Shown piece after piece: positions 1-64,000 of a stretch of 64,000 nt of DNA; positions within the stretch are counted from its first letter, which is position 1, and each line of letters starts with the position of its first letter. Made by a program: the position numbers and the translations under genes. The notes below the pieces were generated by a model. It did not search any database. It was not told the origin of the DNA and was given only the letters and a program-made list of their open reading frames with translations. The stretch comes from Halobacteriales archaeon QS_8_69_73 (GTDB lineage: Archaea > Halobacteriota > Halobacteria > Halobacteriales > Haloarculaceae), in contig PXRZ01000009.1 in assembly GCA_003022945.1 (NCBI GenBank), forward strand, positions 6,710 to 70,709, given 5' to 3'.

Positions 1-162
1 CAGGTCGTCCTCGACCGGCGAGCGGTCGGCCTCGCCGGTCGCCGCCGGCTCGTCGGCGTCGCCGACGTAGACCGACACGGCCGTCTCGGCGTGCGTCGCC
101 ATCGCCCGGGCGATGGCCTCCGCCTCCTCGAGGCTCGCGTCGCCGCCGATGCGGATCTTCAT
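1..162 (-). CDS. Partial small acidic protein, 3' end outside window
   Basis: The first 54 codons of a gene read leftward and leave the window without a stop. The protein starts MKIRIGGDASLEEAEAIARA and becomes Asp/Glu/Ala rich. The ATG at 162 is preceded by a TATA-like TTTAATC 22-28 nt upstream, fitting a leaderless start. I recall short haloarchaeal acyl-CoA carboxylase accessory subunits that begin in a similar way, and the window also holds methylmalonyl-CoA mutase genes, but this link is from memory and weak. The missing C-terminus and the next gene to the left would decide it. Confidence 0.55.
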   Translation of the reverse strand, partial: MKIRIGGDASLEEAEAIARAMATHAETAVSVYVGDADEPAATGEADRSPVEDDL

Positions 163-183
163 ACCCCAACGGTCCGGCGTACC

Positions 184-190
184 GATTAAA
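184..190 (-). promoter_or_regulatory. TATA box for the partial gene at 162
   Basis: On the minus strand the sequence reads TTTAATC, 22-28 nt before the ATG at 162. This spacing is usual for leaderless haloarchaeal transcripts. The assignment rests on sequence and spacing only. Confidence 0.4.
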
Positions 191-247
191 CCGTTTTCCA
201 TCCCCCCGCCGGCGGCGCGGACGGCGCGGACCCCGCGGGCCCACCGG

Positions 248-1099
248 TCAGGCCAGCGCCGCCTCGAGATCGTCGACGTAGCCGGGGTCGCCGACGAACA
301 GCGGCGTCCGCTCGTGGAGTCGCTCCGGCGTCAGCTCCAGCAGCGACCGCTCGCCGTTCGAGGAGGCGCCGCCGGCGGTCTCGACGACGTGGGCGATGGG
401 ATGGGCCTCGAACAATAGCCGGAGCTTCCCCGCCGGCCGGTCGTGCAGTCCGGGGTAGCCGAAGATCCCCCCGTACGTGAGCACCTGATTGACGTCGCCG
501 AGCATCGCGCCGCCGTACCGGAGCTTCAGCTCCCCGGCGACCCGGTCGGCGTAGGCGGCGAAGGCGTCGGTCCACTCGGAAACGCGGCCGCCGAAGCCGT
601 AGACGGTCGGCTCCGCCGGCAGCGCGAGGTCCTCGTCCAGCAGCCGGCGGTCGCCGTTCTCGCCGTCGAGAACCCACTCGCGGACCCGGCCGCCGCAGGC
701 GACGACCATCGTCGTGATCGGGCCGAAAAGGACGAACCCCGCGGCGACGAGCGCCGACCCCGGCGCCGGCAGCGGCGCCTCGTAGACGCCGAACACCGTC
801 CCCATCGCGTTGTTCGACCGCAGGTTCGAGGAGCCGTCCAGCGGGTCGCAGGCGACGTGAAGGCGTCCGTCGCCACCGTCGACGACGGCGTCCCGCTCCT
901 CGCTGGCGTAGCTCCCGACGGCGTCGACCTCGAGCAGCCGCTCGCAGAGCAGCTCGTCGGCGTAGATGTCGGCGGCCAGCTGCCGCTCGCCGGAAGGGTT
1001 CTGCCCCTCGGCGTAGGCGCGGCGGTCGGCCAGCCCGCCGCGGACCTCCGGGGCCGTCGCCGCGACGACGTCGACGACCGCCCCGATCTCGTCGCTCAT
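248..1099 (-). CDS. fbp: Fructose-1,6-bisphosphatase (class I / inositol-phosphatase fold)
   Basis: This 283-aa cytoplasmic enzyme is predicted to remove the 1-phosphate of fructose 1,6-bisphosphate in gluconeogenesis. The metal-binding signature DPLDGSSN is at residues 85-92, and an upstream acidic SEE motif at 66-68 fits the second metal ligand. Length matches haloarchaeal FBPases (about 285-295 aa). The start overlaps the stop of the aldolase gene by 4 nt (ATGA at 1096-1099), so the two are translationally coupled and act on consecutive gluconeogenic steps. An inositol monophosphatase is the main alternative because the fold is shared, but the aldolase neighbour favours FBPase. Confidence 0.9.
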   Translation of the reverse strand: MSDEIGAVVDVVAATAPEVRGGLADRRAYAEGQNPSGERQLAADIYADELLCERLLEVDAVGSYASEERDAVVDGGDGRLHVACDPLDGSSNLRSNNAMGTVFGVYEAPLPAPGSALVAAGFVLFGPITTMVVACGGRVREWVLDGENGDRRLLDEDLALPAEPTVYGFGGRVSEWTDAFAAYADRVAGELKLRYGGAMLGDVNQVLTYGGIFGYPGLHDRPAGKLRLLFEAHPIAHVVETAGGASSNGERSLLELTPERLHERTPLFVGDPGYVDDLEAALA

Positions 1100-1893
1100 C
1101 GGCCGGCCGCCGAGAGGGCCTCCTCGACGCCGGCCTCCTCGAAGATGACCGCCTCCAGCGCGTCAAGGATGCGGGTGGGGTTCTCCCGCTGCCAGACGTT
1201 GCGACCGACGGCCAGCCCCTTCCCGCCGGCGTCGATGGTCTGCTTGACGGACTCGAGGAACTCCCGGTCGGAAGTCTTCGACCCGCCGGACATGACGACC
1301 TTCGTGCGGCCGGCCATCCGGACGGCGTCCTCCATGGCCTCGCGGGAGCCGGGGTGTTTCACCTTCGCGACGTCGGCGCCGAGTTCCAGCGCCAGCCGGG
1401 CGCCGTAGGCGATGGTGGAGGCGTCCCCGGCGTTCCGGAGCCCCTGCCCCCGGGGGTACGACCACATCACGACCGGCAGGTCGTGGCGACGGGCGGCCTC
1501 CTGTGCGTCGCGGAACTCCTCGACCATCTCGATCTCGTGGTTGGAGCCGCCGTAGACGGTGAACCCGACCGACGAGGCTCCCAGCTCCGCGGCGTAGTCG
1601 ACCGTACAGTTGACCGCCGAGTCCGGCTCCCCGCGCCAGAGGTTCGACGTGCCGTTGAGCTTCACCAGCAGGTCGACGTCGTCCTCGTAACTGGGGTGGT
1701 AGGCCTCGGCGACCCCCTTCTGGACCGCGACGGAAGTGACCGCGGGGTGGGTCGCCGCCTCGAAGGTGCGCTCGGGGTCGGCGCTTTCCGGGACGTCGGC
1801 GAAGTCGACCGGTCCGTGCTCGAGGCCGTGGTCGTACGCCAGGATGAGCACCTTCCCGTTTCGGCACAGCGGCGTGTCGTCGATGGGGATCAT
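1096..1893 (-). CDS. fba: Class I (DhnA-type) fructose-bisphosphate aldolase
   Basis: This 265-aa enzyme makes or cleaves fructose 1,6-bisphosphate through a Schiff base. Visible family motifs are LAYDHG (18-23), WSYPRG (145-150), the Schiff-base lysine region AKVKHPG (176-182), SGGSKT (202-207) and GRNVWQ (230-235). The open frame extends 35 codons upstream of the ATG at 1893, but that extension does not look like the family, so I start at 1893. It precedes and overlaps fbp, forming a two-gene gluconeogenic operon. The same family includes 2-amino-3,7-dideoxyheptulosonate synthase of archaeal aromatic biosynthesis; the FBPase partner makes aldolase more likely. Confidence 0.85.
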   Translation of the reverse strand: MIPIDDTPLCRNGKVLILAYDHGLEHGPVDFADVPESADPERTFEAATHPAVTSVAVQKGVAEAYHPSYEDDVDLLVKLNGTSNLWRGEPDSAVNCTVDYAAELGASSVGFTVYGGSNHEIEMVEEFRDAQEAARRHDLPVVMWSYPRGQGLRNAGDASTIAYGARLALELGADVAKVKHPGSREAMEDAVRMAGRTKVVMSGGSKTSDREFLESVKQTIDAGGKGLAVGRNVWQRENPTRILDALEAVIFEEAGVEEALSAAGR

Positions 1894-1951
1894 ACGTGCG
1901 AACGTGATGTCAGTGGCACAAAGAAGATTCTGGTAGTCCGGAACCGGCGGT

Positions 1952-2144
1952 GTCCAGATAAGCACTGGTGAGCCAGTCCGTTTCTGCCGAAGAGCCAACT
2001 GAATCCTGGCGGACTGAAAGGGCGAGGCGCTCTCGGCGACCCCGGACGACGCAAGGACCGCAGGACGGAGTCCGAGGAGCGCAGCGAGTCCCGGGAGTCG
2101 AGAGCGCCGAGGGCTTTCTGGACCTCGGAATCCTTAATTTGAAC
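1952..2144 (+). repeat. R element, copy 1 (MITE-like, ~193 bp)
   Basis: This segment aligns along nearly its whole length with the reverse complement of 28861-29067. Its ends are imperfect inverted repeats: GTCCAGATAAG on the left, and GGAATCCTTAATTTGAAC on the right, whose complement begins GTTCAAATTAAGG. The core shared by both copies includes GGCGGACTGAAAGGGCGAGG and GCGCCGAGGGCTTTCT. No convincing target duplication is visible. The copy sits between divergent fba and hbd and ends 56 nt before the hbd start. A MITE is the simplest reading; an upstream regulatory element is the alternative. Confidence 0.65.
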
Positions 2145-2171
2145 ATTTGCCCCCGAGCGGGGGACGGAATC

Positions 2172-2177
2172 TTTAGG
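2172..2177 (+). promoter_or_regulatory. TATA box of hbd
   Basis: TTTAGG lies 24-29 nt before the hbd ATG, the usual spacing of a leaderless haloarchaeal promoter. It lies outside the R element. Confidence 0.4.
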
Positions 2178-2200
2178 CCCGCGCCGGCCGCAGACGGAGT

Positions 2201-3055
<855 letters not shown>

Positions 3056-3105
3056 GCGGCCGGCGGGCGGCGGGCGGTGCAGCGGGTCGTCCTCGCCGGC
3101 GGCAC

Positions 3106-3147
3106 CGACGGCCCCGTCAGTCGTCGTGTGAGACGACGGGGCCGTCG
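3106..3147. terminator. Strong hairpin between convergent hbd and APC gene
   Basis: A 13-bp perfect inverted repeat (arms 3106-3118 and 3135-3147) overlaps the last codons of the permease gene and lies 50 nt after the hbd stop. Its position suggests a two-way transcription block between convergent genes. No oligo-T run follows, so termination is inferred from position only. Confidence 0.35.
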
Positions 3148-4490
3148 TCGGGGCGGCGGTCGAGTATCGCTCCGAGGGCACCCGTCCGGTCGGTTCGCGA
3201 GCGGCCGTAGCCGACGTACACCGCGGCGCCGCCGGCGATGATGCCGGCCGCCCCGAGCAGTGGCAGCCGGCCGATCTGCGTGAGGAACACGCCGCCGCCG
3301 ACGACGCCGAATAGTTGGACGTACGGGTAGCCCGGCGCGATGAAGTCGGGGTCGTAGCCGGGGACGTCCGCCTCGCGGAAGGCCACCAGCGCGACGTTGA
3401 TGATGGAGAACACGAGTATCTGGAAGGCGCTGGCGAGCTTCGCCAGCTCGATGACGGGGACGAAGGCGATGAGCCCCACCAGCACGACGCCGGTGAGCAC
3501 CACGGCGTTGCGGGGGGTCTTGAACCGGCGGTCGATGCGCCGTAGCCCCGGCGGCAGCAGCGAGTCGCGGCTCATCGCCAGCGGGAACCGCGACGACGAC
3601 AGCACCCCCGCGTTCGCCATGCTCGTCAACGCCACCACCGCCACCACTGAGATGACGATTACGCCGACGCCGCCGAACAGCGCGCCGGCGCCGTCGGCCA
3701 TCGGCGTCAGCGACGCCGTTCCGCCGGGGCCGCCGGTTTTCAGCGTCGTCGGGTCCGCGAGCGCCACCACCGCCGCCACCACGGCCACGTAGATGACGAC
3801 CATCAGCGCCAGCGACCCCAACATCGCCAGCGGGAGGTTCCGGCTGGGGTTTTCGACCTCCTCGGCGACGCTCGCGATCTTCGTGACGCCGGCGTAGGAG
3901 ACGAAGACGAACGCCGCGGCGGTGACGACGCCGAACTCCCCGCCGGAGACGAACGGCCTGAACCGGGCCGACTCCCCGACGACGGCGGCGTTGAGCGTGT
4001 ACGCCGCCAGCCCGACCACGACGAGACTCACGATGACCGCCTGGACGCTGCCGCTCAGCTTCGTCCCGGAGACGTTGAGCGCGACGACCAGCACCGCCAG
4101 CCCGAGGGCGACGAAGACGACCGCCTCCTGCGACAGCGGCGCGAACAGCAGGAGGTACGCCCCGAGCCCGACCAGGGCGAAGGCACTCTTGAACACGAGC
4201 GAGAACCAGGCGCCGATGCCGGCGATGGTGCCGAACAGCGGCCCCAGCGCCCGGTCGATGTAGAGGTACGTGCCGCCGGACTCCGGCATCGCCGTCGCCA
4301 TCTCGGCCTTCGACAGCGCCGCCGGCGTGACGACGACCGCCGCGAGGACGTACGCCCCGATCACCGCCGGGCCGACCTTCTTGAACCCGAGCGCCGGCAG
4401 TACGAAGATGCCGCTGCCGATCATCGCGCCCATGCTGATCATCATCGTCGGGAACAGCCCGAGGCTGCGTTCGAGGTCGTCGCCGGTCAT
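3117..4490 (-). CDS. APC-family amino acid permease
   Basis: This 457-aa integral membrane protein has about 12 hydrophobic helices and the APC N-terminal signature MGAMIGSGIFVLP near residues 20-33, which forms the substrate-binding unwound helix. PESGGTYLYIDRALGP near 70-85 and SSSRFPLAMSRD further on are also typical of the superfamily. It should carry an amino acid by proton or sodium symport or exchange; the substrate cannot be read from sequence. It is divergent from a universal stress protein gene starting at 4586, and this permease/Usp pairing is common in haloarchaea. Confidence 0.88.
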   Translation of the reverse strand: MTGDDLERSLGLFPTMMISMGAMIGSGIFVLPALGFKKVGPAVIGAYVLAAVVVTPAALSKAEMATAMPESGGTYLYIDRALGPLFGTIAGIGAWFSLVFKSAFALVGLGAYLLLFAPLSQEAVVFVALGLAVLVVALNVSGTKLSGSVQAVIVSLVVVGLAAYTLNAAVVGESARFRPFVSGGEFGVVTAAAFVFVSYAGVTKIASVAEEVENPSRNLPLAMLGSLALMVVIYVAVVAAVVALADPTTLKTGGPGGTASLTPMADGAGALFGGVGVIVISVVAVVALTSMANAGVLSSSRFPLAMSRDSLLPPGLRRIDRRFKTPRNAVVLTGVVLVGLIAFVPVIELAKLASAFQILVFSIINVALVAFREADVPGYDPDFIAPGYPYVQLFGVVGGGVFLTQIGRLPLLGAAGIIAGGAAVYVGYGRSRTDRTGALGAILDRRPDDGPVVSHDD

Positions 4491-4585
4491 GACCCTACAG
4501 AGCGACTCTGAGAAAAAATACTCATCGAACGGACCCCTCCCGCTCGGACCCCGGCCGTTTTTGCGCTCCCATCCGAAGGCCGGTT

Positions 4586-5293
4586 ATGTCCGACACCATC
4601 CTGGTCCCGTTTGAGCTGCCGGACCCCGAGCCGCTGTCGTCGGTGCTCGTCGAGGACCTCGCGTCGCTGGACGTCGTCCTGCTGGGACACTACGGGCTCC
4701 CGGAGCAGACGCCGGCCCGGGACGCCCGCGAACAGTTCGGCGACGAGGCCGAGACGACGATGGCGTCCCTCGCCGAGCCGTTCCGGGCGCGGGGGACGCC
4801 CGTCGAGACCCGGCTCGTCTTCGGAAAGGACCGGGCCGCGGCCATCGGCGGGGTGATGTTCGAGGAGGACTGTGCGGCGGAGTTGACCCCGGCGCCGACC
4901 GAGGGCATCGACCGCATCCTCGTGCCCGTGCCCGACGTCGCGGAGTTCGACCGGCTGCCGCGGTTCGTCGACGTGTTCTGCGAGGACTCGACGGCCGAGA
5001 TCACGCTGTTCCACGTCGTCGAGGGTGAAGAGGCCCGCGAACGCGGCGAGACCATCGTCGAGGAAACTCGAACGGGGATCGTCGAATCCGGGTTCGGTGC
5101 CGATACGGTCGGCGCGCGTACCGTCGAGTCCGACGCTCACGACGAGGAGATCCTCCGGGTCGCCGACGAGTACGACGCGGTCGTGATGTACGAGGCAGAA
5201 TCCCGACTCGGCGACCGTATCTTCGGGACGCTCCCGGACCGTATCGCGGACGAAACCGACGACCCGGTCATCGTTGTCCGGCGGGACTACTGA
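4586..5293 (+). CDS. Universal stress protein (UspA-type)
   Basis: The 235-aa protein has two alpha/beta halves, from DTILVPFELPDP and from DRILVPVPDVAEF near residue 110, both resembling the beta1 strand of Usp folds. The end, DDPVIVVRRDY, is the usual Usp last strand. Classical nucleotide-loop glycines (GxxGxxxxGS) are not obvious, so ATP binding is doubtful. The divergent arrangement with the APC permease at 4490 suggests a role linked to transport, as seen with other haloarchaeal Usp-transporter pairs. Confidence 0.75.
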   Translation: MSDTILVPFELPDPEPLSSVLVEDLASLDVVLLGHYGLPEQTPARDAREQFGDEAETTMASLAEPFRARGTPVETRLVFGKDRAAAIGGVMFEEDCAAELTPAPTEGIDRILVPVPDVAEFDRLPRFVDVFCEDSTAEITLFHVVEGEEARERGETIVEETRTGIVESGFGADTVGARTVESDAHDEEILRVADEYDAVVMYEAESRLGDRIFGTLPDRIADETDDPVIVVRRDY

Positions 5294-5457
5294 CGGTGAC
5301 TGCCGCACCCGTCTGATCGGTGTGACACGCCTTCGTGCGGTCGAGACCGGGACGACGTACGGCAGTTACCGCGAGACGGGCGCTTCGCTCTGACGCTCGC
5401 GATCGGGCCCTTCGACCCGTCGCGGGAGAACTCGGGGGGTCGGCTGCGACCCGGTCG

Positions 5458-5676
5458 TTACCCGCCCTCGGGCGGGTCGTCCCGGTGCATGTCCGGATTG
5501 ACTACCTCCTCGGCCTCTTCCTTGCGCTTCTCGGAGCGCTCCTTTTCGGCCTCGGCGCGCTCCTCTTGGGCCTCCTCGCGGGCCTCGAGGTGTTCTTCGA
5601 TTACCTCCTCCTCATCCTCTTCGGGGACCTCCTCGGCCTCCTCCGGGAGGTCGTCATCCTCGGAGCTGTCGGTCAT
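5458..5676 (-). CDS. Small highly acidic coiled-coil protein
   Basis: This 72-aa protein is more than 40 percent Glu/Asp, with a central stretch of Glu, Ala, Arg and Lys heptads predicted to form one charged helix. It has no Cys, no membrane segment and no signal. A TATA-like GATATAAC lies about 30-40 nt upstream on the minus strand. No family is recognised. The composition fits haloarchaeal coding style, but charged low-complexity frames are also easily produced by chance here. Confidence 0.55.
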   Translation of the reverse strand: MTDSSEDDDLPEEAEEVPEEDEEEVIEEHLEAREEAQEERAEAEKERSEKRKEEAEEVVNPDMHRDDPPEGG

Positions 5677-5755
5677 CGTTCCGGTCGAACGGTTGACGTT
5701 ACGGGCCGTTATATCTGGTGGCCGACCGTACGTCGCCTTCGGACAGAGTAGTATC

Positions 5756-5918
5756 TAGTTACGCGAGAGCCGGCCGGTCAGCCGACGTCGGGCGGGACCT
5801 CGAACGGAGCCGACCGCTCGCGCGGCGAGGCCGAGCGAGCGCAGCGAGAGCGGCCTCGGAAAGAAGCGAGTGGAAGGGGGCGTTCGGACACGTCACCGTC
5901 ACCGCCGAAACACGCTAT
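5756..5918 (+). repeat. S element, copy 1
   Basis: From TAGTTACGCGAGAGCCGGC to CACCGCCGAAACACGCTA this segment matches the reverse complement of 42626-42763. Conserved blocks include CTCGAACGG-GCCGACCGC and GGGGGCGTTCGGA. Copy 1 carries a 23-nt extra segment near 5831-5853, flanked on both sides by GGCC, that copy 2 lacks. The element ends 67 nt before the acyl-CoA dehydrogenase start, in the same orientation as the gene. It may be a short non-autonomous element or a conserved upstream RNA or control region. Confidence 0.6.
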
Positions 5919-5985
5919 TTCCTCACGACTAAACGCTACCCCGAGGTGGGGAAGCGTAAAGTGAGGCCGGCCGTACTCTCCCGAC

Positions 5986-7128
5986 ATGGATTTCAGCCTC
6001 AGCGCCGAACAAACGCAGATAACGGAGATGGTAGCGGAGTTCGTCGACGAGGAGGTGGTCCCCGTCGCCGACGAGATCGACGCCGCCGACGAGTTTCCGG
6101 CCGAACTGATCGAGGAACTCGCCGACCTCGACCTGATGGGCATGCCGTTTCCCGAGGAGTACGGCGGCGCCGGCCTCGACTACCACACATATCCCGCCGT
6201 CTTGGAGGAGCTCTCCCGCGGCTCCGGCGGGCTCGGCACCATCGTCGCCGCCCACATCTCGCTCGCGGGCAACATGATCTACGCTTTCGGCACCGACGAG
6301 CAGAAAGAGGAGTACCTCACGCCGCTCGCGCAGGGCGACGACATCGGCGCCTTCGCGCTGTCGGAGGCCGGCGCCGGCAGCGACGTGCCGGCCATGGAGA
6401 CGACCGCCGAGAAGGTCGGCGACGAGTACGTCATCGACGGCGGGAAGCTGTGGATCTCCAACGGTTCGGTCGCCGACACGGTCACCGTCTTCGCCAAGAC
6501 CGACCCCGAGGCCGGCAACGAGGGCATCTCCTCGTTCGTCCTCCGACCGGCGGACGACGACGGCTTCGTCGTCGAGGGCACCGAGGACAAGCTCGGTGAC
6601 AAGGGCTGTCCGACGGCCGAGCTGCGGTTCGACAACGTCACGATCCCCGAATCGCGCCGGCTCGGCGAGGAGGGCCGTGGCTTCGTCCACGCGCTGAAGA
6701 CGCTCAACGGCGGCCGCATCACCATCGCCGCCCGCTCGGTCGGCATCGCTCAGGCGGCGCTGGACGCCGCCGTCGAGTACAGCGGGGACCGCGAGCAGTT
6801 CGACCGACCCATCTCGGAGTTCCAGACCATCCAGCACAAGCTCGCGGACATGGACACCAAGACGCAGGCCGCGCGGCTGCTGATGCACGACGCCGCCGAC
6901 AGGAAGATCCGCGGCGAGAGCTTCGCGAAGGAAGCCGCCCAGGCGAAGCTGTACGCCTCCGAGGTGAGCCGGGAGGTCGCGAACGAGGGCATCCAGATTC
7001 ACGGCGGCTACGGCTACACCAAGGACTTCCCCGCCGAGCGGTTCTACCGCGACGCCAAGCTCAACGAGATCTACGAGGGCACCAGCGAGGTGCTACGCAA
7101 CACCATCGCCGGCGAGTTGCTGGATTAA
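5986..7128 (+). CDS. acd: Acyl-CoA dehydrogenase
   Basis: This 380-aa FAD enzyme should make the trans-2 double bond in acyl-CoA substrates and pass electrons to ETF. Visible signatures are the N-terminal helix MDFSLSAEQTQI, the FAD/substrate region FALSEAGAGSDVPAMETTA and KLWISNGSVAD, and the C-terminal QIHGGYGYTKDFPAERFYRD. The catalytic glutamate is in IYEGTSEVLRN near residue 365. Length is normal. It stands alone, with the S repeat just upstream. Chain-length specificity cannot be judged from sequence. Confidence 0.92.
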   Translation: MDFSLSAEQTQITEMVAEFVDEEVVPVADEIDAADEFPAELIEELADLDLMGMPFPEEYGGAGLDYHTYPAVLEELSRGSGGLGTIVAAHISLAGNMIYAFGTDEQKEEYLTPLAQGDDIGAFALSEAGAGSDVPAMETTAEKVGDEYVIDGGKLWISNGSVADTVTVFAKTDPEAGNEGISSFVLRPADDDGFVVEGTEDKLGDKGCPTAELRFDNVTIPESRRLGEEGRGFVHALKTLNGGRITIAARSVGIAQAALDAAVEYSGDREQFDRPISEFQTIQHKLADMDTKTQAARLLMHDAADRKIRGESFAKEAAQAKLYASEVSREVANEGIQIHGGYGYTKDFPAERFYRDAKLNEIYEGTSEVLRNTIAGELLD

Positions 7129-7394
7129 TCGAGCCGCTCGCACATCCACTCGCACTGCGCCTCGACGCCTTCGCGGCCGGCGTCGGTCAGCGCGTAGACG
7201 TCGTGGATGCCGTCGACCTCCCGCTCGACGAAGCCGGCGTCAACCAGGCGCTCGAGCGCACGCCGGAACCGGTCGGCGTCGACGCGGTCGCCGTAGCGGT
7301 CCTCGAGGGCGACCTTCAGTTGCTGTTGACGGTACGACTCGCCGGCCAGCAGGACGCAGACGTCGCGCCGCAGGCCACTGTTGAGCCAGCGCAT
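7125..7394 (-). CDS. PadR-like winged-helix protein
   Basis: The 89-aa protein starts at the ATG at 7394; the frame upstream is not gene-like. It contains a helix-turn-helix followed by a wing (LERLVDAGFVEREVDGIHDVYALTDAGRE), the layout of PadR/MarR-type DNA-binding domains, and nothing more. It overlaps the acyl-CoA dehydrogenase stop by 4 nt in convergent orientation and is divergent from the gene at 7500. It is probably a small transcription regulator; its target is unknown. Confidence 0.75.
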   Translation of the reverse strand: MRWLNSGLRRDVCVLLAGESYRQQQLKVALEDRYGDRVDADRFRRALERLVDAGFVEREVDGIHDVYALTDAGREGVEAQCEWMCERLD

Positions 7395-7499
7395 ACGGGA
7401 GCCGGCGCCGCGAGGGACTTCACGCTTCTGCGAGCGGCGGCCGCCAGAGGGTTCGCCGGAACCGACAGCTTCCCGTTCGGCGCGATGCTTCCTTCGGAC

Positions 7500-7784
7500 A
7501 TGACCGACGCCACCGACGCCACCGCCGAGGCCGCCGACGTCACCGCCCGGTACCGCGAGACCGACGAGGAGCGGCTGCTGACATTCGACCGCGAGGGCCG
7601 GACGGCCGCCGTCGCACAGAACATCGAGGGGTACGCCATGCTGAAGGTCCGGACGGCCGCCGACGGCGACGAACTGGAACGGTACTACGGGTTCGACATG
7701 GCGCTCGACCACGCCGCGGAGCTGCTCGACGTCCGACCCGCCGAGCTCCCGGTTCCCGACCTCGCCGAGGACATGGGCATGTAA
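7500..7784 (+). CDS. Conserved haloarchaeal protein of unknown function
   Basis: The ATG at 7500 gives 94 aa; an in-frame ATG at 7485 is possible. The sequence is soluble, acidic and compact (AQNIEGYAMLKVR, ELERYYGFDMALDHAAELL). I recall close relatives as haloarchaeal hypothetical proteins but know no function. There are no catalytic motifs, Cys pairs or membrane segments. It is divergent from the PadR-like gene and lies 70 nt before the response regulator. Confidence 0.65.
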   Translation: MTDATDATAEAADVTARYRETDEERLLTFDREGRTAAVAQNIEGYAMLKVRTAADGDELERYYGFDMALDHAAELLDVRPAELPVPDLAEDMGM

Positions 7785-7825
7785 CGCCGCCGATGGCAGT
7801 ATCATGGCTCGTGTTCGCCGGAACC

Positions 7826-7831
7826 ATTAAC
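7826..7831 (+). promoter_or_regulatory. TATA box of the response regulator gene
   Basis: ATTAAC lies 24-29 nt before the ATG at 7855 in a short AT-rich patch. Spacing fits a leaderless transcript. Confidence 0.4.
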
Positions 7832-7854
7832 CTCGAATACGATTTATTCACGAC

Positions 7855-8865
7855 ATGACCAGCCCTATCCGCCTTCTCATCGTCGACGACGATCCCTCCC
7901 TTGCGGATCTGATGTCGGACCAGCTGTCGGAGCTGCGGGAGGAGTTCTCCGTCCGGGTCGAGACCGACCCCCACGACGCGCTGGACGCCGTCGAGGCGGG
8001 CGACATCGACTGCGTGCTCAGCGACTACCATATGCCCGAGATGGACGGTCTCGAACTGCTCCGGTACGTCCGGGAGATGGAGCCCAGCATCCCCTTCATT
8101 CTCTTCACCTCCCGCGGCAGCGAGGAGGTCGCCAGCGAGGCGGTCTCGGAGGGGGTCACCGACTACTTCCGGAAGCGCCGCGGCACCGACCAGTGGGAGG
8201 TGCTGGCCAACCGCATCGAGAACTCCGCGGCCCGCTACCGGGCCGAGCGGGCGGTCCAACGCCGGGAGGCGGCGCTGAACGACCTCGCCAGGACGGTCAT
8301 CGACAGCGTCTCCACGCCCGTCGAGGACCTCCTCGAGCTCGGCCGAGAGACGCTTGCCCTCGAGTACGGCGCTCTGCTCCAGGGGGAAGGCGACGACGCG
8401 GAGGTGCTGGTCGAGGCCGCCGACAGCGGGGTCCCGTCGCCGGCCGACGGCGGCTCGCCGTTCGACGAGTTCGAGGCCCTGACCGTCGACGCCGGCAGCG
8501 TCGTCACCGGGACGGCCGACGAGGGGTCGACCGGGTTCAGCATCTACGTCGGCAGCACCATCTACGTCGGCGACCGCCGGTACGGAACGCTGTGCTTCTG
8601 CGACCGCGAGGCCGACGGCGACTTCTCCGAGTGGGAGCGGACCTTCGTCGAGCTGCTCGGCGACTGGCTGGCACACGAGCTGACCAGCGAATGGGCCCGG
8701 GACCGCGACGAGGCGGTCCGGGCGGCCCGCCGACGCATCGACGAGGTCCGGTCGGCCATCGACGACGACGACACCGACACCGCCCGCGAGGAGCTCGACG
8801 CCATCGCGAAGCTGCTCGACCAGGAGCCGCCCTCCGCGACGGCCGTCTCCGTCGAGCTCTCTTAG
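7855..8865 (+). CDS. Response regulator with REC and GAF-like domains
   Basis: Residues 1-125 form a receiver domain with the acidic pocket DDD (11-13) and the phospho-acceptor Asp57 in VLSDYHMPEMDG. The conserved lysine region reads FRKRRG. Residues 150-275 resemble the GAF module of haloarchaeal bacterioopsin-activator-like proteins (YGTLCFCDREADGDFSEWERTFVELL). The last 60 residues are a charged helix, with no HTH domain. Output is therefore probably by protein contact or ligand sensing. No histidine kinase is adjacent. The gene overlaps the next one tail to tail by 4 nt. Confidence 0.85.
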   Translation: MTSPIRLLIVDDDPSLADLMSDQLSELREEFSVRVETDPHDALDAVEAGDIDCVLSDYHMPEMDGLELLRYVREMEPSIPFILFTSRGSEEVASEAVSEGVTDYFRKRRGTDQWEVLANRIENSAARYRAERAVQRREAALNDLARTVIDSVSTPVEDLLELGRETLALEYGALLQGEGDDAEVLVEAADSGVPSPADGGSPFDEFEALTVDAGSVVTGTADEGSTGFSIYVGSTIYVGDRRYGTLCFCDREADGDFSEWERTFVELLGDWLAHELTSEWARDRDEAVRAARRRIDEVRSAIDDDDTDTAREELDAIAKLLDQEPPSATAVSVELS

Positions 8866-9668
8866 AGCAGGTCGACGAACTGATCGGGGTGTTCGGCGTG
8901 CGGCAACAGGTCGGCGTCCTCGAAGACGACCAACTCGGCGTCGAGCCGTTCGGCGAGGTCGCGGCCGGTTTCCACCGGCGGCAGCTCGGCCGCCCGGCCC
9001 CAGACGATCGTCGTCGGGGCCGTCACGTCCAGCGCCGCCCCCAGGTCGACGTCGACGTCGAGGAAGCCGGCGACGAACGACGCCGGCGCGAACCGGGCGC
9101 CCTCCTGGTGGGCCGTCCGCCAGTCGTAGTCGACCCACTCCTCCGGGATGGCACCCGCGAAGCCGTGGTCCGCGAGGAAGTACCTGATCGACGGCTTCGA
9201 GGTCAGCAGATTGTACAGCGCCTCCCCGGCGACCGGCGACCGCAGCAGCGACCGGAGCCACGTCCGTCGGCCCGGCACGGTCGATGCCGTCGGGCAGACG
9301 AAGACGTACTCCGCGGCGTCGACGTCGGCCGCGGCGACGTAGGCGGCCGACAGCGACGAGGCGACGACGGTCGGCTCCGTGACCAGCTCCCCGGCGAAGT
9401 CGTCGACGAAGGCCTCGAGCGCGTCGACGACGTACCGGAACTCGTGGCTCGAGCCGGCGGCGTTGATCCCGTGCAACAGCAGTAGGTCGGGGTCGTCGGG
9501 GTCGCCGGCCTCGGTGTAGACGACGTCGAAGCCCCGCCAACGGTACGTCTCGACCGGTCGGCCGAGCGGCGGCTCGAGGTCGTCGGGATCGGCGCGCAGC
9601 GCCGCGTTGCCGACCGCGACCGCGCCGAGTGTCGCCGCGGTCCCGCCCAGCAGTCGCTTCGCGTTCAT
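8862..9668 (-). CDS. Alpha/beta hydrolase with an apparent internal deletion
   Basis: The preferred start is the ATG at 9668 (268 aa), giving MNAKRLLGGTAATLGAVAVG, an N-terminal hydrophobic segment. The fold is recognised by LLLLHGINAAGSSHEF (oxyanion region), the nucleophile elbow VASSLSAAY and a C-terminal histidine in LPHAEHPDQF. Between HEFRYVVDAL and AFVDDFAGEL the usual strand, the DLPGFGxS loop and a helix, about 25-30 residues, are absent, yet the frame stays open. The junction is near 9420. The protein may be inactive, or sequence may be missing from the assembly. The substrate is unknown. Confidence 0.7.
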   Translation of the reverse strand: MNAKRLLGGTAATLGAVAVGNAALRADPDDLEPPLGRPVETYRWRGFDVVYTEAGDPDDPDLLLLHGINAAGSSHEFRYVVDALEAFVDDFAGELVTEPTVVASSLSAAYVAAADVDAAEYVFVCPTASTVPGRRTWLRSLLRSPVAGEALYNLLTSKPSIRYFLADHGFAGAIPEEWVDYDWRTAHQEGARFAPASFVAGFLDVDVDLGAALDVTAPTTIVWGRAAELPPVETGRDLAERLDAELVVFEDADLLPHAEHPDQFVDLL

Positions 9669-9716
9669 ACTCGGGCCGACGACCGTCATGCGCTTAGAAC
9701 TACCGTTTGCCTGTCG

Positions 9717-10772
9717 TCAGTCCTCGCGGGCGTCGCGGCGCTCGCGGACGGCCTCGGCGACCGGCGCGAGGACCTCGTCGGCGACGGAGTAGGGATCGGT
9801 CTCCCGTGCGACGACGGCGTCGACGTACTCCTCGAGGCCGCCGCGGGCCTCCAGTTCCTCCTCGACGAGGGCGGCGCTGTCGGCCCGCAGTAGCGTCCGT
9901 ATCTCGTCGGCGTACCGCCGGCGGGCCCGGGCGCCCCGCTCGCCGGTCGCCTCCAGCCACTCGGCGTGGTCGGCCAGCACCGCCAGCAGTTCGTCGACGC
10001 CCTCGCCGGTCTTGGCGACCGTCTCGATGATGGGGGGCTGTCGCTCCTCGTCGTCGTCCTCGTTCTTGTCGTCGTCGATGCCGGACGGCCCGGCGCCGGC
10101 GCCGTGGTGGCCGGCCATCGGCGAGGCGTCTCGCATGTGGACCATCTCCCGCAGCTCCTTGACCGTCCGGTCGGCGCCGTCGAGGTCGGCCTTGTTGACC
10201 ACGAAGGCGTCGGCGATCTCGAGGATGCCGGCCTTCAGCATCTGGACGTCGTCGCCGGAACCGGGCGGCACCAGCACCGCGACGGTGTCGGCCATCCGCA
10301 CGATGTCGACCTCGTTTTGGCCGGCGCCGACCGTCTCGACGATGATGCGGTCCTTGCCGAAGGCATCCAGCGCCTTCACTGCGTCCGTCGTCGACGTCGA
10401 CAGCCCGCCCAGCGAGCCGCGGGCCGACATCGACCGGAAGAAGACGTCCATGTCGCCGACGTTGGACGCCATCCGGATGCGGTCGCCCAGCACCGCCCCG
10501 CCGGTGTACGGCGAGGAGGGGTCGATGGCGATAACGCCGACCGTCTCGCCGCGCTCGCGGTAGGTGGCGGCCATCTTGTCGACCAGCGTCGACTTGCCCG
10601 CCCCCGGCGAGCCGGTGATACCGACCACCTGCGCCCGGCCGGTGTGGTCGTGCAGCCGCGAAACCAGCTCCCGGTAGCCCGGCGACCGGTTTTCGATCTT
10701 CGTGATGACCCGCGCCAGCGCCCGGTGCTCGCCGGCCAGTAGCTCGTCGATGAGCGACTCGTCGCCGCTCAT
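9717..10772 (-). CDS. meaB: MeaB/ArgK-type G-protein chaperone of methylmalonyl-CoA mutase
   Basis: This 351-aa GTPase loads and protects adenosylcobalamin in methylmalonyl-CoA mutase. The P-loop GITGSPGAGKST is at 51-62; further family motifs are AIDPSSPYTGGAVLGDRIRM, the ETVGAGQ switch region and VVNKAD for guanine specificity. An acidic His/Asp-rich insert (about residues 218-240) interrupts the C-terminal half and is probably a halophilic loop. The start at 10772 overlaps the stop of the B12-binding subunit gene by 4 nt (ATGA), showing a coupled operon. Confidence 0.93.
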   Translation of the reverse strand: MSGDESLIDELLAGEHRALARVITKIENRSPGYRELVSRLHDHTGRAQVVGITGSPGAGKSTLVDKMAATYRERGETVGVIAIDPSSPYTGGAVLGDRIRMASNVGDMDVFFRSMSARGSLGGLSTSTTDAVKALDAFGKDRIIVETVGAGQNEVDIVRMADTVAVLVPPGSGDDVQMLKAGILEIADAFVVNKADLDGADRTVKELREMVHMRDASPMAGHHGAGAGPSGIDDDKNEDDDEERQPPIIETVAKTGEGVDELLAVLADHAEWLEATGERGARARRRYADEIRTLLRADSAALVEEELEARGGLEEYVDAVVARETDPYSVADEVLAPVAEAVRERRDARED

Positions 10773-11188
10773 CGATCCCGCGGGACGTGTTCCCGGACGA
10801 ACTCGATGGTCTCTTCCATCGAGGAGCCCGGGCCGAATATCTCGGCGACCCCCATCTCGTACAGCTCCTCGCGGTCTTCCTCCGGGACGATGCCGCCGAC
10901 CAGGACCAGCGTATCCTCGAGGGCGCCGTACTCCTCGAGCCCGTCGATGATCTTCGGCACGAGGGTGTCGTGCGCGCCCGACAGGATGGAAATCCCGAGG
11001 ACGTCGACGTCCTCCTGGACGGACGCCTGGACGATCTCGTCCGGGGACTTGTGTAGCCCCGAGTAGATGACCTCGAAGCCGGCGTCCCGGAACGCTCGGG
11101 CGATCACGTGGGCGCCGCGGTCGTGGCCGTCGAGGCCGACCTTCGCCACCAGACACCTGATCGCCCGCTGTCCCTGTTCCGTGCTCAT
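10769..11188 (-). CDS. mcmA2: Methylmalonyl-CoA mutase, B12-binding (small) subunit
   Basis: The 139-aa protein is the stand-alone cobalamin domain of methylmalonyl-CoA mutase, which links propionyl-CoA metabolism to succinyl-CoA. It has the DGHDRG motif (residues 20-25) with the cobalt-ligating histidine at 22, and the downstream SGAH and GGIVP segments of the Rossmann-like fold. The large catalytic subunit is not in this window, so it must be encoded elsewhere, as often in haloarchaea. It is coupled to meaB by a 4-nt overlap. Confidence 0.9.
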   Translation of the reverse strand: MSTEQGQRAIRCLVAKVGLDGHDRGAHVIARAFRDAGFEVIYSGLHKSPDEIVQASVQEDVDVLGISILSGAHDTLVPKIIDGLEEYGALEDTLVLVGGIVPEEDREELYEMGVAEIFGPGSSMEETIEFVREHVPRDR

Positions 11189-11283
11189 GCGGCCCTATTC
11201 CGCCGCGAGGCGTTTGACTCTAACGGAGCCTGTTGCCGCAACCGCACGGCCGTCGCACCTGCGCCCGACGCCGGTCCGATGGG

Positions 11284-11289
11284 TTTATG
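11284..11289 (+). promoter_or_regulatory. TATA box of tRNA-Ala
   Basis: TTTATG lies 30-35 nt before the mature tRNA 5' end, in a short AT-rich patch, as expected for an archaeal tRNA promoter. Confidence 0.5.
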
Positions 11290-11318
11290 CGTCGCACCCG
11301 GATACTCACGGACGCTGC

Positions 11319-11390
11319 GGGCTCGTAGATCAGCGGTAGATCATCCCCCTGGCACGGGGAAGGCCCCGGGTTCAAATCCCGGCGAGTCCA
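11319..11390 (+). tRNA. tRNA-Ala (anticodon GGC)
   Basis: The 72-nt cloverleaf folds completely. The acceptor stem pairs GGGCTCG with CGAGTCC and contains the G3-U70 pair that defines alanine tRNAs. The anticodon loop CTGGCAC gives anticodon GGC, and the T-arm contains GGTTCAAATCC. No intron is present and CCA is not encoded. The 3' end is followed by an inverted copy of its last 12 nt (11420-11431) and later by a 10-nt direct copy (11521-11530). Confidence 0.95.
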
Positions 11391-11431
11391 CTTCCTTCGC
11401 TCGCTACGCTCGCTCGGTCGTGGACTCGCCG
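11380..11431. repeat. 12-bp inverted repeat using the tRNA 3' end
   Basis: CGGCGAGTCCAC at 11380-11391 (tRNA 3' terminus) is exactly complementary to GTGGACTCGCCG at 11420-11431. A further direct copy of CGGCGAGTCC is at 11521-11530. The space between is low-complexity TCGCTCGCT-type sequence. Copies of tRNA 3' ends often mark past integration; they could also form a hairpin competing with the acceptor stem in the precursor. Confidence 0.6.
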
Positions 11432-11549
11432 ACCCTCGCGAACGCCCCGTGTTCGCTCGGTCCCGGCGTCCACGCGAGCGGAGCGAGCGTGGGCTCGGGA
11501 GACGAACGAAATGAGTCGCCCGGCGAGTCCGGACCCCCCGTGTTCCATC

Positions 11550-11885
11550 TCAGAACGTCGTCAGCGTTCCCTCGTACCGGTGGACGTCGTCGACCGTCCC
11601 GGCGTACTCGTAGGCCGCCGGCGGCTCGATACTCCAGGAGCGGAACTGCTCGTCGACTCCGTCGACGATGGTGGTCATGAATGAGCCGTACGCCCGCAGC
11701 ATCGGCTTCGTCCGGGCGTGGTCCAGCTCGTAGCGACAGCGGGCGCCATCGTCGGCCCCCGCCGGGTCGACTGACAGCCGCAGGTCGCTCCGCAACCGAG
11801 CGCCGAACGCCGACGCCTCCCCCGTGAGCAGCCCCTCGCCGAAGGCGTCGACCGCCGCCAGCGCTTCGTCCGGAACGTGGTTCAC
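11550..11885 (-). CDS. Hypothetical protein, 111 aa
   Basis: A soluble acidic protein beginning MNHVPDEALAAVDAFGEGLL. It has two Arg/Asp-rich strands and a helix but no catalytic or metal-binding motif that I recognise. Coding bias fits its neighbours. It is divergent from the rhodanese gene at 11979. No function is assigned. Confidence 0.5.
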   Translation of the reverse strand: MNHVPDEALAAVDAFGEGLLTGEASAFGARLRSDLRLSVDPAGADDGARCRYELDHARTKPMLRAYGSFMTTIVDGVDEQFRSWSIEPPAAYEYAGTVDDVHRYEGTLTTF

Positions 11886-11978
11886 GCCGGGGAGTGGGGC
11901 CGCGCCGACTAATCACCTTCGCGTCCGGCGGCCGGCCGCGGGCGTAGGTGTTACCCATCGCCGGCGCCGGACGTCGGT

Positions 11979-12973
11979 ATGGACGACCGTGACGATGACC
12001 GCGACACCGACGGCGATGTGCCGACGCTGGTCGAGCCGGCGTGGCTCGAGCCGCGACTGGCGGAGCCGGACCTGCAGGTGCTGGACTGTACCGTCTACCT
12101 CCGGACGGACGTCGAGACGGGCGAGTACCGCACCGAGTCGGGGCGCGACGACTGGGCCGACGGCCACATCCCGGGCAGCGCCTTCGCCGACCTCGTCGAA
12201 GACCTCTCGGAGACCGACGACCCGGACTATCCGTTCCAGCTGCCGACGCCGGCGGCGTTCGCCGCGGCGGTCGGCGAGCTGGGCGTCGGCGACGACACCC
12301 GCGTGGTGGTGTACGACGCCGTCGACCGCCGGAATAACAACGAGTGGGCGGCCCGGCTGTGGTGGATGTTCCGGGTCTTCGGCAACGACCGCGTCGGCGT
12401 GCTCGACGGCGGCTGGCCGCGATGGACCGCCGAGGACCGCCCCGTCTCGACGACGGCTTCGCCGCCGGAGTCGACGACGTTCACCCCCGACGAGCGTCCG
12501 GAGCTGGTCGCCGACGCGGCCGACGTCGAGGCGCGGATGGACGACGCCGACGCCTGTCTCGTCGACGCTCTCCGGCCGGCCGACCACGCCGCCGAGCGGA
12601 TTCCGGGCTCGGCGAACGTCCCCGCGGTCGGCGACGAGGCCGTCATCGATGACGACGGCACATACCGGCCGGTCGACGACCTGCGAGCACGATTCGACGC
12701 GGTCGGTGCGCTCGACGCGGACTCGGTCGTCACCTACTGCGGCGGCGGCATCGCCGCCAGCAGCGCCGCTCTGGCGCTGTACCGCGCCGGCGTCACCGAC
12801 GCCGCCGTCTACAGGCGGAACAGGCCGAGTGCCACGGGGTCGCACGGAAATCGGAGATTTCCATGATGACGAGACGCCTTCAGCGTCTCGAACCACTTGA
12901 CCCCGAGGCGGTTCACGACGGCTCGCTGTCGGAGTGGACCGCCGGGGGCCACCCGGTCGTCGGCGACGACTGA
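11979..12973 (+). pseudogene. tssA: Thiosulfate sulfurtransferase (two-domain rhodanese), interrupted near its 3' end
   Basis: Residues 1-278 form two rhodanese domains; the active-site cysteine is Cys254 in VTYCGGGIAASSAAL. After Tyr278 (codon 12810-12812) the frame enters foreign sequence and ends a few codons later. The original tail (DGSLSEWTAGGHPVVGDD, stop) resumes at 12917-12973. Removing 12813-12916 rejoins GTC TAC to GAC GGC and gives a normal 296-aa protein. The interrupted product ends with about 17 foreign residues but keeps the catalytic loop, so it could still work. Confidence 0.85.
12813..12916. mobile_element. 104-bp palindrome-bearing insertion in tssA (PATE-like)
   Basis: The boundaries are exact because deletion of these 104 nt restores tssA. 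No target duplication is present, as expected for IS200/IS605-type single-strand transposition. Inside are two palindromes: stem GGAAATC with loop GGA (12846-12862), and stem CGAGACGC with a 5-nt loop (12870-12890), separated by ATGATGA. The right end reads CTTGACCCCGAGGCGGTTCAC. Palindrome-associated transposable elements (PATEs), described in Haloquadratum, are the closest known class; I cannot name a parent IS. Confidence 0.65.
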
Positions 12974-13074
12974 ACGGTCCCGTGGCCGCCCCGTCGCCGG
13001 CGGGTCACGACCGCTCGGCGGGGCGCCGTCACGCGTGCCGTCGGACTTTTGCCCGCGGGAGCCGACCTCCAGGC

Positions 13075-13410
13075 GTGCTGCAGATCTGTGGACTGGCGGG
13101 CGGGACGGGCACGACCGGGACGCTGTACGAACCGGGCGAGGAGCCGCCGTCGTACCGCGGAGCGCCGACGCCGGACGCCCCGTACGTCTGGGTGTGTGAC
13201 TCCTTCTACGCCGTCGAATCCGGCGGCCAGCGGCTCGAGCTAGACGACCGGACCGTCCGGGTGGCCTTCGAACGGCCGGCGCCGCGCGGGTTCGAGGGCC
13301 GCGAGCGGGCCATCGCCGCCGCCAAGCGCCACATCCGCCGGCAGTTAGCGCGGATCGGCGTCCGCGCCGACCCGGAGTTCCACGTCGAGTCCACCGACCA
13401 CGAGGTCTGA
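13075..13410 (+). CDS. Conserved haloarchaeal protein, 111 aa
   Basis: The best start is GTG at 13075, just where the conserved-looking sequence begins (LQICGLAGGTGTTGTLYEPG). The central part APYVWVCDSFYAVESGG and the C-terminal helix with paired Arg (AAKRHIRRQLARIGV) resemble a haloarchaeal family known to me only as hypothetical. No signal or membrane segment is present. It may be co-transcribed with tssA upstream. Confidence 0.6.
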   Translation: MLQICGLAGGTGTTGTLYEPGEEPPSYRGAPTPDAPYVWVCDSFYAVESGGQRLELDDRTVRVAFERPAPRGFEGRERAIAAAKRHIRRQLARIGVRADPEFHVESTDHEV

Positions 13411-13412
13411 CA

Positions 13413-13835
13413 CTACGACCGCCGCTCGACGCTGTCTTCGACGCGGGCGGCCAGCTCCTCGCGGTCGATGTCGCCGTCCAGGTACGACTCGATCCAGGCC
13501 CGCTCCATCCGCCAAGTCGCGACGAGGTCGCCGTCGATCCGGACGTGGGCGTCGAGCCCCGCGGGCTCCCAGCCCCCGTAGATGCGGTCGAAGAACGCCC
13601 GGGAGACGTCCTCGACGCTCGTCCTGACGCCGGGCTCAGTCGGCTCGGCCGGCGAGTAAGTCAGCCGGACCCGGTCGTCGACCGACAGCGAGCGGACGGC
13701 GTGGCCCTCCCGCTTAACGGCCGTCCGGAAGGCCGTCCGGTAGGCGTCGCCGTTGTCGGTCGGCGTGTCGCCGGCGCTTCCCGAGCAGCCGGCGACGGCG
13801 GCGGCCACGACGACGAGCCAGCGGCGGCGCAGCAC
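13413..13835 (-). CDS. Predicted lipoprotein
   Basis: With GTG at 13835 as start the protein has 140 aa and a clear lipoprotein signal: LRRRW, a hydrophobic core VVVAAAVAG, then the lipobox cysteine at residue 17 in VAGC. The mature part is acidic and has no motif I know. It should be anchored on the outer face of the membrane. The open frame continues upstream to 13958, but that part lacks a signal and overlaps the divergent gene. Confidence 0.65.
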   Translation of the reverse strand: MLRRRWLVVVAAAVAGCSGSAGDTPTDNGDAYRTAFRTAVKREGHAVRSLSVDDRVRLTYSPAEPTEPGVRTSVEDVSRAFFDRIYGGWEPAGLDAHVRIDGDLVATWRMERAWIESYLDGDIDREELAARVEDSVERRS

Positions 13836-13956
13836 GGTCGATGGCTCGTCCCTCCGCGGGGTAAGCGTTCTGCCGACTGCCGACCGGCCGCCGACCGCCG
13901 ACCGCTCGCCGCCGGCTGGGGCGCACCTTCTTGACCCCAGGGAGAGAAGCGCGGTC

Positions 13957-14148
13957 ATGTCGGCGACGGCGCGGGCGACCCTCGGGTGGCTGTGGCCGCT
14001 CGTCGGGACGGCGTATCTGGTCTACCTGGCGCTGCAACCGCCGCCGGTCCGGTACGTCGGACTGCTCTGTCTGGCCGTCGTCGGACCGCTGATGATCGGG
14101 TGGCTGGCGGGCGGTATCCTCGGCGTCGGCCCCTGGGCCGGCGAGTAA
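13957..14148 (+). CDS. Small membrane protein, two helices
   Basis: This 63-aa protein has two hydrophobic helices (about residues 8-26 and 32-55) joined by a short QPPPVRY loop, and almost no soluble part. It is divergent from the lipoprotein gene. Similar two-helix proteins are frequent in haloarchaea and uncharacterised. Confidence 0.6.
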   Translation: MSATARATLGWLWPLVGTAYLVYLALQPPPVRYVGLLCLAVVGPLMIGWLAGGILGVGPWAGE

Positions 14149-14816
14149 ACTACCTCGCCCTACGTCGCTCACCCGCAAGGGTTCGCTCCTCGAGGACGGG
14201 GCGTTCTCACAGTAGTTTCGGCCCTGCCCCCGTGCATGGACGAGGCGCGACCTTCGTTGCAGTCGCGTCATCCCGGCCGAACAGCGCACGTAGAGTTCCT
14301 ACGCCGCCTTGGACTGATTCAGACGGTCTGCGACACTCCTGCTTTAATTGTCGGTAGCCACGATGTGGCCCCGACATCACGGGACGGTTTACTCGCGCCC
14401 CCGCCTCGGCGAGACGTGCGCCCGCCGAGGCTTGCATAGACCAATATGCGTGGCTCCGTCAAAAAAGGTATGGCCTCGACCCCGTCCCTCACTACGTAGA
14501 CCAGGAGTAGAGTCTCCATCCGCGTCGGCTTCTGCGCGCGGGCTTTGCCCGCTCGCATGGTCCGCGGAACTCCGTTCCGCGCTATCCTCCCCACCCGACT
14601 CGCTCGCTTTCGCTCGCTCATTGAGGGTAGGGCCTCTGCCTCGAATCAGGTAATACTGCCGGCCCCGACGTTTTCGATCCGCAGTGCCGCGAAACGGCTC
14701 CTGTCGAACGGCTGCCGTCGAACGCTTCGAATCAACTTTCACGTAATCGTAGCCGGCAGCACGAGCGGCCGCGGAGGCGCCGTCGGCTGGTCGGGCCCGC
14801 CGAGAAGGGGCCGCCG
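14149..14816. other. Gene-poor stretch, probably decayed mobile DNA, with two mini-hairpins
   Basis: No frame here looks like a real gene. Two perfect palindromes with 3-nt loops occur: GCGGGC/loop TTT (14538-14552) and GCGGAAC/loop TCC (14564-14580). The same two-hairpin block, with changed bases, lies in gatE near 58917-58960. A low-complexity CGCTCGCTTTCGCTCGC run follows. The mixed frames and repeats suggest an old insertion, but I cannot name a parent element. Confidence 0.4.
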
Positions 14817-14915
14817 TCAGTCGGCGCCTTCGTTGCCGCGCTTCCAGACGTTCGAGACGGAGTCGCCAGTCGGCGGTACGTGACTGATGTCGCCCAGCGT
14901 ATCGTTATCGTCCAT
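14817..14915 (-). CDS. Very small conserved-looking protein, 32 aa
   Basis: The frame MDDNDTLGDISHVPPTGD continues SVSNVWKRGNEGAD and stops at 14817. It starts in an AT-rich patch with a TTAAGTA-like promoter element about 30 nt upstream. The sequence is not low-complexity, and I recall similar haloarchaeal micro-proteins with HVPPTG and VWKRG, although I cannot confirm this. It has no membrane segment. Confidence 0.45.
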   Translation of the reverse strand: MDDNDTLGDISHVPPTGDSVSNVWKRGNEGAD

Positions 14916-15063
14916 CGTGTGACACCGTAGCACATAGCAGGTACTTAACCGTTACCTGGTGGATCCTGTAACACATTATACTGTATTAATCGCCTCAGGG
15001 CGACGGCAGCTCCGCTACCTACCTCCGCATTGCAGGGCCCGCTGACCGTCGAGCCGTCGGAGG

Positions 15064-15834
15064 CTACGTCAGCGTCACCCGAATCCTGACGCGGGCGACG
15101 GCCAGCCGGTCGACGTCGGCGGTGTCGTCGAAGCAGACGACCTCGGTGGTGTCGTCGCCGACCGTCGAACGGCTGCAGGTCGGCGACCCGCCGGTCGCCG
15201 TCGCGAGCGAGTCATCCAGATACGCTTCCCAGACGTCCGCGCGGTCGGGGTGGGTCTGCAGCCGTACCGTCACGTTCGACGTCGTGCCGCGGTTCGCGAG
15301 GACGACGCTTTCGCGCCGTTCGGCCCGCACCAGCACCGTCGAGACGGAGCCGCCGACCCCTTGACCGCTACCCCGCGACTCGATGAACCTGACGACGACG
15401 TTGCCGTCCTCGAAGATGAAATCCGGCTCCCGCCGCATGACGGCGCTGTCGCCGTCGGTTCGGATCACCGCGCCGTGCTCGTAGACGATGTTGGTGTCGC
15501 CGGCGGTGTCGTACCGTATCGCGACGGGGTTGGCCCCCGTGGCGCTCATCCCGCTGGCGTTGATCGTCACCTCACGTCTGGCCGTCGTCGTCAGCTGTGC
15601 GTCGGCGAGCTTGATCTCCGTCGCCCGGTTCGGCGCCTCGCCGCGGCCCATCTGCTGGAAGTTGTTCGCCAGCACGTCGAATGCGCGTTCGGCGTTGTTC
15701 ACCCGCTCGACGTCGCGGGTACTGTCTAGCCCGGCGAAGCCGGCGGCGTAGACGAGCGAGACCGTCGTCAGCACCAGCGAGAACACCAGCACGAAGCCGA
15801 CGACCTCGTTGGCCGCCCGGTCGTCACGGGTCAC
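15064..15834 (-). CDS. Pilin-like protein of archaeal type IV pilus cluster (DUF7289-like)
   Basis: This 256-aa protein has the N-terminal pattern RAANEVVGFVLVFSLVLTTV, one membrane helix directly after a charged start, and a large outer beta-rich domain with a Cys pair near the end (TCSRS, VVCFDD). It is the last gene of the pilus operon 22583 to 15064 and overlaps its upstream neighbour by 11 nt. I associate it from memory with the haloarchaeal families that accompany this pilus ATPase. It is likely a minor pilin or assembly factor. Confidence 0.7.
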   Translation of the reverse strand: MTRDDRAANEVVGFVLVFSLVLTTVSLVYAAGFAGLDSTRDVERVNNAERAFDVLANNFQQMGRGEAPNRATEIKLADAQLTTTARREVTINASGMSATGANPVAIRYDTAGDTNIVYEHGAVIRTDGDSAVMRREPDFIFEDGNVVVRFIESRGSGQGVGGSVSTVLVRAERRESVVLANRGTTSNVTVRLQTHPDRADVWEAYLDDSLATATGGSPTCSRSTVGDDTTEVVCFDDTADVDRLAVARVRIRVTLT

Positions 15835-16285
15835 CCTCGACCACCTCCAGGTGGCCGGCCGACCGGTCGTACCGGACGACGATCTCGCCGCCGCCGACCT
15901 CCGACCCGGCGACGGCCGTCTCGCTGGCGATCCCCACCTCGACGGTCACCTCCGGCCGGACCGTCCGGAGTTCGAGATACGCAGGGGTCGGGCCGTCGCC
16001 GTCGGTTCTGACCGCAACGGTGTACTGCGAACCGACGGTCCGTTCGGGGATCTGCCGGGTGATCTCCGTCCGTGTGCCGCCGCCGCTGCGGACGAGCCGG
16101 TCGGCGGCCCCGATGTCGCCGGAGACCTGCTGGCCGATGACCCGCAGCTCGTTGCGGCTCGTCAGCTCGCGCTGGTTGTCGACGAAGCCACCCGCCGCGA
16201 TGATGAGCCCCGACACCAGAAGCGTCGAGATGCCCAGCGTCAGCACGTAGCCGAACACCGCCGAGACGCCGCGGCCGGCGGTCAT
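15824..16285 (-). CDS. Pilin-like protein (DUF7266-like)
   Basis: The start at the ATG at 16285 gives MTAGRGVSAVFGYVLTLGIS, a short charged N-terminus followed by one hydrophobic helix, which is type III/IV pilin-like in layout. The rest (153 aa in total) is an outer beta domain. Start and stop overlap both neighbours in the pilus operon. No processing site is certain. Function is inferred from context. Confidence 0.7.
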   Translation of the reverse strand: MTAGRGVSAVFGYVLTLGISTLLVSGLIIAAGGFVDNQRELTSRNELRVIGQQVSGDIGAADRLVRSGGGTRTEITRQIPERTVGSQYTVAVRTDGDGPTPAYLELRTVRPEVTVEVGIASETAVAGSEVGGGEIVVRYDRSAGHLEVVEGDP

Positions 16286-17376
16286 GTCACCTCGCTCCAC
16301 TTCGCCCGGAGGTTCTCGTTGCGGTAGACGACCGACCCGCTGCGGAACTCGACGTCGACGCCGGCCCCGTAGATGACCGCCTTCGCGTTCGGGTCGTCGC
16401 CGCTCGTCGGCGCGTAGTACGGCGTCCGATCGGCCCTGGTGTCGACGGTGAAGTTGTACGTGCCCGTCACGCGGTCAGCGGGAGGGATCACGACTGTGGG
16501 GGGACCGGCCGGGTTCGGAACTGATACTCTGCCCGTCTTCGTGTTCCGGTAGCTGATGCTGTGCGACGTCCCGGTGACGTCGTCGGTGTAGAACGACAGG
16601 TCCGAGCACTCCTCGCCGTCGAAGGTGCCCTCGACGAGGTCGAGGCTCACGTTCTCGCCGGTGCTCGTGCAGTAGTTGCCGGCGACGAGGTTGCTCGGGT
16701 CGCTGACACCGCCGGGATCGAAGTCAAATCCACCGGGCGGCTTGACCACGACGTACGTCGCGTCCGACACCGGCGAGTCGTCCTGGAAGAGATACACTAC
16801 CCACTTCCGTCCGATCTCGTCTTCGATCACGACGTTGAACGTCTCGCCGAAGATGGTGTCGAGGGCGAGCGCGGCCGGCGCAACCAACAGCGACGTCCGG
16901 TCGACGGTCAGCTCGAACTCGCCGGCCCGGGTCGTGTCGTCGACCAGCGTCCACTCGTCCGTACCGGCGACGCTCCCGCCGGCGGTGAAGTTGCGGCTCG
17001 CGTTCGTCTGCTGAATGTGAGTCCCCTCGACGGTCTCGTTCGGCCGGTATTCCACGAATCGCCCGGTGCGCTGGTACTGTCGTTCGAGGCTGTCGGACCA
17101 CACCGCGAGGTCGTCGTTGTAGCCGTTTTCCACGGCGCTGAAGTTGTCCTCGACGACGGCGGCGTTCGACCGGTCGATGAGCTCCCGGAGGTCGTTGACC
17201 GCGAGCTGCTGGGTCTCGGCGACCCGCTCGGCCTCGCCGCTCGTCTCCCGCGTCGAGAGGTTCTCCGCGTAGATGGCGTCGTTGACGACCAGCGCTAGCC
17301 CGACGAACGACGTCGCCACGACCAGCGACCCGATGAGCAGCATCTGGCCGCGCTCGCGGCCGGTCACATCCGCCAC
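16282..17376 (-). CDS. Pilus cluster membrane-anchored protein, 364 aa (DUF7261-like)
   Basis: After the start (MADVTGRERGQMLLIGSLVV) comes one hydrophobic helix, then an extended extracellular part with several N-glycosylation sequons (NAS, NFT, NVS) and a Cys pair (NYCTSTGE, GEECSD). It overlaps both neighbours by 4-13 nt. Its place among the pilin-like genes suggests a surface component of the pilus system. Confidence 0.7.
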   Translation of the reverse strand: MADVTGRERGQMLLIGSLVVATSFVGLALVVNDAIYAENLSTRETSGEAERVAETQQLAVNDLRELIDRSNAAVVEDNFSAVENGYNDDLAVWSDSLERQYQRTGRFVEYRPNETVEGTHIQQTNASRNFTAGGSVAGTDEWTLVDDTTRAGEFELTVDRTSLLVAPAALALDTIFGETFNVVIEDEIGRKWVVYLFQDDSPVSDATYVVVKPPGGFDFDPGGVSDPSNLVAGNYCTSTGENVSLDLVEGTFDGEECSDLSFYTDDVTGTSHSISYRNTKTGRVSVPNPAGPPTVVIPPADRVTGTYNFTVDTRADRTPYYAPTSGDDPNAKAVIYGAGVDVEFRSGSVVYRNENLRAKWSEVT

Positions 17377-17954
17377 ACCGTCACCTCCACGCGGACCACA
17401 TTGTAGACGCTGTTGCCGGTGCTGTCCTCCGGGACGGCCTCGTCGAAGCTGCCGGCGCCGGCCGCCGTCGTCGTCGCTCCGGGCGCCGTCAGCTCGTCGT
17501 CGTCGTAGATGGTCACCGTGCGACTGGCGCTGACGGCGTTGTCGCTCGGCTCGCCCCGGTAGACCAGCCGGGTGGTATCCGTCGAGTTCGCGTAGGGATA
17601 AATGCGGACGTTCACCGCCAGCCCGCGGCCGGCGAAGGCCCGCTCGGTGATGTTGCCGAACTCGTTCGGCGGGTAGTCGCTGGTGTAGTATTCACGCCGT
17701 CCGGCGGCGTCGTGGTACTGTTCCGCCGAGTCGTTCCAGAACAGCACGGCGTCCTTCAGGGCGCCGGCTTCCTCGGCGGCCGTCAGCACGCCCGATGCCG
17801 AGGCCCGCTGTTGGTTCTCGATGTGCTGATTGGAGGTGCTGGCCGACAGCGGCGTCACCGCCGTCACCTGTAGTGCGAACACCAGACTCGACATCAACAG
17901 TACCGCGGCGATGACCGCCTCCAGCGTGTATATCTGTCCGCGCACGGTCACCAC
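17364..17954 (-). CDS. Pilin-like protein (DUF7288-like)
   Basis: A GTG start at 17954 gives a short leader and the helix RGQIYTLEAVIAAVLLMSSL, resembling prepilin N-termini. The 196-aa protein continues with an outer domain holding sequons (NDS, NIT, NST). The reading frame overlaps the gene upstream by 7 nt. Role inferred from the operon. Confidence 0.7.
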   Translation of the reverse strand: MVTVRGQIYTLEAVIAAVLLMSSLVFALQVTAVTPLSASTSNQHIENQQRASASGVLTAAEEAGALKDAVLFWNDSAEQYHDAAGRREYYTSDYPPNEFGNITERAFAGRGLAVNVRIYPYANSTDTTRLVYRGEPSDNAVSASRTVTIYDDDELTAPGATTTAAGAGSFDEAVPEDSTGNSVYNVVRVEVTVWRM

Positions 17955-18535
17955 ACCCGTACCTTCATGATCGCATCGCAGGATTCGACGCCGAACGAGC
18001 AGCCCGGTATCGTGACGACGCGCCGAGCGACGACGATGGAACTCCTGTCCGAGGGCTCGTCGCCGATCGTGTACCGGACGTCGCAGCTGGTGCTGCCGTT
18101 CGCCTCGTCCTCGTGGACGACGCCGTGGGTGTCGTCGTGACAGACCGTCCGGAACCGCGCGTCGCCGCTGGCCGTCGCGTTGACCTGCTCGACGGTCACG
18201 TTGACCCGGAGCCGGTCGCCGTTGACGCCGACCCGCTCGTCGACGTCGTCGCCGCTATAGCCACAGCCCGACGGGATATTGCTATCGTCGGTCGAGGCGT
18301 CGAAGAACACCGTCGCACACGTCTCGTTGACGACGAACGGGTCCGCCGGGTCGCCGAGGGCGCCCTCCGCGAGGTGGCTCGCCACGCGGTTGGCCGCGGC
18401 GCTGCGGTCCTGGTCGCCCTCGACGAACGGCGCCGTCAGCGACGGGATGAAGGTGAACACGAAGGTGACGGCGACGAGGAAGATCCCCATCGCGATGGCG
18501 AAATCCAGTGGCGACTGTGCACGGGTGTCGGTCAT
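17948..18535 (-). CDS. Pilin-like protein with four cysteines (DUF7287-like)
   Basis: The 195-aa protein begins MTDTRAQSPLDFAIAMGIFL, with one membrane helix, then an outer domain with cysteines in NETCATVFF, PSGCGYSG, RTVCHDD and GSTSCDVRY, and more near the C-terminus. These suggest disulfides in an exported protein. Its start overlaps the stop of the platform gene. It is the first pilin-like gene after the ATPase and platform genes. Confidence 0.7.
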   Translation of the reverse strand: MTDTRAQSPLDFAIAMGIFLVAVTFVFTFIPSLTAPFVEGDQDRSAAANRVASHLAEGALGDPADPFVVNETCATVFFDASTDDSNIPSGCGYSGDDVDERVGVNGDRLRVNVTVEQVNATASGDARFRTVCHDDTHGVVHEDEANGSTSCDVRYTIGDEPSDRSSIVVARRVVTIPGCSFGVESCDAIMKVRVW

Positions 18536-20407
18536 TAGTTGATGAGCACGAACGTCACGAGCGCCAGCGTCGGCAGGACGACGACGAACTTCAGCCCGGC
18601 CCGGATGCTCACGTCGCGGATGTAGCCGGCGATGAGCCCCGAGATGATCGCCTGCAGCGTGACGGCGTGGAAGAACAGCAGTGTCAACATTTCGATGTCG
18701 AGGCCGCCGCCGAACTGGTCGTTGCCGCTGTCGGCGGCCTGCTGGGTCAGCCCGGCCATCGTCTCGAGGAACCTCACCTTCAGCAGCGCCATCACGCCCA
18801 GAAGCGTCACGTAGGTCATCAGGATGATGACCATCTGCATCCGGGTGCGGGACTTGCGGTCCCGCTCGATGTCGTCTTGGTTCTCGGAGGCCTGGGCGGC
18901 CGTCGACAGCACCCGCGTGATCTGGCTGGACGCCTCCTGGGCCTTGCTGATGAGCTTCACCGTCCGGGCCATCCGGGGGACGTGGTAGCCGTTGTTGAAC
19001 TCCCGCAGCGCCGTCTTCAGGCTCGTCCCGTAGTTGACCTTCGCGTACATCGTCCGGAACTCCCCGGCCAGCTGTCCGGAGGAGGTCTCGGCGACGACGT
19101 TCAGCGACTCCAGAAGCGTCATCCCGGTGTCGTTGGCGCTGGAGAGCTTCCGGAGGTTGTCCGAGAGGTCGTTCGTGATGGCGCTGGACCGAGCCGCCGA
19201 TCAAAAGCAGCGACAGCGGTATCGTCAGCGGCAGCACCGCGAGCGGGTGGTCCCGGAAGAACAGGTGTGGCGCCCGCAGGACGCTGCCGACGCGGTAGAT
19301 GCCCTCCTTGGACTTCACCCGGTCGAATACCGAGTGCTCGCCGGCGTAGTCGTCGGCCAGCCCGAGATCGAACATCCCGTCGGAGGCGCCGACGATCTCG
19401 CCGCGGTCGTCCCGGAGGTAGCCGTCGCCGACCTCGTCTTGGACGACCGTCGACAGCAACACCAGAAAGCCCACGCCGATGAGCGGGATCAGCCCGTACA
19501 CCGTCCCGTACAGCAGCATGTCGTTGGCCTCGCCCAGCATCGACATGATGACGAGGATGATGATGAGCAGCAGCGGGAACAGCGACAGCGTCATGTACAT
19601 CTCGCCGAACAGCTCCAGGGTCTCCAGGACGAGTTCCTGTTCCTGCTTGGAGGTCCGCATGTGCTTTTCCTTCTGGTCCTCGAGGAACTGCTCCATGTCT
19701 CCCCCGGAGTTGATGATCGACAGCATGTCCGTCAGGAACTGGCTCAGCTCGTCGGACGGCGTCTGGACGGCCTGGTTGCGGATGGCCGTCCGGTAGTCGG
19801 TGTCGAAGTACTCCGTCTCCAGGACGATGGACTGGAACTCCTGGGCCACTTCGCCGTACGTGTCGTCGGCCTTCGCCATCGCCTTCAGGATCTCCAGTTG
19901 GTTGAGCCCACCGACCGACAGGGCATACATGAAGGAGACCGAATCGGACAACAGCACGTTTATCTCGCGTTTGCGGGCGCTGGCGTCGAGATACGGTTTG
20001 CCCACCATGCCGCCGAAGCCGGCGCCGAAGCCGGCCGAGCCGAACAGCAGCCCCGAAACGGCGACGATGAACGGGAGCTTGAGGCGCTCGACGATGCCCA
20101 GGTACGGCTCCGACAGCGGGAGGTTGAGGAAGTTCGGCGGCTCCGTGATGAGGAAGGAAACGACCGCCCAGCCGACGGCGGTGCCGACGAGCCACAGCAC
20201 GGCCCCGACGAGCACGCCCACCCCGAGCGCCCGCGAGAGGTATATTTCGACGGTCCGGGGGACCCGCGCCTCGGCGAGCTTCGTTTCGACGGTGCCGACG
20301 AAGTTGCTGTCGTCGCCGAACAGCCGGGCGTACAGCGGGTAGAACGCGTCCGCCAGGCGGTCGTCGCTCGACCCCGCACCGGTTCTACCCGCCGACCGGA
20401 GGCTCAC
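18535..20407 (-). pseudogene. Type IV pilus membrane platform (PilC/TadC-type), frameshifted
   Basis: The platform protein anchors the pilus and contacts the ATPase. From GTG 20407 the frame codes the first T2SSF half with helices near residues 70-130 and 260-320, up to PLSLLLIGGS. The second half (TNDLSDNLRKLSS, then MTLLESLNVVAETSSGQLAG to the end at 18535) is in another frame. The switch lies near 19188. One base too many or two too few explains it, and total length is otherwise normal. No slippery sequence is visible. It overlaps the ATPase stop by 4 nt. Confidence 0.8.
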
Positions 20408-22583
20408 GACCCCTCGCCTCCGACCCCGTCGTACCCGCCGTCGAAGAGAGCGTCGCCGCCGTCGGTCGTCGCCTCGCCGTCGTCCGGCCCGTCGGTCTCG
20501 AAGGAGAAGCCGCCGTCGAGCCCGTCGTCAGCATCATTGCCGAGGTCCGACCCGGGCTCGGGCTCGATGTCGTCGGCGCCGTCGAGTTCGAGCGCGTCGG
20601 CGACGTCGGTCTCGACGGGCTCCTCGCGGTACTCCGACAGGAGGTCGTCGCCGTCCCGGAGGACACCTTCGGCCTCGGCGAGCATCTCCTCGCCGGCCGT
20701 CGGCCGCGGCACCATCGCCTCCTTTTCCGGGTCGATGTCGATCTTCACCGATTCCATCTCCCGGAGGTCCTCCAGGGACCGCTCCAGCTCCCCGGTGGCG
20801 ATGAGCCGCAGAATCGAGTCGGGGTCGTTCATGAACGCCTGCAGCGTCGCCGCCACCTGCGTGTACGTGTTGAGGTCGTGTTTGATGAGGTACGCCAGCA
20901 CGATCCGCCGGATGAACACCTCGCGGTCGAGCCGCTCGCGGGACCAGCCGCGGTCGAACTGGATCTCATCGAGGGTGTTCGACTCGCCCATCTGGAGGAA
21001 CTCGTCGGTTTCGGCCTGCCACTGGTAGACATCCTGGACGTTGATCTCGTCGTTCTCGGGGTCGTAGTGGTTGATCTCGGTCAGCACCTTGTTCCGGCGG
21101 ACCTTGTTGCCCTGCACGCGCGTTTGGGTCTGGATGGACACCAGATCCAGCGCCGTGAACATCGTCTTCGAGACGTTGATCGGGTCGGTGGTGAACCGCT
21201 TGATCACCTCGCCGACGGAGTCGGCGTGGAACGTCGTCAGCGTGGTGTGGCCGGTCGACATCACCTGGAACAGCGTCCGGCCCTCCTCGCCACGAATCTC
21301 GCCCATGACGATGTACTCGGGTCGTTGTCGCAGTGCCGCTTCGAGGAGGTCGAACTCGTCGACGTCGCCCTTGTCGCCCTCGCTGAACGACGGGCGGGTG
21401 ACGCTGGCGATCCAGTTACGCTGGGGGAGTTCGACCTCGCGGGTGTCTTCGATGGAGACGATCTTGGCCTTCGAGGGGATGAACAGCGACACCGCGTTCA
21501 GACTGGTGGTCTTGCCGGAGGCGGTGCCGCCGGCGAAGATGAGACTCTTGTGGTTCTCGATCGACAGCCACAGAAAGGCCATTTCCTCGAGGGAGAAGGT
21601 GTGCCAGTTGATGAGATCGACGGGCGTGAAGGGGACGTCTTTGAACTGCCGGATGGTGTAGTTCGTCCCGTGGTCCGACACCTCCCGGCCGAGCGTGAGC
21701 TGGGACCGCGAGCCGTCGGGCAGGGTCGCGTCGACCTGGGGGTTCCGCTTGGAGATACCCTTGCCGGACCGCTGGGAGAGCTTCACCACGAAGTCGTCCA
21801 GTTCCTCCTCGCCGTGGTAGACGTTGGTGATGATCTGCTCGTAGTCGGAGTGGTAGACGAACACCGGGGAGTTGTAGCCGTCGCAGGAGAGCGGGCCTCG
21901 ACACCCTGTAGCCCCTCGTCGTCGGCCTCGTCGCCGACGACGGCACCCATGACGCCGCTCAACAGCCCGCCCTCGTCCGGCTCGGCGCCGTCGTCGTAGA
22001 GGTCGTACCGTTCCAGCAGTTCGTGGGTCTCCCGCTCGATGACGCCGGCCCGGGCGTCCTCGCTGCCCTGGACGACCACCTCGTCGCTGGAGTACTTGAT
22101 CGCGGTTTTCAGCTTCCCGGAGAGGAACTCCCGGAGGTCGCCCTCGATGGGCGTGAGGTGCGGTTCGATGAGGTAGTATTTCTTTTCGTTTTCCTTCTCG
22201 GAGTGGAAGATGACGACGAAGGCGTACGGCTCGTTCACCCAGTAACGCTCGACCTCTCGGAAGTGACTCTTCTTCTCTTGCGGGACGGACTTCTCGAGGT
22301 CGTAGCGGTTGACGACGGTGGACGTGCCGCCGGGGCCGGTGAAGAAGTCGTCCTCGTCGAGGGCCGGCCGGACGTCGACGGTCCGTTCGTCGACGCGGTC
22401 GGCCAGCCGCGAGGCCAGCGCCCGGGCGCCGTCGACCAACGCGGCGTCGTAGTCGCCGGCGCCGGCCCGCTCCCGGAGCGCCTCGGGGTCGTGGTCGGTG
22501 CCGTCCGGCGATTCCCGGCCGGCCGCGACCGACGCGGGCGGCTCGCTCGTCTCCACCGTCCCGTCCGCGTCATCGATAGCCAT
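20404..22583 (-). pseudogene. Type IV pilus assembly ATPase (PilB/TadA-type), frameshifted
   Basis: The N-terminal part from 22583 (DLEKSVPQEKKSHFREVERYW and HLTPIEGDLREF) and the ATPase core from about 21890 are in different frames; the break is near 21890-21894. The core has the Walker A motif GGTASGKTTS, the Asp box around SIEDTREVELPQ, the Walker B region YIVMGEIRGEEG and the His box TGHTTLTTFHADS. The C-terminal 90 residues are an acidic tail. The missing bases follow GVEAR and precede SCDGYNSPVF. With the platform gene also broken, the pilus system looks inactive as sequenced. Confidence 0.85.
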
Positions 22584-22649
22584 TGACCCGGCGTACCGAC
22601 CCGCCGGTAAAGAAGGTTCACTCGGTTTCCAGACGCGAGTCGGCTCCCC

Positions 22650-23792
22650 CTACCCGAGAAACCGCTCGATGCGGTCCATCGCATCCCGCAGTTCGTCGAG
22701 TCCGGCGGCGTACGACGCCCGGAGGTGGCCCTCCCCGCCGGCGCCGAAGGCGGTGCCGGGCACCATCGCCACCGACTCGGCCGCCAGCAGCTCCTCGGCG
22801 AAGGCCTCGGCGTCGTCGCCGGGACACTCCGGGAAGACGTAGAAGGCGCCGGTCGCCTCGAAGCAGTCGACGCCCATCTCCTCGAACCGCGACAGCACGA
22901 AGTTCCGCCGGCGGTCGTACTGCTCGCGCATCTCGGCGACGGCCTCCCGGCAGCCGTCCAGCGCCTCGATGGCGGCGTGCTGGGCGGTCGTCGGCGCCGA
23001 CAGCATCGTGTACTGGTGGACCCGGTTCATCGCGGTGATCACCTCGCTCGGCCCGAGCGCGTAGCCCAGCCGGAGGCCCGTCATTGCATATGCCTTCGAG
23101 AAGCCGTTGAAGACGATCGTCCGCTCGCGCATGCCGTCGAACGTCGCGATCGAGACGTGGTCGCCCTCGTACGTGAGGTCGGCGTAGATCTCGTCGGACA
23201 GCACCGCGAGGTCGTGCTCCCGGCAGAAGTCGGCGACGGCGGCCATCTCCGACCGGTCCATCGTCGCGCCCGTCGGGTTGTTCGGATAGCAGTACAGCAG
23301 CAGGTCCGCCTCGTCGGCGCCCGCGGCCGCCAGCGCCGCCGGCGTGAGCGCGAAGTCGTCGGCCGCGCGGGTCGGCACGTCGAGCACCTCGCCGCCGGCG
23401 AAGGTGACCGCCGGCCGGTAGGAGACGTAACACGGCTGGGCGACGGCGACGGTGTCGCCGGGGTCGACCAGCGCCCGGCAGGCGACGTCGATGGCCTCGC
23501 TGGCGCCGGCGGTGACGAGCACCTCCTCGTCGGGGTCGTAGTCGAGGTCCCACCGCCGGGCGTTCGCCGCGATGGCCGCCCGCAGCTCCCGCTTGCCGCG
23601 GTTGGCGGTGTATGAGGTCTGGCCCCGTTCGAGGGCACCGATGGCGGCCTCGCGGGCGGCCCACGGCGCCGAGAAGTCCGGCTCGCCGACGCCCAGCGAG
23701 ATGACGTCGTCCATCTCCTCGGCCAGTTCGAAGAACCGCCGGATGCCCGACGGCGGCACCGACCGCACGCGCTCGGAGGGGTCGAAGGTCAT
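22650..23792 (-). CDS. Class I/II PLP-dependent aminotransferase
   Basis: This 380-aa fold type I enzyme moves amino groups between an amino acid and 2-oxoglutarate. Signatures: SLGVGEPDFSAP, ASEAIDVACRALVDPGD, CYPNNPTGATM, the aspartate of LSDEIYADL, the PLP-lysine region FNGFSKAYAMTGLRLGY and RASYAAG with the carboxylate-binding Arg. Length is normal. The start overlaps the stop of an Lrp-type regulator gene by 4 nt, so the regulator and enzyme are co-expressed. Substrate preference (aspartate, aromatic or alanine) is not readable. Confidence 0.9.
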   Translation of the reverse strand: MTFDPSERVRSVPPSGIRRFFELAEEMDDVISLGVGEPDFSAPWAAREAAIGALERGQTSYTANRGKRELRAAIAANARRWDLDYDPDEEVLVTAGASEAIDVACRALVDPGDTVAVAQPCYVSYRPAVTFAGGEVLDVPTRAADDFALTPAALAAAGADEADLLLYCYPNNPTGATMDRSEMAAVADFCREHDLAVLSDEIYADLTYEGDHVSIATFDGMRERTIVFNGFSKAYAMTGLRLGYALGPSEVITAMNRVHQYTMLSAPTTAQHAAIEALDGCREAVAEMREQYDRRRNFVLSRFEEMGVDCFEATGAFYVFPECPGDDAEAFAEELLAAESVAMVPGTAFGAGGEGHLRASYAAGLDELRDAMDRIERFLG

Positions 23793-24280
23793 GGCGTGAC
23801 CGACAGACGGTCGTCGTCGTCGCCGTCGTCGAAGCGGTGACCGCTCTGCTTGTACGTCTCCATGATGTAGTGGGTGACCGTCTGGGTGATCTCCGGCAGC
23901 GGCGCTACCTTGTCGCTGACGAACCGCGAGACCTCCCGCATCGAGTCGCGCTCCACCTCCAGGGCGAAGTCGTAGTCGCCGGAGACGAGCCGCAGCCCCT
24001 CGACCTCCGGGAAGCCGGCGAGTCGGCGGGCGACGTCCCGGTAGCTCGTCTCCCGATCCAGCGTTACGTTACACTCCACGTGCGCTCGGACCCGCTCGTC
24101 GTCGTCGACGACGGCGTCCCAGTCGACGACCGCGGTGTACCCCCGGATGACGCCGCGGTCCTCGAGGTCGGCGATGGCCTCCTCGACCGCCGCCTCCGAG
24201 CGGTCGGTCAGCCGCGCGATGTCCGCCGTCGAGTGCCGCGCGTCCTCGCTCAGCAGCTCGAGGATGTCTCGATCGTCCAT
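23789..24280 (-). CDS. Lrp/AsnC-family regulator
   Basis: The 163-aa protein has an N-terminal winged HTH (DILELLSEDARHSTADIARL) and a C-terminal RAM ligand-binding domain (GFPEVEGLRLVSGDYDFALEV). The start is the ATG at 24280. It leads the aminotransferase gene in an operon, so it probably senses the amino acid handled by that enzyme. A TATA-like CTTATATGCC lies upstream near 24348-24355. Confidence 0.88.
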   Translation of the reverse strand: MDDRDILELLSEDARHSTADIARLTDRSEAAVEEAIADLEDRGVIRGYTAVVDWDAVVDDDERVRAHVECNVTLDRETSYRDVARRLAGFPEVEGLRLVSGDYDFALEVERDSMREVSRFVSDKVAPLPEITQTVTHYIMETYKQSGHRFDDGDDDDRLSVTP

Positions 24281-24387
24281 GTTCGACACCACGGAACCAC
24301 GGACTAAAGGGTTGGGCGGCCGCGTCCGTTCCTGCCGGCCGCCGCGGCATATAAGGCCGTAGGTTGGCATATTATTTCTCGATACTC

Positions 24388-24395
24388 TTATTATG
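24388..24395 (+). promoter_or_regulatory. TATA-like element of the small HTH gene
   Basis: TTATTATG lies 21-28 nt before the ATG at 24416 in an AT-rich segment shared with the divergent Lrp gene. Confidence 0.35.
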
Positions 24396-24415
24396 GCCAG
24401 GAACGCAGCCGGCGT

Positions 24416-24604
24416 ATGCAGCAACACGCGCTGCGAACGGCACTGACCCTCTACGCCGACGGCACCCTGAGCCTGAAGACGGCCGCCCGACGGGCCGGCG
24501 TCGCTCCCGACCGGCTCCGCCGCGCCGCCGCCCGCCGCGGCCGCGACCGCGGCCGCGACCACACGGTCACCGAGGCCGAACGGGTCACCGTCGGCGCCGA
24601 CTGA
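24416..24604 (+). CDS. Short HTH-like protein, 62 aa
   Basis: The N-terminal half (ALRTALTLYADGTLSLKTAARR, then AGVAPDRLRRA) reads as a helix-turn-helix that resembles small haloarchaeal DNA-binding proteins. The C-terminal half is Arg-rich, from a GGCCGCGACC tandem repeat near 24537-24560 (RGRDRGRD). It is divergent from the Lrp gene across 135 nt and precedes an MFS carrier gene by 38 nt. Target unknown. Confidence 0.55.
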   Translation: MQQHALRTALTLYADGTLSLKTAARRAGVAPDRLRRAAARRGRDRGRDHTVTEAERVTVGAD

Positions 24605-24642
24605 ACGCAACGGGTTAATCCCGGCGAGCCGAACCCGCCGGC

Positions 24643-25857
24643 GTGTCGTCGCGCGCGCCGGTCGTCGTCGCCCTGGTCGCCGGCTCCCACGTCGTCAACC
24701 ACGCCTTTCTGCTCCTCCTCGTCCCCGCCTTCCGGCCGCTGCGCGCGGAGTTCGGCGTCTCGCTGGCCGCCCTCGGGGCGGCCGTCGGCGTCGTCAACGC
24801 CGTCGTCACCGCCGGGCAATTGCCGCTCGGCTACGTCTCTGACAGCTACAGTCACGGCGCCGTTCTCGTCGGCTCGCTGGCCGTCGGCAGCGCCGGGGCG
24901 GCGCTGGCGGCCGTCGCTTCCTCCTACGGCGCACTGGTCGGCGCCGCGGCGGTGATCGGTGCCGGCGTCGCCGGCCACCACCCGGCTCACTACCCGCTCC
25001 TCTCGGCGGCCGTTTCCGACACGTACCGGTCGCGGGCCTACAGCGTCCACGGCTTCGCCGGCGCCGTCGGCCTCGCGGTCCCGTTCGCGGCCGTCCCGGC
25101 GGCCGTCGCCGCCGGCTCCGGCTGGCGGGCCGCCTTCGGCGCCGTCGCGGCCGTCGGCGGCTGCTACACGGTCGCCGCCGCCGTCGCCGTCCGGCGGCTC
25201 CCGCGCGAGTTGACCCGCGCCGGCGCCGAGACGAACGAGACGGGCGACCGCCGGCCGCGGGCGCTTTTCGCCCGACTCGGCGGCTACCTCCGGTCGGTCG
25301 TCGCCGCGCCGCTGGTTCTACTGCTGACGGCACTGTGGTTCGTCAACAGCGCCGCCGCCTGGGGCGTCCGGACCTACGCCGCGACGGCGCTGGACGCCGG
25401 TTACGGCCTCGAGGCCGGGACCGCCTCGCTCGTGGCGGGCGCGATGCTGGCCGTCGGTGCCGTCGTCCTGCTGGCCGGCGGTTCCCTCGGCGACCGCCTC
25501 GGGCCGACGCCGCTGCTGTACGCCGGCTACGGCTCGCTGGTCGTCCTCGCGGCCGCGGTCGGTTCCGGGCGGCTCCCGATCGTCGGGGCCGTTGGCGTCG
25601 TCGTCCTGCTGGCGGCGACGATCGACCTCTCGCGGCCGGCGCGGGCGGCGCTGACCGACGTCGCCTCCGCCCGCGGCGACGTCGGCAAGAACTTCGCGCT
25701 GATGACCGTCGGTATCTCCGCCGGCGGCGCGGCCGCGCCGCCGCTGTACGGCTACGTCATCGACGCGGCGGGCGTCGAGACGGCCTTTCTGGCGGTCGCG
25801 GCGACGGCCGCCGTCGCGCTCGGGCTCTCGGTCGCCGTCGCCCGCGCCGCCGGCTGA
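24643..25857 (+). CDS. Major facilitator superfamily transporter
   Basis: The GTG start gives 404 aa with 12 predicted helices in two sets of six and a long charged loop in the middle (around residues 185-205). The MFS loop-2/3 motif is partly seen in LGYVSDSYSHG and again in GGSLGDRLGPTPLL in the second half. GHHPAHYPLLS in helix 4 is typical of a haloarchaeal subgroup. The substrate is unknown. Confidence 0.85.
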   Translation: MSSRAPVVVALVAGSHVVNHAFLLLLVPAFRPLRAEFGVSLAALGAAVGVVNAVVTAGQLPLGYVSDSYSHGAVLVGSLAVGSAGAALAAVASSYGALVGAAAVIGAGVAGHHPAHYPLLSAAVSDTYRSRAYSVHGFAGAVGLAVPFAAVPAAVAAGSGWRAAFGAVAAVGGCYTVAAAVAVRRLPRELTRAGAETNETGDRRPRALFARLGGYLRSVVAAPLVLLLTALWFVNSAAAWGVRTYAATALDAGYGLEAGTASLVAGAMLAVGAVVLLAGGSLGDRLGPTPLLYAGYGSLVVLAAAVGSGRLPIVGAVGVVVLLAATIDLSRPARAALTDVASARGDVGKNFALMTVGISAGGAAAPPLYGYVIDAAGVETAFLAVAATAAVALGLSVAVARAAG

Positions 25858-25860
25858 TCG

Positions 25861-27015
25861 TTACCAGCCGGCCTGGCCGTAGATGAGGTTCCGCTGGATC
25901 TCATTGGCCCCCTCGTAGATGACGGGGATGCGGACGTCGCGGTAGATCCGGGAGATGCGGTTTTCCGTCAGCACCGACCGCCCGCCGTGCAGCTGCATGC
26001 CGCGCTCGGCGCAGTCGGTGGCCGTCTCCGTCGCCTTCACCTTCGCCATCGCGGCCCAGAGGCCGGCGTCGTCGTTCGCGGCGACCCGGTCGGCGGCCTC
26101 CCAGGTGAGCGTCCGGGCGGCCTGGAACTCCGTCAGCATGTCCGCGAGACTGTGCTGGACCGCCTGGAACTCGGTGATGGTGCGGTCGAAGGCGGTGCGG
26201 CCGTGGGCGAAGTCGGCGGTCTCCTCGATGGCCGCCGCCGCCAGCCCGAGGCCGTGGCCGCCGACGACGACCCGACCGTGGTTGAAGAACTCCGCCAGCA
26301 CGTAGAAGCCGGTCCCCTCGGCGCCGATGAGGTTCTCCTCGGGAATCCGGGCGCCGTCCAGCTCGATGTGGGCCTGCTTGGAGGCCCGAAAGCCCATCTT
26401 CTCGGGGATGTGCTCGGCGTCGTAACCGTCGACGTCCGTCGGCACGATGAACATCGAGTAGTTGCCGTACCGGTCGTCCGGGTCGTCGCCGGTCTTGGCG
26501 TACAGCGTCACCCAGTCGGCCTCGACGCCGTTGCCGACCCAGTACTTCTCGCCGTCCAGCACCCACTCGTCGCCGTCCTTCCGGGCGGCCGTTTGCATGC
26601 CGGCGAGGTCCGACCCCGTCTCCGGCTCCGAGACGGCGAGTCCCGACAGCGTCTCGTGTTCGGCCACCGGCCGGAGGTACTCCTTCTTCTGGGCCTCGTC
26701 GCCGTACTCCTCGAGGATCTTCGTCCCGAAGCTCGCCAGCTGCAGCGTCAGCGCGATGCCGGCGTCGGCGCGGTACAGCTCCTCGGCCATCGCCAGCAGC
26801 TCGTGGAGGTCGAAGCCACGGCCGCCGTACTCCTCGCCGATGTCGCCCGCGACGAGGCCGGCGTCCATGCCGGCCTCCAGCACCTCCCAAGGGTAGTCGC
26901 CGCGCTCGTAGTACTCCGCGGCGACCGGCTCGATGTGCTCCTCGGCGAACGCCCGCGTCTCCTCCTTGACGTCGTGTGCGCGCTCCGGCACCGGCCCGGC
27001 ATCTAACAGTTTCAT
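25861..27015 (-). CDS. Acyl-CoA dehydrogenase
   Basis: A second acyl-CoA dehydrogenase, 384 aa. Motifs: GLAVSEPETGSDLAGMQTAA, EKYWVGNGVEADWVTLYAKT, RTAFDRTITEFQAVQHSLAD, GMQLHGGRSVLTENRISRIYRD and a C-terminal IYEGANEIQRN with the catalytic Glu. Length is normal. It lies downstream of the acyl-CoA synthetase on the same strand, so both may act on the same carboxylic acid. It is not a recent duplicate of the gene at 5986; similarity is at family level. Confidence 0.92.
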   Translation of the reverse strand: MKLLDAGPVPERAHDVKEETRAFAEEHIEPVAAEYYERGDYPWEVLEAGMDAGLVAGDIGEEYGGRGFDLHELLAMAEELYRADAGIALTLQLASFGTKILEEYGDEAQKKEYLRPVAEHETLSGLAVSEPETGSDLAGMQTAARKDGDEWVLDGEKYWVGNGVEADWVTLYAKTGDDPDDRYGNYSMFIVPTDVDGYDAEHIPEKMGFRASKQAHIELDGARIPEENLIGAEGTGFYVLAEFFNHGRVVVGGHGLGLAAAAIEETADFAHGRTAFDRTITEFQAVQHSLADMLTEFQAARTLTWEAADRVAANDDAGLWAAMAKVKATETATDCAERGMQLHGGRSVLTENRISRIYRDVRIPVIYEGANEIQRNLIYGQAGW

Positions 27016-27104
27016 CCTACCTCGAACGAAAGGCTTCCAGCGTTAAATACCGACCGCCGTCAACTGCCGGTCGGAAAGACTGGATGGGGCGAAGCGTTCC
27101 AGGT

Positions 27105-28805
27105 TCAGTCGTCGTTCGGGGCGGCTTCCTCCGGCACCCGGCCCTCGACCAGCGACTCGTCGGTGTGCCGCTCGCGGATGTCCTTCTTCGAGAACTTCCC
27201 GGTCGCCGTCTTGGGGATCTCCTCGATGAACTCGACGTTGTCCGGCAGCCACCACTCCGGGTAGTCCTCGCCGAGCATCTCCGTGATCTCCGCCTCGAGC
27301 GTCGACTCGTCGGCGCCGTCGGCGGGGACGACGAACGCCACCGGTCGTTCCTGCCACCGTTCGTGGGGGACGCCGACGACCGCCGCCTCCGCGACGTCGT
27401 CGTGGGCCATGACCGCGTTCTCGAGCTCGACGGAGGAGATCCACTCTCCGCCGGACTTGATGACGTCCTTCGCGCGGTCGACGAGCGTGATGTACCCTTC
27501 CTCGTCGACGGTGACGACGTCGCCCGTCTTCAGCCACCTGCCGGAAGACGTCCCGTCTTCCGACTCCCCGCTCGCTCCGCTCGTGGGGACGTCCTCGAAG
27601 TCCTCCTCGTTGGCCTCCGGGCGCTTGAAGTACTCCGTCGTCACCCAGGGACCGCGAACCCACAGCTCGCCGAAGGCCTCGCCGTCCCACGGCACCTCCT
27701 GGCCGTTTTCGTCGATGACTTTCATCTCCAGGCCGGGGACGAGCATCCCTTGTTTGGCGCGGTGTTCGAGTTGGGTGCCGTAGTCGGCGTCCTGAAGGCT
27801 GGACTTCAGATGCGACACCGAGCCGATGGGCGACATCTCGGTCATGCCCCATGCGTGCAGCAGCTCGACGCCGCGGTCGTCGAACCACCGGATCATCGAC
27901 TCCGGGGCGGCCGACCCGCCGACGACGACGGTATCGAGCGCCGAGAGGTCGAGATCGTTGTCCTCGGCGTACTCCATCAGCCCGAGCCACACCGTCGGGA
28001 CGCCGGCGGTGATGGTGACGCCTTCCTCTTCGATGAGCGCGGCGACGTCCTCGGGGTCCGGCGACGGTCCCGGGTAGACGTGCTTGGCGCCGCCGGCCGT
28101 CGCGGTGAAGGGCATCCCCCAGGCGTTGACGTGGAACATCGGCACCACGGGCATCACGACGTCGTCGTCGGCCATCGGAATACCCTGCGGCGTCAGCGTC
28201 GCCATCGTGTGGCTCCACAGCATCTCGTGGGTGTACTCGATGCCCTTCGGGTTGCCCGTCGTCCCCGAGGTGTAGCACATGCCGGCGGGTCGCTCCTCGT
28301 CGAGAACCGGCCAGTCGTACGCCGTGTCGTGACCCCCGAGGAACGACTCGTACGGCGTCGCCTCGACGGCGTCGGTCTCCGACGACGACATCACCACGAG
28401 GTCGACGCCCTCGAACTCCGGGGCATCGGCGGCCGCCGACGCCAACTTCGGCGCCAGCGACTCGTCGACGAAGATCAGCTCGTCGTCGGCGTTGTCGACG
28501 ATGTACCGGATGTGCTCGTCGGGCAGCAGCGGGTTGATCGTGTGCAGTTGGGCGCCGATGGTCGGCACCGCGAAGTACGTCTCGAAGTGCCGATGGTGGT
28601 TCCAGCAGAACGTCCCGACGCGGTCGCCGGCCTCGATGCCGTGGGCCTCGAGGGCGTTGGCCAGCTGTGCCGTCCGGTCGTCGTACTCGTCGTAGGTGTA
28701 CCGCTCGATGCCCTCGTGGGTCCGGGAGACGATCTCCGTGTCGGGGTAGAGGTTGGCGGCGCGCCACAGGAAGGGTCGAAGGGTCTGATCGGTTGCTCCA
28801 GGCAT
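27105..28805 (-). CDS. AMP-forming acyl-CoA synthetase with a hairpin-derived insert
   Basis: The ATG at 28805 starts [16 protein letters not shown]; a GTG nine bases upstream is less likely. This medium/long-chain type ligase activates a fatty acid to acyl-AMP and then acyl-CoA. Motifs: P-loop [39 protein letters not shown] and the C-terminal catalytic lysine region KTATGKFSK. Just before the hinge motif WLKTGD the protein has about 18 extra residues ([18 protein letters not shown]), encoded by two palindromic segments at 27544-27597. The frame is kept. The insert is next to the domain-rotation hinge. Confidence 0.9.
27543..27561. repeat. Mini-hairpin inside the acyl-CoA synthetase gene
   Basis: The arms GGAAGAC and GTCTTCC enclose a 5-nt loop (GTCCC), closed by a C-G pair. 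It is followed by a GCTCGCTCCGCTCG low-complexity palindrome to about 27590. Together they encode the extra residues of the synthetase. Confidence 0.6.
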
Positions 28806-28860
28806 CCACCGCACGTACGGCGACTCGTAACTTGGGTCTTGTCACCGTTTGCCTGGCGGC

Positions 28861-29067
28861 GTTCAGGTAAGGAATCGAGAGGACAGAACGCGGGAGAAAG
28901 CCCTCGGCGCTTTCGACTCCCGCGACTCGCTGCGCGCTTCGGGCGCGTTGCGCCCTGCAGTGCTTGCGTCGTCGGAGTTCGTCGAGAGCGCCTCGCCCTT
29001 TCAGTCCGCCAGGAGTCGGGGTCGTAGCCGGCAGAAACTGGCTTGTCAATCGGATTCTTATCTGAAC
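28861..29067 (-). repeat. R element, copy 2 (~207 bp)
   Basis: Read on the minus strand it begins GTTCAGATAAGAATC and ends GATTCCTTACCTGAAC, so the ends are inverted repeats of about 15 bp. It matches copy 1 (1952-2144) over almost its full length. At the same internal position copy 1 has stem GGAC with loop GGA, and copy 2 has stem GGGCGC with loop AAC. It ends 55 nt before the acyl-CoA synthetase ATG, in the same orientation as the gene. Confidence 0.7.
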
Positions 29068-29090
29068 ACTACCGTTTCTCTCGACTACCC

Positions 29091-29639
29091 CTACCGGCGC
29101 CGCCGGCTGACCGCCAGCCCCTCCCCGAGCGGCAGCAACGTCGTCTCGAAGGCCGAGTCCGAGCGGACGTGTTCGAGGTAGTCGGCGACGCCGTGAACCG
29201 CCTCGCCGCCCCCGCCGCCGTCCTCGACGATCTGGTCGTATATCTCCCCGAAGTCGAAGGGTCCAGCAGTGGTGTTGTCCGCGACGACGACGCCGCCGAC
29301 GGACACCGCCTCGCGTGCGGCCTCGAAGGCCTCGACGTAGCGGTGCTTCTCGTTGTCGATCAGGACGACGTTGAAGGGGCCGTCGTAGTCGTCGACGGTC
29401 TCGATGGCGTCGCCGAGTTCGAACCGCATCGTCGCGTCGAAGTCGCCGCGGGCGAGGTAGTCGCGGGCGTCGGCCAGCTCGTCGGCGTCGACCTCGGTGA
29501 GGACGAGCTCGCCGTCGGCCGGCAGGCCGACGGTCGGAAAGCCCGTCTCTGCGGCCCGACCGTCCATTTCATCGAGAACGGCGTCCGGCTCCGGCCCGAC
29601 CGCCGCCGCGAACGTCTCCACGTCGTCGGACACGGTCAT
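29091..29639 (-). CDS. O-methyltransferase family protein lacking SAM motif I
   Basis: The ATG at 29639 gives 182 aa. The N-terminus (VLDEMDGRAAETGFPTVG) and the region from LPADGELVLTEVDADEL through VVLIDNEKHRYVEAFEAA fit the haloarchaeal class I SAM O-methyltransferase family, which is normally about 220 aa. The segment between them, with the SAM-binding motif I (usually EFGSGFGYSA), is absent without loss of frame; the junction is near 29525, beside a 9-bp inverted repeat. As written it should not bind SAM. Confidence 0.75.
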   Translation of the reverse strand: MTVSDDVETFAAAVGPEPDAVLDEMDGRAAETGFPTVGLPADGELVLTEVDADELADARDYLARGDFDATMRFELGDAIETVDDYDGPFNVVLIDNEKHRYVEAFEAAREAVSVGGVVVADNTTAGPFDFGEIYDQIVEDGGGGGEAVHGVADYLEHVRSDSAFETTLLPLGEGLAVSRRRR

Positions 29640-29761
29640 ACTGGCCACGTCGCGGCCGCGCCGCAAAAGCGCTCGGCCGCCGTCCCCTACTAAAATCACC
29701 GGATATGTGCCCCGATACGCTCAGGTACCCTCCGGTCGAACGAGAAATCGGGGGGAAAACG

Positions 29762-29905
29762 ATGCAAGAGAAACTGTTGCGGTCCATCGACGACCGCCTC
29801 GACGAACTCCGTACCGAAACGGGTGAGGAACGGTCCCGCGAGATCAGACAGCTCCAGCAGCTGGTCGTCGGCGTCCGCGAGGCCGACGAGCGGGACGGCG
29901 ACTGA
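29762..29905 (+). CDS. Small charged helical protein, 47 aa
   Basis: The ATG at 29762 follows a purine-rich AATCGGGGGGAAAACG that may serve as a ribosome site. The protein is one long predicted helix (LLRSIDDRLDELRTETGEE and REIRQLQQLVVGVREAD) with regular heptads. No family is recognised. The gene lies 110 nt before the coiled-coil membrane protein gene. Confidence 0.5.
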   Translation: MQEKLLRSIDDRLDELRTETGEERSREIRQLQQLVVGVREADERDGD

Positions 29906-30019
29906 GCCGGCGGCGCGACCGGCCGTTCGCGGACCGCCGTAGCGGCCGGTAACGGAGAATTCGGCTCTAAACAGCCGGTAAGTACTTAACAGCCCGCTAA
30001 ATAACTCCAGAAGCTGAGC

Positions 30020-30868
30020 ATGAGCGATAATCCAGACCCGAACGAGCCGAACACCTCGGCCGACGAGGAGTTCGACTTCGAAGAGGAATCGTCCAGCCAG
30101 GGGGTTCGAGACGAACAGGAGCGCCGCCTCGAAGAGATGGAACAGCGGCTCGAGCGGAAGGAATCGGAGCTGAACGAGCGAGAACAGCGGCTCGAGCGGG
30201 AGGCGTCCGAACTCAACGAGCGTGAGGACGACCTGCTCGGGCGCCGCGAGGAGGTCGTCGGGCTCCGCGAGGAGGTCGAGGCGCTGGAAAGCGACATCGA
30301 GGACCGCAAACAGCGGCTCGACGAGCGGGAGGTATCCATCGACGAACAGGAACGGGAGCTCGAAGAGCGGAGCGCCGAGCTGGCCCGAAAGGAACAGACC
30401 CTCCAGAACTACGTCGACGACCAGCTGGCGGGCCTCGAGAACGAGCTGACCGAGACCGTCCGGACGGCCGTCGACTCGTCGATGCAGAACGTCGAGGGCG
30501 GCGACGTCGACGAGGAGAGGCTCACCCGGACCGTCCGGAGGGCCGTCGACTCGTCGATGCAGAACGTCGAGGGCGGCGGCGTCGACGATGAGACGCTCAG
30601 CCGAACCGTCCGCGAGAGCGTCGACTCCGCGATCGACGGCCGTGACCTCGGGGCGAACGGCAGCGCCTTCGGCGCCGTCCTCGGGTCGCTGCTGGCGTTC
30701 CTCGGCATCCTGCTCGTCGCCGGCGGCGTTTCCAACGCCCTGCTCACCTTCCTCGGTGAGGGCGGACTCACCATTCTCTCCGCCAACTCGACGAACTACA
30801 TCGCCTCGTCGGGGCTCGTCATCATCGGCTTCGCCGCCAACCTCGCCGCCGCGGCCGGCCGGGTGTAG
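30020..30868 (+). CDS. Coiled-coil membrane protein with three internal repeats
   Basis: In this 282-aa protein, residues 30-140 form a long charged coiled coil with repeats of EQRLERxxSELNERE. Residues about 145-200 contain three copies of an 18-20-residue unit like RTVRRAVDSSMQNVEGG. Two hydrophobic helices follow (about 213-240 and 258-280). The soluble coil is probably cytoplasmic, held on the membrane by the C-terminal helices. An AT-rich promoter with ACTTAACA lies about 30 nt upstream, inside a TTAAGTACTTA-like palindrome. Function unknown. Confidence 0.75.
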   Translation: MSDNPDPNEPNTSADEEFDFEEESSSQGVRDEQERRLEEMEQRLERKESELNEREQRLEREASELNEREDDLLGRREEVVGLREEVEALESDIEDRKQRLDEREVSIDEQERELEERSAELARKEQTLQNYVDDQLAGLENELTETVRTAVDSSMQNVEGGDVDEERLTRTVRRAVDSSMQNVEGGGVDDETLSRTVRESVDSAIDGRDLGANGSAFGAVLGSLLAFLGILLVAGGVSNALLTFLGEGGLTILSANSTNYIASSGLVIIGFAANLAAAAGRV

Positions 30869-30987
30869 GGTCGACCCACCCTCGACGGATTCTTTTGGAG
30901 AGCAGTTCCCGATAGCTACCGGTTTCGCAGTTCCCTCGAGTGATGTCGTCGACGTGTCGGTGCCGCTCCGGCCGTCGCGGGCGATAG

Positions 30988-32259
30988 TTACCTCCCGGCG
31001 AGATCGGTCACCGCGCCGGCCAGCACGCGGGTCGCCGCCGCGCAGTCGGCCCAGTCGGTCCACTCCCGCGGATTGTGGGAGACGCCGTCCCGCGAGGGCG
31101 CGAACACCATCCCCGCGTCAGTGACGTCGGCGACGTAAATCGAGTCGTGGGCGGCCCCCGAGTGCAGCGACCGTGTCGCGACCCCGGCCCGGTCGCCGGC
31201 CCCGTGGAGCGCGTCCCGGCACCGGTCGGCCATCGACGTCGGCGGCAGGTCGAACGGCCGAGCGAACCCGGTGTCGACGCCGCGCTCGTCGGCCACCTCC
31301 TCGAGGCCCGCTCGAATCGCGGCGACGATCCGCTCGATCGAGTCCGCCTCGACGCTCCGGACGTCGATGCCGAGCTCGACCCGGCCGGGGACGACGTTCG
31401 TGGCGTCCGGCGCAATCTCAAGGCTGCCGACCGTGCCGACGGCAGCGGGGTCGGCCGCGGCGCGGTCGGTCGCGGCATCCTCGACGGCGAGCACGACGTC
31501 GCTCGCCGCCGCGAGGGCGTCCGTCCGCTCGCCCATCGGTGTCGTCCCGGCGTGGTTCGCCTCGCCCTCGATCGTCGCTTCGCAGTGGGTGATGCCGGTG
31601 ACGTCCGTCACGACGCCCACCGGAACCCCGGCCTCTTCGAGTTGCGTATGCTGTTCGACGTGGAGTTCGAGCCAGGCGTCCCACCCGGCGGCGTCGAGCC
31701 GACCCTCGCCGCGGAAGCCGACGGCCTCCAGTGCCGCCTCGAGGGTCGTGCCGTTCTCGTCGCTCAGCCCGAGTGCGCTTTCAACCGGCCGGGCGCCCGC
31801 GGCCACCGACGAGCCGAGCAGGCCGTCGGCGAACCGTCCGCCTTCCTCCTCGGTGAACGACACCACCTCGACGGGCCGGGTCGGCTCGGCACCGGCGTCC
31901 TGCATCGCTCGGACGACCTCCAGGGCCGCGTAGACGCCGAGCGGCCCGTCGAAGATGCCGCCTTCCGGCACCGAATCCAGGTGGCTGCCGGCGGCGACCG
32001 GCGCCGCGTCCGGGTCGGCCGACGCGGGCGTCCACCGGCCGGAGACGTTGCCGACCGCGTCGACCCGCACCTCGCAGCCGGCGGCCTCGAGCCGGTCGCG
32101 GAGGTGCTCGCGGGCCCGTCGGTTGGCCTCGGTACCACATCGGACGGTCCGGCCCCACCGCTCGGGCGGCTCCCGGACGGTCGTGCCGAAGCCTCCGGTC
32201 GTCTCGAGGTCCTCTCGCAGGCGGTCCCGGTCGACGGCGTCGGCGACGGGCGCGTCCAT
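30988..32259 (-). CDS. M20-family amidohydrolase (N-carbamoyl-amino acid / allantoate amidohydrolase type)
   Basis: The 423-aa enzyme is expected to hydrolyse an N-carbamoyl or amide bond using two metal ions. Motifs: GSHLDSVPEGGIFDGPLGV (metal His and bridging Asp), SFTEEEGGRF (catalytic and metal Glu), LELHVEQ, NHAGTTPM in the dimerisation domain, SGAAHDS, and the C-terminal metal histidine in VSHNPREWT. This is the hydantoinase/carbamoylase (hyuC, allC) branch rather than aminoacylase. No hydantoinase or transporter lies beside it. Confidence 0.9.
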   Translation of the reverse strand: MDAPVADAVDRDRLREDLETTGGFGTTVREPPERWGRTVRCGTEANRRAREHLRDRLEAAGCEVRVDAVGNVSGRWTPASADPDAAPVAAGSHLDSVPEGGIFDGPLGVYAALEVVRAMQDAGAEPTRPVEVVSFTEEEGGRFADGLLGSSVAAGARPVESALGLSDENGTTLEAALEAVGFRGEGRLDAAGWDAWLELHVEQHTQLEEAGVPVGVVTDVTGITHCEATIEGEANHAGTTPMGERTDALAAASDVVLAVEDAATDRAAADPAAVGTVGSLEIAPDATNVVPGRVELGIDVRSVEADSIERIVAAIRAGLEEVADERGVDTGFARPFDLPPTSMADRCRDALHGAGDRAGVATRSLHSGAAHDSIYVADVTDAGMVFAPSRDGVSHNPREWTDWADCAAATRVLAGAVTDLAGR

Positions 32260-32349
32260 GCCTCAACGTTCGCGTGGGTCGGTGAAGAGTTGTGGCCCCG
32301 CCGACCTGAATACGTATACTTGATTTCGCGTCTCCTAATGTGAGTATAA

Positions 32350-32667
32350 CTGGACGGATTTGCCACAATTGTCTTTGTTCGTCCCGAGCCATCCCCGGCC
32401 ACGTCTATAATACAGCAAGACGATGGCGCGATCGACGGCACCGGCCTCGAACTCGACAGACGCAGCCTCGTCCTGGCTACGGGCGCCGCAGCCAGCGCGG
32501 GACTCGCCGACGTCGGTGCGAACGGGGTAGCGGTCGCGGACCTCGAGTACGGGCCGCGGTATCCCGCCGAGATCGACGAAGGTATCGAGAAGCCGACGGC
32601 GACCCGGATCTTCCCGGTGTACGATTATTGTAACGGCAAGTACGTCCGGGACGGCTCGCGGACGTGA
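32350..32667 (+). pseudogene. Possible start-less fragment with Tat-like signal
   Basis: In one frame ending at 32667 the sequence reads GLELDRRSLVLATGAAASAG, then DLEYGPRYPAEIDE, and stops after YVRDGSRT. The LDRRSL start with a hydrophobic run looks like a Tat signal, and the frame is open from 32350, but no ATG or GTG is available upstream. The gene at 33366 has a similar beginning (LELTRRTVAVGAA). I read it as a truncated gene, or one whose start was lost. Confidence 0.3.
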
Positions 32668-32702
32668 CAAACGATCAAAGATACGGGCAATTGCCGTGAG
32701 AA

Positions 32703-33275
32703 CTACTCCCGCCACTTGATCGAGCAGCCGCGGGCGGGCCGGAACGCCTCCGTCGGCGTCTCGTCGGCGAGAACGGCCTCGACCGCCGCGCGCATCTCGA
32801 AGCCCGACTCGCCCGACGGCTCGGCGTCGGGGCTCGTGGCGTCGTCGAACCGGCCGTGGTAGGCCAGACGGAACTCGCCGTCCTCGCGTCCGAAGAGGAA
32901 CGGGTCGGGCGTGCAGACCGCGCCGTAGGCCCGCGCGACGTCCTGTGACTCGTCCCGGAGGTAGGCGGTGACGTCGATCTCGCCGGCTTCGACGCGGTCG
33001 ACCATCCGTTCGAGGGAGTCCTCCGGGTACGCCTCGGCGTCGTTGGGGTTGATTGCGACGACGGCGAGGTCGTCGTAGTCGGCGGCGACGGCGTTCATCG
33101 CGTCGTACGTCGCCTGCGCGTACGGACAGTGGTTGCAGGTGAAGACCACGAGCAGCGCCTCGTGGTCGCCGAACTCCGCGAGCGTGTGCGTCTCGCCGTC
33201 GGTTCCCGGCAGTTCGAAGTCGGGCGCGACGTCGTCGGTCTTGAGGGCGTCGGACTCGGATTCGAGCGCGACCAT
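32703..33275 (-). CDS. Thioredoxin-fold (AhpC/TSA-type redoxin) protein
   Basis: The ATG at 33275 gives 190 aa. The body is a redoxin fold: TDDVAPDFELPGTDGETHTL, LLVVFTCNHCPYAQA with a CxxC pair near residues 48-51, and a C-terminal RGCSIKWRE that ends the family. Such proteins reduce peroxides or disulfides; the CNHCPY form is the bacterial and archaeal thioredoxin-like group rather than classical peroxiredoxin. Single-gene transcription is likely. Confidence 0.85.
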   Translation of the reverse strand: MVALESESDALKTDDVAPDFELPGTDGETHTLAEFGDHEALLVVFTCNHCPYAQATYDAMNAVAADYDDLAVVAINPNDAEAYPEDSLERMVDRVEAGEIDVTAYLRDESQDVARAYGAVCTPDPFLFGREDGEFRLAYHGRFDDATSPDAEPSGESGFEMRAAVEAVLADETPTEAFRPARGCSIKWRE

Positions 33276-33365
33276 ACCGACTGTAATAGCGCCGGCCACT
33301 AAAGCCGCCCGTGACGGCGCCCGGAACGGCCGGGAGGAGCAGTCGACTGTCGACCATCATCGGGC

Positions 33366-33626
33366 GTGGATCTTGACCTGGACCCGGACCCGGATCTGGA
33401 GCTCACGCGGCGGACCGTCGCGGTCGGCGCCGCAGTGCCGCTCCCGACGGCGGCCGCGGCCGTCTACGACGCGCCGCGGGTCGCCGGCGCCGACGGCGCC
33501 TTCGGCGAGGCCACCGCGGAGACGGCGACCGTCGGGACCGACGGCGAAGCCGAGCGGGTCGCCCTGGCGTTCCTCTCGACGACCCGGACCGTCGAGACGG
33601 ACCTGCCGGCCGGCGAGGGGGGTTAA
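33366..33626 (+). CDS. Small protein with Tat-like N-terminus, 86 aa
   Basis: The start MDLDLDPDPDLELTRRTVAV is followed by a short hydrophobic Ala-rich stretch (VGAAVPLPTAAAAVY), suggesting a Tat signal or a single membrane anchor. The remainder is acidic with no motif. It lies 24 nt before the MBL hydrolase gene and may be co-transcribed. The N-terminus resembles the fragment at 32350-32667. Confidence 0.45.
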   Translation: MDLDLDPDPDLELTRRTVAVGAAVPLPTAAAAVYDAPRVAGADGAFGEATAETATVGTDGEAERVALAFLSTTRTVETDLPAGEGG

Positions 33627-33650
33627 CCGTCGCCGGCCGCAACGGCCGGC

Positions 33651-34442
33651 ATGGACGTGCACCTGCTCGATAGGGGACGCATCCACGCCGACCTGAACTT
33701 CGCCCTCGACGGGACGGCCGTCGCGACCCACGACGACCGCAACCCCGACCTCGAGTACGCGGCGTTCGCGGTCTGGAACCTGCTGATCGACGGGCCGGAG
33801 GCGACCGTTCTGTGGGACACCGGCTCCCACCCGGCGGCGGCCGACGGCCACTGGCCGGCGCCGCTGTACCAGGCCTTCGCCCACCCCGACGCCGCCGAGC
33901 GGGACCTCGAGACCGCCCTCGGGGAGGTCGGCTACGCGGTCGACGACGTCGACGTCGTCGTCCAGTCACACCTCCACCTGGACCACGCCGGCGGGCTCCA
34001 CCACTTCGAGGGGACCGACGTACCCGTCTACGTCCACCGACGGGAGCTAGAACACGCCTACCTCTCGGCGAACACGCCGGCCGGCGGCGACGCCTATCTC
34101 GCCGCCGACTTCGACCGCGAGTTGGACTGGCGGGTGGTCGACCGGCGCCGCCGCCACCTCGTCGACGGCGTCGAACTGCTCCACGTACCGGGTCACACGC
34201 CCGGTCTGCTCGGCGCCCTCGTCGAGCGGGACGACGCCGCGGATCTGTTGATCGCCGGCGACGCCGCGTTTCTCGAGGCCAACTACGAGGCCGAGCGCTC
34301 GATGGGCGCAAGCCTGCTGTTCGACTCCCGGGCGGCCGCCGACAGCATCGCCTTCCTCAAGGACGTCGAGCGGCGCAACGACGCCCGGGTGATCTACGGC
34401 CACGATCCCGAGCAGTTCGAGCGGCTGCGCGGGTCGCTCTGA
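33651..34442 (+). CDS. Metallo-beta-lactamase-fold hydrolase (lactonase-like)
   Basis: The 263-aa protein has the full metal site: SHLHLDHAGG (HxHxDH near residues 105-110), the third histidine in HVPGHTPG, the bridging aspartate in IAGDAAF and the last histidine in VIYGHD. The layout and spacing match the N-acyl-homoserine-lactonase (AttM/AiiA) group. Real substrates in haloarchaea are unknown, so another hydrolase of the fold is equally possible. Confidence 0.85.
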   Translation: MDVHLLDRGRIHADLNFALDGTAVATHDDRNPDLEYAAFAVWNLLIDGPEATVLWDTGSHPAAADGHWPAPLYQAFAHPDAAERDLETALGEVGYAVDDVDVVVQSHLHLDHAGGLHHFEGTDVPVYVHRRELEHAYLSANTPAGGDAYLAADFDRELDWRVVDRRRRHLVDGVELLHVPGHTPGLLGALVERDDAADLLIAGDAAFLEANYEAERSMGASLLFDSRAAADSIAFLKDVERRNDARVIYGHDPEQFERLRGSL

Positions 34443-34495
34443 GGGGCTCGCCTCCGTTGGCATCCGCCGCCACGAGTCGGCGGGGCGGCGGCGGT

Positions 34496-34894
34496 TCAGG
34501 CGACGACCTCGGAGACGAGCCCGGCAACGGCGGCGACGGCCAGCGGTCCCGCTATCGCCGACAGTGGGGGGCCGACCCCGGCGACGGCAACGAGATACGT
34601 CCCGGCGACGGCGACGGCACCGACCGGAACCGCGACCCGGACCGCGACCCGTCGTGACGGTTCCGTCCGCGAGTTCGCGATCCCGCCGGCCAGCAGGACG
34701 CCGCCGACGGCGGCGATCAAGAGGGCGGCGACCGACAGGAACCGCGGGAAGAACAGCCGGTAACTCCCGAAAAGCGCCTTGGCAACGAAGAAGGGCGGGT
34801 TGGCGACGACGACGCCGACGAACGCGACTGCGACCAGCAGCCCGCCGACGTCGCCGGCGCCCACGGCGGTCGATCTTTGTTGTGCGTCGTCCAC
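34496..34894 (-). CDS. Four-helix membrane protein
   Basis: This 132-aa protein has four hydrophobic helices (about residues 17-40, 52-73, 86-106 and 110-130), with PPFFVAKALFGSYRLFFPRF between the first two. It resembles small uncharacterised haloarchaeal membrane proteins. No charged active-site residues lie inside the helices. Confidence 0.65.
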   Translation of the reverse strand: MDDAQQRSTAVGAGDVGGLLVAVAFVGVVVANPPFFVAKALFGSYRLFFPRFLSVAALLIAAVGGVLLAGGIANSRTEPSRRVAVRVAVPVGAVAVAGTYLVAVAGVGPPLSAIAGPLAVAAVAGLVSEVVA

Positions 34895-34973
34895 GACAGC
34901 AATGATTCGATCGTTCGAAAAATACCTTTGTGTAGGCTCGACGCGTCGCCGTGCTCCGGGCCCCGATCCGATT

Positions 34974-35534
34974 CTAGCGGTCGTACCAGCCGTCGGGGGT
35001 GTCGTCCGTCTCGGCGGCGTCGATTCGGAGGCGGTCGCGCTCGACGTCGATGCGGCCGTCGAACACCTGTGCGAAGGTGTGGACGACCTGTCCCTCGTGG
35101 GCCGGCGGCGTCATCAGGAACAGTCCGAGGCCGTCCTGCCGCCGGATGTGGGCGGTGAGGACGCTGAGAAAGCGGAAGACGGCGGCCTCGTCGGCGTAAT
35201 ACAGCAGCGTCGTCACGGAGTCGACGACGAGCGTCGGCTCCTCGACGGAGCGGAGGAACTCCGAGACCGGCATCGAGACGCCGGTGAGGTCGGACGGCGA
35301 GGCGATGCTGCCGGTGCCGCCGGACTCGGTCGGCGAGCAGTCGATGACGGCGGAGACGTCGGACAGTGCCTCTCGGCGGAGCCGTTCGAGACCCCGCCGG
35401 CCGGCGACCAGAAGCGTCTCGCCGTCGCGGGTGCCGCCGACGGCGTCGACGAACGAGGTCGTCCCGGCCAGCGGCGGTGCGTGCACGACGTAGCTACCCC
35501 CCGTCTCGGCGAACCAGTCGTCGACGTCGGCCAC
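34974..35534 (-). CDS. HTR-like RecA-fold protein
   Basis: In this 186-aa protein TLLVAGRRGLERLRRE, PTLVVDSVTTLLYYAD and HIRRQDGLGLFLMTPPAHE resemble the RecA/KaiC-like core found in haloarchaeal HTR-like signalling proteins. The Walker A loop is not canonical, so ATP binding is doubtful. It is one gene, transcribed toward 34974; the exporter gene at 38032 ends 8 nt before it starts, so it may be the last gene of that operon. Confidence 0.65.
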   Translation of the reverse strand: MADVDDWFAETGGSYVVHAPPLAGTTSFVDAVGGTRDGETLLVAGRRGLERLRREALSDVSAVIDCSPTESGGTGSIASPSDLTGVSMPVSEFLRSVEEPTLVVDSVTTLLYYADEAAVFRFLSVLTAHIRRQDGLGLFLMTPPAHEGQVVHTFAQVFDGRIDVERDRLRIDAAETDDTPDGWYDR

Positions 35535-35542
35535 GGTCTCAG

Positions 35543-38032
35543 TTAGATCCCCCGGTCAAAAGCCGTTTCGACGTTCTCACCGGCCGTTACCCGCGCCCAC
35601 AGCACCAGCACCGACGGCAGGACGAACAGCGACGCCAGGTAGGCGTAGAAGACGCTCAACGCCGTCAGAAGGCCGAACTGTCCGATGGCGGGGAACAGCG
35701 ACAGCACGAGCACGCCGATGCCGAACACGGTCGTCAGCATGCTCCCGGTGAGCGCGCCGCCGGTGCCGGCGACCGTCCGATCGACGGCCTCGTACAGTTC
35801 GACGCCGTTTTCGACGTACTCGTCGGCGAACCGGTGGGTGATGTGTACCGAGTAGTCGATACCGAGCCCGATGGTGATGGCGAGAAGGGTCGCGGTGAAG
35901 GCGTTGAACGACAGCCCCAGCAGTCGCATCGAGGCGGCGACGAGACAGACCGTCACGAGGATGGGAACGACGTTGGCGACGCCGAGCGACGCCCGCCCGA
36001 GCAGGAGCCGGTAGGCGACGAGCAGGAACAGCGCCGCGCCGGCGAGCGCGATGGCGAGGCTGATCAGCGCCGACCGGAGGATGACCGAGGAGACGGCCTC
36101 GAAGACGACCGTCTGACCGGTGGCCGTCGCCTCGAATCGCTGGTCGTCGGCCAGCGTCCGCGCCGCGTCGGCCACCGCCGTCTGGCTCGCGTCGGCCTTC
36201 ACCGTGTAGACGACGCGCGTGCTCCGGCGGTTCTCGGTCATGTACTGTGCGGCGCGGTCGCCGGCCGGCGAGTCGAACAGCGCGTCGTAGACGTCCGGGA
36301 GGTTCCGGTCGGGAATCCCGTCGCCGTCGCGGTCGTTGCGGTCGACGAGCCGGCCGAACTCGGGATTGCGGGCCGCGTGGTCGCGGATGACGGTGACGAT
36401 GCTCGTCGCCTCCGCCTGCCGGTCATCGGCGACGACCGCCGCCGGCGGGTCCCGGCCGGCGCGGTCCAGCGACTCCAGCGCCGAGGCCCGCTCCATCGGC
36501 CCCTCGACGTACACCGTCACGGTGTCGGACTGGCCGGTCTCGAAGTTCGTCTCCAGGAACTCCAGCGTCGCCGCCACCCGGTAGTCGCCGGGGGCGAACG
36601 GCTCCGGCAGCGCGTCGTAGTAGTCCGGCCGGTCGGACGGCGGCAGGAAATCCTCGTCGTCGAAGCTGGTGTCGACGCCGGCCGCGTAGCCGGCGGCGGC
36701 ACCGCTGACGACGAGCAGGGCGACGACGACCAGCAGCGGCGCGGTCTTGGCGATCCGGCCGCCGGCCCGCTGGAACCGCCCCAGAACGGACTCGCCGGCG
36801 CCGAGCGGCGTCGTCCCGAACGCCGGGATCGGGTAGCGGTCGCGGGCGCGGTCGAGCAGCACCTTCGCCGCCGGCAGGAACACCCCGAAGACCGCGAACG
36901 TAAAGAGGATACCGACGGCGGCGACGGCGCCGAACTCCCGGATCGGCGGCAGCTCGCTCGCGAGGTTCGCCCCGAAGCCGATGACGGTCGTCCCGGCGAC
37001 GATGAAAAACGCCACGAGCACCTGGTCGGTGGTCGCCGTCATCGACTCGCCGACGCCGCGGCCCGCGGCCCGCTCCTCGCGATAGCGGTTGACCGCGTGG
37101 ATGCCGAAGTCGATGCCGACCGCCAACAGCAGCGGCGGCACCGTGATGAGCACCTGGCTGAACGGGATACCGGCGAGTCCCATGAAGCCGAACGTCCAGA
37201 CGAGCGCCATCCCGAGGGCGACGACCCCGAGCAGCAGGTCGATGGGGTCGCGGTACGCCACCGAGAGGAACAGCGCGATGAGCAGCACCGCCGCCGGGAC
37301 GACGATGGCGAGAGTGTCGCCGATGACCGCCGAGAACTCCGCGGAGATGATGCCGGCGCCGAACACCGTGATGTCGCCGCCGCCGGCGTCGGCGACGGCG
37401 GCGACCTCCTCCTGGATGGGCGTCAGCGGGCTGGAGCCGCCCTGGCCGGCCCCTCCGGAGATCCCCGCCGGCAGCTCGTGGGTGACGACGCCGACGGTCG
37501 CCGACGCCGACGCCGACTCGCGGTTGTAGTCCGACGACACCAGCTCCGAGAACCGCGGGTTCGTCTCGTCGGCCGCCCGGACCGCCCGGCGCAGCTCGGC
37601 GTCGGTCGCCCCCTCGACGGCCCGCCGCTGTGCCGGCAGACTCTCGGCGCCGGGCTCGAGCTGGCGGGCGACAATGCGGGCGGCGCTCGAGGTGCTCTCG
37701 ACGCGCAGCCCCGGCCGGTCGACCAGCCGCTCCTGCAGCTCCAGCATCCGTAGCAGTGCCGGCCGCGAGAGGACGTTCCCGCCGCGCTGGATCAGCTGGG
37801 TGCTGCCGGTGTCGGCCGCGAACGTCGGCGTGAACTTCGCGTTGACCTCGTCGAGGGCCTCCTGGGCGGGGAGGTCCTGTGCGAACTGCTGGGTGCCGGC
37901 GGTCGTCGAGATGCCGCCCAGCCCGACGCCGAACAGCGCGGTCGCGAGCAGGAACGCGACGACGACGGCCCCCGGCCGGTCGGTAATGTAACCGTCGACG
38001 ACGTCGACGTACGGCTGGTAGTCGAACGGCAT
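35543..38032 (-). CDS. RND/MMPL-family exporter
   Basis: The 829-aa protein has about 12 helices arranged as one N-terminal helix, an outer loop (residues 45-230), a block of five or six helices (about 235-400), then a second copy of this layout. Each block contains the sterol-sensing-like signature (LLLAVGIDFGIHAVNRYRE; ITIGLGIDYSVHITHRFAD) with intramembrane acidic residues for proton use. It should export lipids or hydrophobic compounds. The stop of the CARDB-protein gene at 38033 directly abuts its ATG, and a TetR gene lies beyond, so this is a regulated efflux operon. Confidence 0.9.
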   Translation of the reverse strand: MPFDYQPYVDVVDGYITDRPGAVVVAFLLATALFGVGLGGISTTAGTQQFAQDLPAQEALDEVNAKFTPTFAADTGSTQLIQRGGNVLSRPALLRMLELQERLVDRPGLRVESTSSAARIVARQLEPGAESLPAQRRAVEGATDAELRRAVRAADETNPRFSELVSSDYNRESASASATVGVVTHELPAGISGGAGQGGSSPLTPIQEEVAAVADAGGGDITVFGAGIISAEFSAVIGDTLAIVVPAAVLLIALFLSVAYRDPIDLLLGVVALGMALVWTFGFMGLAGIPFSQVLITVPPLLLAVGIDFGIHAVNRYREERAAGRGVGESMTATTDQVLVAFFIVAGTTVIGFGANLASELPPIREFGAVAAVGILFTFAVFGVFLPAAKVLLDRARDRYPIPAFGTTPLGAGESVLGRFQRAGGRIAKTAPLLVVVALLVVSGAAAGYAAGVDTSFDDEDFLPPSDRPDYYDALPEPFAPGDYRVAATLEFLETNFETGQSDTVTVYVEGPMERASALESLDRAGRDPPAAVVADDRQAEATSIVTVIRDHAARNPEFGRLVDRNDRDGDGIPDRNLPDVYDALFDSPAGDRAAQYMTENRRSTRVVYTVKADASQTAVADAARTLADDQRFEATATGQTVVFEAVSSVILRSALISLAIALAGAALFLLVAYRLLLGRASLGVANVVPILVTVCLVAASMRLLGLSFNAFTATLLAITIGLGIDYSVHITHRFADEYVENGVELYEAVDRTVAGTGGALTGSMLTTVFGIGVLVLSLFPAIGQFGLLTALSVFYAYLASLFVLPSVLVLWARVTAGENVETAFDRGI

Positions 38033-39530
38033 CTATCGCCGCCGGAGCAGGGCGGCGGCCGGGGCGAGCAGCGCGACGACCGCGACCGCCCCGAGCGGCA
38101 CCACCGACAGCGGGCCGCCGTCACCCTGTTCGACGGTCACCGGCCGGCGGTAGCTCTCCGAGAGGCGCGTCTCGCCGCCGGCGTCGACGTACTGGAAGTC
38201 GACGGCGACGGGGTAGTCCTTCGCCAGCGCGTCGCTGCCGGCGCCGACGCGGAACGGCACCGTGACGGTCTCGCCGGAATCGAGGGCGGCGACGTACGCC
38301 TCGTCGTCGTCGGCCGACAGCGGGCTCGAGGCGAACAGCTTCGCCGAGACGTCCGTCACCCGCTCGTCGCGCTGGTTCGTCACCGCCAGCACGACGCGGG
38401 CGTCGCCGCCGGCGGTCACCGTCGCGTTCCGCGCCTCGACGGCGAAGGCGTCCCGTCCCTCCCGCACCGCGACGTCGAACTTCACGGAGTTGACGCTCTG
38501 CGTGCCGTCCGCCTCGTACTCCGTCTCGAGGGCGAACTGTCGGCTTCCCGCGCGGGCGGCATCGGCCGTCTCGACGTCGAAGCCGACGGTCGTCGACGCG
38601 CCGGCCTCGAGGTCGCCGACGGCTACCTCCGGCTCGATGACCTCGACGTTCGACGACGGCGGCCGGAGCCGCACGACGGCGTTCGACAGGGCCGTCGGCC
38701 CGTCGTTGCGGACCGTCACCCGGAGTTCGCCCTCCTCGGAGACCCGGAGCGACGACTCGACATCGTCGACGGCGACCGACGCCTCCGAGCGGGGTATCAG
38801 CGCCAACGACAGGTCGCCCTCGGTGCCGGCCAGGCCGTCGGCGTCGTCGTAGGTAACCGTCGCCGACATCGGGAACGCCCGGACGGTCACATCGTCGGCG
38901 ACCGCGACGTCGTACCGCGTCGTCGCCGTCTCGCCGGCGCCGACCCGGCCGACGGCCGCCCGGGCGCTCGAGGCGCCGCCGACGGTCACCTGCCGACTGC
39001 CGGACTCGACGGTCACCGCGACGCCGTCGGCCGGCTCGTCGCCGACGTTCGTCACCGCAACGGTCGCGGTGCCGGCGCCGCCGACGCCGACGTCCGTCTC
39101 GACGGTCCGGGCCTCGAACCGCGGGCCCGACTCGACGACGACGTCGACGGTCCGGGTGATCGTCTCCGTCCGCTCGCTCGTCCGCTCGTAGAAGGGAAAC
39201 ACCCGATCCGTGTAGGAGTACGCCAGCTCGACGTCGAGCTCGTAGCTGCCCGGCTCGATGTCGTCCGGCACCTCGAGGGCGACGGTCGCCGATTTCGGGC
39301 GGCTCTCGGTGACGGAGCCGACGGCCTGCCGCCCGCTGCGGACGGTCAGCGGCGTCCCGTCGGCGTCGGCCTCGAGCTCGACGCTCCGGGCCGTCGTCAC
39401 CGCCTCCCGCCAGCACGTCCAGCTCCGGCTCGCCGCCGTAGCTGCCGGTCCCGCTCTGTGCGGCGGCGACCCCGGCGAGCGAGCCGACCGACACCACCAG
39501 CACGACCGCGACGACGGCGCTACGACGCAT
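38033..39530 (-). pseudogene. Exported CARDB-repeat (COG1361-like) protein, frameshifted near the N-terminus
   Basis: From ATG 39530 the frame starts with a signal peptide (MRRSAVVAVVLVVSVGSLAG) and SYGGEPELDVLA, then goes wrong. The main body, REAVTTARSVELEADADGTP through several CARDB-like beta repeats to the C-terminal helix LLAPAAALLRRR, is in another frame. The break is near 39407-39415. Relatives usually have about 30 more residues here, so a deletion plus frame loss is likely. The intact protein would be an outer-face partner of the RND exporter encoded by the next gene. Confidence 0.8.
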
Positions 39531-39626
39531 GCGACGCCTCCGGCCGGGCGGCCGGCCGACGGCCGCGTGTGTCGGTCCGGTCGCGAGGCCGGGCCGCGGG
39601 AGAAGCTTCCATCGCTCGAAACGAGG

Positions 39627-39659
39627 ACTCGCGAATAGATAAACTCTTTGTTCGCGAGT
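39627..39659. promoter_or_regulatory. Operator palindrome between TetR gene and exporter operon
   Basis: ACTCGCGAA (39627-39635) and TTCGCGAGT (39651-39659) form a perfect 9-bp inverted repeat. The 15-nt space contains TAGATAAACTC, a TATA-like element for either direction. Its location between divergent tetR and the efflux operon makes it the probable binding site of the TetR protein. Confidence 0.7.
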
Positions 39660-39707
39660 TCGTGGACGGACCGTGGCGACGACTCCGACCGCCGACCGGG
39701 AGGCAGC

Positions 39708-40258
39708 GTGACGGGGTTCAGCGACGAGGAGCGGGACCGCATCCGAAAGGCACTGCTGGAGGCCGGCCGGCAGCTGTTCGGCCGGTTCGGCCTTGAGCGG
39801 ACGCGCATCGCCGACCTCACCGACGAGGTAGGCATCGGGACGAGCACGTTCTACCAGTTCTTCGATTCCAAGGAAGCGCTGTATCTGTCGATACTCGTCC
39901 GCGAGCGCGAGCGGGTCGCCGAGGAGCTGGACGCGGGACTGGCGGCGGCGCCGGACGTCCGGGCGGAGGTGCGGCTGACCGTCAGCTGCGGCTGCTCCGC
40001 GAGCAGCTCCCCGAGACGGCCGTCGAGAGCCACTTCCGGGAGGGAATGCAGGCCCAAAGCGAGCACCTCGAGCGGTGGGTCACCGACCCGTCATTCCGGG
40101 TCGACGACCCCGAGCAGCTCCAGGGGCTGTTCCGGCTGTTGGGGTTCACCGTCGCCGCCCGCGAGGAGCTGTTCGAGCCGGCCGGTGCGGTCGACCTCCA
40201 CGATTCGAGCCAGGCGCTGCTCGTGGACGTGGTCGTCGACGGGCTGTTCGAGGGGTAA
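39708..40258 (+). pseudogene. TetR-family repressor, frameshifted with internal loss
   Basis: From GTG 39708 the DNA-binding domain is complete (IRKALLEAGRQLFGRFGLER, then IGTSTFYQFFDSKEALYLSI). After VRAEVRLT the frame changes; from about 39983 the second frame reads QLRLLREQLPETAVESHFRE and onward to DGLFEG at 40258. The helices expected between (about 30 residues) are missing. GCGGCTG occurs on both sides of the junction (39971-39977, 39988-39994), which suggests deletion between short direct repeats. The gene is divergent from the exporter operon. Confidence 0.8.
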
Positions 40259-40504
40259 TACCGATTACTGCGGCACTTCCCGATACGGCAGCGAAACCGA
40301 GGCTGTCTCGAGTTCAGATGTCGATTCTCTCGACGCTCGGCGGTAACGACTCGCAGTGATCGGTACGGTTACCTTGATTCAGCGAGAGAATCCCGCTCTT
40401 CAGGGCGGGCGTGAATCGCGTCGACTCAGAAGAACAACCACCGGCGGCCCCCAGCCAGATATTCCACCGGAGGTTACTTGTGCGACAAATTATACGGGCT
40501 ACGT

Positions 40505-41732
40505 ATGGCGAATCGAACGGTCACGCGCACCCACGTCGCCTCCGTCCGTAATCAGCGACAGGTGCGTGACGACCTCGATTCGCTCTCGTGAACGCCTCGA
40601 AACTCTGGAACATCGCCCGGTGGACTGCCGAGCGCATCTGGAGTGAAACGGGCTACATCCCCGGCCACGCCGAACTCTCCTCGTACCTGAAATCCAACGA
40701 ACGCTACGCGGACCTCAACGCACAGTCCAGTTCGTTCGAAACGGCGGAGCCGTTTCGTGATGCCAAAAATCTTCGATTTTTGAGCACACATACCACAAGC
40801 ACGGCGACCAGCATCCGCACTCGACGGTCACGTTCAAACAGGACGGCTTCAAACACGACCCCGAGAACGGACGTGTCCGGCTCTCGAAAGGCCGCAACCT
40901 CAAAGACGGGTGGAGTGACTTCATCCTCTGCGAGTACACTGCTGACCCCGACGCGGACATCGAGAACGTCCAGCAGGTCCAGGCGGTGTATGACCGCGGC
41001 GAGTGGCGACTGCACTTCGTCTGTCGCCACGAAATCGACCCGAGGCCACCGGGTGACAACGTGGCCGGTATCGACCTCGGTATCTCGAACGTCGCCGCCG
41101 TGTCGTTCGGTGACGAGGGCGTTCTGTACCCCGGCGGTGCGCTCAAAGAGGACGAATACTGGTTCCACAAGAAGCGGGCCGAATGCAACGACTCGGCGTC
41201 CGCCGAGGCCGACCGTCTCGACCGGAAGCGCAGCGAGCGGCGATCGCACTTTCTTCACGCGCTGTCGAAGGACATCGTTGAGCGGTGCGCCGAGCGCGGC
41301 GTCGGCACCATCGTCGTGGGCGACCTCTCGGGCATCCGCGACGGCGAGGACTGGGGCGACAGCGGCAACCTCGACCTGCACGGGTGGGCGTTCGACCGCT
41401 TCACGACGTTGCTCGAATACAAAGCCAACGAACGTGGCATCAACGTGGAGCAGGTGGACGAACGCGGTACGTCCAAGTCCTGTTCGGTCTGTAGTACCGA
41501 GGACGGAAGCCAGCGGGTCGAACGCGGGTTGTACGTCTGCGAGTCGTGTGAGACGGTTGCTAACGCGGACATTAACGGCGCGGAGAATATCCGCGAGAAG
41601 GTACTCCCGAGTCTCGCCCCTGACGGGGGAGATAGGGATAACGGCTGGATGGCACAGCCAGCGGTCCGCCTGTTCGACAAGTCAACGGGCCGAGTACGCC
41701 CACAAGAACAGGTTGTAGACCGCAAACCATAA
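40505..41732 (+). pseudogene. tnpB: TnpB (RNA-guided nuclease / transposon-associated), broken
   Basis: Frame 1 begins MANRTVTRTHVASVRNQRQV and stops at 40591; frame 2 continues ASKLWNIARWTAERIWSETG to about 40730. Then two mini-hairpins (40737-40782) replace roughly 27 codons. The rest is open to 41732: VAGIDLGISNVAAVSFGDEG (first RuvC Asp), IVVGDLSGIRDGEDWG (where many TnpB have Glu before the Asp), the zinc ribbon SCSVCSTEDG...VCESC, and NADINGAENI (third RuvC Asp). At least two breaks make it inactive. Confidence 0.85.
40737..40782. repeat. Paired mini-hairpins inside tnpB
   Basis: Hairpin one: stem CGAAACGGC, loop GGA (40737-40757). Spacer TGATGC. Hairpin two: stem CAAAAATC, loop TTC (40764-40782). 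Both are perfect and closed by C-G at the loop. They occupy a place where the tnpB coding sequence is interrupted. Confidence 0.8.
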
Positions 41733-41827
41733 TACCCCAACCGCGGTCGGGAAACCGCGCCGTCGCCGGGCTGCGCCCGGCTGCCTGAGGGAGCTTCGCT
41801 CCCTCTCCGTTCACGGCGCGGAGGATG

Positions 41828-42550
41828 TCATTGCGGCTCCAACAGCCCGTAGGTCGACTCCAGGTGGTCGATGATCCAGTCGACGGTCGAGGGGTCGTAC
41901 GTCCAGAAGCCGTAGAAGCCGCGGGACGCCCGCTCTTCGGCTAGCAGCGCGCATTTGTTGACGTCGGCGCCGCCGCCGTCGTAGACGACGAACCACGACC
42001 GCTCGATTTCGTCGGCCCGCTCGACGTGGATGGTGAGGTCGGTGTCGTGGCCGGGGACGTCGTCGTCCGGGGCGGCGTAGGCGTGGACGTCGAGCCCCCC
42101 GTCGGCCAGCCGTCCGTAGACGTCCAGCTGCTCGTCGAGCACGGAGAGCCGCTGGAAGCCGGAGTACAGCGTCCCCTCTCCGACCCGCCAGGCGCGGTCC
42201 TCGATTTCGCGGGAGGCGGCGACCATCTGGTCGCTGTGGTAGGAGGTGAACAGCGTCTCGTCGAGGTGGTCGAGAACCGGGCGGTAGGCCTCGTCGTCGA
42301 ACTCGGGGTCGGCCCCGTCGTTCGGCGACACGAGCACCTCCTCCACGCCGGCTGCCGTGACGAACTCGCCGTTTTCGGCCAGCACCGCGAAGGCCGCCGG
42401 GCGGCCGCTGGGGGTCCGCTCGGCGGTCACCGTCAGGTTCCGGTCGTGGAACTGCTCGCGGAGGCTCTCGACGCGGCCATCGTCCGCGTTGAACACCCGC
42501 AGGGTCTTCTCATGGGCCTCAACCCCGGCGATGAGCTCGGTCAGCGACAT
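41828..42550 (-). CDS. DICT-domain sensory protein
   Basis: The 240-aa protein matches haloarchaeal DICT proteins: SLTELIAGVEAHEKTLRVFN at the start, EDRAWRVGEGTLYSGFQRLSV in the middle and GFYGFWTYDPSTVDWIIDHL at the end. DICT domains are linked to signalling and redox or light sensing, though the ligand is unknown. The stop codon (41828-41830) coincides with the terminal bases of the IS element. The S repeat, copy 2, lies just upstream, and a TTTATTA promoter element is at about 42579-42586. Confidence 0.8.
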   Translation of the reverse strand: MSLTELIAGVEAHEKTLRVFNADDGRVESLREQFHDRNLTVTAERTPSGRPAAFAVLAENGEFVTAAGVEEVLVSPNDGADPEFDDEAYRPVLDHLDETLFTSYHSDQMVAASREIEDRAWRVGEGTLYSGFQRLSVLDEQLDVYGRLADGGLDVHAYAAPDDDVPGHDTDLTIHVERADEIERSWFVVYDGGGADVNKCALLAEERASRGFYGFWTYDPSTVDWIIDHLESTYGLLEPQ

Positions 42551-42578
42551 CCGGTTGGGGGTACCATGACACTGTCCG

Positions 42579-42586
42579 TAATAAAC
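42579..42586 (-). promoter_or_regulatory. TATA box of the DICT gene
   Basis: On the minus strand GGTTTATTACGG includes TTTATTA about 30 nt before the ATG at 42550. It lies between the S element and the gene. Confidence 0.45.
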
Positions 42587-42625
42587 CTGTGCCCGAGTCC
42601 GGCGATAGTGTTCAACGAGGACGAA

Positions 42626-42763
42626 CTAGCGTCTTTCGGCGGTGATAACGGTGTTTCCGAACGCCCCCTCCCGCTCGCTATTTCCAAGGCCTCGCGCCGC
42701 AAGCGGTCGGCCCCGTTCGAGCTCCCAGCTGAGCCGGCTGACACGCCGGCTCTCGCGTAACTA
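42626..42763 (-). repeat. S element, copy 2
   Basis: Read on the minus strand, it starts TAGTTACGCGAGAGCCGGC and ends CACCGCCGAAAGACGCTAG, matching copy 1 without the 23-nt extra segment. Its start contains a hairpin, GAGCCGGC paired with GCCGGCTC around GTGTCA. It ends 75 nt before the DICT start and runs in the same direction as the gene. Confidence 0.6.
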
Positions 42764-42769
42764 AACACA

Positions 42770-43346
42770 GCCCTCCACGGCTCGTCACCCGACGGCCGCC
42801 GCTAGCTAAGCCTTGGCCACGTGGTCGCCGAGGCCACGCGACCGCTGGCCGATCATATTCCGTAAGCGTGTGCGTATCGGGCTCCGGCGTTCGACCCGAT
42901 CGAACACACATGAATCTCGACGGGATCGACCTCGGTGGCGTCGCGGTCGCGGCCTTCGCTCATACAATCTCGACGCCGCGACGGTCACCGACGGGATGGC
43001 GGAGACGGCGCGACGGCGACGACCGGGCTATCGACAGTATCAGACGCCATCGGGCGGCTGGAGACGATGGTCGACGCCATCACAGGCCACTGGGGCGGCA
43101 ACGAGCGGTCGCGGCTCGGACTGCCACGCCATGTCGGGGTCCGCCCGCGCGACGGGCCACCGCCGGCGGGGTCACCGTACCACCTATTACAGTATTGAGT
43201 GTACGAACGTATGGATAGAAAAGACTTAATTGTACCATCTGCCGTCTTTTTACCGTGAAACGAGAATTATCCGTACTGACGGATGGAGAGGGCCGGGCCG
43301 TGCGCCGCACGCCGACGGAGAGTGCCGGCCGCGACGCTCCGGGCGG
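42770..43346. other. Gene-poor stretch before nadE
   Basis: Short frames occur (for example from ATG 42910) but they change frame and match nothing I know. The segment 43195-43270 is AT-rich and contains TTTTTACCG and TTAATTG patches that may hold the nadE promoter. No repeat or RNA structure is evident in the remainder. Confidence 0.35.
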
Positions 43347-44138
43347 ATGATCGGCGCGGTCGACGACGTCCCGGAGCTGACGTTCCGGACGGAGGCGGCC
43401 GAACTGGAGATGCTCCGGGAGGAACTGGTGGCGTTCGTCCGGGAGACGGTCGCGGCGGCGGACGCCGACGGCGTGGTGGTGCTGGTCAGCGGCGGCGTCG
43501 ACTCGGTGCTGACGGCGGCGCTCTGCGTCGAGTCGACGCTGGAGGGGCTCGGCGTCGACCCGACGACGGTCCAACTCCAGCCGCTGGTCGGCGTCTTCGA
43601 GGACACGGTCGCCCCGAAGATATCGACCGAGACGGACCGGCTCGCGGTCGGCAACGCCGTCGCCCGCCTGCGAATGGTCGTCGCTTACTACGCCGCCAAC
43701 GCGACCGGCCGGCTCGTCTGCGGCACCCTCAACCGGACGGAGCTACTCTTTGGGTACCACACCAAACACGGCGCCGCCGCCGCGGACCTGCGACCGATCG
43801 CGGGGCTCTACAAGACCGAGGTGCGGGCGCTGGCACGGCACGTGGACGTGCCGACGGCGGTGGTCGAGCGGACGCCGACCGCCGGGCTATGGGCCGGACA
43901 GACCGACGAGGCCGAGCTCGGCGCGCCGTACGGCCTGCTGGACGTCCTCCTGCACGAACTCGTCGAGCGGGACCTCGGAATCGCCGGCACCGCCGACTCG
44001 CTGGGCGTCGACGAGTCGTTCGTCGCCCGCTACGCCCACCGGATCGTCGAGAACCGCCACAAGCGCGAGCCGGCGCCGTCGCCGAACGCCGAGGAGTCCG
44101 GCGCCGCGCTCTTCTTCGAACTCGAAGGTCGAGTCTGA
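43347..44138 (+). CDS. nadE: NAD synthetase-like protein with an apparent internal deletion
   Basis: The ATG at 43347 gives 263 aa. NadE makes NAD+ from deamido-NAD+, ATP and ammonia. Present: VVVLVSGGVDSVLTAAL (PP-loop, residues 43-59), RLRMVVAYYAANATGRLVCG, GLYKTEVRALARH and TAGLWAGQTDEAELG. Between VDSVLTAALCVE and GLGVDPTTVQLQPL roughly 25-30 residues, the strand and loop after the PP-loop, are missing in frame (junction near 43530-43538). The enzyme is normally essential when no second copy exists, so the loss needs checking. Confidence 0.75.
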   Translation: MIGAVDDVPELTFRTEAAELEMLREELVAFVRETVAAADADGVVVLVSGGVDSVLTAALCVESTLEGLGVDPTTVQLQPLVGVFEDTVAPKISTETDRLAVGNAVARLRMVVAYYAANATGRLVCGTLNRTELLFGYHTKHGAAAADLRPIAGLYKTEVRALARHVDVPTAVVERTPTAGLWAGQTDEAELGAPYGLLDVLLHELVERDLGIAGTADSLGVDESFVARYAHRIVENRHKREPAPSPNAEESGAALFFELEGRV

Positions 44139-44224
44139 GCGGCCGTCGCCCGCGCCGTGGCCGTCGTCCGCTCGTCGGGCCGGGCCTGCACACACTGATA
44201 AAGCCAGCGCCCGCAGGCAGGGGC

Positions 44225-45202
44225 ATGATGACGAGAGCGGTCGAGGTCACGGAGTTCGGCGACGCCCGGACGATGACCGTCCGCGAGGTCGAGCCGCCGG
44301 AGCCGGAAGCGGGCGAGGTCCGCATCGAGGTGCGGGCCGCGGGGATCAACTTCGCCGACATCATGCAGCGCCGCGGCCACTACCACGGCGGCCCGGAGCC
44401 GCCGTACCGCCCGGGGATGGAGGCCGCGGGCATCATCGACGCCGTCGGCGAGGGCGTCAACCGAGAGACCGGCGAGCCGGTCGTCTCGCTGGTCGACGGC
44501 GGCGGCTACGCCGGGTACACCGTCGCGGACGCCCGCGGCCTGCTCGAGATCCCGGGCGAGATGGGCTTCGAGGCGGCCGCCGGCTTCCCCGTCCAGTGGC
44601 TCACCGCCCACAACTGCCTCTTCGAGTGGGGCGACGTCGAGGCCGGCGAGACGGTGCTCGTCCACGCGGCGGCGGGCGGCGTCGGTTCGGCGGTGGTCCA
44701 GCTGGCCGACGAGGCCGGCGCCGAGGTGATCGGCACCGCCTCGACCGACGAGAAGCTCGCGACGGCGAGCGACTTGGGGATGGACCACGGGATCCGCTAC
44801 ACCGAGACGGACTTCGTCGACCGCGTCGACGAGGTAACCGACGGCGAGGGCGTCGACCTCGTGCTGGACGGGATCGGCGGCGAGACGACCGACCGGAGCC
44901 TCGACGCGCTCCGGTCGTTCGGCCGGATGGTGTCGTTCGGCGCCGCCGCCGGCGAGCCCGGCCGGCCGAACACCGCCGATCTACTCTTCGGCAACAAGAC
45001 GGTCATCGGCTATCACCTCGGCCGGGCGCTCCGGCGGCAACCGATGCGCGTGATGGGCGCCGTGCCCGAACTGACGCAGCTGCTCGGCGACGTCACCCTC
45101 GAGGTACAGGTCGGCCACACCTTCGACCTCGCGGACGCCGCCGAGGCCCACCGGTTCATCGAGGATCGCAAATCCAGCGGCAAGGTCGTCCTGGTGCCAT
45201 GA
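44225..45202 (+). CDS. qor: Quinone oxidoreductase (zeta-crystallin-like MDR protein)
   Basis: This 325-aa NADPH-dependent medium-chain reductase has an N-terminal GroES-like domain (AAGINFADIMQRRGHYHGG), the YRPGMEAAGIIDAVG segment, the Rossmann motif HAAAGGVGSAVVQLA and the C-terminal end HRFIEDRKSSGKVVLVP. Zinc ligands are absent, as in quinone oxidoreductases. Two ATGs (44225, 44228) are adjacent. The stop TGA (45200-45202) is also the first three bases of an element end (TGACATCC). Confidence 0.88.
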   Translation: MMTRAVEVTEFGDARTMTVREVEPPEPEAGEVRIEVRAAGINFADIMQRRGHYHGGPEPPYRPGMEAAGIIDAVGEGVNRETGEPVVSLVDGGGYAGYTVADARGLLEIPGEMGFEAAAGFPVQWLTAHNCLFEWGDVEAGETVLVHAAAGGVGSAVVQLADEAGAEVIGTASTDEKLATASDLGMDHGIRYTETDFVDRVDEVTDGEGVDLVLDGIGGETTDRSLDALRSFGRMVSFGAAAGEPGRPNTADLLFGNKTVIGYHLGRALRRQPMRVMGAVPELTQLLGDVTLEVQVGHTFDLADAAEAHRFIEDRKSSGKVVLVP

Positions 45203-45515
45203 CATCCTCCCCGGCGTGGACGGAGAGGGAGCGAAGCTCCCTCAAGCAGTCGGGCGTCGCCCGACGACGCCGGGGTTTCCCCGCACTCGGGGTCGGGCCG
45301 GTCCCGACACCGACGGAGGCAAGATTCCACCCGAGGGGTGTACTCTGGTTCGTGCTCGGTACGTGAGCCCCGCGAGGGGTGTGGCGGGTTCGGCGTCCCG
45401 ACAGGGACGCGGTATCTCCTTGCACAGCGTCCGAGACTGCATCGGACGACCGCCCGCGGTTGAAGCACGGACGGACACGGGCCGTGCCATCGGCCTGCCT
45501 GCCCTTTCTGTGGTT

Positions 45516-45559
45516 CGAGAATCAACGATTCTCGTCATCACGAAAATCTCTGATTTTCG
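45516..45559. repeat. Paired mini-hairpins
   Basis: Stem CGAGAATC with loop AAC (45516-45534), spacer TCATCA, stem CGAAAATC with loop TCT (45541-45559). Both stems are perfect 8-bp repeats closed by C-G. The flanks GGTT and AACGACC extend the outer palindrome. Confidence 0.85.
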
Positions 45560-45789
45560 AACGACCACGGTGGACAGGCTCGCACGCCGACGGGGTTGGA
45601 TTGGTCAGGCCGTCACCCTATCCCGTGTTGCAGGGGCAGGGGTACTGGAAGCACCGTGTGGTGCGTCTCGGCGGGAAGGACCCCAGTGTTTCCGGATTGA
45701 TTTCGGCGATTGAGTTATCCTTGCATACGACCCCAAGCGGGCTAAATCCTGCGCTTGCGCCACCAAGCGCACGCGATTCACGTCCGTCC

Positions 45790-45949
45790 CCAGAACGCGA
45801 AGCGTTCTGGTGTCTCGGAAATCGGAGATTTCCGATGAGTCCGCAGGAACTCCGTTCCTGCGAGATGCGAACGAGACGCGAAGCGTCTCGTCAACGCCGT
45901 AAACAGCGTGGCGTCGGAGACGCCACGGGCAGACGGCGCGAAGCGCCGT
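45790..45949. repeat. Array of six mini-hairpins
   Basis: Six perfect palindromes, all with 3-nt loops: CCAGAACGC/GAA (45790-45810), GGAAATC/GGA (45817-45833), CAGGAAC/TCC (45844-45860), CGAGACGC/GAA (45872-45890), GTGGCGTC/GGA (45908-45926), ACGGCGC/GAA (45933-45949). Every loop is closed by C on the left and G on the right. Two of the stems are identical to those in the tssA insertion. Spacers are 6-17 nt. Confidence 0.9.
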
Positions 45950-45982
45950 CGACGGCGGGACTCTCTCGCTGTCAAAAGGTAG

Positions 45983-46144
45983 CTACCGCTCGTCGTCGGT
46001 GTCGCGTCTGGCGACCCGCTCGGCCTCCTCGCGGCTCATCTCCTCGCGGTGGTCGTGTTCGGCCCGGACCGCGGCGTACAGCGCCAGCGGCGCCAGCAGG
46101 CCGACGAGCACGACCACCACGAGGACAGCGCCGTGGCCGGACAT
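45983..46144 (-). CDS. Small single-helix membrane protein
   Basis: This 53-aa protein begins MSGHGAVLVVVVLVGLLAPL, a membrane helix (about residues 6-25), and continues with a charged helix rich in Glu and Arg. Its start overlaps the stop of the zinc-ribbon gene by 1 nt, so they are probably translated from one mRNA. Function unknown. Confidence 0.6.
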   Translation of the reverse strand: MSGHGAVLVVVVLVGLLAPLALYAAVRAEHDHREEMSREEAERVARRDTDDER

Positions 46145-46356
46145 CAGCCGAGGAAGACGTCGACGATGTCGCTGGAGCCGGCGGTGTCGTCGCGGTACAG
46201 CTCCGAGTAGCCGCAGTTCGTACAGGAGACGACCTTGAAACTGTTCGTCTGGATGTCGAACATCTTGCTCAGGCCACCGCCCGTCGTCGAGATGGTGCCG
46301 ACCTCGGTGTCCATGTGCCCGCACTTGTCGCAGCCGTCGTCGGTACCGGATGACAT
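46144..46356 (-). CDS. Zinc-ribbon protein, 70 aa
   Basis: Two Cys pairs, CDKC (residues 9-12) and CTNC (45-48), form a four-cysteine zinc site. The middle GGGLSKMFDIQTNSFKVV is a known feature of small archaeal and bacterial zinc-ribbon proteins annotated as nucleic-acid binding. It is short and cytoplasmic, with no membrane segment. It is followed by a one-helix membrane protein gene with a 1-nt overlap. Confidence 0.75.
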   Translation of the reverse strand: MSSGTDDGCDKCGHMDTEVGTISTTGGGLSKMFDIQTNSFKVVSCTNCGYSELYRDDTAGSSDIVDVFLG

Positions 46357-46427
46357 GCTCGCGCTTGCGCGACGGACGTAAAGTGTCTTCTCCTGGTCGA
46401 GCCGGGGTCTTGGGCTCCCGACGACCG

Positions 46428-47114
46428 CTACCTCCACGGCAGCTCGAGTCCGTCGCGGCGGCCGTCGAGCGGGTCGAACCGCTCGCCGCGGCGGCGCTCG
46501 AGCCAGTACAGCAGCCGCCCGGCCCACCGGAGCTTACGAGCCTTCTCGGCGCCGACCGAGGGGTCGTCGAGGTCCCAGCCGGCGAGGACGAGCCGGTCGG
46601 CGCCGCAGGCGTCCGCCAGGAAGGCCGCCCGGTCGCCGTCGGTGAAGCCGCCAGGGTTGACGATCGGCGGCCGCGGCTCGGTCTGGGTCGTCGGCAGGAC
46701 GGTCGCCGGCTCGAGGTCGGTGACCACCCGCCGGACGGCGTTGACGTTGTCGCCGTGGCCGTGGACGGCGACCGGCGTGCCGTCGGCCGCCAGCTCGCGG
46801 GTCGTGTCGGGGTTCTTGTCCAGGTCGGTGACCATGCAGTCGACGGCGATGCCGGCCTCCCGGAGGACGTCGACGGCCGTCGAGGCGGCGACGACGGCGT
46901 CGGCGCGCCGCGGTACCGACAGTTCCTCGGCTAGCGACGGGCCGGCGCCGCAGACCGCGACGATTCCCGACAGTTCGAGGTCCTCGACGGCCAGCGGTCG
47001 GCCGTCGCCGAGGGCCGCCAGAAGGGCGTCGCGGCCCCGCCGGTCGCCGGCCTCGCCGTAGCCGAACGCCGCCAGTATCGACTCGTAGGCCGGCCGCCAC
47101 TCCTCGTATCGCAT
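46428..47114 (-). CDS. mptE: 6-hydroxymethylpterin diphosphokinase, archaeal MptE type
   Basis: This 228-aa DUF115-type enzyme transfers pyrophosphate from ATP to 6-hydroxymethyl-7,8-dihydropterin in archaeal folate or methanopterin synthesis. The motif series matches: IVAVCGAGPSLAEEL, CMVTDLDKNPDTTRELA, VAVHGHGDNVNAVRRVV, TQTEPRPPIVNPGGFTDGDR and AGWDLDDPSVGAEKARKLRW. A dihydropteroate synthase gene is often its neighbour, but no intact one is visible upstream here. Confidence 0.88.
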   Translation of the reverse strand: MRYEEWRPAYESILAAFGYGEAGDRRGRDALLAALGDGRPLAVEDLELSGIVAVCGAGPSLAEELSVPRRADAVVAASTAVDVLREAGIAVDCMVTDLDKNPDTTRELAADGTPVAVHGHGDNVNAVRRVVTDLEPATVLPTTQTEPRPPIVNPGGFTDGDRAAFLADACGADRLVLAGWDLDDPSVGAEKARKLRWAGRLLYWLERRRGERFDPLDGRRDGLELPWR

Positions 47115-47552
47115 GCTACCGGAGTTGAAGACTGGGCCCCGAGGGCACCAAGGTACCCCTACCCGGATGTGCCCTCAGAGCATCCACCGGAACGTCCACC
47201 CGCTCTGGTATAAGCTTTCTCGTCGCGTCCGTCGCCCGTCGGTCGGTCGTCGGACTACCCGGGTCCGTCGACGGCCCGCTCGAGGGCGCGGACGGCCGTC
47301 CCGGGGGCGTCGACGGCGTTCCACAGCGAGCAGAAGGCAGCGTCGACGGCCGACGGTCTCGCTCGTCGACTCCAAGCCGGCGCCGACGACGTCGGGGCCT
47401 ATCGACGAACCGATCGTCGTCGGGGCCGGGGCGGGGCCGGCCGCGTCTGCCGTTCACGCACCCACCGTTCAGTCGGCGGCGGCCGGAGCCGTATTTCGGG
47501 CGGCTGCCCGCGGACGGACGCGCTTATGAGCGGCGGTCACGAACCGACGAGT
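47115..47552. other. Spacer between divergent mptE and the gene at 47553
   Basis: No complete gene is seen. A minus-strand frame ending at 47255 reads SAVDAAFCSLWNAVDAPGTA and then VRALERAVDGPG, plausible as the tail of a lost gene, but upstream the frame breaks. A TTATACC/GGTATAA patch near 47206-47214 may hold a promoter for mptE. Confidence 0.35.
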
Positions 47553-48068
47553 ATGGGAAAGGTCTCCATCGCGCTCCGGGGGTGGCGCTTCGACGAGACG
47601 GAGGTGTTCGACGACGACGGCGAGCTGCGACCGCTCGAGGAGGTGAGCGAGGAGACGCGACGGCGGCTCGTCCGGCTGCGGGTCGTCGCCGGCGAGCCCT
47701 GTAACGTCTGTTATCTGCTCAACGGGAGCAAATCCGACTGCAACGTCGCCCGCATCGTCTACGGCGAGCCGCTCGGGGAGGTGCTGCTGTGCCCCGACCA
47801 CGAGCCGGAGTTCCTCTACTGGTACCGCGAGGCCGGCGGCAGCGACCACCGCGGCGAGGAGCGGTTCGCGGACATCTTCCACGAGTGGTTCGCCGAGGGC
47901 AACCGCGCGCCCGAGGGGTACGGCGGGCTCGACCACGTCGACACCGAGCCCGACCGCGTTCCCTCGCCCGACATCGACGGGGACGTCCCCGAACTCGAGG
48001 AGGCCATCGAGGAGCTCGACGACGAGGACCTGGACGCCCTGGGAACCGACTACTCGAGCGTGACGTAA
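47553..48068 (+). CDS. Conserved haloarchaeal protein with possible zinc site
   Basis: The ATG at 47553 gives 171 aa beginning MGKVSIALRGWRFDETEVFD. Cysteines at 50, 53, 63 and 80 and a histidine at 83 (CNVC, SDC, CPDH) suggest a metal-binding knuckle. The second half is acidic. Its stop lies 1 nt before the trmJ start, so the two genes form an operon, hinting at a link to RNA modification or translation. Confidence 0.7.
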   Translation: MGKVSIALRGWRFDETEVFDDDGELRPLEEVSEETRRRLVRLRVVAGEPCNVCYLLNGSKSDCNVARIVYGEPLGEVLLCPDHEPEFLYWYREAGGSDHRGEERFADIFHEWFAEGNRAPEGYGGLDHVDTEPDRVPSPDIDGDVPELEEAIEELDDEDLDALGTDYSSVT

Positions 48069-48069
48069 G

Positions 48070-48831
48070 ATGCCCGAGCTAGCCGTCGCCGTCGTCGACG
48101 CCGAGACGCCGGGCAACGTCGGCAGCATCGCCCGCGCGATGAAGAACTTCGGGCTGTCGGAGCTGTACCTCGTGGACCCACCGGAGCTGGACCCCGACGG
48201 CGAGGCTTACGGCTTCGCCGGCCAAGCCCGCGAGGACGTCCTGCCGGACGCCCGCGAGGTCGGATTCGACGTTCTCGTCGAGAACTTCTACACCGTCGGG
48301 ACGACCGCCGTCACCAACGAAAACGCCACCAAGCACGTCAGGTACCCGTTCGTCCGGCCGGCGGAGCTGGCCGACGAACTCGGCGGGCTCGACGCCGACG
48401 TCTGCGTCGTCTTCGGCCGCGAGCGGGTCGGCCTCACCAACGACGAGCTGGCCCGGCTCGACCGCGTCTGTTCGGTGCCGGCCGACGAGGACTACCCCGT
48501 AATGAACCTCGCACAGGCCGCGACGGTCGTGCTGTACGAGCTCCGGGCGCTGACCGTCGAGGAGGTCCAACACCCCGACGACCCCCACGAGCGGGCCGAC
48601 GAACGCGAAATCGAGGGGCTGTACGAGACGTTCGACGACTACCTGCGAGCGGTCGACCACCCCGAGGAGAAGATCGACAAGACCGAGCGGCTGTTCCGCC
48701 GACTCGTCGCCCGCGGGCAGCCGACCGGCCGGGAGACCCGGACGCTCCGGGGTGTGCTACGGCGCGGCGCGATGATCGCGACGGGCGAGGTCCAGCGACC
48801 GGACGGCCGGAACGACAGCGACGACCGCTGA
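48070..48831 (+). CDS. trmJ: SPOUT-class RNA 2'-O-methyltransferase (TrmJ-type)
   Basis: The 253-aa protein has all three SpoU motifs: VVDAETPGNVGSIARAMKNFG (motif 1), VVFGRERVGLTNDELARLD (motif 2) and PADEDYPVMNLAQAATVVLYEL (motif 3), which form the trefoil knot that binds SAM. Archaeal TrmJ methylates the ribose of C32 in tRNA. The C-terminal extension is charged and helical. It lies in an operon with the gene at 47553. Confidence 0.88.
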   Translation: MPELAVAVVDAETPGNVGSIARAMKNFGLSELYLVDPPELDPDGEAYGFAGQAREDVLPDAREVGFDVLVENFYTVGTTAVTNENATKHVRYPFVRPAELADELGGLDADVCVVFGRERVGLTNDELARLDRVCSVPADEDYPVMNLAQAATVVLYELRALTVEEVQHPDDPHERADEREIEGLYETFDDYLRAVDHPEEKIDKTERLFRRLVARGQPTGRETRTLRGVLRRGAMIATGEVQRPDGRNDSDDR

Positions 48832-48911
48832 TGCTGACTTCTGCACTCCATTCTGAGCGGTATCCAAGCTTTTGACGGGGTATTTTGTTCAGTGGCTTCC
48901 TGTCGATCAGT

Positions 48912-50114
48912 TCAGGACGCCCGACCGGAGACACCAGCAACAATTATGTACACAGTGATGAATCCGATCGTCACGACGGCGATCCCACCGGAGAGGTCCG
49001 CCAGCAGTTCCAGGCTGGTAGAACGGCCGACCGCTTCGGCTCCGAGTAGGAACCCGAGTCCCCCGACGGCACCGCCGCCGACGAGGGTCGCTCTCGGACG
49101 GACCGGCTCAGGGGCGATGTACCGAGCGGCTCCAAGGATAGCAATCGATGGGACGATCGCCGCGGCAGCGACGACGGTCGGGGAAAACGGCAGGAACATT
49201 AGCGCGCCAACTGCTTGGATGACGAGGACGCCTGCGAGCATCATGAACACCTGTGTCGGTGCCTTTCCGTCAGTTCTTGCTGCTGTGTCAGGTGACCGTT
49301 CGGCTGTCGTCGCAGATGGCCATTCGCTGGCCGGAGGACTGTCTAATGTCGAAGTACCGGGATTCTGTTCCGATTCGATCTTCCGACTGTCGTATAGCAG
49401 CGTCCCACAGTGGCTCGATACAGAAGCCGAAGTCCAGAGCGCTAGCATGAAAAAAAGTGTACGCGAAGAGCCACCGACGGCCGGGAACGTTCCTGTTACG
49501 TACCTGAGCGGGACAAATACCGGCAGAGAGGCGGCGCTGAGGACGAGCGGCCCGGCAAAAATGTACCGGAGGTGCTGGGAAAGTGGGCGCAGGGAAATGG
49601 TGTCACCTATCTTCCGGACCAGTTGGATGAACCCGACGGCGAGCAGCAATCCGAGTATGGCAGATTCGGGCGAGGCATCGATTTGGGTCGCACTAAAGAC
49701 GGTCACCGGTGCTGTGAGAGCAATGATTGCGAACTGTCGCCGAGTCCGGTCCGGTAAAGGGGAGACGGCCCATTGTTCAGCTGTTTCGGGATTCTCAACC
49801 ATATTATGAACAAAATCCTGGCAGTGCTCGTGCATATGCGGCCCGTAATAACTTTCAGTAGGATTTCGGAGATAAATGAAGTAAAGCCACGCCAGTCCAG
49901 TCACACCAGCAACAGGAACAATCATCAACATGACGATTATGTCTACAGTGCGCTCAATCTCGATAGATATCCAAGATCCAACTGCAGCAACAGCAAGTGT
50001 CGCGAGGACTCCCCCAGCAAAAATAGCGATACCGAGTAAGATCGTGTGAGTCGCGATAGCGTAGATGAATCCGTAAAATGCAGCGAACCTTTTTGACATT
50101 CTTTGTGTATTCAA
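48912..50114 (-). CDS. Multi-pass membrane protein, paralog 1 (most divergent)
   Basis: This 400-aa protein has about nine helices. The C-terminal 110 residues (MMLAGVLVIQAVGALMFLPF to VYIIVAGVSG) are nearly the same as in the three paralogs at 50282, 51755 and 53118, while the N-terminus (MNTQRMSKRFAAFYGF) is different and lacks MDSDMPED. Shared internal blocks are AEQWAVSPLPDRTRR, RPLSQHLRYIFAGP and HCGTLLYDSRKI. A disordered Ser/Thr/Glu-rich loop lies near residues 255-285. No known family was recognised. Confidence 0.75.
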   Translation of the reverse strand: MNTQRMSKRFAAFYGFIYAIATHTILLGIAIFAGGVLATLAVAAVGSWISIEIERTVDIIVMLMIVPVAGVTGLAWLYFIYLRNPTESYYGPHMHEHCQDFVHNMVENPETAEQWAVSPLPDRTRRQFAIIALTAPVTVFSATQIDASPESAILGLLLAVGFIQLVRKIGDTISLRPLSQHLRYIFAGPLVLSAASLPVFVPLRYVTGTFPAVGGSSRTLFFMLALWTSASVSSHCGTLLYDSRKIESEQNPGTSTLDSPPASEWPSATTAERSPDTAARTDGKAPTQVFMMLAGVLVIQAVGALMFLPFSPTVVAAAAIVPSIAILGAARYIAPEPVRPRATLVGGGAVGGLGFLLGAEAVGRSTSLELLADLSGGIAVVTIGFITVYIIVAGVSGRAS

Positions 50115-50281
50115 TGATGAAATATTATCTTATTCGCCCTGTGATTTAGCGATAACGATAGCCTACTCAGATCGCCCGACAGCGCGCCTGTGATTTGGGT
50201 TATCTCTAAACTAACTTCTAGCGATTAGTTCTGGCAGGACAGTATCAATTACGGGGTTATTTCAAAATTCTACGGTGCTCA

Positions 50282-51535
50282 TTATGTTTCTTGATTTCTT
50301 TGCCCGGTGCGTTCGGAAGACGGTCCGTTAGAGACGCCAGCAACGACTATGTACATAGCGATAAATCCGATCGTCATGACAGCGATCCCACCGGAGAGAT
50401 CCGCCAGCAATTCCAAATTGGTGGAACGACCGACCGCTTCGGCTCCGAGTAGGAATCCGAGTCCCCCGACGGCGCCACCACCCACCAATATGGCCCTCGG
50501 ACGAACCGCCTCGGGAGCGATGTACCGGGCGGCTCCAAAGATAGCAACCGACTGGGCAATCGCTGCGGCGGCGACGACAGCAGGCGAAAACGGCAGGAAT
50601 ATCAGCGCGCCAACTGCCTGGATGACAAGGACGCCTGCGAGCGTCACGAATACTTGGGTCGGGACCGTCCCACCGGAACCTGTCGCCGCGCCAGACGACT
50701 TCTCATCTGTCGTCGTAGATGGTCTCTCACTGGGCTGCGTGCTGTCTGTCGTTGAGGCGTCGGGCTGCTGTCCCGCGTCGATTTTTCGGCTGTCGTACAG
50801 CAGCGTCGCGCAGTGACCCGACACACAGGCCGCGATATATAATGCTATGAATGTGACGAGTCCGCTCCAGGCGAGGATATTGATGGCCGGGATCGCTCCC
50901 TGCGTGAGAACTAACATCACGAGAAATATTGGTATGATGGTGAGGCCGAGAACGAACGGCCCAGCGAAGATGTATCGGATGTGCTGTGAAAACGGACGAA
51001 GAGAGATCGTGTCGGTCGCTGTCCGAATCAGTTGTACGAAGCCGACAGCAAGCAGCAATCCGAAGAACGCAGCCAGGAATGTCGTGTCGAGCTGAGTGAT
51101 GGCGAAGACGGTCACCGGTGCCCCAACCGTGACGACTGCGAGCCAGCGTCGGGTTCGATCGGGAAGCGGCGCGTCAGCCCACTGCTCGACCGCCGCAGGG
51201 TCGTCGAACGTATTGTAGACGAACCCCCGATACATGGAGTACGTCTGTGAAATCGGAAGGAAATCATCGGTCGGATCTTCGAGGTAGGTGAAGTAGAGCC
51301 ATGTCAGTCCCGTTACGCTGGGAATAAGCGAGAGTACGAACAGGTGTGGCGGGCCGATGGTGGATTCAATAGACACCCGTGCCTCAAGAACATAATACAG
51401 AGCCATTACGATTCCCGCACCGAACGAATAAGAATTGAGGAGCATGAATGTGTAACCTAAAAGCATTATGACGACGCCGCCAATTGCCCTGAGTTTGTGC
51501 ACGTCGCGGACGTCTTCGGGCATGTCCGAGTCCAT
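50282..51535 (-). CDS. Multi-pass membrane protein, paralog 2
   Basis: 417 aa, starting MDSDMPEDVRDVHKLRAIGG with a soluble start and then about nine helices. Blocks shared with the other copies: VEQWADAPLPDRTRRWLAVV, LDTTFLAAFFGLLLAVGFVQ, ISLRPFSQHIRYIFAGP, SGHCATLLYDSRKI, then a Ser/Thr/Gln-rich loop and the conserved tail. The gene is preceded by an 84-aa frame that repeats the end of the 517-aa protein gene. Unknown function. Confidence 0.75.
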   Translation of the reverse strand: MDSDMPEDVRDVHKLRAIGGVVIMLLGYTFMLLNSYSFGAGIVMALYYVLEARVSIESTIGPPHLFVLSLIPSVTGLTWLYFTYLEDPTDDFLPISQTYSMYRGFVYNTFDDPAAVEQWADAPLPDRTRRWLAVVTVGAPVTVFAITQLDTTFLAAFFGLLLAVGFVQLIRTATDTISLRPFSQHIRYIFAGPFVLGLTIIPIFLVMLVLTQGAIPAINILAWSGLVTFIALYIAACVSGHCATLLYDSRKIDAGQQPDASTTDSTQPSERPSTTTDEKSSGAATGSGGTVPTQVFVTLAGVLVIQAVGALIFLPFSPAVVAAAAIAQSVAIFGAARYIAPEAVRPRAILVGGGAVGGLGFLLGAEAVGRSTNLELLADLSGGIAVMTIGFIAMYIVVAGVSNGPSSERTGQRNQET

Positions 51536-51546
51536 GGTGCTGTTTT

Positions 51547-51801
51547 TTAGACGTCCTGCGACTCGGCTGTTACAATCACCCAGTCAGGAGACCCAATAGT
51601 GTGCTCGTTACTGGAACTGTCGTCGAACTTGACTTCTGTCGGTCCTGTCCGGAAGTTGGCTGGCAGTTCTTCGGCGTCCATGTATTCAGGTGGAGAGGTC
51701 CGATACGACACATCATAAATCCCCTTAGCAAAACGAATCTCACGTCCGGCCGCATCAAGTAACATCCGTTGACTCGGATCCCCCCCCGGAGACACCAGCA
51801 A
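51547..51801 (-). pseudogene. Duplicated tail of the 517-aa protein gene (fragment A)
   Basis: The 84-aa frame ends AEELPANFRTGPTEVKFDD and then TIGSPDWVIVTAESQDV, matching the C-terminus of the protein encoded at 54348-55901. Its first residues, MLVSPGGDPSQR, come from the end of paralog 3 read in another frame. It lies 11 nt before paralog 2. It marks the upstream limit of a duplicated block (tail of gene B plus gene C). Confidence 0.75.
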
Positions 51802-52885
51802 CAGCTACGTACGTAGCGATGAACCCGATCGTCATGACAGCGACCCCATCGGAGAGGCCTGACAGTAATTTCAAGCTAGTGAAACGACCGACCGTTTCGG
51901 CTCCGAGCAGGAACCCGATCCCTCCGGCGGCGCCGCCACCGACGAGGGTCGCTCTCGGACGGACCGCCTCGGGAGCGATGTACCGAGCGGCCCCCAGGAT
52001 GAGAAATGACTGCAAAATTACCGCGGCGGCGACGATAGCCGGCGAAAACGGCAGGAATATTAGCGCGCCAACCGCCTGGACGACGAGGACGCCTGCGAGC
52101 GTTACGAACACCTGAGTTGGGGCCGTCTCGTCGGCGTCCGTCGCCGCGTCAGACGACCCCTCACGCGTCGTCGTGGGCGGTTTCTCGCTGAGCTGCTGTC
52201 TCGTGCCGATTTTCCGGCTATCGTACAGCAACGTCGCGCAGTGGCCCGATACACAGGCCGCGATGTATAATGCCGCGAGCGTGACGAGTCCACTCCAGGA
52301 GACGATGTCGATGGTCGGAACCGCCCCTCGCGTGAGAATTACGATCGGGAGAAACATCGGGATGGCGACGACACCGAGAATGAACGGCCCGGCGAAAATG
52401 TATCGGATGTGCTGTGAAAGCGGACGGAAAGAGATTGTATCGGTCGCCATCCGGACCAACTGAACGAAGCCAACAGCGAGCAGCAGTCCGAAGAACGCGG
52501 CTACGGACGAGGTGTCGAGTTGGGTAACGCCAAAGACAGTCACCGGTGCCGCGAGGGCGACGACCGCGAACCCCCGCCGAGTTCGGTCGGAGACTGGCGC
52601 GTCGGCCCATTGCTCGACCGCCGCAGGGTCGTCGAACGCACTGTAGACGACCTCCTGGCAGCGTATGTACATCCACTCCCAGTTAGAGGTTGGGTCCTTG
52701 AGGTAGGCGAAGTAGAGCCATGTCAACCCCGTCGCGGAGGAGGTGAGCGTTGCTGTGAAGATGAGTAACCCAACAGTCAGAGAGAAGACAAGCATGGATG
52801 CTTGAACGAAGATTGACATAAAAAGCCATATGATCGCTTGGACTTCGTGTACGTCGTGGACGCCTTCTGGCATGTCTGAGTCCAT
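51755..52885 (-). CDS. Multi-pass membrane protein, paralog 3
   Basis: 376 aa, starting MDSDMPEGVHDVHEVQAIIW. It is shorter near the N-terminus and lacks part of the outer loop, but keeps VEQWADAPVSDRTRRGFAVV, ISFRPLSQHIRYIFAGP, SGHCATLLYDSRKI and the conserved C-terminal helices. The Ser/Thr-rich loop is shortened. It overlaps fragment A in another frame (51755-51801). Confidence 0.75.
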   Translation of the reverse strand: MDSDMPEGVHDVHEVQAIIWLFMSIFVQASMLVFSLTVGLLIFTATLTSSATGLTWLYFAYLKDPTSNWEWMYIRCQEVVYSAFDDPAAVEQWADAPVSDRTRRGFAVVALAAPVTVFGVTQLDTSSVAAFFGLLLAVGFVQLVRMATDTISFRPLSQHIRYIFAGPFILGVVAIPMFLPIVILTRGAVPTIDIVSWSGLVTLAALYIAACVSGHCATLLYDSRKIGTRQQLSEKPPTTTREGSSDAATDADETAPTQVFVTLAGVLVVQAVGALIFLPFSPAIVAAAVILQSFLILGAARYIAPEAVRPRATLVGGGAAGGIGFLLGAETVGRFTSLKLLSGLSDGVAVMTIGFIATYVAVAGVSGGGSESTDVT

Positions 52886-52930
52886 GGCGCTGTTTTAGTT
52901 GTTCGTGATTTGGCCGTTACAACTACCCGA

Positions 52931-53149
52931 TCAGGGGGCCCCGATGGTATGTGCGTGGCCGGAACTATCGTTGAACTCGACCTCCATTAGTCCCGTCTGG
53001 AGATTGGCTGGCAGCTCTTCGGCGTCCGTGTCTTCAGGTGGAGAGGTCCGATACGACGCATAATAAATCCCCTTAGCAAAACGAATCTCACGTCCGGCCG
53101 CATTAAGCATCACTCGCTTACTCGGATACCACCCCGGAGACACCAGCAA
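52931..53149 (-). pseudogene. Duplicated tail of the 517-aa protein gene (fragment B)
   Basis: This 72-aa frame reads DAEELPANLQTGLMEVEFND and then SSGHAHTIGAP before an early stop; the final DWVIV...SQD part is lost. It begins inside the end of paralog 4 in another frame. Compared with fragment A it has more changes, so it looks older or less constrained. Confidence 0.7.
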
Positions 53150-54338
53150 CAGTTACGTACGTAGCGATGAATCCGATCGTCACGACGGCGACCCCACCGG
53201 AGAGGTTCGATAGCAGTTCTAAACTGGTGGAACGGTCGACCACTTCGGCTCCGAGCAGAAACCCGAGCCCCCCGACAGCGCCGCCGCCGACGAGGGTCGC
53301 CCTTGGACGAACCGCCCCAGGAGCGATATATCGGACGGCTCCAAAGATAGCGATCGACTGAACGATCGCCGCGGCGGCGACGATAACCGATGAAAACGGC
53401 AGGAATATCAGCGCGCCGACTGCCTGGACGACGAGGACGCCTGCGAGTGTCACGAATACCTGGGTCGGGACCGTCTCGCCGGAATCTGTCGCCGCATTGG
53501 ATGACCTCTCACCCGTCACCGTGGACGGTCCCTCACTGGGCTCCGTGCCGTCTATCGTTGAAGTGCCGGACTGCTGTTCCGTCTCAATCTTTCGGCTGTC
53601 GTACAGTAACGTCGCACAGTGACCCGACACGCAGGCTGCGACATATAGTGCTGTGAATATGACGGGGCCATTCCAAGAAAAGAGATTGCCAACTAACAGG
53701 ATTGGCCTCCGAATAAGAACGACGATCAGAATTATTACTGGGATGCCAACAAGACTAAGAATGAACGGCCCGGCGAAAATGTACCGCATGTGTTGTGAAA
53801 GCGGACGGAGAGAGGTCGTGTCGGTCACGGTCCGGACCGACTGGACAAAGCCGACGGCGAGCAGTAATCCGAGGGACGCAGTAATAAATGTGGTATCGAG
53901 CTCGGTGACGGCGAAGACGGTCACCGGTGCCGCGAGGGCGATGACCGCGAGCCATCGTCGAGTGCGGTTGGGAAGCGGCGTATCGGCCCACTGCTGGGCC
54001 GCCTCGGGGTCGTCGACTGTATTGTAGACGAACTCCCGGCAGCTCGCGTGTGTAGGGGCCTTTATGAAATTACGGGTCGGGTACTTGAGGTAAGCAAAAT
54101 AAAGCCACGCTAGCCCAGTCGCGCTGGGGACGAGCGCGAGCGCAAGTGCGAGTATCGGGTCGGGGGTGGATTCAATTGTCAGTCCGTCAAGAACGGAGAA
54201 CGGAGCCGCTATGATTGCCAGCCCGAGTACAAAAAAATCAGCGAGCATAAACGCATGAACGAGGACAGCTGTGAAGACGCCTCCAGCCGCCCTGACCTTG
54301 TGTACATCGCGGATGTCTTCTGGCATATCCGAACCCAT
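53118..54338 (-). CDS. Multi-pass membrane protein, paralog 4
   Basis: 406 aa, starting MGSDMPEDIRDVHKVRAAGG, the copy directly downstream of the intact 517-aa gene (9 nt apart). Helices and conserved blocks as in the others: AQQWADTPLPNRTRRWLAVI, TSLRPLSQHMRYIFAGP, SGHCATLLYDSRKI, and a C-terminal TLAGVLVVQAVGALIFLPF. As it keeps the likely original neighbour, I treat this as the parental position. Confidence 0.75.
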   Translation of the reverse strand: MGSDMPEDIRDVHKVRAAGGVFTAVLVHAFMLADFFVLGLAIIAAPFSVLDGLTIESTPDPILALALALVPSATGLAWLYFAYLKYPTRNFIKAPTHASCREFVYNTVDDPEAAQQWADTPLPNRTRRWLAVIALAAPVTVFAVTELDTTFITASLGLLLAVGFVQSVRTVTDTTSLRPLSQHMRYIFAGPFILSLVGIPVIILIVVLIRRPILLVGNLFSWNGPVIFTALYVAACVSGHCATLLYDSRKIETEQQSGTSTIDGTEPSEGPSTVTGERSSNAATDSGETVPTQVFVTLAGVLVVQAVGALIFLPFSSVIVAAAAIVQSIAIFGAVRYIAPGAVRPRATLVGGGAVGGLGFLLGAEVVDRSTSLELLSNLSGGVAVVTIGFIATYVTVAGVSGVVSE

Positions 54339-54347
54339 AGTGTCATT

Positions 54348-55901
54348 TTAATTATCTTGTGACTCAGTTGTCACAACTATCCAATCGGGCTGACCGATGG
54401 TATGCGTACGATCGGAATTGTCATTAAATTCGACTTCTGTCGGTCCCGTCCGGAAGTTGGCCGGCAGTTCTTCGGCATCCAAGTTTTCAGACGGAGCAAT
54501 CCGGTATTGGCGTTTGACAATGTGAGTAGAATCGCTAAATTCAATATTCTCGAAACGAATTTTCCCATCGTTAGCGACTTTACCATCGCTGTCCTTTTCA
54601 ACCACTCTCAATCGAGAATCAAAGGAATCAATCAGCGATATTGTGCCTTCTTCATATAATTCTGTCACGTAAATTGAAATTAAGATGGTGTCTTGATTGC
54701 CCGTAATAACATGATCGGTTTGAACCCGGGTTCCTTCAGCCTGGGATGACGAAGGTTCACAGACCGTACTCGTTGTTGTACTTTCACGCGGCTGACCATT
54801 CTCCCCACTTCCGCTCAATCCGGCTATTTGTCCTTCAGATAAATTCCGATCTGAGAGGATAAAGTGATTTCTAATTGTCGCATCGGTTTCAACAGGGACG
54901 TTATTGGTTTTAGTAATAACGGCATACTCGCGTTTAGCCTGTGCTAATGATTTCTTTGCAGCCTCAAACAGCGAATTTACCTCTTGAGCTCTATACTTTT
55001 CTTTCGTATCACTATTTTCAGAGTCCTCTTTGGCGGTTTTACGAGCTCTGGTTGTCGCTTCAATAGCTGCCTCTAACTCAACTATTATCGTTTCCTTTTG
55101 TTCAGAGGGAATTGATTTAGATTCATCAATAGTATTTTCTAATGTCGCAATATTATCAATTGCGAATGAAGCGTATGATTTCTTTGATCGAATGTCAATA
55201 CGGGCTTGACCACCACGTCCGACATCAAGTGTTGGGGAATTTACACTGACTTCGATCAGCTGCTCCTCTGCGATTGGAGAAGCAATCTCACGCTGAACAG
55301 TAACCACTTCACCCGAGTCTATCGGTGCAATATCGATTTCTGAGCACGCAGTCTCTCCACCAATATTAATATTCGCTGTCGCAGTATTTAGCTGCTTATC
55401 GCTCGGGTTAGTGACAGTGAATTCAATGTCAAATCTTTTTCCAAATGGTATAGTAGATTCACGGCAATTAACGCTTATAATGGTAGGTCGGGGTGATAAA
55501 TCGGTAGTATTAATAATATCTTTGACGTCACTGCTTGATTTATTAAGCGCTCTTTCGTCATTTTTCAATTTTTCACCAATTGATTTGATAGCGTCGGCAT
55601 CAAATTCTGCAGGATCAAAAATATATGATGAAGCAGTAGATATAAAAGCAAAGCGTCGAGTTTCGGCCGTCTGAAGAGTTATAAATGCATCCTTAATCCT
55701 CTTATTTTTATTATTTGTCAAATTGATTTCGCGGTCTCTCTTAATTTCTTTTGCCTGCTGAACTGGACTGGCAACTGACGGCGCGTAGCGATTATACTCT
55801 GTATCAAGCTCAAAAATCGCTTCGCGGGTAATCTGTCTATTTTCTTTAATCGCAGCGTCAATCACAGCGTCTATTTTCTCGAGTATCGTTTTAATGCTCA
55901 T
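54348..55901 (-). CDS. 517-aa coiled-coil/beta protein, AT-rich island gene B
   Basis: No signal peptide or membrane helix is visible. Residues 1-140 are helical (VIDAAIKENRQITREAIFEL); 145-240 form a CARDB-like beta unit (IPFGKRFDIEFTVTNPSDKQ); 245-330 is another coiled coil (ELEAAIEATTRARKTAKEDS). A Ser-rich linker near 370 leads to a beta domain (GTISLIDSFDSRLRVVE to the end) like those of archaeal surface proteins. The sequence is much richer in Asn, Lys and Ile than its neighbours, and AT-rich. The ATG overlaps the stop of gene A by 1 nt, so they are coupled. Confidence 0.75.
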   Translation of the reverse strand: MSIKTILEKIDAVIDAAIKENRQITREAIFELDTEYNRYAPSVASPVQQAKEIKRDREINLTNNKNKRIKDAFITLQTAETRRFAFISTASSYIFDPAEFDADAIKSIGEKLKNDERALNKSSSDVKDIINTTDLSPRPTIISVNCRESTIPFGKRFDIEFTVTNPSDKQLNTATANINIGGETACSEIDIAPIDSGEVVTVQREIASPIAEEQLIEVSVNSPTLDVGRGGQARIDIRSKKSYASFAIDNIATLENTIDESKSIPSEQKETIIVELEAAIEATTRARKTAKEDSENSDTKEKYRAQEVNSLFEAAKKSLAQAKREYAVITKTNNVPVETDATIRNHFILSDRNLSEGQIAGLSGSGENGQPRESTTTSTVCEPSSSQAEGTRVQTDHVITGNQDTILISIYVTELYEEGTISLIDSFDSRLRVVEKDSDGKVANDGKIRFENIEFSDSTHIVKRQYRIAPSENLDAEELPANFRTGPTEVEFNDNSDRTHTIGQPDWIVVTTESQDN

Positions 55902-57844
55902 TATATACCACCATCCAAAACAGAATCAACTCCTGTTTCGTGTATATCGATTATTTCTCGTTGCGCTTCGAATGCTGTTCCGATTTTTGCGAGATCAGTC
56001 ACAAAATCAACAACTGCAATATATGCAATAGTTCCAGCACGGGCAGCACCACCAAGTGTTTTAGCATATCTGAGAGAAATCCCAACTAATTCCTCGACAT
56101 AATCTGTGAGTGCAGCGAAAATATTCAGTCCATCATTTTCAACAAGCGCAGTATATTCATCTTCGATATCACCACGGAACTGATCGGTAGTATTTCGTGC
56201 CCCGCCGAGCGTTCCGTCAAGTTCTGTCTCTTCTGATATCTTGTCTATTTTGGAAGCAAAATTATTAAAGATAGCTAAGATTTCCGCAAACGAAATTGCA
56301 TTAATGAAGTTCTCAAAAGGTTCGAGTATAGTTGCAGTAACTCGGTCAAGTGCACCACGAATTTCATCAGCAGTCGGAGCATCCTCTAATACGAGATCAT
56401 AAATAATATCGACTCCTTCCGCAATATCTCGAACCCTCCCAGCGAGAGGAGTTGCAATCGGAAAGCCATCAAACAGCCGATCAACAACAAGATCAATGGA
56501 CCCGAGTCTTTGGGCGCTCACACCGGCGATTTTTCCACCACGAAGAGCCATCTGGGCGAACCGACCAATTACTAACAGGGTAATCAGTATCGAGACAATA
56601 CCTTTCAGAAGTTCAAAGTTTGCACCACTCGCCAATTCGGCGGCTGAAGAGTTTTGTTGAACTCCGACAAGTGTTCGGTTCTGCCTCGGAGTGTCAGCGT
56701 TATCTGAAGAGAGGTTAGCGAGCGTCTGCTCTGCGAGGTCTCTCTCACACCGGATACGCTCATATATCTGTTTCGCGGTTCGAGAATCTAATTCGCCATT
56801 TTCAACTTGGGACTGAATATCCTCAATAAACTCATCAACAGGCGATTCAAAGAGTAATTTATTTGCATCTTCTGTTCGGACAGTAAACTTCTCAAGCAAT
56901 GGATCTTCAAATCCTGTGAAGAAGTCGTCAACTGCCTCTATCTGATCCTTTATTTGCTCTTGGATATCTGAAATGTCCTGCCCGCCCTCATCGAGAATCA
57001 TTTTATTTCCGTTCTGGTTTTGGAACGAACTATTGAATGTCAGTGGAAGGCTTGAGGTAGTAGTAGCACTACCAAATGCATCATTAGGGGCGACAGCATC
57101 AGTTAATAAATCGAAACTGTTGAGAATATAGAATGGCTCCGAGTCAACAAGACTACCAGTTCCAAGTGCGCCGGTCTTATCGACAGTGAATCCTGGTGTA
57201 GTATTAGTTCGTGCGATCCGATTCCCGTCAAAATATAATTCTAAGCGTTGGGCATCGTTATCTACAACTGCAAATATTTCGTGGATTTTTTCATCAAAAA
57301 TCTGATCCTGTATTTTGCCAACAAGTTGCTCGACAAGTCGTCCGTCACGGACGAAATTGAAACGGACGCGAGCATTAAAATTACTAGCCGCCGAAATGCA
57401 TTGCACATTGATTTCATTTAAGATATTATTGTCATCAAAATAAGCCACAACATTAAGAAAGCGGTCGATGATAGTCGTGGCGGTCGCAGGATCGATAGCA
57501 GAGGAGGACCGGAATTTAGTCCGGAATGTGTATTTTGATCCGGTCGAGACAAGCGCATCAGACGTTGCCCCAAATCCATCAGTGATGTCTTTGTCACCAC
57601 TGGGAGGAATCAATCGAAGGTTGGACTCTGCTGTCCATTCACCGGATGAAACTCGTACGGCACCGTTCCTCCGTGTCCCACTGGTTTGTAAGGTACTGAT
57701 AATCGGTTCAACGTCATCTTCATCGTAAATAGACGTCCTATCCGGGCCGTCTTTACTTTCAGCTACCGCGTGTCCGGTAGACCCGAGGATTCCCACCCCA
57801 ACTGTACTGTATAATACCTTCCGCCTACGAATCGGGTATTCCAC
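55901..57844 (-). CDS. 647-aa predicted Tat-exported protein, AT-rich island gene A
   Basis: The N-terminus RRRKVLYSTVGVGILGSTGH has the twin-Arg pattern with a weak hydrophobic stretch. Residues about 60-265 look like a LamG/concanavalin-type beta sandwich (VVAYFDDNNILNEINVQC, RLELYFDGNRIAR). The rest is helical, with a hydrophobic segment near 420-440 (LLKGIVSILITLLVIGRFAQ) and another near 600 (AGTIAYIAVVDFVTDLA). Base composition is AT-rich, so it was probably acquired. I know no homologous family. It could bind a surface glycan and insert a helical domain into a membrane; this is inference. Confidence 0.7.
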   Translation of the reverse strand: MEYPIRRRKVLYSTVGVGILGSTGHAVAESKDGPDRTSIYDEDDVEPIISTLQTSGTRRNGAVRVSSGEWTAESNLRLIPPSGDKDITDGFGATSDALVSTGSKYTFRTKFRSSSAIDPATATTIIDRFLNVVAYFDDNNILNEINVQCISAASNFNARVRFNFVRDGRLVEQLVGKIQDQIFDEKIHEIFAVVDNDAQRLELYFDGNRIARTNTTPGFTVDKTGALGTGSLVDSEPFYILNSFDLLTDAVAPNDAFGSATTTSSLPLTFNSSFQNQNGNKMILDEGGQDISDIQEQIKDQIEAVDDFFTGFEDPLLEKFTVRTEDANKLLFESPVDEFIEDIQSQVENGELDSRTAKQIYERIRCERDLAEQTLANLSSDNADTPRQNRTLVGVQQNSSAAELASGANFELLKGIVSILITLLVIGRFAQMALRGGKIAGVSAQRLGSIDLVVDRLFDGFPIATPLAGRVRDIAEGVDIIYDLVLEDAPTADEIRGALDRVTATILEPFENFINAISFAEILAIFNNFASKIDKISEETELDGTLGGARNTTDQFRGDIEDEYTALVENDGLNIFAALTDYVEELVGISLRYAKTLGGAARAGTIAYIAVVDFVTDLAKIGTAFEAQREIIDIHETGVDSVLDGGI

Positions 57845-58131
57845 GGGATTACGTCTTTACTAACACATAATAAAGCCTCGGCAAACTGAATCTACAATTA
57901 TACTTTTGATTAAAATCCTAGATTGAGCTTATTTTTATTCAAATTCTATCACAAGCATATTTTGTCGGGAGACTGAATGAGCAAACATGCTTCCACATCT
58001 GTTTCAAGATGTTTCACCGAGCAGAATAATTAATAGGCCCTATCATACGAATAATTATGAATAAAGCGCGAGATGACACTTAGTTAACTTATTTATCAAC
58101 AAAATCATCGGTTCAAGCAGATGCAGTCCGT
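57845..58131. other. AT-rich spacer, promoter region of the island
   Basis: This spacer is much richer in A and T than the flanks and carries TTTATTC, TTAATAGG and TTATTTATC patches. It lies just before gene A (start 57844) and after the gatE stop, so it probably holds the operon promoter (CTTTATTATGTG near 57865 on the minus strand is a candidate). No small gene is seen. Confidence 0.45.
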
Positions 58132-60001
58132 TTAAGCGCGCTTCCCGATAGCCTCCCGCAGCAGCTCGGAGACGACCTCGCCGTCGGCCTTCCCGCGGAG
58201 CTCGCCCATGCACTCGCCCATCAGCCCCGAGAAGGCGCCCATCCCCTCGCGTTCGACCTGGTCGGCGTTGCGCTCGACGACGCCCTCGACGACCTTGCGG
58301 ACGGCCTCGCGGTCGGCGCCGCCGACGCCGGCGGCCTCCATCGCCGCCTCGGCGTCCAGCGAGGGGTCGTCTGCCAGCGCCGACAGCACCGGCCCGATCC
58401 CCTCGTTCGGCAGGTCGCCGTCGGCGACGAGCTCCAGGACGGACAGCAGGTGGTCGTCGGCGAGCCGCCCGACGGGGACGTCGTCCCGGCGGAGCTCGGT
58501 CAGCGTCCCTTCGAGGGTGTCGGCGGCGGTCGTCGGGTCGACGCCCCGCGCGACGGCGGCCTCGAAGGTCGGCATGTGCTCGCCGTAGGCGACCTGTTCG
58601 GCCAGCCCGGCGTCGAGGCCGTGTTCGGCCCGGTACCGGTCGATCTTCTCGGTCAGGAGCTCCGGCGGCTCGATTGCCGAGGGGTCCGGCTCGACGGGCG
58701 GGACGTCCGTCTCGGGGTACATCCGGGCGGCGCCGGGCAGCGGCCGCAGGTACCGCGAGGTGCCGTCCTCGTCGGCACCGCGGGTCTCCTCGGGAACGCC
58801 CGCGATTGCGGTCTCGGCGCGGTCGACGACGGCGTCGATCGCGCGCTCGGCGACGTCGGCGTCGGCGGCCACCAAAGCGACGGCGTCTCCTGCTCGCGGC
58901 TCATCGCCGTCTTCTCGCGGGCTCTGCCCGCTCGAACGGTCCGCGGAGCTTTGCTCCGCGCTACTCGCACCGTTCGAGGCGCTCTGCGCCTCGCGCGCGC
59001 CGACCGCCGTCCGGAGCGCCGCGACCTCCTCGCTCGTGACGCCGTAGGCCGGCAGCTCGTCGGTGTGGAAGATCCCGCCGGCGCCCTGGCGCGTGGCGTG
59101 GTCCGACAGCTCCGTGCCGAGCCGGCGGTCGGGCTGTATCTCCGAAGATCTCGGTGACGTCGACGGGGTCGCCGACGGCGGCGTCGCGGGCTCGCAGCTC
59201 CTCGGCTATCTCCAGGAGCTCGACCTGACGCTTCACCTCGTTTTCGACGATGTCGTCGATGTCGTCGAGGCTCTGGACGCCCTTCAGCTCGACGCGGGCG
59301 CCGGCCTCGATGGAGACGTTGACGTCCTGGCGGATGGTGCCGAGCCCGCGCTTCACCCGGCCGGTCGACCGCAGCAGCATGCCGATGCGCTCGGCGGCCT
59401 GCTTGGCCTGTGCGGGCGTTCGGATGTCGGGTTCCGTTCCGATCTCGACCAGCGGCACCCCGAGGCGGTCGAGGCCGTAAGTGACGCCGTCCGCCCGGTC
59501 GTCGATCCGGGCGGCGGATTCTTCCTCCAGCAGGAGGTCGGCGATACCGACGGGGCCGGCGTCGGTCTCGATCTCGCCGTCGGTCGCCAAGAGTGCCGAC
59601 CGCTGGAAGCCGGAGGTGTTGGAGCCGTCGACGACGATCTTCCGCATCACCTGTGCCCGGTCGACGATCGTACAGTCCAGCAGGGCGGCGATCTCCAGGG
59701 CGACTTCGAGGGCCGCCCCGTCGAGGCGGTGGGGCGGCTCGTCGTCCTCCTCGACGAGGCAGGTGGAATCGAAGGCGAGGTACTCGAACTCGCGGTCGAC
59801 GCGGGACTCCTCGAGGGCGGCCTCGTCGAGCTCGCCGAGCTCGGACTTCGTCGGGTGGAGATACCGGGTGAACGACCGGACGGAGTCGGCGGGATCGCGG
59901 CGCTCCGTCGGGCAGTTACAGAACAGCTTCGTCGCCGTATCGAGCTGCTGGTGGATCTCCAGCCCGGCGACGAGCCCCAGTTCCTCGTAGTCGTGGCTCA
60001 T
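58132..60001 (-). pseudogene. gatE: Glu-tRNA(Gln) amidotransferase subunit E, frame broken, with hairpin insert
   Basis: GatE, with GatD, converts Glu-tRNA(Gln) to Gln-tRNA(Gln) in archaea. From ATG 60001 the frame is clear to VDVTEIFG; then it breaks near 59140 and resumes in another frame at EIQPDRRLGTELSDHATRQG. Relatives have about 30 more residues here. In the second part an in-frame insert (about 30 Ser/Gly/Gln-rich residues, 58890-58993) made of three mini-hairpins separates AVGARE from ALVAADADVAERA. The C-terminal Yqey-like domain is intact. This is normally an essential single-copy gene. Confidence 0.85.
58917..58993. repeat. Three mini-hairpins inside gatE
   Basis: GCGGGC/loop TCT (58917-58931), CGCGGAGC/loop TTT (58942-58960), CGAGGCGC/loop TCT (58975-58993). 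The first two, including the spacer GCCCGCTCG-A-GGTCCGCGGA, match the block at 14538-14581, with compensating changes in the second stem. Confidence 0.85.
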
Positions 60002-60051
60002 TGCCGGCGACTGCGGCGGCGAGCGTCAAAAAAGACACCATCCACCGGGCG

Positions 60052-60474
60052 TCAGGAGAAGTCGCCGTCCTCGAGGGCCGCTTGGAACGCCAGCCCGAGG
60101 GCGATGTGCTGGCGGGCGGACTCCGAGACCAGCTCCCGGGCGGCCTCCTGGTCGCTGATTTCGTACTCCTTCGTCCGGACGAGCTCCCGCTGTTCGAGCA
60201 GTCCCTCGTCGCAGAGATCGTGTAGCCGGGGGTAGACGGTGCCGGGGCTGAGCCGCGTGTCGAACTCCTCGGAGAGGTCCTCGATGAGCTGCTGGCCGTG
60301 GGTCTCGGAGGTCCGGGCGCCGACGAGCGTCACGAGCAGTTCGTCGAGCGACCCCTTGACGCGCTCGGACACGACCGCCCCGCTGCCCGCGCCGGCGTCG
60401 TCCAGTTCCGCGTGTAGCCGGGAGACGGCCCCGTCGTCAGTCAGCTCCACGAGTCGATCCTCGTTCGATGACAT
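60052..60474 (-). CDS. PadR-family transcription regulator
   Basis: The 140-aa protein has a winged HTH (SLDELLVTLVGARTSETHGQ, then LSPGTVYPRLHDLCDEGLLE) with the PadR wing YEISDQEAARELV. A Gly/Ser-rich linker precedes it. A TTTATC promoter element lies about 31 nt upstream, and a second ATATAAAGG near 60540. It is located between fumC and gatE, all on the minus strand. Confidence 0.85.
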   Translation of the reverse strand: MSSNEDRLVELTDDGAVSRLHAELDDAGAGSGAVVSERVKGSLDELLVTLVGARTSETHGQQLIEDLSEEFDTRLSPGTVYPRLHDLCDEGLLEQRELVRTKEYEISDQEAARELVSESARQHIALGLAFQAALEDGDFS

Positions 60475-60561
60475 ACCGATATAGAGGGACCCGACTGATA
60501 AATCACGGACGGGCGTCCGCAGGTATCGGAACCGCGCCGGGACCTTTATATGTGAGTTCGC

Positions 60562-61872
60562 TCAGTCCTCGCCGAGGATGTCCCGCTCGGTCATCGCCGC
60601 CGGGTCGAGCACCTCGTCGGCCTCGGCCTCGGTGAGGTGACCTTCCTCGACGGCGACCTCGCGGACGGAGCGGTCCTCCGCCAACGCCCGCTTTGCGACC
60701 GTCGAGGCCGCATCGTAACCGATGGCGGGGTTCAGCGCCGTCGCCAGCGCCATCGATTGCTCGACCCGCTCGCGACAGTAAGCCTCGTCGGCCTCCAGGG
60801 CCGCGACGAACCGCTCGGCAAAGGTCCCGGCGCCGTTGGCGATCAGCCGCGCGCTCTGGAGGAAATTGTACGCGACGACCGGCTTGTAGAGGTTCAACTC
60901 GAGCTCGCCGCGGGCGGCGCCGGCCGACACCGTCGCGTCGTTGCCGATCACCTGCTTGTGGAGCTGGTTGACCGACTCGGCGACGACCGGATTGACCTTC
61001 CCCGGCATGATCGACGATCCGGGCTGGTTCTCCGGCTGTTCGATCTCGCCGAGGCCGTTCCGCGGCCCCGACGCCAGTAGCCGGAGATCGTTGGCGATCT
61101 TGTTCATCGACCCCGCGACGGTCCGCAGGGCGCCGTGGGCCTCGCTCATCGCGTCGTGGGCCGCCTGCGCCTCGAAGTGGTCGTCGGCCTCGCGGAACTC
61201 CAGGCCGGTCTCCCCAGAGATGGACTCCGCCGCCAGCGCCGGGAATTCGGGGTGGGTGTTGAGCCCCGTCCCCGTCGCCGTCCCGCCCAGTGCCAGCTCC
61301 CCGAGGTGCTCGCGGGTCGCGGCGACCCGTTTGATGCCTTTCTCCACCTGGGTGCGGTAGCCGCCGAACTCCTGGCCCAGACGGACCGGCGTGGCGTCCT
61401 GCAGGTGCGTCCGGCCGGTCTTGACGATACCGTCGAACACCACGTCGTTGGACGATTGGCCGTAGTTGACGTCGTCGTTGGGGTGGATCTCCCGGGAGCC
61501 GAGCTCGCCGCCGACGAGCTCCGTCGCCCGGTTGGCGATGACCTCGTTCGCGTTCATGTTCGAGGAGGTGCCGGAGCCGGTCTGAAACACGTCGACCGGG
61601 AACTGGTCGTCGTGGTGGCCGGCGATGACCTCGTCGGCGGCCTCGATTATCGCTTGGCCCGTCTCCTCCGGGAGGAGCCCGAGCTCGTGGTTCGCCTCCG
61701 CGGCGGCCTTCTTGACGACCCCGAGCGCGCGGACGAACCGTCGCTGGAAGGTCAGCCCCGAGACGGGGAAGTTCTCGACGGCCCGTTGCGTCTGGGCGCC
61801 CCAGTAGGCGTCCGCCGGGACGCGCATCTCGCCGAGACTGTCCTCCTCGACGCGGTAGTCGTCATCGGACAT
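60562..61872 (-). CDS. fumC: Class II fumarate hydratase with an apparent internal deletion
   Basis: The 436-aa enzyme interconverts fumarate and malate. Motifs: TGSGTSSNMNANEVIANRA, NDDVNYGQSSND, KTGRTHLQDATPVRLGQEF, GGTATGTGLN and the signature GSSIMPGKVNPV. After SSND (residue 143) the family normally reads about 30 more residues (PTAMHIA and a helix) before the FDDIVKTGRTHL segment; here V-FDGIVKTG follows at once (junction near 61436-61443). The deletion is in frame but removes part of the first active-site region. A fragment of the gene's start is repeated at 62488-62592. Confidence 0.85.
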   Translation of the reverse strand: MSDDDYRVEEDSLGEMRVPADAYWGAQTQRAVENFPVSGLTFQRRFVRALGVVKKAAAEANHELGLLPEETGQAIIEAADEVIAGHHDDQFPVDVFQTGSGTSSNMNANEVIANRATELVGGELGSREIHPNDDVNYGQSSNDVVFDGIVKTGRTHLQDATPVRLGQEFGGYRTQVEKGIKRVAATREHLGELALGGTATGTGLNTHPEFPALAAESISGETGLEFREADDHFEAQAAHDAMSEAHGALRTVAGSMNKIANDLRLLASGPRNGLGEIEQPENQPGSSIMPGKVNPVVAESVNQLHKQVIGNDATVSAGAARGELELNLYKPVVAYNFLQSARLIANGAGTFAERFVAALEADEAYCRERVEQSMALATALNPAIGYDAASTVAKRALAEDRSVREVAVEEGHLTEAEADEVLDPAAMTERDILGED

Positions 61873-61997
61873 GATCGTACTGTCTTGGGGAACGGGGTAA
61901 AACGCATCGGAACCGCCGTCGGCGGTGGACGGCCGCGACGGACCGGCGGGCGCCGCCGGAACTCAACTGATTTCCGTCCGCGGTACCGGGGTCCGAC

Positions 61998-62342
61998 ATG
62001 GCCGACGTGGACCCGCTGGACCGAATCGTCGTCAGCGACACGGCCCGACAGAAACGGAAGCGGTACCTCGACGAGGCCGCCATCGTCGACGCGCTGCGCT
62101 CCGGCGAGGGTTACGTCTGCCGGAAGACCTCGCCGAACCACGACGGACTGTACGAGGATGACAAGTTCACGATGCGGGGAACGTTCGACGGCATCGACGT
62201 CGACATCGTGTTCGTCGTCGAGGACGACCGCGTCGTCGTCGTCACCCAGATGTCGCAGCACGCCGACAGCCTCCGGGGACGGTTCCGCGAGCGGGTGGGG
62301 TCGACGGCTGCCGACGCCGTCGCGACGGTCCAGGAGGCGTAG
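61998..62342 (+). CDS. Conserved haloarchaeal protein, 114 aa
   Basis: A soluble acidic protein with the pattern DALRSGEGYVCRKTSPNHDG and VVTQMSQHADSLRGRFRERV. It resembles small haloarchaeal proteins of unknown function with a beta-rich core. It is divergent from fumC across 125 nt. No catalytic motif identified. Confidence 0.6.
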   Translation: MADVDPLDRIVVSDTARQKRKRYLDEAAIVDALRSGEGYVCRKTSPNHDGLYEDDKFTMRGTFDGIDVDIVFVVEDDRVVVVTQMSQHADSLRGRFRERVGSTAADAVATVQEA

Positions 62343-62487
62343 CGTCGCTCGACGAGTACGGCGAAGCGTCGCTTCGTCGAACGGGTCGAATCGGAGATTC
62401 GCCTGCTCGACGCGACACGGCTGCGTCGAACATCGCCGAGCAGAGCTCGGCAAGCCCGACGAAGCGACGCTTCGTCGAACACCGAAT
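62343..62487. repeat. Mini-hairpin array after the gene at 61998
   Basis: Perfect palindromes with 3-nt loops: CGAAGC/GTC (62362-62376), CGAATC/GGA (62387-62401), CCGAGC/AGA (62436-62450), ACGAAGC/GAC (62459-62475); another stem, CGACGC, has a longer loop (62409-62429). All 3-nt loops are closed by C-G. No gene is visible in the segment. Confidence 0.85.
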
Positions 62488-62592
62488 GACGACCCTGAGC
62501 GCGCGGACGAACCGCCGCCCGAAGGTCAGCCCCGAGACGGGGAAGTTCTCGACGGCCCGTTGCGTCTGGGTGCCCCAGTAGGCGCCGCCGGG
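62488..62592 (-). repeat. fumC: Duplicated fragment of the fumC 5' region
   Basis: About 105 nt here match 61714-61822, which codes for part of the fumC N-terminus (around WGAQTQRAVENFPVSGLTFQ). The match starts at TGACGACC and ends near GCCGGGAC, with about eight differences, among them a three-base change where RWK-coding bases differ. The copy lies directly after the hairpin array and before the secreted protein gene, and has no start or stop of its own. Confidence 0.85.
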
Positions 62593-62628
62593 ACCTGCAG
62601 AATCTTCAACGAATCACAGCCGGCAGTA

Positions 62629-63996
62629 TCAGTCGGTGTTCGGTCGGCGTCGAGCGAGGAGCACGAGCGCCGCCACCGCGAGGGCTGCGACGGTTATCGC
62701 GGTTCCGAATCCCGGCTGGTCACCGGGATCGTCCGGCGACCCGGCCGTCGTGGTTCCCGTTGGACTCGCAGACGCCGTTGGCGTGGGTGTCGCGGTCGGC
62801 GTCGGCGTCAGCGTCCCTTGGCGAATCTCCTTTCCGTTGATCGCGTAGGTGGCGTTCGGATACGCGGTCATGGTCGGACCGCCGGTCCGGAACGCCCGGA
62901 CGTGGCCGCGCTCCGGGACCAGGCGCGCCTTTGCGTCGGGGTTCTCGAGGTAGTCTTCCTGAACCGGAATCTCCACCTCCGTCGACTCGCCCGGCGCGAT
63001 GCCGTCGACGACGGCACGACGCTCGCCGTCGAGGGTCTCCGTCACGACCGTGCCGCCGTGGGAGAGCCGTGCCGTAAACGTCAGATATCGTTCGCCGGCG
63101 ATTTTGACGAACCGAGCGTCGGTGAGCGTCGCGTTCGGCTCCAAAACCGTCCCGTTGCGGCGGTCGACCACCGTCCCGTCGTGGACCAATCTGAGGGTGT
63201 ACTCGGTACCGGAGTCGACCTCGCGTAGGCTGAACTCGACGTGAGAGTCGACGCCCCGCTTTCTGGAATCGCCGTCCGAGACCACCACCCGTTCGGAGCG
63301 CGTCTCGCCACCGTCGAGGGAGAGCGTGACGACAAGCTCCTCGTCCGGTTCGATGTAGGTCCTCACGGTCCGGTTCACGATACCTGGCGCCAGCGGATCG
63401 AAGACACCATCGTCGAATTCGGCTTCGACATCTATGGTTCGGAATTCCGACTCCTCTTCTCGGGTCGTCGAGAGATCGGTGCCGAACTGAATCTGGTACA
63501 CGTCGCCCCGGTCGATTTCGGCGTCCATGGACCTGTTGGAGTCCGGTCTATCCACGCCGACCGTGCCGGTGTCGATCACCGCATATGTCATGTTACCGGC
63601 GCGGTGGGCCGTCGTGTTTGCCGGTCCCAACTGGAACACCTTCGGGCCATACCGTTGGAGGTAGTTGACCTGCCCTATTCGCAGCTCGGGGTCGCCGTCA
63701 AGGACGTCGAAGAACCGCTCTGTTGGCGTCGATTCGTCCGCCTCGTCGATCTCCCCCGCAAGCCGTCCAGAATCGATAGCGACGATCAGGGAGTCACCGA
63801 TCAGAACCACTTCCGCGGGGTTTGCGGTTCCGTTCTCGATGGCAGACCCGATCTCGCTTGCGTCGTCGTAGTCCGCGTCGGTGGCGTAGACGCTGACGTT
63901 CGCGTCGTCGTAATTCGCGCTTGCGACGGCAGGGCCTGCCAGTAGCGCCAGCACAACGCACAGCAAGGTCGTCGAGAGGAGGGCTGAGAGGCGCAT
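62629..63996 (-). CDS. Secreted surface protein with PGF-CTERM-type anchor
   Basis: The 455-aa protein has a signal peptide (MRLSALLSTTLLCVVLALLA, cleaved near ASA at 25-27), a long beta-rich outer part with several N-glycosylation sequons (NGT, NTT, NMT, NRT, NAT), a Thr/Pro/Ser-rich spacer (TPTPTATPTPTASAS) and the C-terminal signal QPGFGTAITVAALAVAALVL with RRR, which archaeosortase A processes and links to lipid. Function unknown; it is a cell-surface or S-layer associated protein. Confidence 0.85.
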   Translation of the reverse strand: MRLSALLSTTLLCVVLALLAGPAVASANYDDANVSVYATDADYDDASEIGSAIENGTANPAEVVLIGDSLIVAIDSGRLAGEIDEADESTPTERFFDVLDGDPELRIGQVNYLQRYGPKVFQLGPANTTAHRAGNMTYAVIDTGTVGVDRPDSNRSMDAEIDRGDVYQIQFGTDLSTTREEESEFRTIDVEAEFDDGVFDPLAPGIVNRTVRTYIEPDEELVVTLSLDGGETRSERVVVSDGDSRKRGVDSHVEFSLREVDSGTEYTLRLVHDGTVVDRRNGTVLEPNATLTDARFVKIAGERYLTFTARLSHGGTVVTETLDGERRAVVDGIAPGESTEVEIPVQEDYLENPDAKARLVPERGHVRAFRTGGPTMTAYPNATYAINGKEIRQGTLTPTPTATPTPTASASPTGTTTAGSPDDPGDQPGFGTAITVAALAVAALVLLARRRPNTD

Positions 63997-64000
63997 GGAT

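What the first reader, a model, noticed from the sequence alone, without database searches (positions are those of the whole stretch)
45790..45949. A family of perfect mini-hairpins with 3-nt loops always closed by C-G
I found more than twenty perfect palindromes with stems of 6-9 bp and a 3-nt loop (a few with 5 nt) at unrelated sites: 12846-12890, 14538-14580, 27543-27561, 40737-40782, 41762-41812, 45225-45280, 45516-45559, 45790-45949, 58917-58993 and 62362-62475. In every case the base before the loop is C and the base after it is G. About half of the loops have the GNA form on one strand (GAA, GGA, GCA); d(GCGAAGC) is a known exceptionally stable DNA mini-hairpin. The same stems (for example GGAAATC with loop GGA) recur in different loci. 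This looks like a class of tiny palindromes that inserts or is regenerated, not chance.
Basis: partly seen in the sequence, partly recalled or inferred. Interest (0 to 1): 0.85.

Follow-up and report, generated by a model that had tools for sequence, protein, structure and literature searches.

The report
Mobile twin-hairpin DNA units in haloarchaea
The tiny perfect hairpins are parts of roughly 50-65-base mobile DNA units, each made of two hairpins, that are scattered through salt-loving archaea and often nest inside one another; their stems change freely but always stay paired, which points to movement by an unknown machinery that reads the fold rather than the sequence.

Summary
In 459 kb of this genome, perfect hairpins with stems of 9 bp or more and a 3-nt loop number 50 against about 12 expected; loops of 4-8 nt show no comparable excess, and 44 of 50 are closed by C-G. 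One listed case (27542) is closed by G-C and looks like chance. Most of the others belong to small mobile units made of two hairpins. The clearest, the V-unit (TCGTTCG-hp-CGTGATGACG-hp-CGAACCA), occurs in 170 of 292 haloarchaeal genomes. It inserts precisely at CGNNG|C without target duplication; 106 of 136 copies have an empty-site match. Of its hairpins 89% are perfect, although the stems are hypervariable (98.5% of cells paired, 111 double changes). The two hairpins of a unit are never alike (0 identical, 20 expected). The focal region 45790-45949 lies in the left-end palindrome of a 780-bp IS605-type element; it holds a second unit (W) with a third (X) nested inside. The closest known kinds are the Haloquadratum SMR-A/PATE repeats and bacterial REP dimers. 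The mobilising enzyme is unknown, and Y1 transposase presence does not track V-unit presence. This is a new variant of a known kind, not chance.

The parts
45199..45978 (-). IS605-type, transposase-free (PATE-like) element, 780 bp; right end at 45199-45283, left end at about 45903-45978
   Evidence: Exact insertion: clean empty site in sister genome G011 (C3:56006/56007); 67 partial matches to this region in own genome, including short ~180-bp versions
45216..45271 (-). Right-end hairpins GAGGGAGC-gaa-GCTCCCTC and GTCGGGC-gtc-GCCCGAC of the element
   Evidence: the same hairpins occur in the ~180-bp versions
45511..45564 (-). V-unit (TCGTTCG-AAAATC..-TGATGA-AGAATC..-CGAACCA), 54 nt, inserted at G|C inside the element
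   Evidence: coordinates; empty site in own-genome copies of the host element (97.5% over 80 nt); copy L004 has the same hp2 but another hp1
45785..45894 (-). W-unit (TTGACGA-hp-TCGTTCGCA(cac)CAGAA-hp-TTCTGGGGACG), split by the X-unit, in the left-end palindrome of the element
   Evidence: same site and junctions as in IS605 left ends of G086 beside intact tnpA (L287, L288)
45813..45865 (.). X-unit, 53 nt, TCTCGG-hp-CCGATGAGTCCGCAGG-hp-CCTGCGAGA, nested in the W-unit linker
   Evidence: W-units without it read TTCTGGTG|TGCGAACGA
45907..45950 (-). Left-end hairpins CGTGGCGTC-gga-GACGCCACG and GACGGCGC-gaa-GCGCCGTC of the element
12813..12914 (+). 102-bp mobile element containing a decayed V-unit (hairpins 12846-12862 and 12870-12890)
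   Evidence: Absent from G011 at the same site; a 103-bp relative is inserted elsewhere in G011 (C22) and absent here
14538..14581 (.). Two-hairpin array GCGGGC-ttt / CGCGGAAC-tcc with linker tcgcatggtc
40737..40782 (.). Two-hairpin unit inside a frame-broken tnpB (catalytic C-terminal part 40986-41732)
41765..41805 (+). Right-end hairpins of the IS605-type element; the first lies at the 3' end of a sot RNA (TnpB-overlapping RNA) match
   Evidence: Rfam RF02656 sot0042 at 41599-41774
58917..58993 (-). Three-hairpin array in the linker of gatE, read in frame
   Evidence: Array absent in the congeners inspected; G011 has further units nested inside two of the hairpins
62362..62477 (.). Four-hairpin array; longer version in G011
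27542..27562 (.). G-C-closed hairpin in coding sequence, not a member of the family
   Evidence: lies in a 6959-nt block 96% identical to G011

Best explanation
The hairpins are the structural parts of very small, protein-free mobile units of haloarchaea. Each unit is a pair of perfect triloop hairpins held by short conserved ends and a linker (V: TCGTTCG-hp-CGTGATGACG-hp-CGAACCA; W and X have other ends and linkers). Shown: V-units sit at exact, duplication-free junctions, mostly 3' of CGNNG at a G|C step, often inside other mobile elements and sometimes inside the tip of another hairpin, so units nest. Shown: stem sequence is nearly free, pairing is kept, and the two hairpins of a unit avoid resembling each other; old copies decay in one arm without repair. 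Inferred: a unit moves as folded single-stranded DNA recognised by shape (C-G-closed triloop, two independent stems) plus its conserved ends, as in IS200/IS605 elements and REP dimers. Purifying selection on copies that still move keeps stems perfect. Whole stems or tips are exchanged between units by short-tract gene conversion, which gives the shared set of stems in new combinations.
For: Triloop- and C-G-specific excess. Empty sites: V-unit 106/136 with exact junctions, e.g. 65/65 nt at gatE, 62/62, 79/80. Target CGNNG|C in 27/44 independent junctions against 16.7% background, p=4e-11. The framework pattern leaves the stems free, yet 257/288 stems are perfect, 228 of 257 loops are 3 nt and 230 are C-G closed. 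Covariation: 98.5% of cells paired, 111 double-changed cells against 37.6 shuffled, slid controls 30-53% paired. Dissimilar partners: 0 identical against 20.1, shared run >=7 in 3 against 41.7 +/- 5.2; no single-hairpin deletion product. Occurrence: 170/292 haloarchaeal genomes, reversed-pattern control 0. Hairpin exchange in place: window and L004 copies share flanks and hp2 but have different perfect hp1. Decay without repair. No G-U strand bias among mismatches: GT 15, AC 10. Nesting in gatE and of X in W.
Against: No mobilising gene was found. Y1 transposase presence is not associated with V-units (p=0.20), and one genome with 17 V-units shows no Y1 match at E<=1e-10. Only 16/136 V-unit sites now show a >=6-bp flanking stem (shuffled mean 5.8, maximum 11), so insertion into hairpins is a minority pattern for V. 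The single-stranded intermediate and selection on the fold are inferred, not shown. The collection scan pattern fixed the outer G and C; in the unbiased set they hold anyway.
Confidence: 0.68

Rival explanations
1. Mutational origin: DNA polymerase template switching between the two arms keeps short inverted repeats perfect and flips the loop, with no selection on the fold and no special mobility.
For: Template switching homogenises arms and inverts spacers (PMC8604942). Loops occur in both orientations in same-oriented units (GAA 43, TTC 46); 6 of 24 loop-only differences at matched sites are exact inversions.
Against: It does not explain conserved linkers, exact empty sites or the target motif, nor the avoidance of like hairpins within a unit. 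Orthologous old arrays keep one-arm mutations.
Confidence: 0.12
2. Structured RNA: the arrays are parts of non-coding RNAs such as TnpB guide RNAs, and selection acts on the RNA fold.
For: A sot RNA (TnpB-overlapping RNA) family match covers one of the right-end hairpins; many units sit in IS605-type elements.
Against: V-units also sit in other contexts and within gatE; mismatches show no G-U strand preference (GT 15, AC 10); Rfam shows no other match to the arrays in the window; both arms are Watson-Crick perfect in 89% of hairpins.
Confidence: 0.1
3. Passive passengers of IS200/IS605 elements: hairpins are the recognition palindromes of those elements and spread only with them, moved in trans by Y1 transposase.
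For: W-units sit 133-145 nt upstream of intact tnpA in G034, G086 (two copies) and G087; several window sites are IS605-type ends.
Against: V-units have their own empty sites within several different hosts and in a cellular gene; no association with Y1.
Confidence: 0.1

Closest known systems
SMR-A small mobile repeats of Haloquadratum walsbyi (PMC3119063)
   Same: Tiny, no gene, no target duplication, insert into near-terminal palindromes of PATEs and IS605-type transposons; mobilisation unknown.
   Different: SMR-A are about 110 bp with >95% identity within a type and are described without hairpin pairs; here units are about 50-65 nt, stems are hypervariable, and the family spans haloarchaea.
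PATEs and IS605-type transposons of haloarchaea (PMC3119063)
   Same: The 780-bp element at 45199-45978 has no target duplication, subterminal palindromes and no transposase.
   Different: PATEs are the hosts; the two-hairpin units sit inside them.
Bacterial REP dimers / REPINs (PMC3733652, PMC3116915)
   Same: Two hairpins as one mobile unit with conserved flanking tags; heterodimers with different stems are reported, and CGTC repeats end in CCA.
   Different: Stems in a REP family are largely fixed; here they vary freely within one framework, loops are 3 nt with C-G closure, and no partner transposase is linked.
Rickettsia palindromic elements (from own knowledge, not read here)
   Same: Palindromic units inserted in frame in protein genes, as in gatE.
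   Different: No sequence or taxonomic link tested.

Membership tests
SMR-A (Haloquadratum) | No gene, no target duplication | tested here: met
   Exact empty sites, 54-68-nt units
SMR-A (Haloquadratum) | Inserts into near-terminal palindromes of PATE/IS605 elements | tested here: met
   Met for the W-unit; only some V-units do so
SMR-A (Haloquadratum) | About 110 bp, >95% identity within a type | tested here: not met
   About 50-65 nt, stems hypervariable
SMR-A (Haloquadratum) | Sequence match to HqIRS42/43/55 | not testable with these tools
   Sequences are in supplementary tables that could not be opened
REP/REPIN | Hairpin dimer with conserved tag moving as one unit | tested here: met
REP/REPIN | GTAG or CGTC tag beside the stem and a RAYT (Y1) partner | tested here: not met
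   Tag is GTTCG; no association with Y1
IS200/IS605 (PATE) for 45199-45978 | No target duplication, subterminal palindromes, no transposase gene | tested here: met
TnpB reRNA / sot RNA | Rfam sot0042 match overlapping the tnpB 3' end | tested here: met
   Only at 41599-41774, not at the other arrays

The most novel reading that the evidence does not exclude
The units are mobilised by an unknown structure-specific recombinase of haloarchaea that recognises two independent C-G-closed triloop hairpins with almost any stem sequence and joins DNA at C-GNN-G|C, so that each insertion brings new hairpins that can be targets in turn. This would be a self-nesting class of mobile DNA whose information is its fold rather than its sequence.
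Probability: 0.25. Interest if true: 0.85.

Novelty: new variant of a known kind. Interest (0 to 1): 0.64.

Why it matters
It gives an explicit, testable anatomy (ends, linker, target, fold rule) to repeats whose movement was called enigmatic in 2011, shows that they span most sampled haloarchaeal genera, and provides hundreds of natural variants in which sequence changes but fold does not. It also shows hairpin units inserted in frame in gatE, and an unexpected rule that the two stems of a unit differ.

Tried and rejected
Y1 transposase as mobiliser: no association. Viral contigs: no exact V-unit. Single-hairpin deletion products as the reason for unlike partners: none found. RNA wobble bias: not seen. 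Fast correction in place: rejected at one orthologous array. Many apparent G011-specific insertions were rejected as evidence because they are coding segments missing from the G000 assembly. The idea that V-units always insert into a standing hairpin was downgraded. A literature search on d(GCGAAGC)-type hairpins failed on its search term and was not repeated.

Full report
Observation. The hairpins exist where stated. In 459 kb of this genome, perfect hairpins with stems >=9 bp number 50 for 3-nt loops against about 12 from an order-3 Markov model; loops of 4-8 nt give 11-14 each. At stem >=9, 44 of 50 close with C-G; at stem 6, where counts equal expectation, only half do. The sister genome G011 gives 91 in 400 kb, 82 C-G closed. 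One listed case, 27542-27562, closes with G-C inside well-conserved coding sequence and is best seen as chance.

Focal region. It has IS605-type ends, no transposase gene found, and many relatives in the genome. Inside it are three smaller two-hairpin units. A V-unit lies at 45511-45564; own-genome copies of the host lack it with an exact junction. A W-unit lies at 45785-45894 in the left-end palindrome, the same site and junctions as W-units in G086 IS605 left ends beside intact tnpA. An X-unit of 53 nt (45813-45865) splits the W-unit linker. Thus most of the perfect palindromes at 45790-45949 are units nested in units, plus two hairpins of the element itself.

The V-unit. Its framework is TCGTTCG-hp-CGTGATGACG-hp-CGAACCA. 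An exact pattern that leaves the stems unspecified finds it in 170 of 292 haloarchaeal genomes and 60 of 76 genera; the reversed pattern finds nothing. Of 136 distinct sites, 106 have a match to the joined flanks elsewhere in the 2.07 Mb held, often letter for letter across the junction, with no duplication or loss. The site is CGNNG|C: in 44 independent junction clusters, C at -5 and G at -4 each occur in 34, both in 27 (background 16.7%). The scan pattern fixed the flanking G and C, but the unbiased set shows them too.

Fold without sequence. In 144 V-units, 257 of 288 hairpins are perfect, 228 of these loops are 3 nt and 230 close with C-G, although the pattern did not ask for it. In 36 equal-length units 98.5% of cells pair, with 111 double changes; slid controls pair 30-53%. 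hp1 and hp2 draw on the same stems in either order, yet never match: 0 identical against 20.1 expected in 213 units, and a shared run of 7 or more in 3 against 41.7 +/- 5.2; among 109 unique combinations 2 against 16.4 +/- 3.5. Deletion between like hairpins would leave single-hairpin units; none was found. The constraint therefore looks like one on folding, with no G-U bias that would point to RNA.

How stems change. The window V-unit and its paralogue L004 in the same genome share flanks (88 and 97%) and an identical hp2, but hp1 is AAAATC-aga-GATTTT in one and AAAGACGC-ctc-GCGTCTTT in the other, both perfect. Whole tips are thus replaced while the rest stays; W shows the same with ATC/GAT against CGC/GCG. 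Short-tract gene conversion between units is the simplest source (inference). Old orthologous arrays keep one-arm mutations, so there is no fast repair in place.

A cellular gene. In gatE the array at 58917-58993 is absent from the congeners inspected. The sister species has the same array with a V-unit and another two-hairpin unit inserted at or beside two hairpin loops, the first exactly at C-AAA-G|C. Both versions read through in the gatE frame as a hydrophilic linker; the frame break in the window's gatE comes from a separate 83-nt deletion that may be an assembly error.

Mechanism and limits. The best reading is transposition of a folded single strand recognised by shape and short ends, like IS200/IS605 elements and REP dimers. 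The enzyme is not identified: presence of Y1 transposase does not track V-unit presence (p=0.20; one genome with 17 V-units shows no Y1 match at E<=1e-10). Only 16 of 136 V-unit sites show a clear flanking stem, so nesting in hairpins is frequent for W and demonstrated for V, but it is not the rule for V.

Known kinds. SMR-A repeats of Haloquadratum share lack of genes, lack of target duplication and preference for PATE/IS605 palindromes, and their movement was called enigmatic (PMC3119063). Size and within-type identity differ, and their sequences could not be compared. REP dimers share the two-hairpin plan, including unlike pairs (PMC3733652), but not the tag, the free stems or the transposase partner.

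Noticed in passing
window 19186, 21890, 29529, 43532, 60366, 61442 and many sites in L034-L036: Compared with its sister genome, this assembly lacks dozens of 53-140-nt pieces inside conserved coding genes, mostly without repeats at the junction; probably an assembly artefact.
   Followed up: partly
window 59143 (gatE): An 83-nt deletion shifts the gatE frame upstream of the hairpin array; probably one of the same artefacts.
   Followed up: partly
L035:9020-9384: Ten triloop hairpins in 365 bp, in a repeat with many related copies in the sister genome G011.
   Followed up: no
L031, L035, L044, L046: A single hairpin CGGCAGAGC-nnn-GCTCTGCCG flanked by GCGAGC-type repeats recurs at five sites.
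   Followed up: no
window 16408-17233: An 826-nt segment absent from the sister genome, flanked by an 11-nt direct repeat TCGCCGCTCGT.
   Followed up: no
L095 (G011:C3) 61046-61107: V-unit inserted in frame in gatE of the sister species, encoding part of a serine-rich linker.
   Followed up: yes

What the first reader, a model, noticed from the sequence alone, without database searches (positions are those of the whole stretch)
54348..57844. AT-rich two-gene core of a possible new system
Genes A (647 aa, Tat-like signal, LamG-like part, hydrophobic helical C-terminal half) and B (517 aa, coiled coils, CARDB-like and surface-type beta domains) overlap by 1 nt, are far more AT-rich than the rest of the window and resemble no family I know. 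They are directly followed by a multi-pass membrane gene that was later amplified. An exported effector with dedicated partner and membrane immunity or anchor proteins is a reasonable model; a surface-adhesion or secretion complex is another. Nothing in the sequence proves either.
Basis: partly seen in the sequence, partly recalled or inferred. Interest (0 to 1): 0.8.

Follow-up and report, generated by a model that had tools for sequence, protein, structure and literature searches.

The report
Tat-exported two-gene module of haloarchaea
Two neighbouring genes in this salt-loving archaeon belong to an apparently undescribed two-protein module, found in about one in eleven sampled haloarchaeal species, in which one exported protein carries exchangeable binding heads and its partner lacks an export signal of its own; it looks like a cell-surface recognition or antagonism device, but its function is untested.

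Summary
A (647 aa, Tat signal) and B (517 aa) overlap by 1 nt and have 43% GC against about 69% around them. They are followed by four divergent copies of a multi-pass membrane gene, C. No curated family matches them. Profile searches nevertheless show that A-B is a real module. Full-length B homologues occur in about 35 of 392 haloarchaeal genomes. In 34 of 38 such loci a Tat-signal gene of A type lies directly upstream (gap -44 to +6 nt). Every strong A hit among 243 genomes sits beside a B. A and B have co-diverged (distance-matrix r = 0.89).

A's exported head is swapped between loci (PKD, PQQ propeller, VWA, LamG, ThuA, FG-GAP) on a shared helical C-terminal domain. B has coiled coils and CARDB but no signal peptide, so it probably leaves with A through Tat. 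C is not part of the conserved core. It occurs only in this genus, twice without A-B at the same gatE/trmJ junction. In the window the copies C2 and C3 carry scars of B's 3' end, as immunity arrays do.

Surface recognition complex versus antagonistic effector is undecided. Structure models failed (pLDDT 30 and 36).

The parts
55901..57844 (-). gene A, 647 aa: Tat signal, exported N-terminal head (LamG-like by eye only), shared helical C-terminal domain (from about residue 285)
   Evidence: ORF; Tat motif; C-terminal domain matches profiles built from the family
54348..55901 (-). gene B, 517 aa: coiled coil, CARDB-like domain, coiled coil (family core, about residues 1-345), plus a C-terminal extension not seen in the homologues (about 380-517); no signal peptide
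57868..57875 (-). TATA-like CTTTATTA about 27 nt upstream of the GTG of A, compatible with a leaderless transcript (reading by eye)
   Evidence: sequence
53118..54338 (-). C1, 406 aa, multi-pass membrane protein, starts 9 nt after the B stop
52893..53053 (-). decayed copy of the B 3' end in front of C2 (frameshift/stop)
   Evidence: family D6
51755..52885 (-). C2, 376 aa
51545..51705 (-). copy of the B 3' end in front of C3 (frame open to the stop)
   Evidence: family D6
50282..51535 (-). C3, 417 aa
48912..50114 (-). C4, 400 aa, without a B scar upstream; closest to the C of G559 (77% identity)
48832..58131 (.). whole AT-rich insert between the convergent genes trmJ (48070-48831 +) and gatE (58132-60001 -); the junction is 19-56 nt in seven congeners

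Best explanation
A-B is the conserved core of a modular, horizontally exchanged Tat-exported complex. A folds in the cytoplasm together with B, which has no export signal. A's Tat signal takes both across the membrane (hitch-hiking), and translational coupling through overlapping genes keeps the two in balance. Outside, A's exchangeable head binds a ligand on a surface, cell or polymer. The shared helical C-terminal domain of A, with B's coiled coils and CARDB domain, forms the common chassis that holds the complex at the membrane, often next to a third, locus-specific membrane or surface protein. Most likely use: recognition or adhesion at the cell surface. Shown: the pair, its co-inheritance, the Tat signals, the lack of a signal in B, the swapped heads, the mobile site. 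Inferred: the complex, co-export, ligand binding, the role of the third gene.
For: 34 of 38 full-length B homologues have an A-type Tat gene directly upstream, gap -44 to +6 nt. In 243 genomes all 15 full-length A hits lie beside a B. Distance matrices of the A C-terminal domain and B correlate at r = 0.89, 0 of 2000 permutations as high, and 0.66 among distant pairs only. Heads: PKD in 11 of 34, PQQ/BamB propeller 7, VWA 3, LamG 3, FG-GAP 2, ThuA 2, mostly typical ligand-binding or surface domains. A Tat motif was found in 30 of 34 A proteins. No B shows a typical N-terminal signal, yet 24 of 36 match CARDB and one carries a dockerin, domains typical of exported proteins. In several loci the next gene is a Sec-signal NEW3/DUF11/PKD/cadherin protein with a C-terminal membrane anchor. 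Tat hitch-hiking of signal-less partners is established in E. coli (HybOC, PaoABC; PMC4273604).
Against: No binding, complex formation or export was tested. A's C-terminal domain has no recognisable fold: no PDB hit better than E = 0.05, and the model of A has pLDDT 30. In the window A the C-terminal hydrophobic hairpin seen in homologues is weak; only the segment near residue 416 is strong. Orphan C genes under purifying selection and B-tail scars fit an immunity array better than an adhesin partner.
Confidence: 0.48

Rival explanations
1. Antagonistic effector with immunity. A-B is an exported killing complex: the variable head binds the target cell, the helical hydrophobic C-terminal domain disturbs its membrane, and C (here amplified) is a membrane immunity protein protecting producer and kin.
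For: Four non-identical polytopic C genes directly follow B, two with fragments of B's 3' end in front. Orphan C genes of two allele types (54% identical to each other) sit at the same site in relatives without A or full-length B. C-pair dN/dS about 0.3-0.5, and N-halves far more diverged than C-halves (dS 1.8-3.0 against 0.4-0.6 for C1-C3 versus C4), i.e. recombining alleles. The layout resembles the TspA-TsaI locus of S. aureus, with arrays of polytopic TsaI and a toxin pseudogene fragment (PMC9484751), and effector displacement that leaves immunity genes behind in V. cholerae (PMC5361080). Several other A-B loci have a 115-216 aa, 3-4 TM third gene, the size of pore-forming colicin immunity proteins (own knowledge). 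Many A homologues have a hydrophobic hairpin 50-90 residues from the C-end.
Against: In other loci the third gene is a signal-bearing Ig-type surface protein or absent, not an immunity-like protein. The variability lies in the N-terminal head, the reverse of polymorphic toxins. No toxin domain, no PADLOC hit. C is not found with any other A-B. Both genomes with orphan C are incomplete (88% and 72%).
Confidence: 0.33
2. A-B is a surface complex and C is an unrelated resident of the gatE/trmJ insertion site that was duplicated together with the end of B by ordinary tandem recombination.
For: C exists without A-B at this site; C4 has no B scar; other cargo sits in the same gap in congeners (L119, L127); C is absent from all other A-B loci sampled.
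Against: C1 starts 9 nt after B, like a coupled operon gene, and lies in the same AT-rich insert; three further copies are kept under purifying selection.
Confidence: 0.15
3. B is not exported: it stays in the cytoplasm as a dedicated folding chaperone or regulator of A, and only A reaches the surface.
For: No B homologue has a typical signal peptide; tight translational coupling; chaperones of Tat substrates are known (own knowledge).
Against: CARDB, NPCBM-associated and dockerin domains in B are typical of extracellular proteins.
Confidence: 0.2

Closest known systems
Tat hitch-hiker complexes (HybO-HybC, PaoABC of E. coli; PMC4273604)
   Same: one subunit with a Tat signal, co-encoded partner without any signal
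   Different: no cofactor enzyme; here the partner has CARDB and coiled coils and the signal-bearing subunit has exchangeable heads; co-export untested
VARTIG modules of Thermococcales (PMC8416519)
   Same: archaeal, membrane-associated, variable exported protein at the head of an operon, followed by Ig-domain and membrane proteins; CARDB present
   Different: the VARTIG lead protein has a hypervariable C-terminal Ig region; here the N-terminal head varies, the C-terminal domain is shared, and a dedicated partner B is constant. The VARTIG authors found no close counterpart outside Thermococcales
TspA-TsaI (S. aureus T7SS) and other effector-immunity arrays (PMC9484751, PMC5361080)
   Same: tandem non-identical polytopic membrane genes directly downstream, with a fragment of the upstream gene in the array; orphan copies
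   Different: no T7SS/T6SS, the fragment comes from B and not from a known toxin domain, no toxicity known
Polymorphic toxin systems
   Same: modular exported protein, variable domain, possible immunity genes
   Different: inverted polarity: variable N-terminus, conserved C-terminus; no known toxin domain
Halocins (e.g. HalH4) and the HFX_0892 precursor of Haloferax mediterranei (PMC6759562, PMC12893001)
   Same: haloarchaeal antagonism by secreted proteins

Membership tests
CARDB (PF07705), for B | score at or above the gathering cutoff of 22.7 bits | tested here: not met
   window B 15.1 bits; homologues L015, L016, L009 at 24.6-29.7 bits; 24 of 36 homologues match at E <= 0.01
Laminin_G_3 (PF13385), for A | significant profile match of the window A head | tested here: not met
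   no hit; hhalign E = 0.83 against L016/L015 heads; homologue L016 matches at 1.7e-7
Tat substrates | RR-x-hydrophobic signal with h-region and AxA-type cleavage site | tested here: met
   RRKVLYSTVGVGILGSTGHAVA-ES; motif found in 30 of 34 A homologues
Tat hitch-hiker complex | co-encoded partner lacks any signal peptide | tested here: met
Tat hitch-hiker complex | partner is co-exported in complex | not testable with these tools
   needs fractionation and pull-down
Polymorphic toxin system | conserved N-terminal delivery part with variable C-terminal toxin domain | tested here: not met
   heads vary, C-terminal domain shared
Polymorphic toxin system / effector-immunity array | immunity gene family next to the effector, arrays and orphans | tested here: inconclusive
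   array, scars and orphans of C in this genus; different third genes elsewhere
Effector-immunity pair | C neutralises toxicity of A-B | not testable with these tools
   bench test needed
Colicin-type pore-former | C-terminal helical bundle with a hydrophobic hairpin | tested here: inconclusive
   hairpin in many homologues, weak in the window A; structure model unusable, pLDDT 30
VARTIG | large Ig-domain protein with hypervariable C-terminal Ig region, Thermococcales only | tested here: not met
   variable part is N-terminal and of many folds; haloarchaeal; definition from PMC8416519
Known anti-phage defence systems | PADLOC model match | tested here: not met
   no family up to E = 1
Halocin H4 | sequence homology to HalH4 | not tested
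   record not held under the accession tried; tblastn of a family A C-terminal domain against the plasmid collection found only Halobaculum

The most novel reading that the evidence does not exclude
A widespread, undescribed archaeal antagonism system of inverted architecture: a Tat-exported heterodimer (A-B) with a conserved helical membrane-active C-terminal domain and exchangeable N-terminal receptor-binding heads, protected by polytopic membrane immunity proteins that build up in arrays and persist as orphans in strains that lack the weapon.
Probability: 0.28. Interest if true: 0.87.

Novelty: new variant of a known kind. Interest (0 to 1): 0.62.

Why it matters
If the pair is what it seems, haloarchaea carry a common, mobile two-protein chassis onto which very different binding heads are grafted, exported folded through Tat with a partner that has no signal of its own. 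It would be a clear natural case of Tat hitch-hiking in archaea, where Tat is heavily used, and either a new class of surface recognition complex or a heterodimeric, head-swapping haloarchaeal weapon with membrane immunity. Both can be tested in Haloferax volcanii. A and B have no curated family, so the proteins are now called only after their heads ('PKD domain-containing', 'CARDB domain-containing') and the system is invisible in annotation.

Tried and rejected
Pfam, NCBIfam, PHROGs and PADLOC scans of A, B, C: nothing above chance (the weak M50, spanin and ZorB1 hits are chance level). Viral contigs, five scans (A alone, B alone, A10, A11, A12): no relative, so a virus-borne module is not supported. 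Plasmids: only Halobaculum A relatives. PDB profile searches: none for the A C-terminal domain, only Ig-like for B. A and B are not homologous to each other. Weak C-profile hits outside the genus (G245, G235, G177) are antisense frames of other genes and were rejected. B tails in front of C2 and C3 as functional small genes: rejected for the C2 copy, which has a frameshift and stop. HFX_0892 and halocin papers were read in part for a match to A-B; no operon partner or head domain like A-B was found in the passages shown. The NCBIfam name 'PLuB system' among the PQQ hits is not discussed in the held papers. Makarova 2019 on archaeal polymorphic toxins is not held, so prior mention there cannot be excluded.

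Full report
CHECK. A (55901-57844, minus, GTG, 647 aa) and B (54348-55901, minus, 517 aa) are intact open frames. They overlap by one base in TATAATG. Their GC is 0.43 against 0.694 in the rest of the window; the C genes lie at 0.54-0.59. A starts with a good Tat signal followed by an AVA-E site. An archaeal TATA-like CTTTATTA lies about 27 nt before the GTG, compatible with a leaderless transcript (reading by eye). No library of curated families recognises A, B or C.

THE PAIR IS REAL AND WIDESPREAD. A single-sequence search with B found five very distant homologues (19-23% identity) in other haloarchaeal families, while A and C found none among 243 genomes. Reading the neighbourhoods showed that each of the five B homologues directly follows a 614-1060 aa gene with a Tat signal whose C-terminal part aligns with A. 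Profiles made from these were then used; B's was searched in 392 genomes of the order. About 35 carry full-length B homologues; the many other hits are generic CARDB domains. In the fetched loci, 34 of 38 B homologues have an A-type gene immediately upstream with a gap of -44 to +6 nt. Two more have an A with a broken or split frame, one has none, and one is a degenerate copy. Conversely all 15 full-length A hits in 243 genomes stand beside a B. The A family falls into several subfamilies that single profiles hardly bridge; B ties them together. Distances between A C-terminal domains and between B proteins correlate at r = 0.89 (no permutation of 2000 as high; 0.66 for distant pairs only), as expected of partners inherited together. 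Among 197 genomes drawn across the phylum, only haloarchaea of the same order matched. No relatives were found in viral contigs.

ANATOMY OF THE MODULE. A is a Tat-exported protein with an exchangeable head on a shared C-terminal domain of about 360 residues. Heads identified by Pfam in 34 members: PKD arrays in 11, PQQ/BamB propellers in 7, VWA in 3, LamG in 3, FG-GAP in 2, ThuA in 2. The window head has the LamG look by eye but no statistical support. The C-terminal domain is helical and often ends in a hydrophobic hairpin 50-90 residues before the C-end; the window A has instead one strong segment near residue 416. It matches no solved structure and no Pfam family. B has coiled coil, CARDB and coiled coil (24 of 36 members match CARDB, one bears a dockerin). 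None has a typical signal peptide: the highest 12-residue hydropathy in the first 50 residues is 2.0 at most, against 2.7-3.1 for the signal-bearing third genes. Extracellular-type domains without a signal, in a gene coupled to a Tat substrate, are the reason for proposing Tat hitch-hiking, known for HybOC and PaoABC. The window B has an extra C-terminal region (about 380-517) that the aligned homologues lack.

THE THIRD GENE. Where a gene follows B closely, it is often a membrane or surface protein, but of changing kind: 115-119 aa with three segments (L017, L052, L055, L056), about 200 aa with four segments (L080, L082), or a Sec-signal NEW3/DUF11/PKD/cadherin protein with a C-terminal anchor (L019, L053, L059, L060, L064, L071). 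In Halobaculum magnesiiphilum the three genes are annotated PKD, CARDB and NEW3 domain-containing protein. In the window the third gene is C, a polytopic protein in four copies 54-68% identical to each other.

HISTORY OF THE SITE. The insert lies between the convergent genes trmJ and gatE. In seven congeners the gap is 19-56 nt. Two congeners, G310 and G559, have one C gene there and nothing else, and neither A nor full-length B was found in their (incomplete) genomes. C4 is the relative of the G559 gene (77%), C1 of the G310 gene (74%). C2 and C3 are each preceded by a piece of B's 3' end (73% over 128 nt, 84% over 83 nt), C4 is not. The simplest story: a resident C4-like gene, arrival of A-B-C1 upstream, then duplications that dragged along B's tail. 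The C copies are under purifying selection (dN/dS about 0.3-0.5). Their C-terminal halves are homogenised (dS 0.4-0.6 for C1-C3 versus C4) while the N-terminal halves are near saturation (1.8-3.0). These are the traits of immunity arrays such as TsaI/EsaG in S. aureus and displaced immunity genes in V. cholerae, but they are also open to other explanations.

MECHANISM. Firm: a co-inherited, Tat-targeted pair with swapped heads and a patchy distribution. Moving between genomes is suggested by that patchiness, by the occupied and empty gatE/trmJ junctions, and by A+B being more AT-rich than their flanks in 25 of 34 loci. Inferred: A and B form a complex, cross by Tat together, and act outside. 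I prefer a surface recognition complex because the heads are mostly ligand-binding domains and several third genes are anchored surface proteins. The antagonism model is close behind because of the C array, the orphan C genes and the hydrophobic helical domain. The general absence of C-like genes in other loci and the inverted polarity speak against filing it as a polymorphic toxin system.

NOVELTY. No description of this pair was found in the papers at hand; the nearest concept is VARTIG in Thermococcales, whose authors searched other archaea and reported no close counterpart. I could not read the 2019 survey of archaeal polymorphic toxins. Two structure predictions failed, probably for lack of aligned sequences, so the fold of the key domain is the main open point.

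Noticed in passing
window 58132-60001: gatE (essential in haloarchaea, own knowledge) is split into two frames near 59138; the relative G310 has one intact 687-aa frame. Probably an assembly error, possibly real.
   Followed up: partly
L119 2250-2809, L127 189-1507: Other cargo in the gatE/trmJ gap of congeners: a CBS-domain gene and a threonine-synthase-like gene, so the junction is an insertion hot spot.
   Followed up: partly
L019 and L053, third gene (8587-10086 and 8897-10216): Sec signal, NEW3, PKD, membrane segment, long disordered part and a terminal zinc ribbon, possibly in the cytoplasm: a transmembrane protein that could pass a signal inward.
   Followed up: no
L057 and L062 (genome G268): Three B homologues in one genome, each directly after an A gene; one matched stretch contains a stop codon.
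   Followed up: no
L077, L078, L079, L081: An A subfamily with a proline-rich stretch of repeated PDE.. / LPD.. motifs between two helical parts of the C-terminal domain.
   Followed up: no
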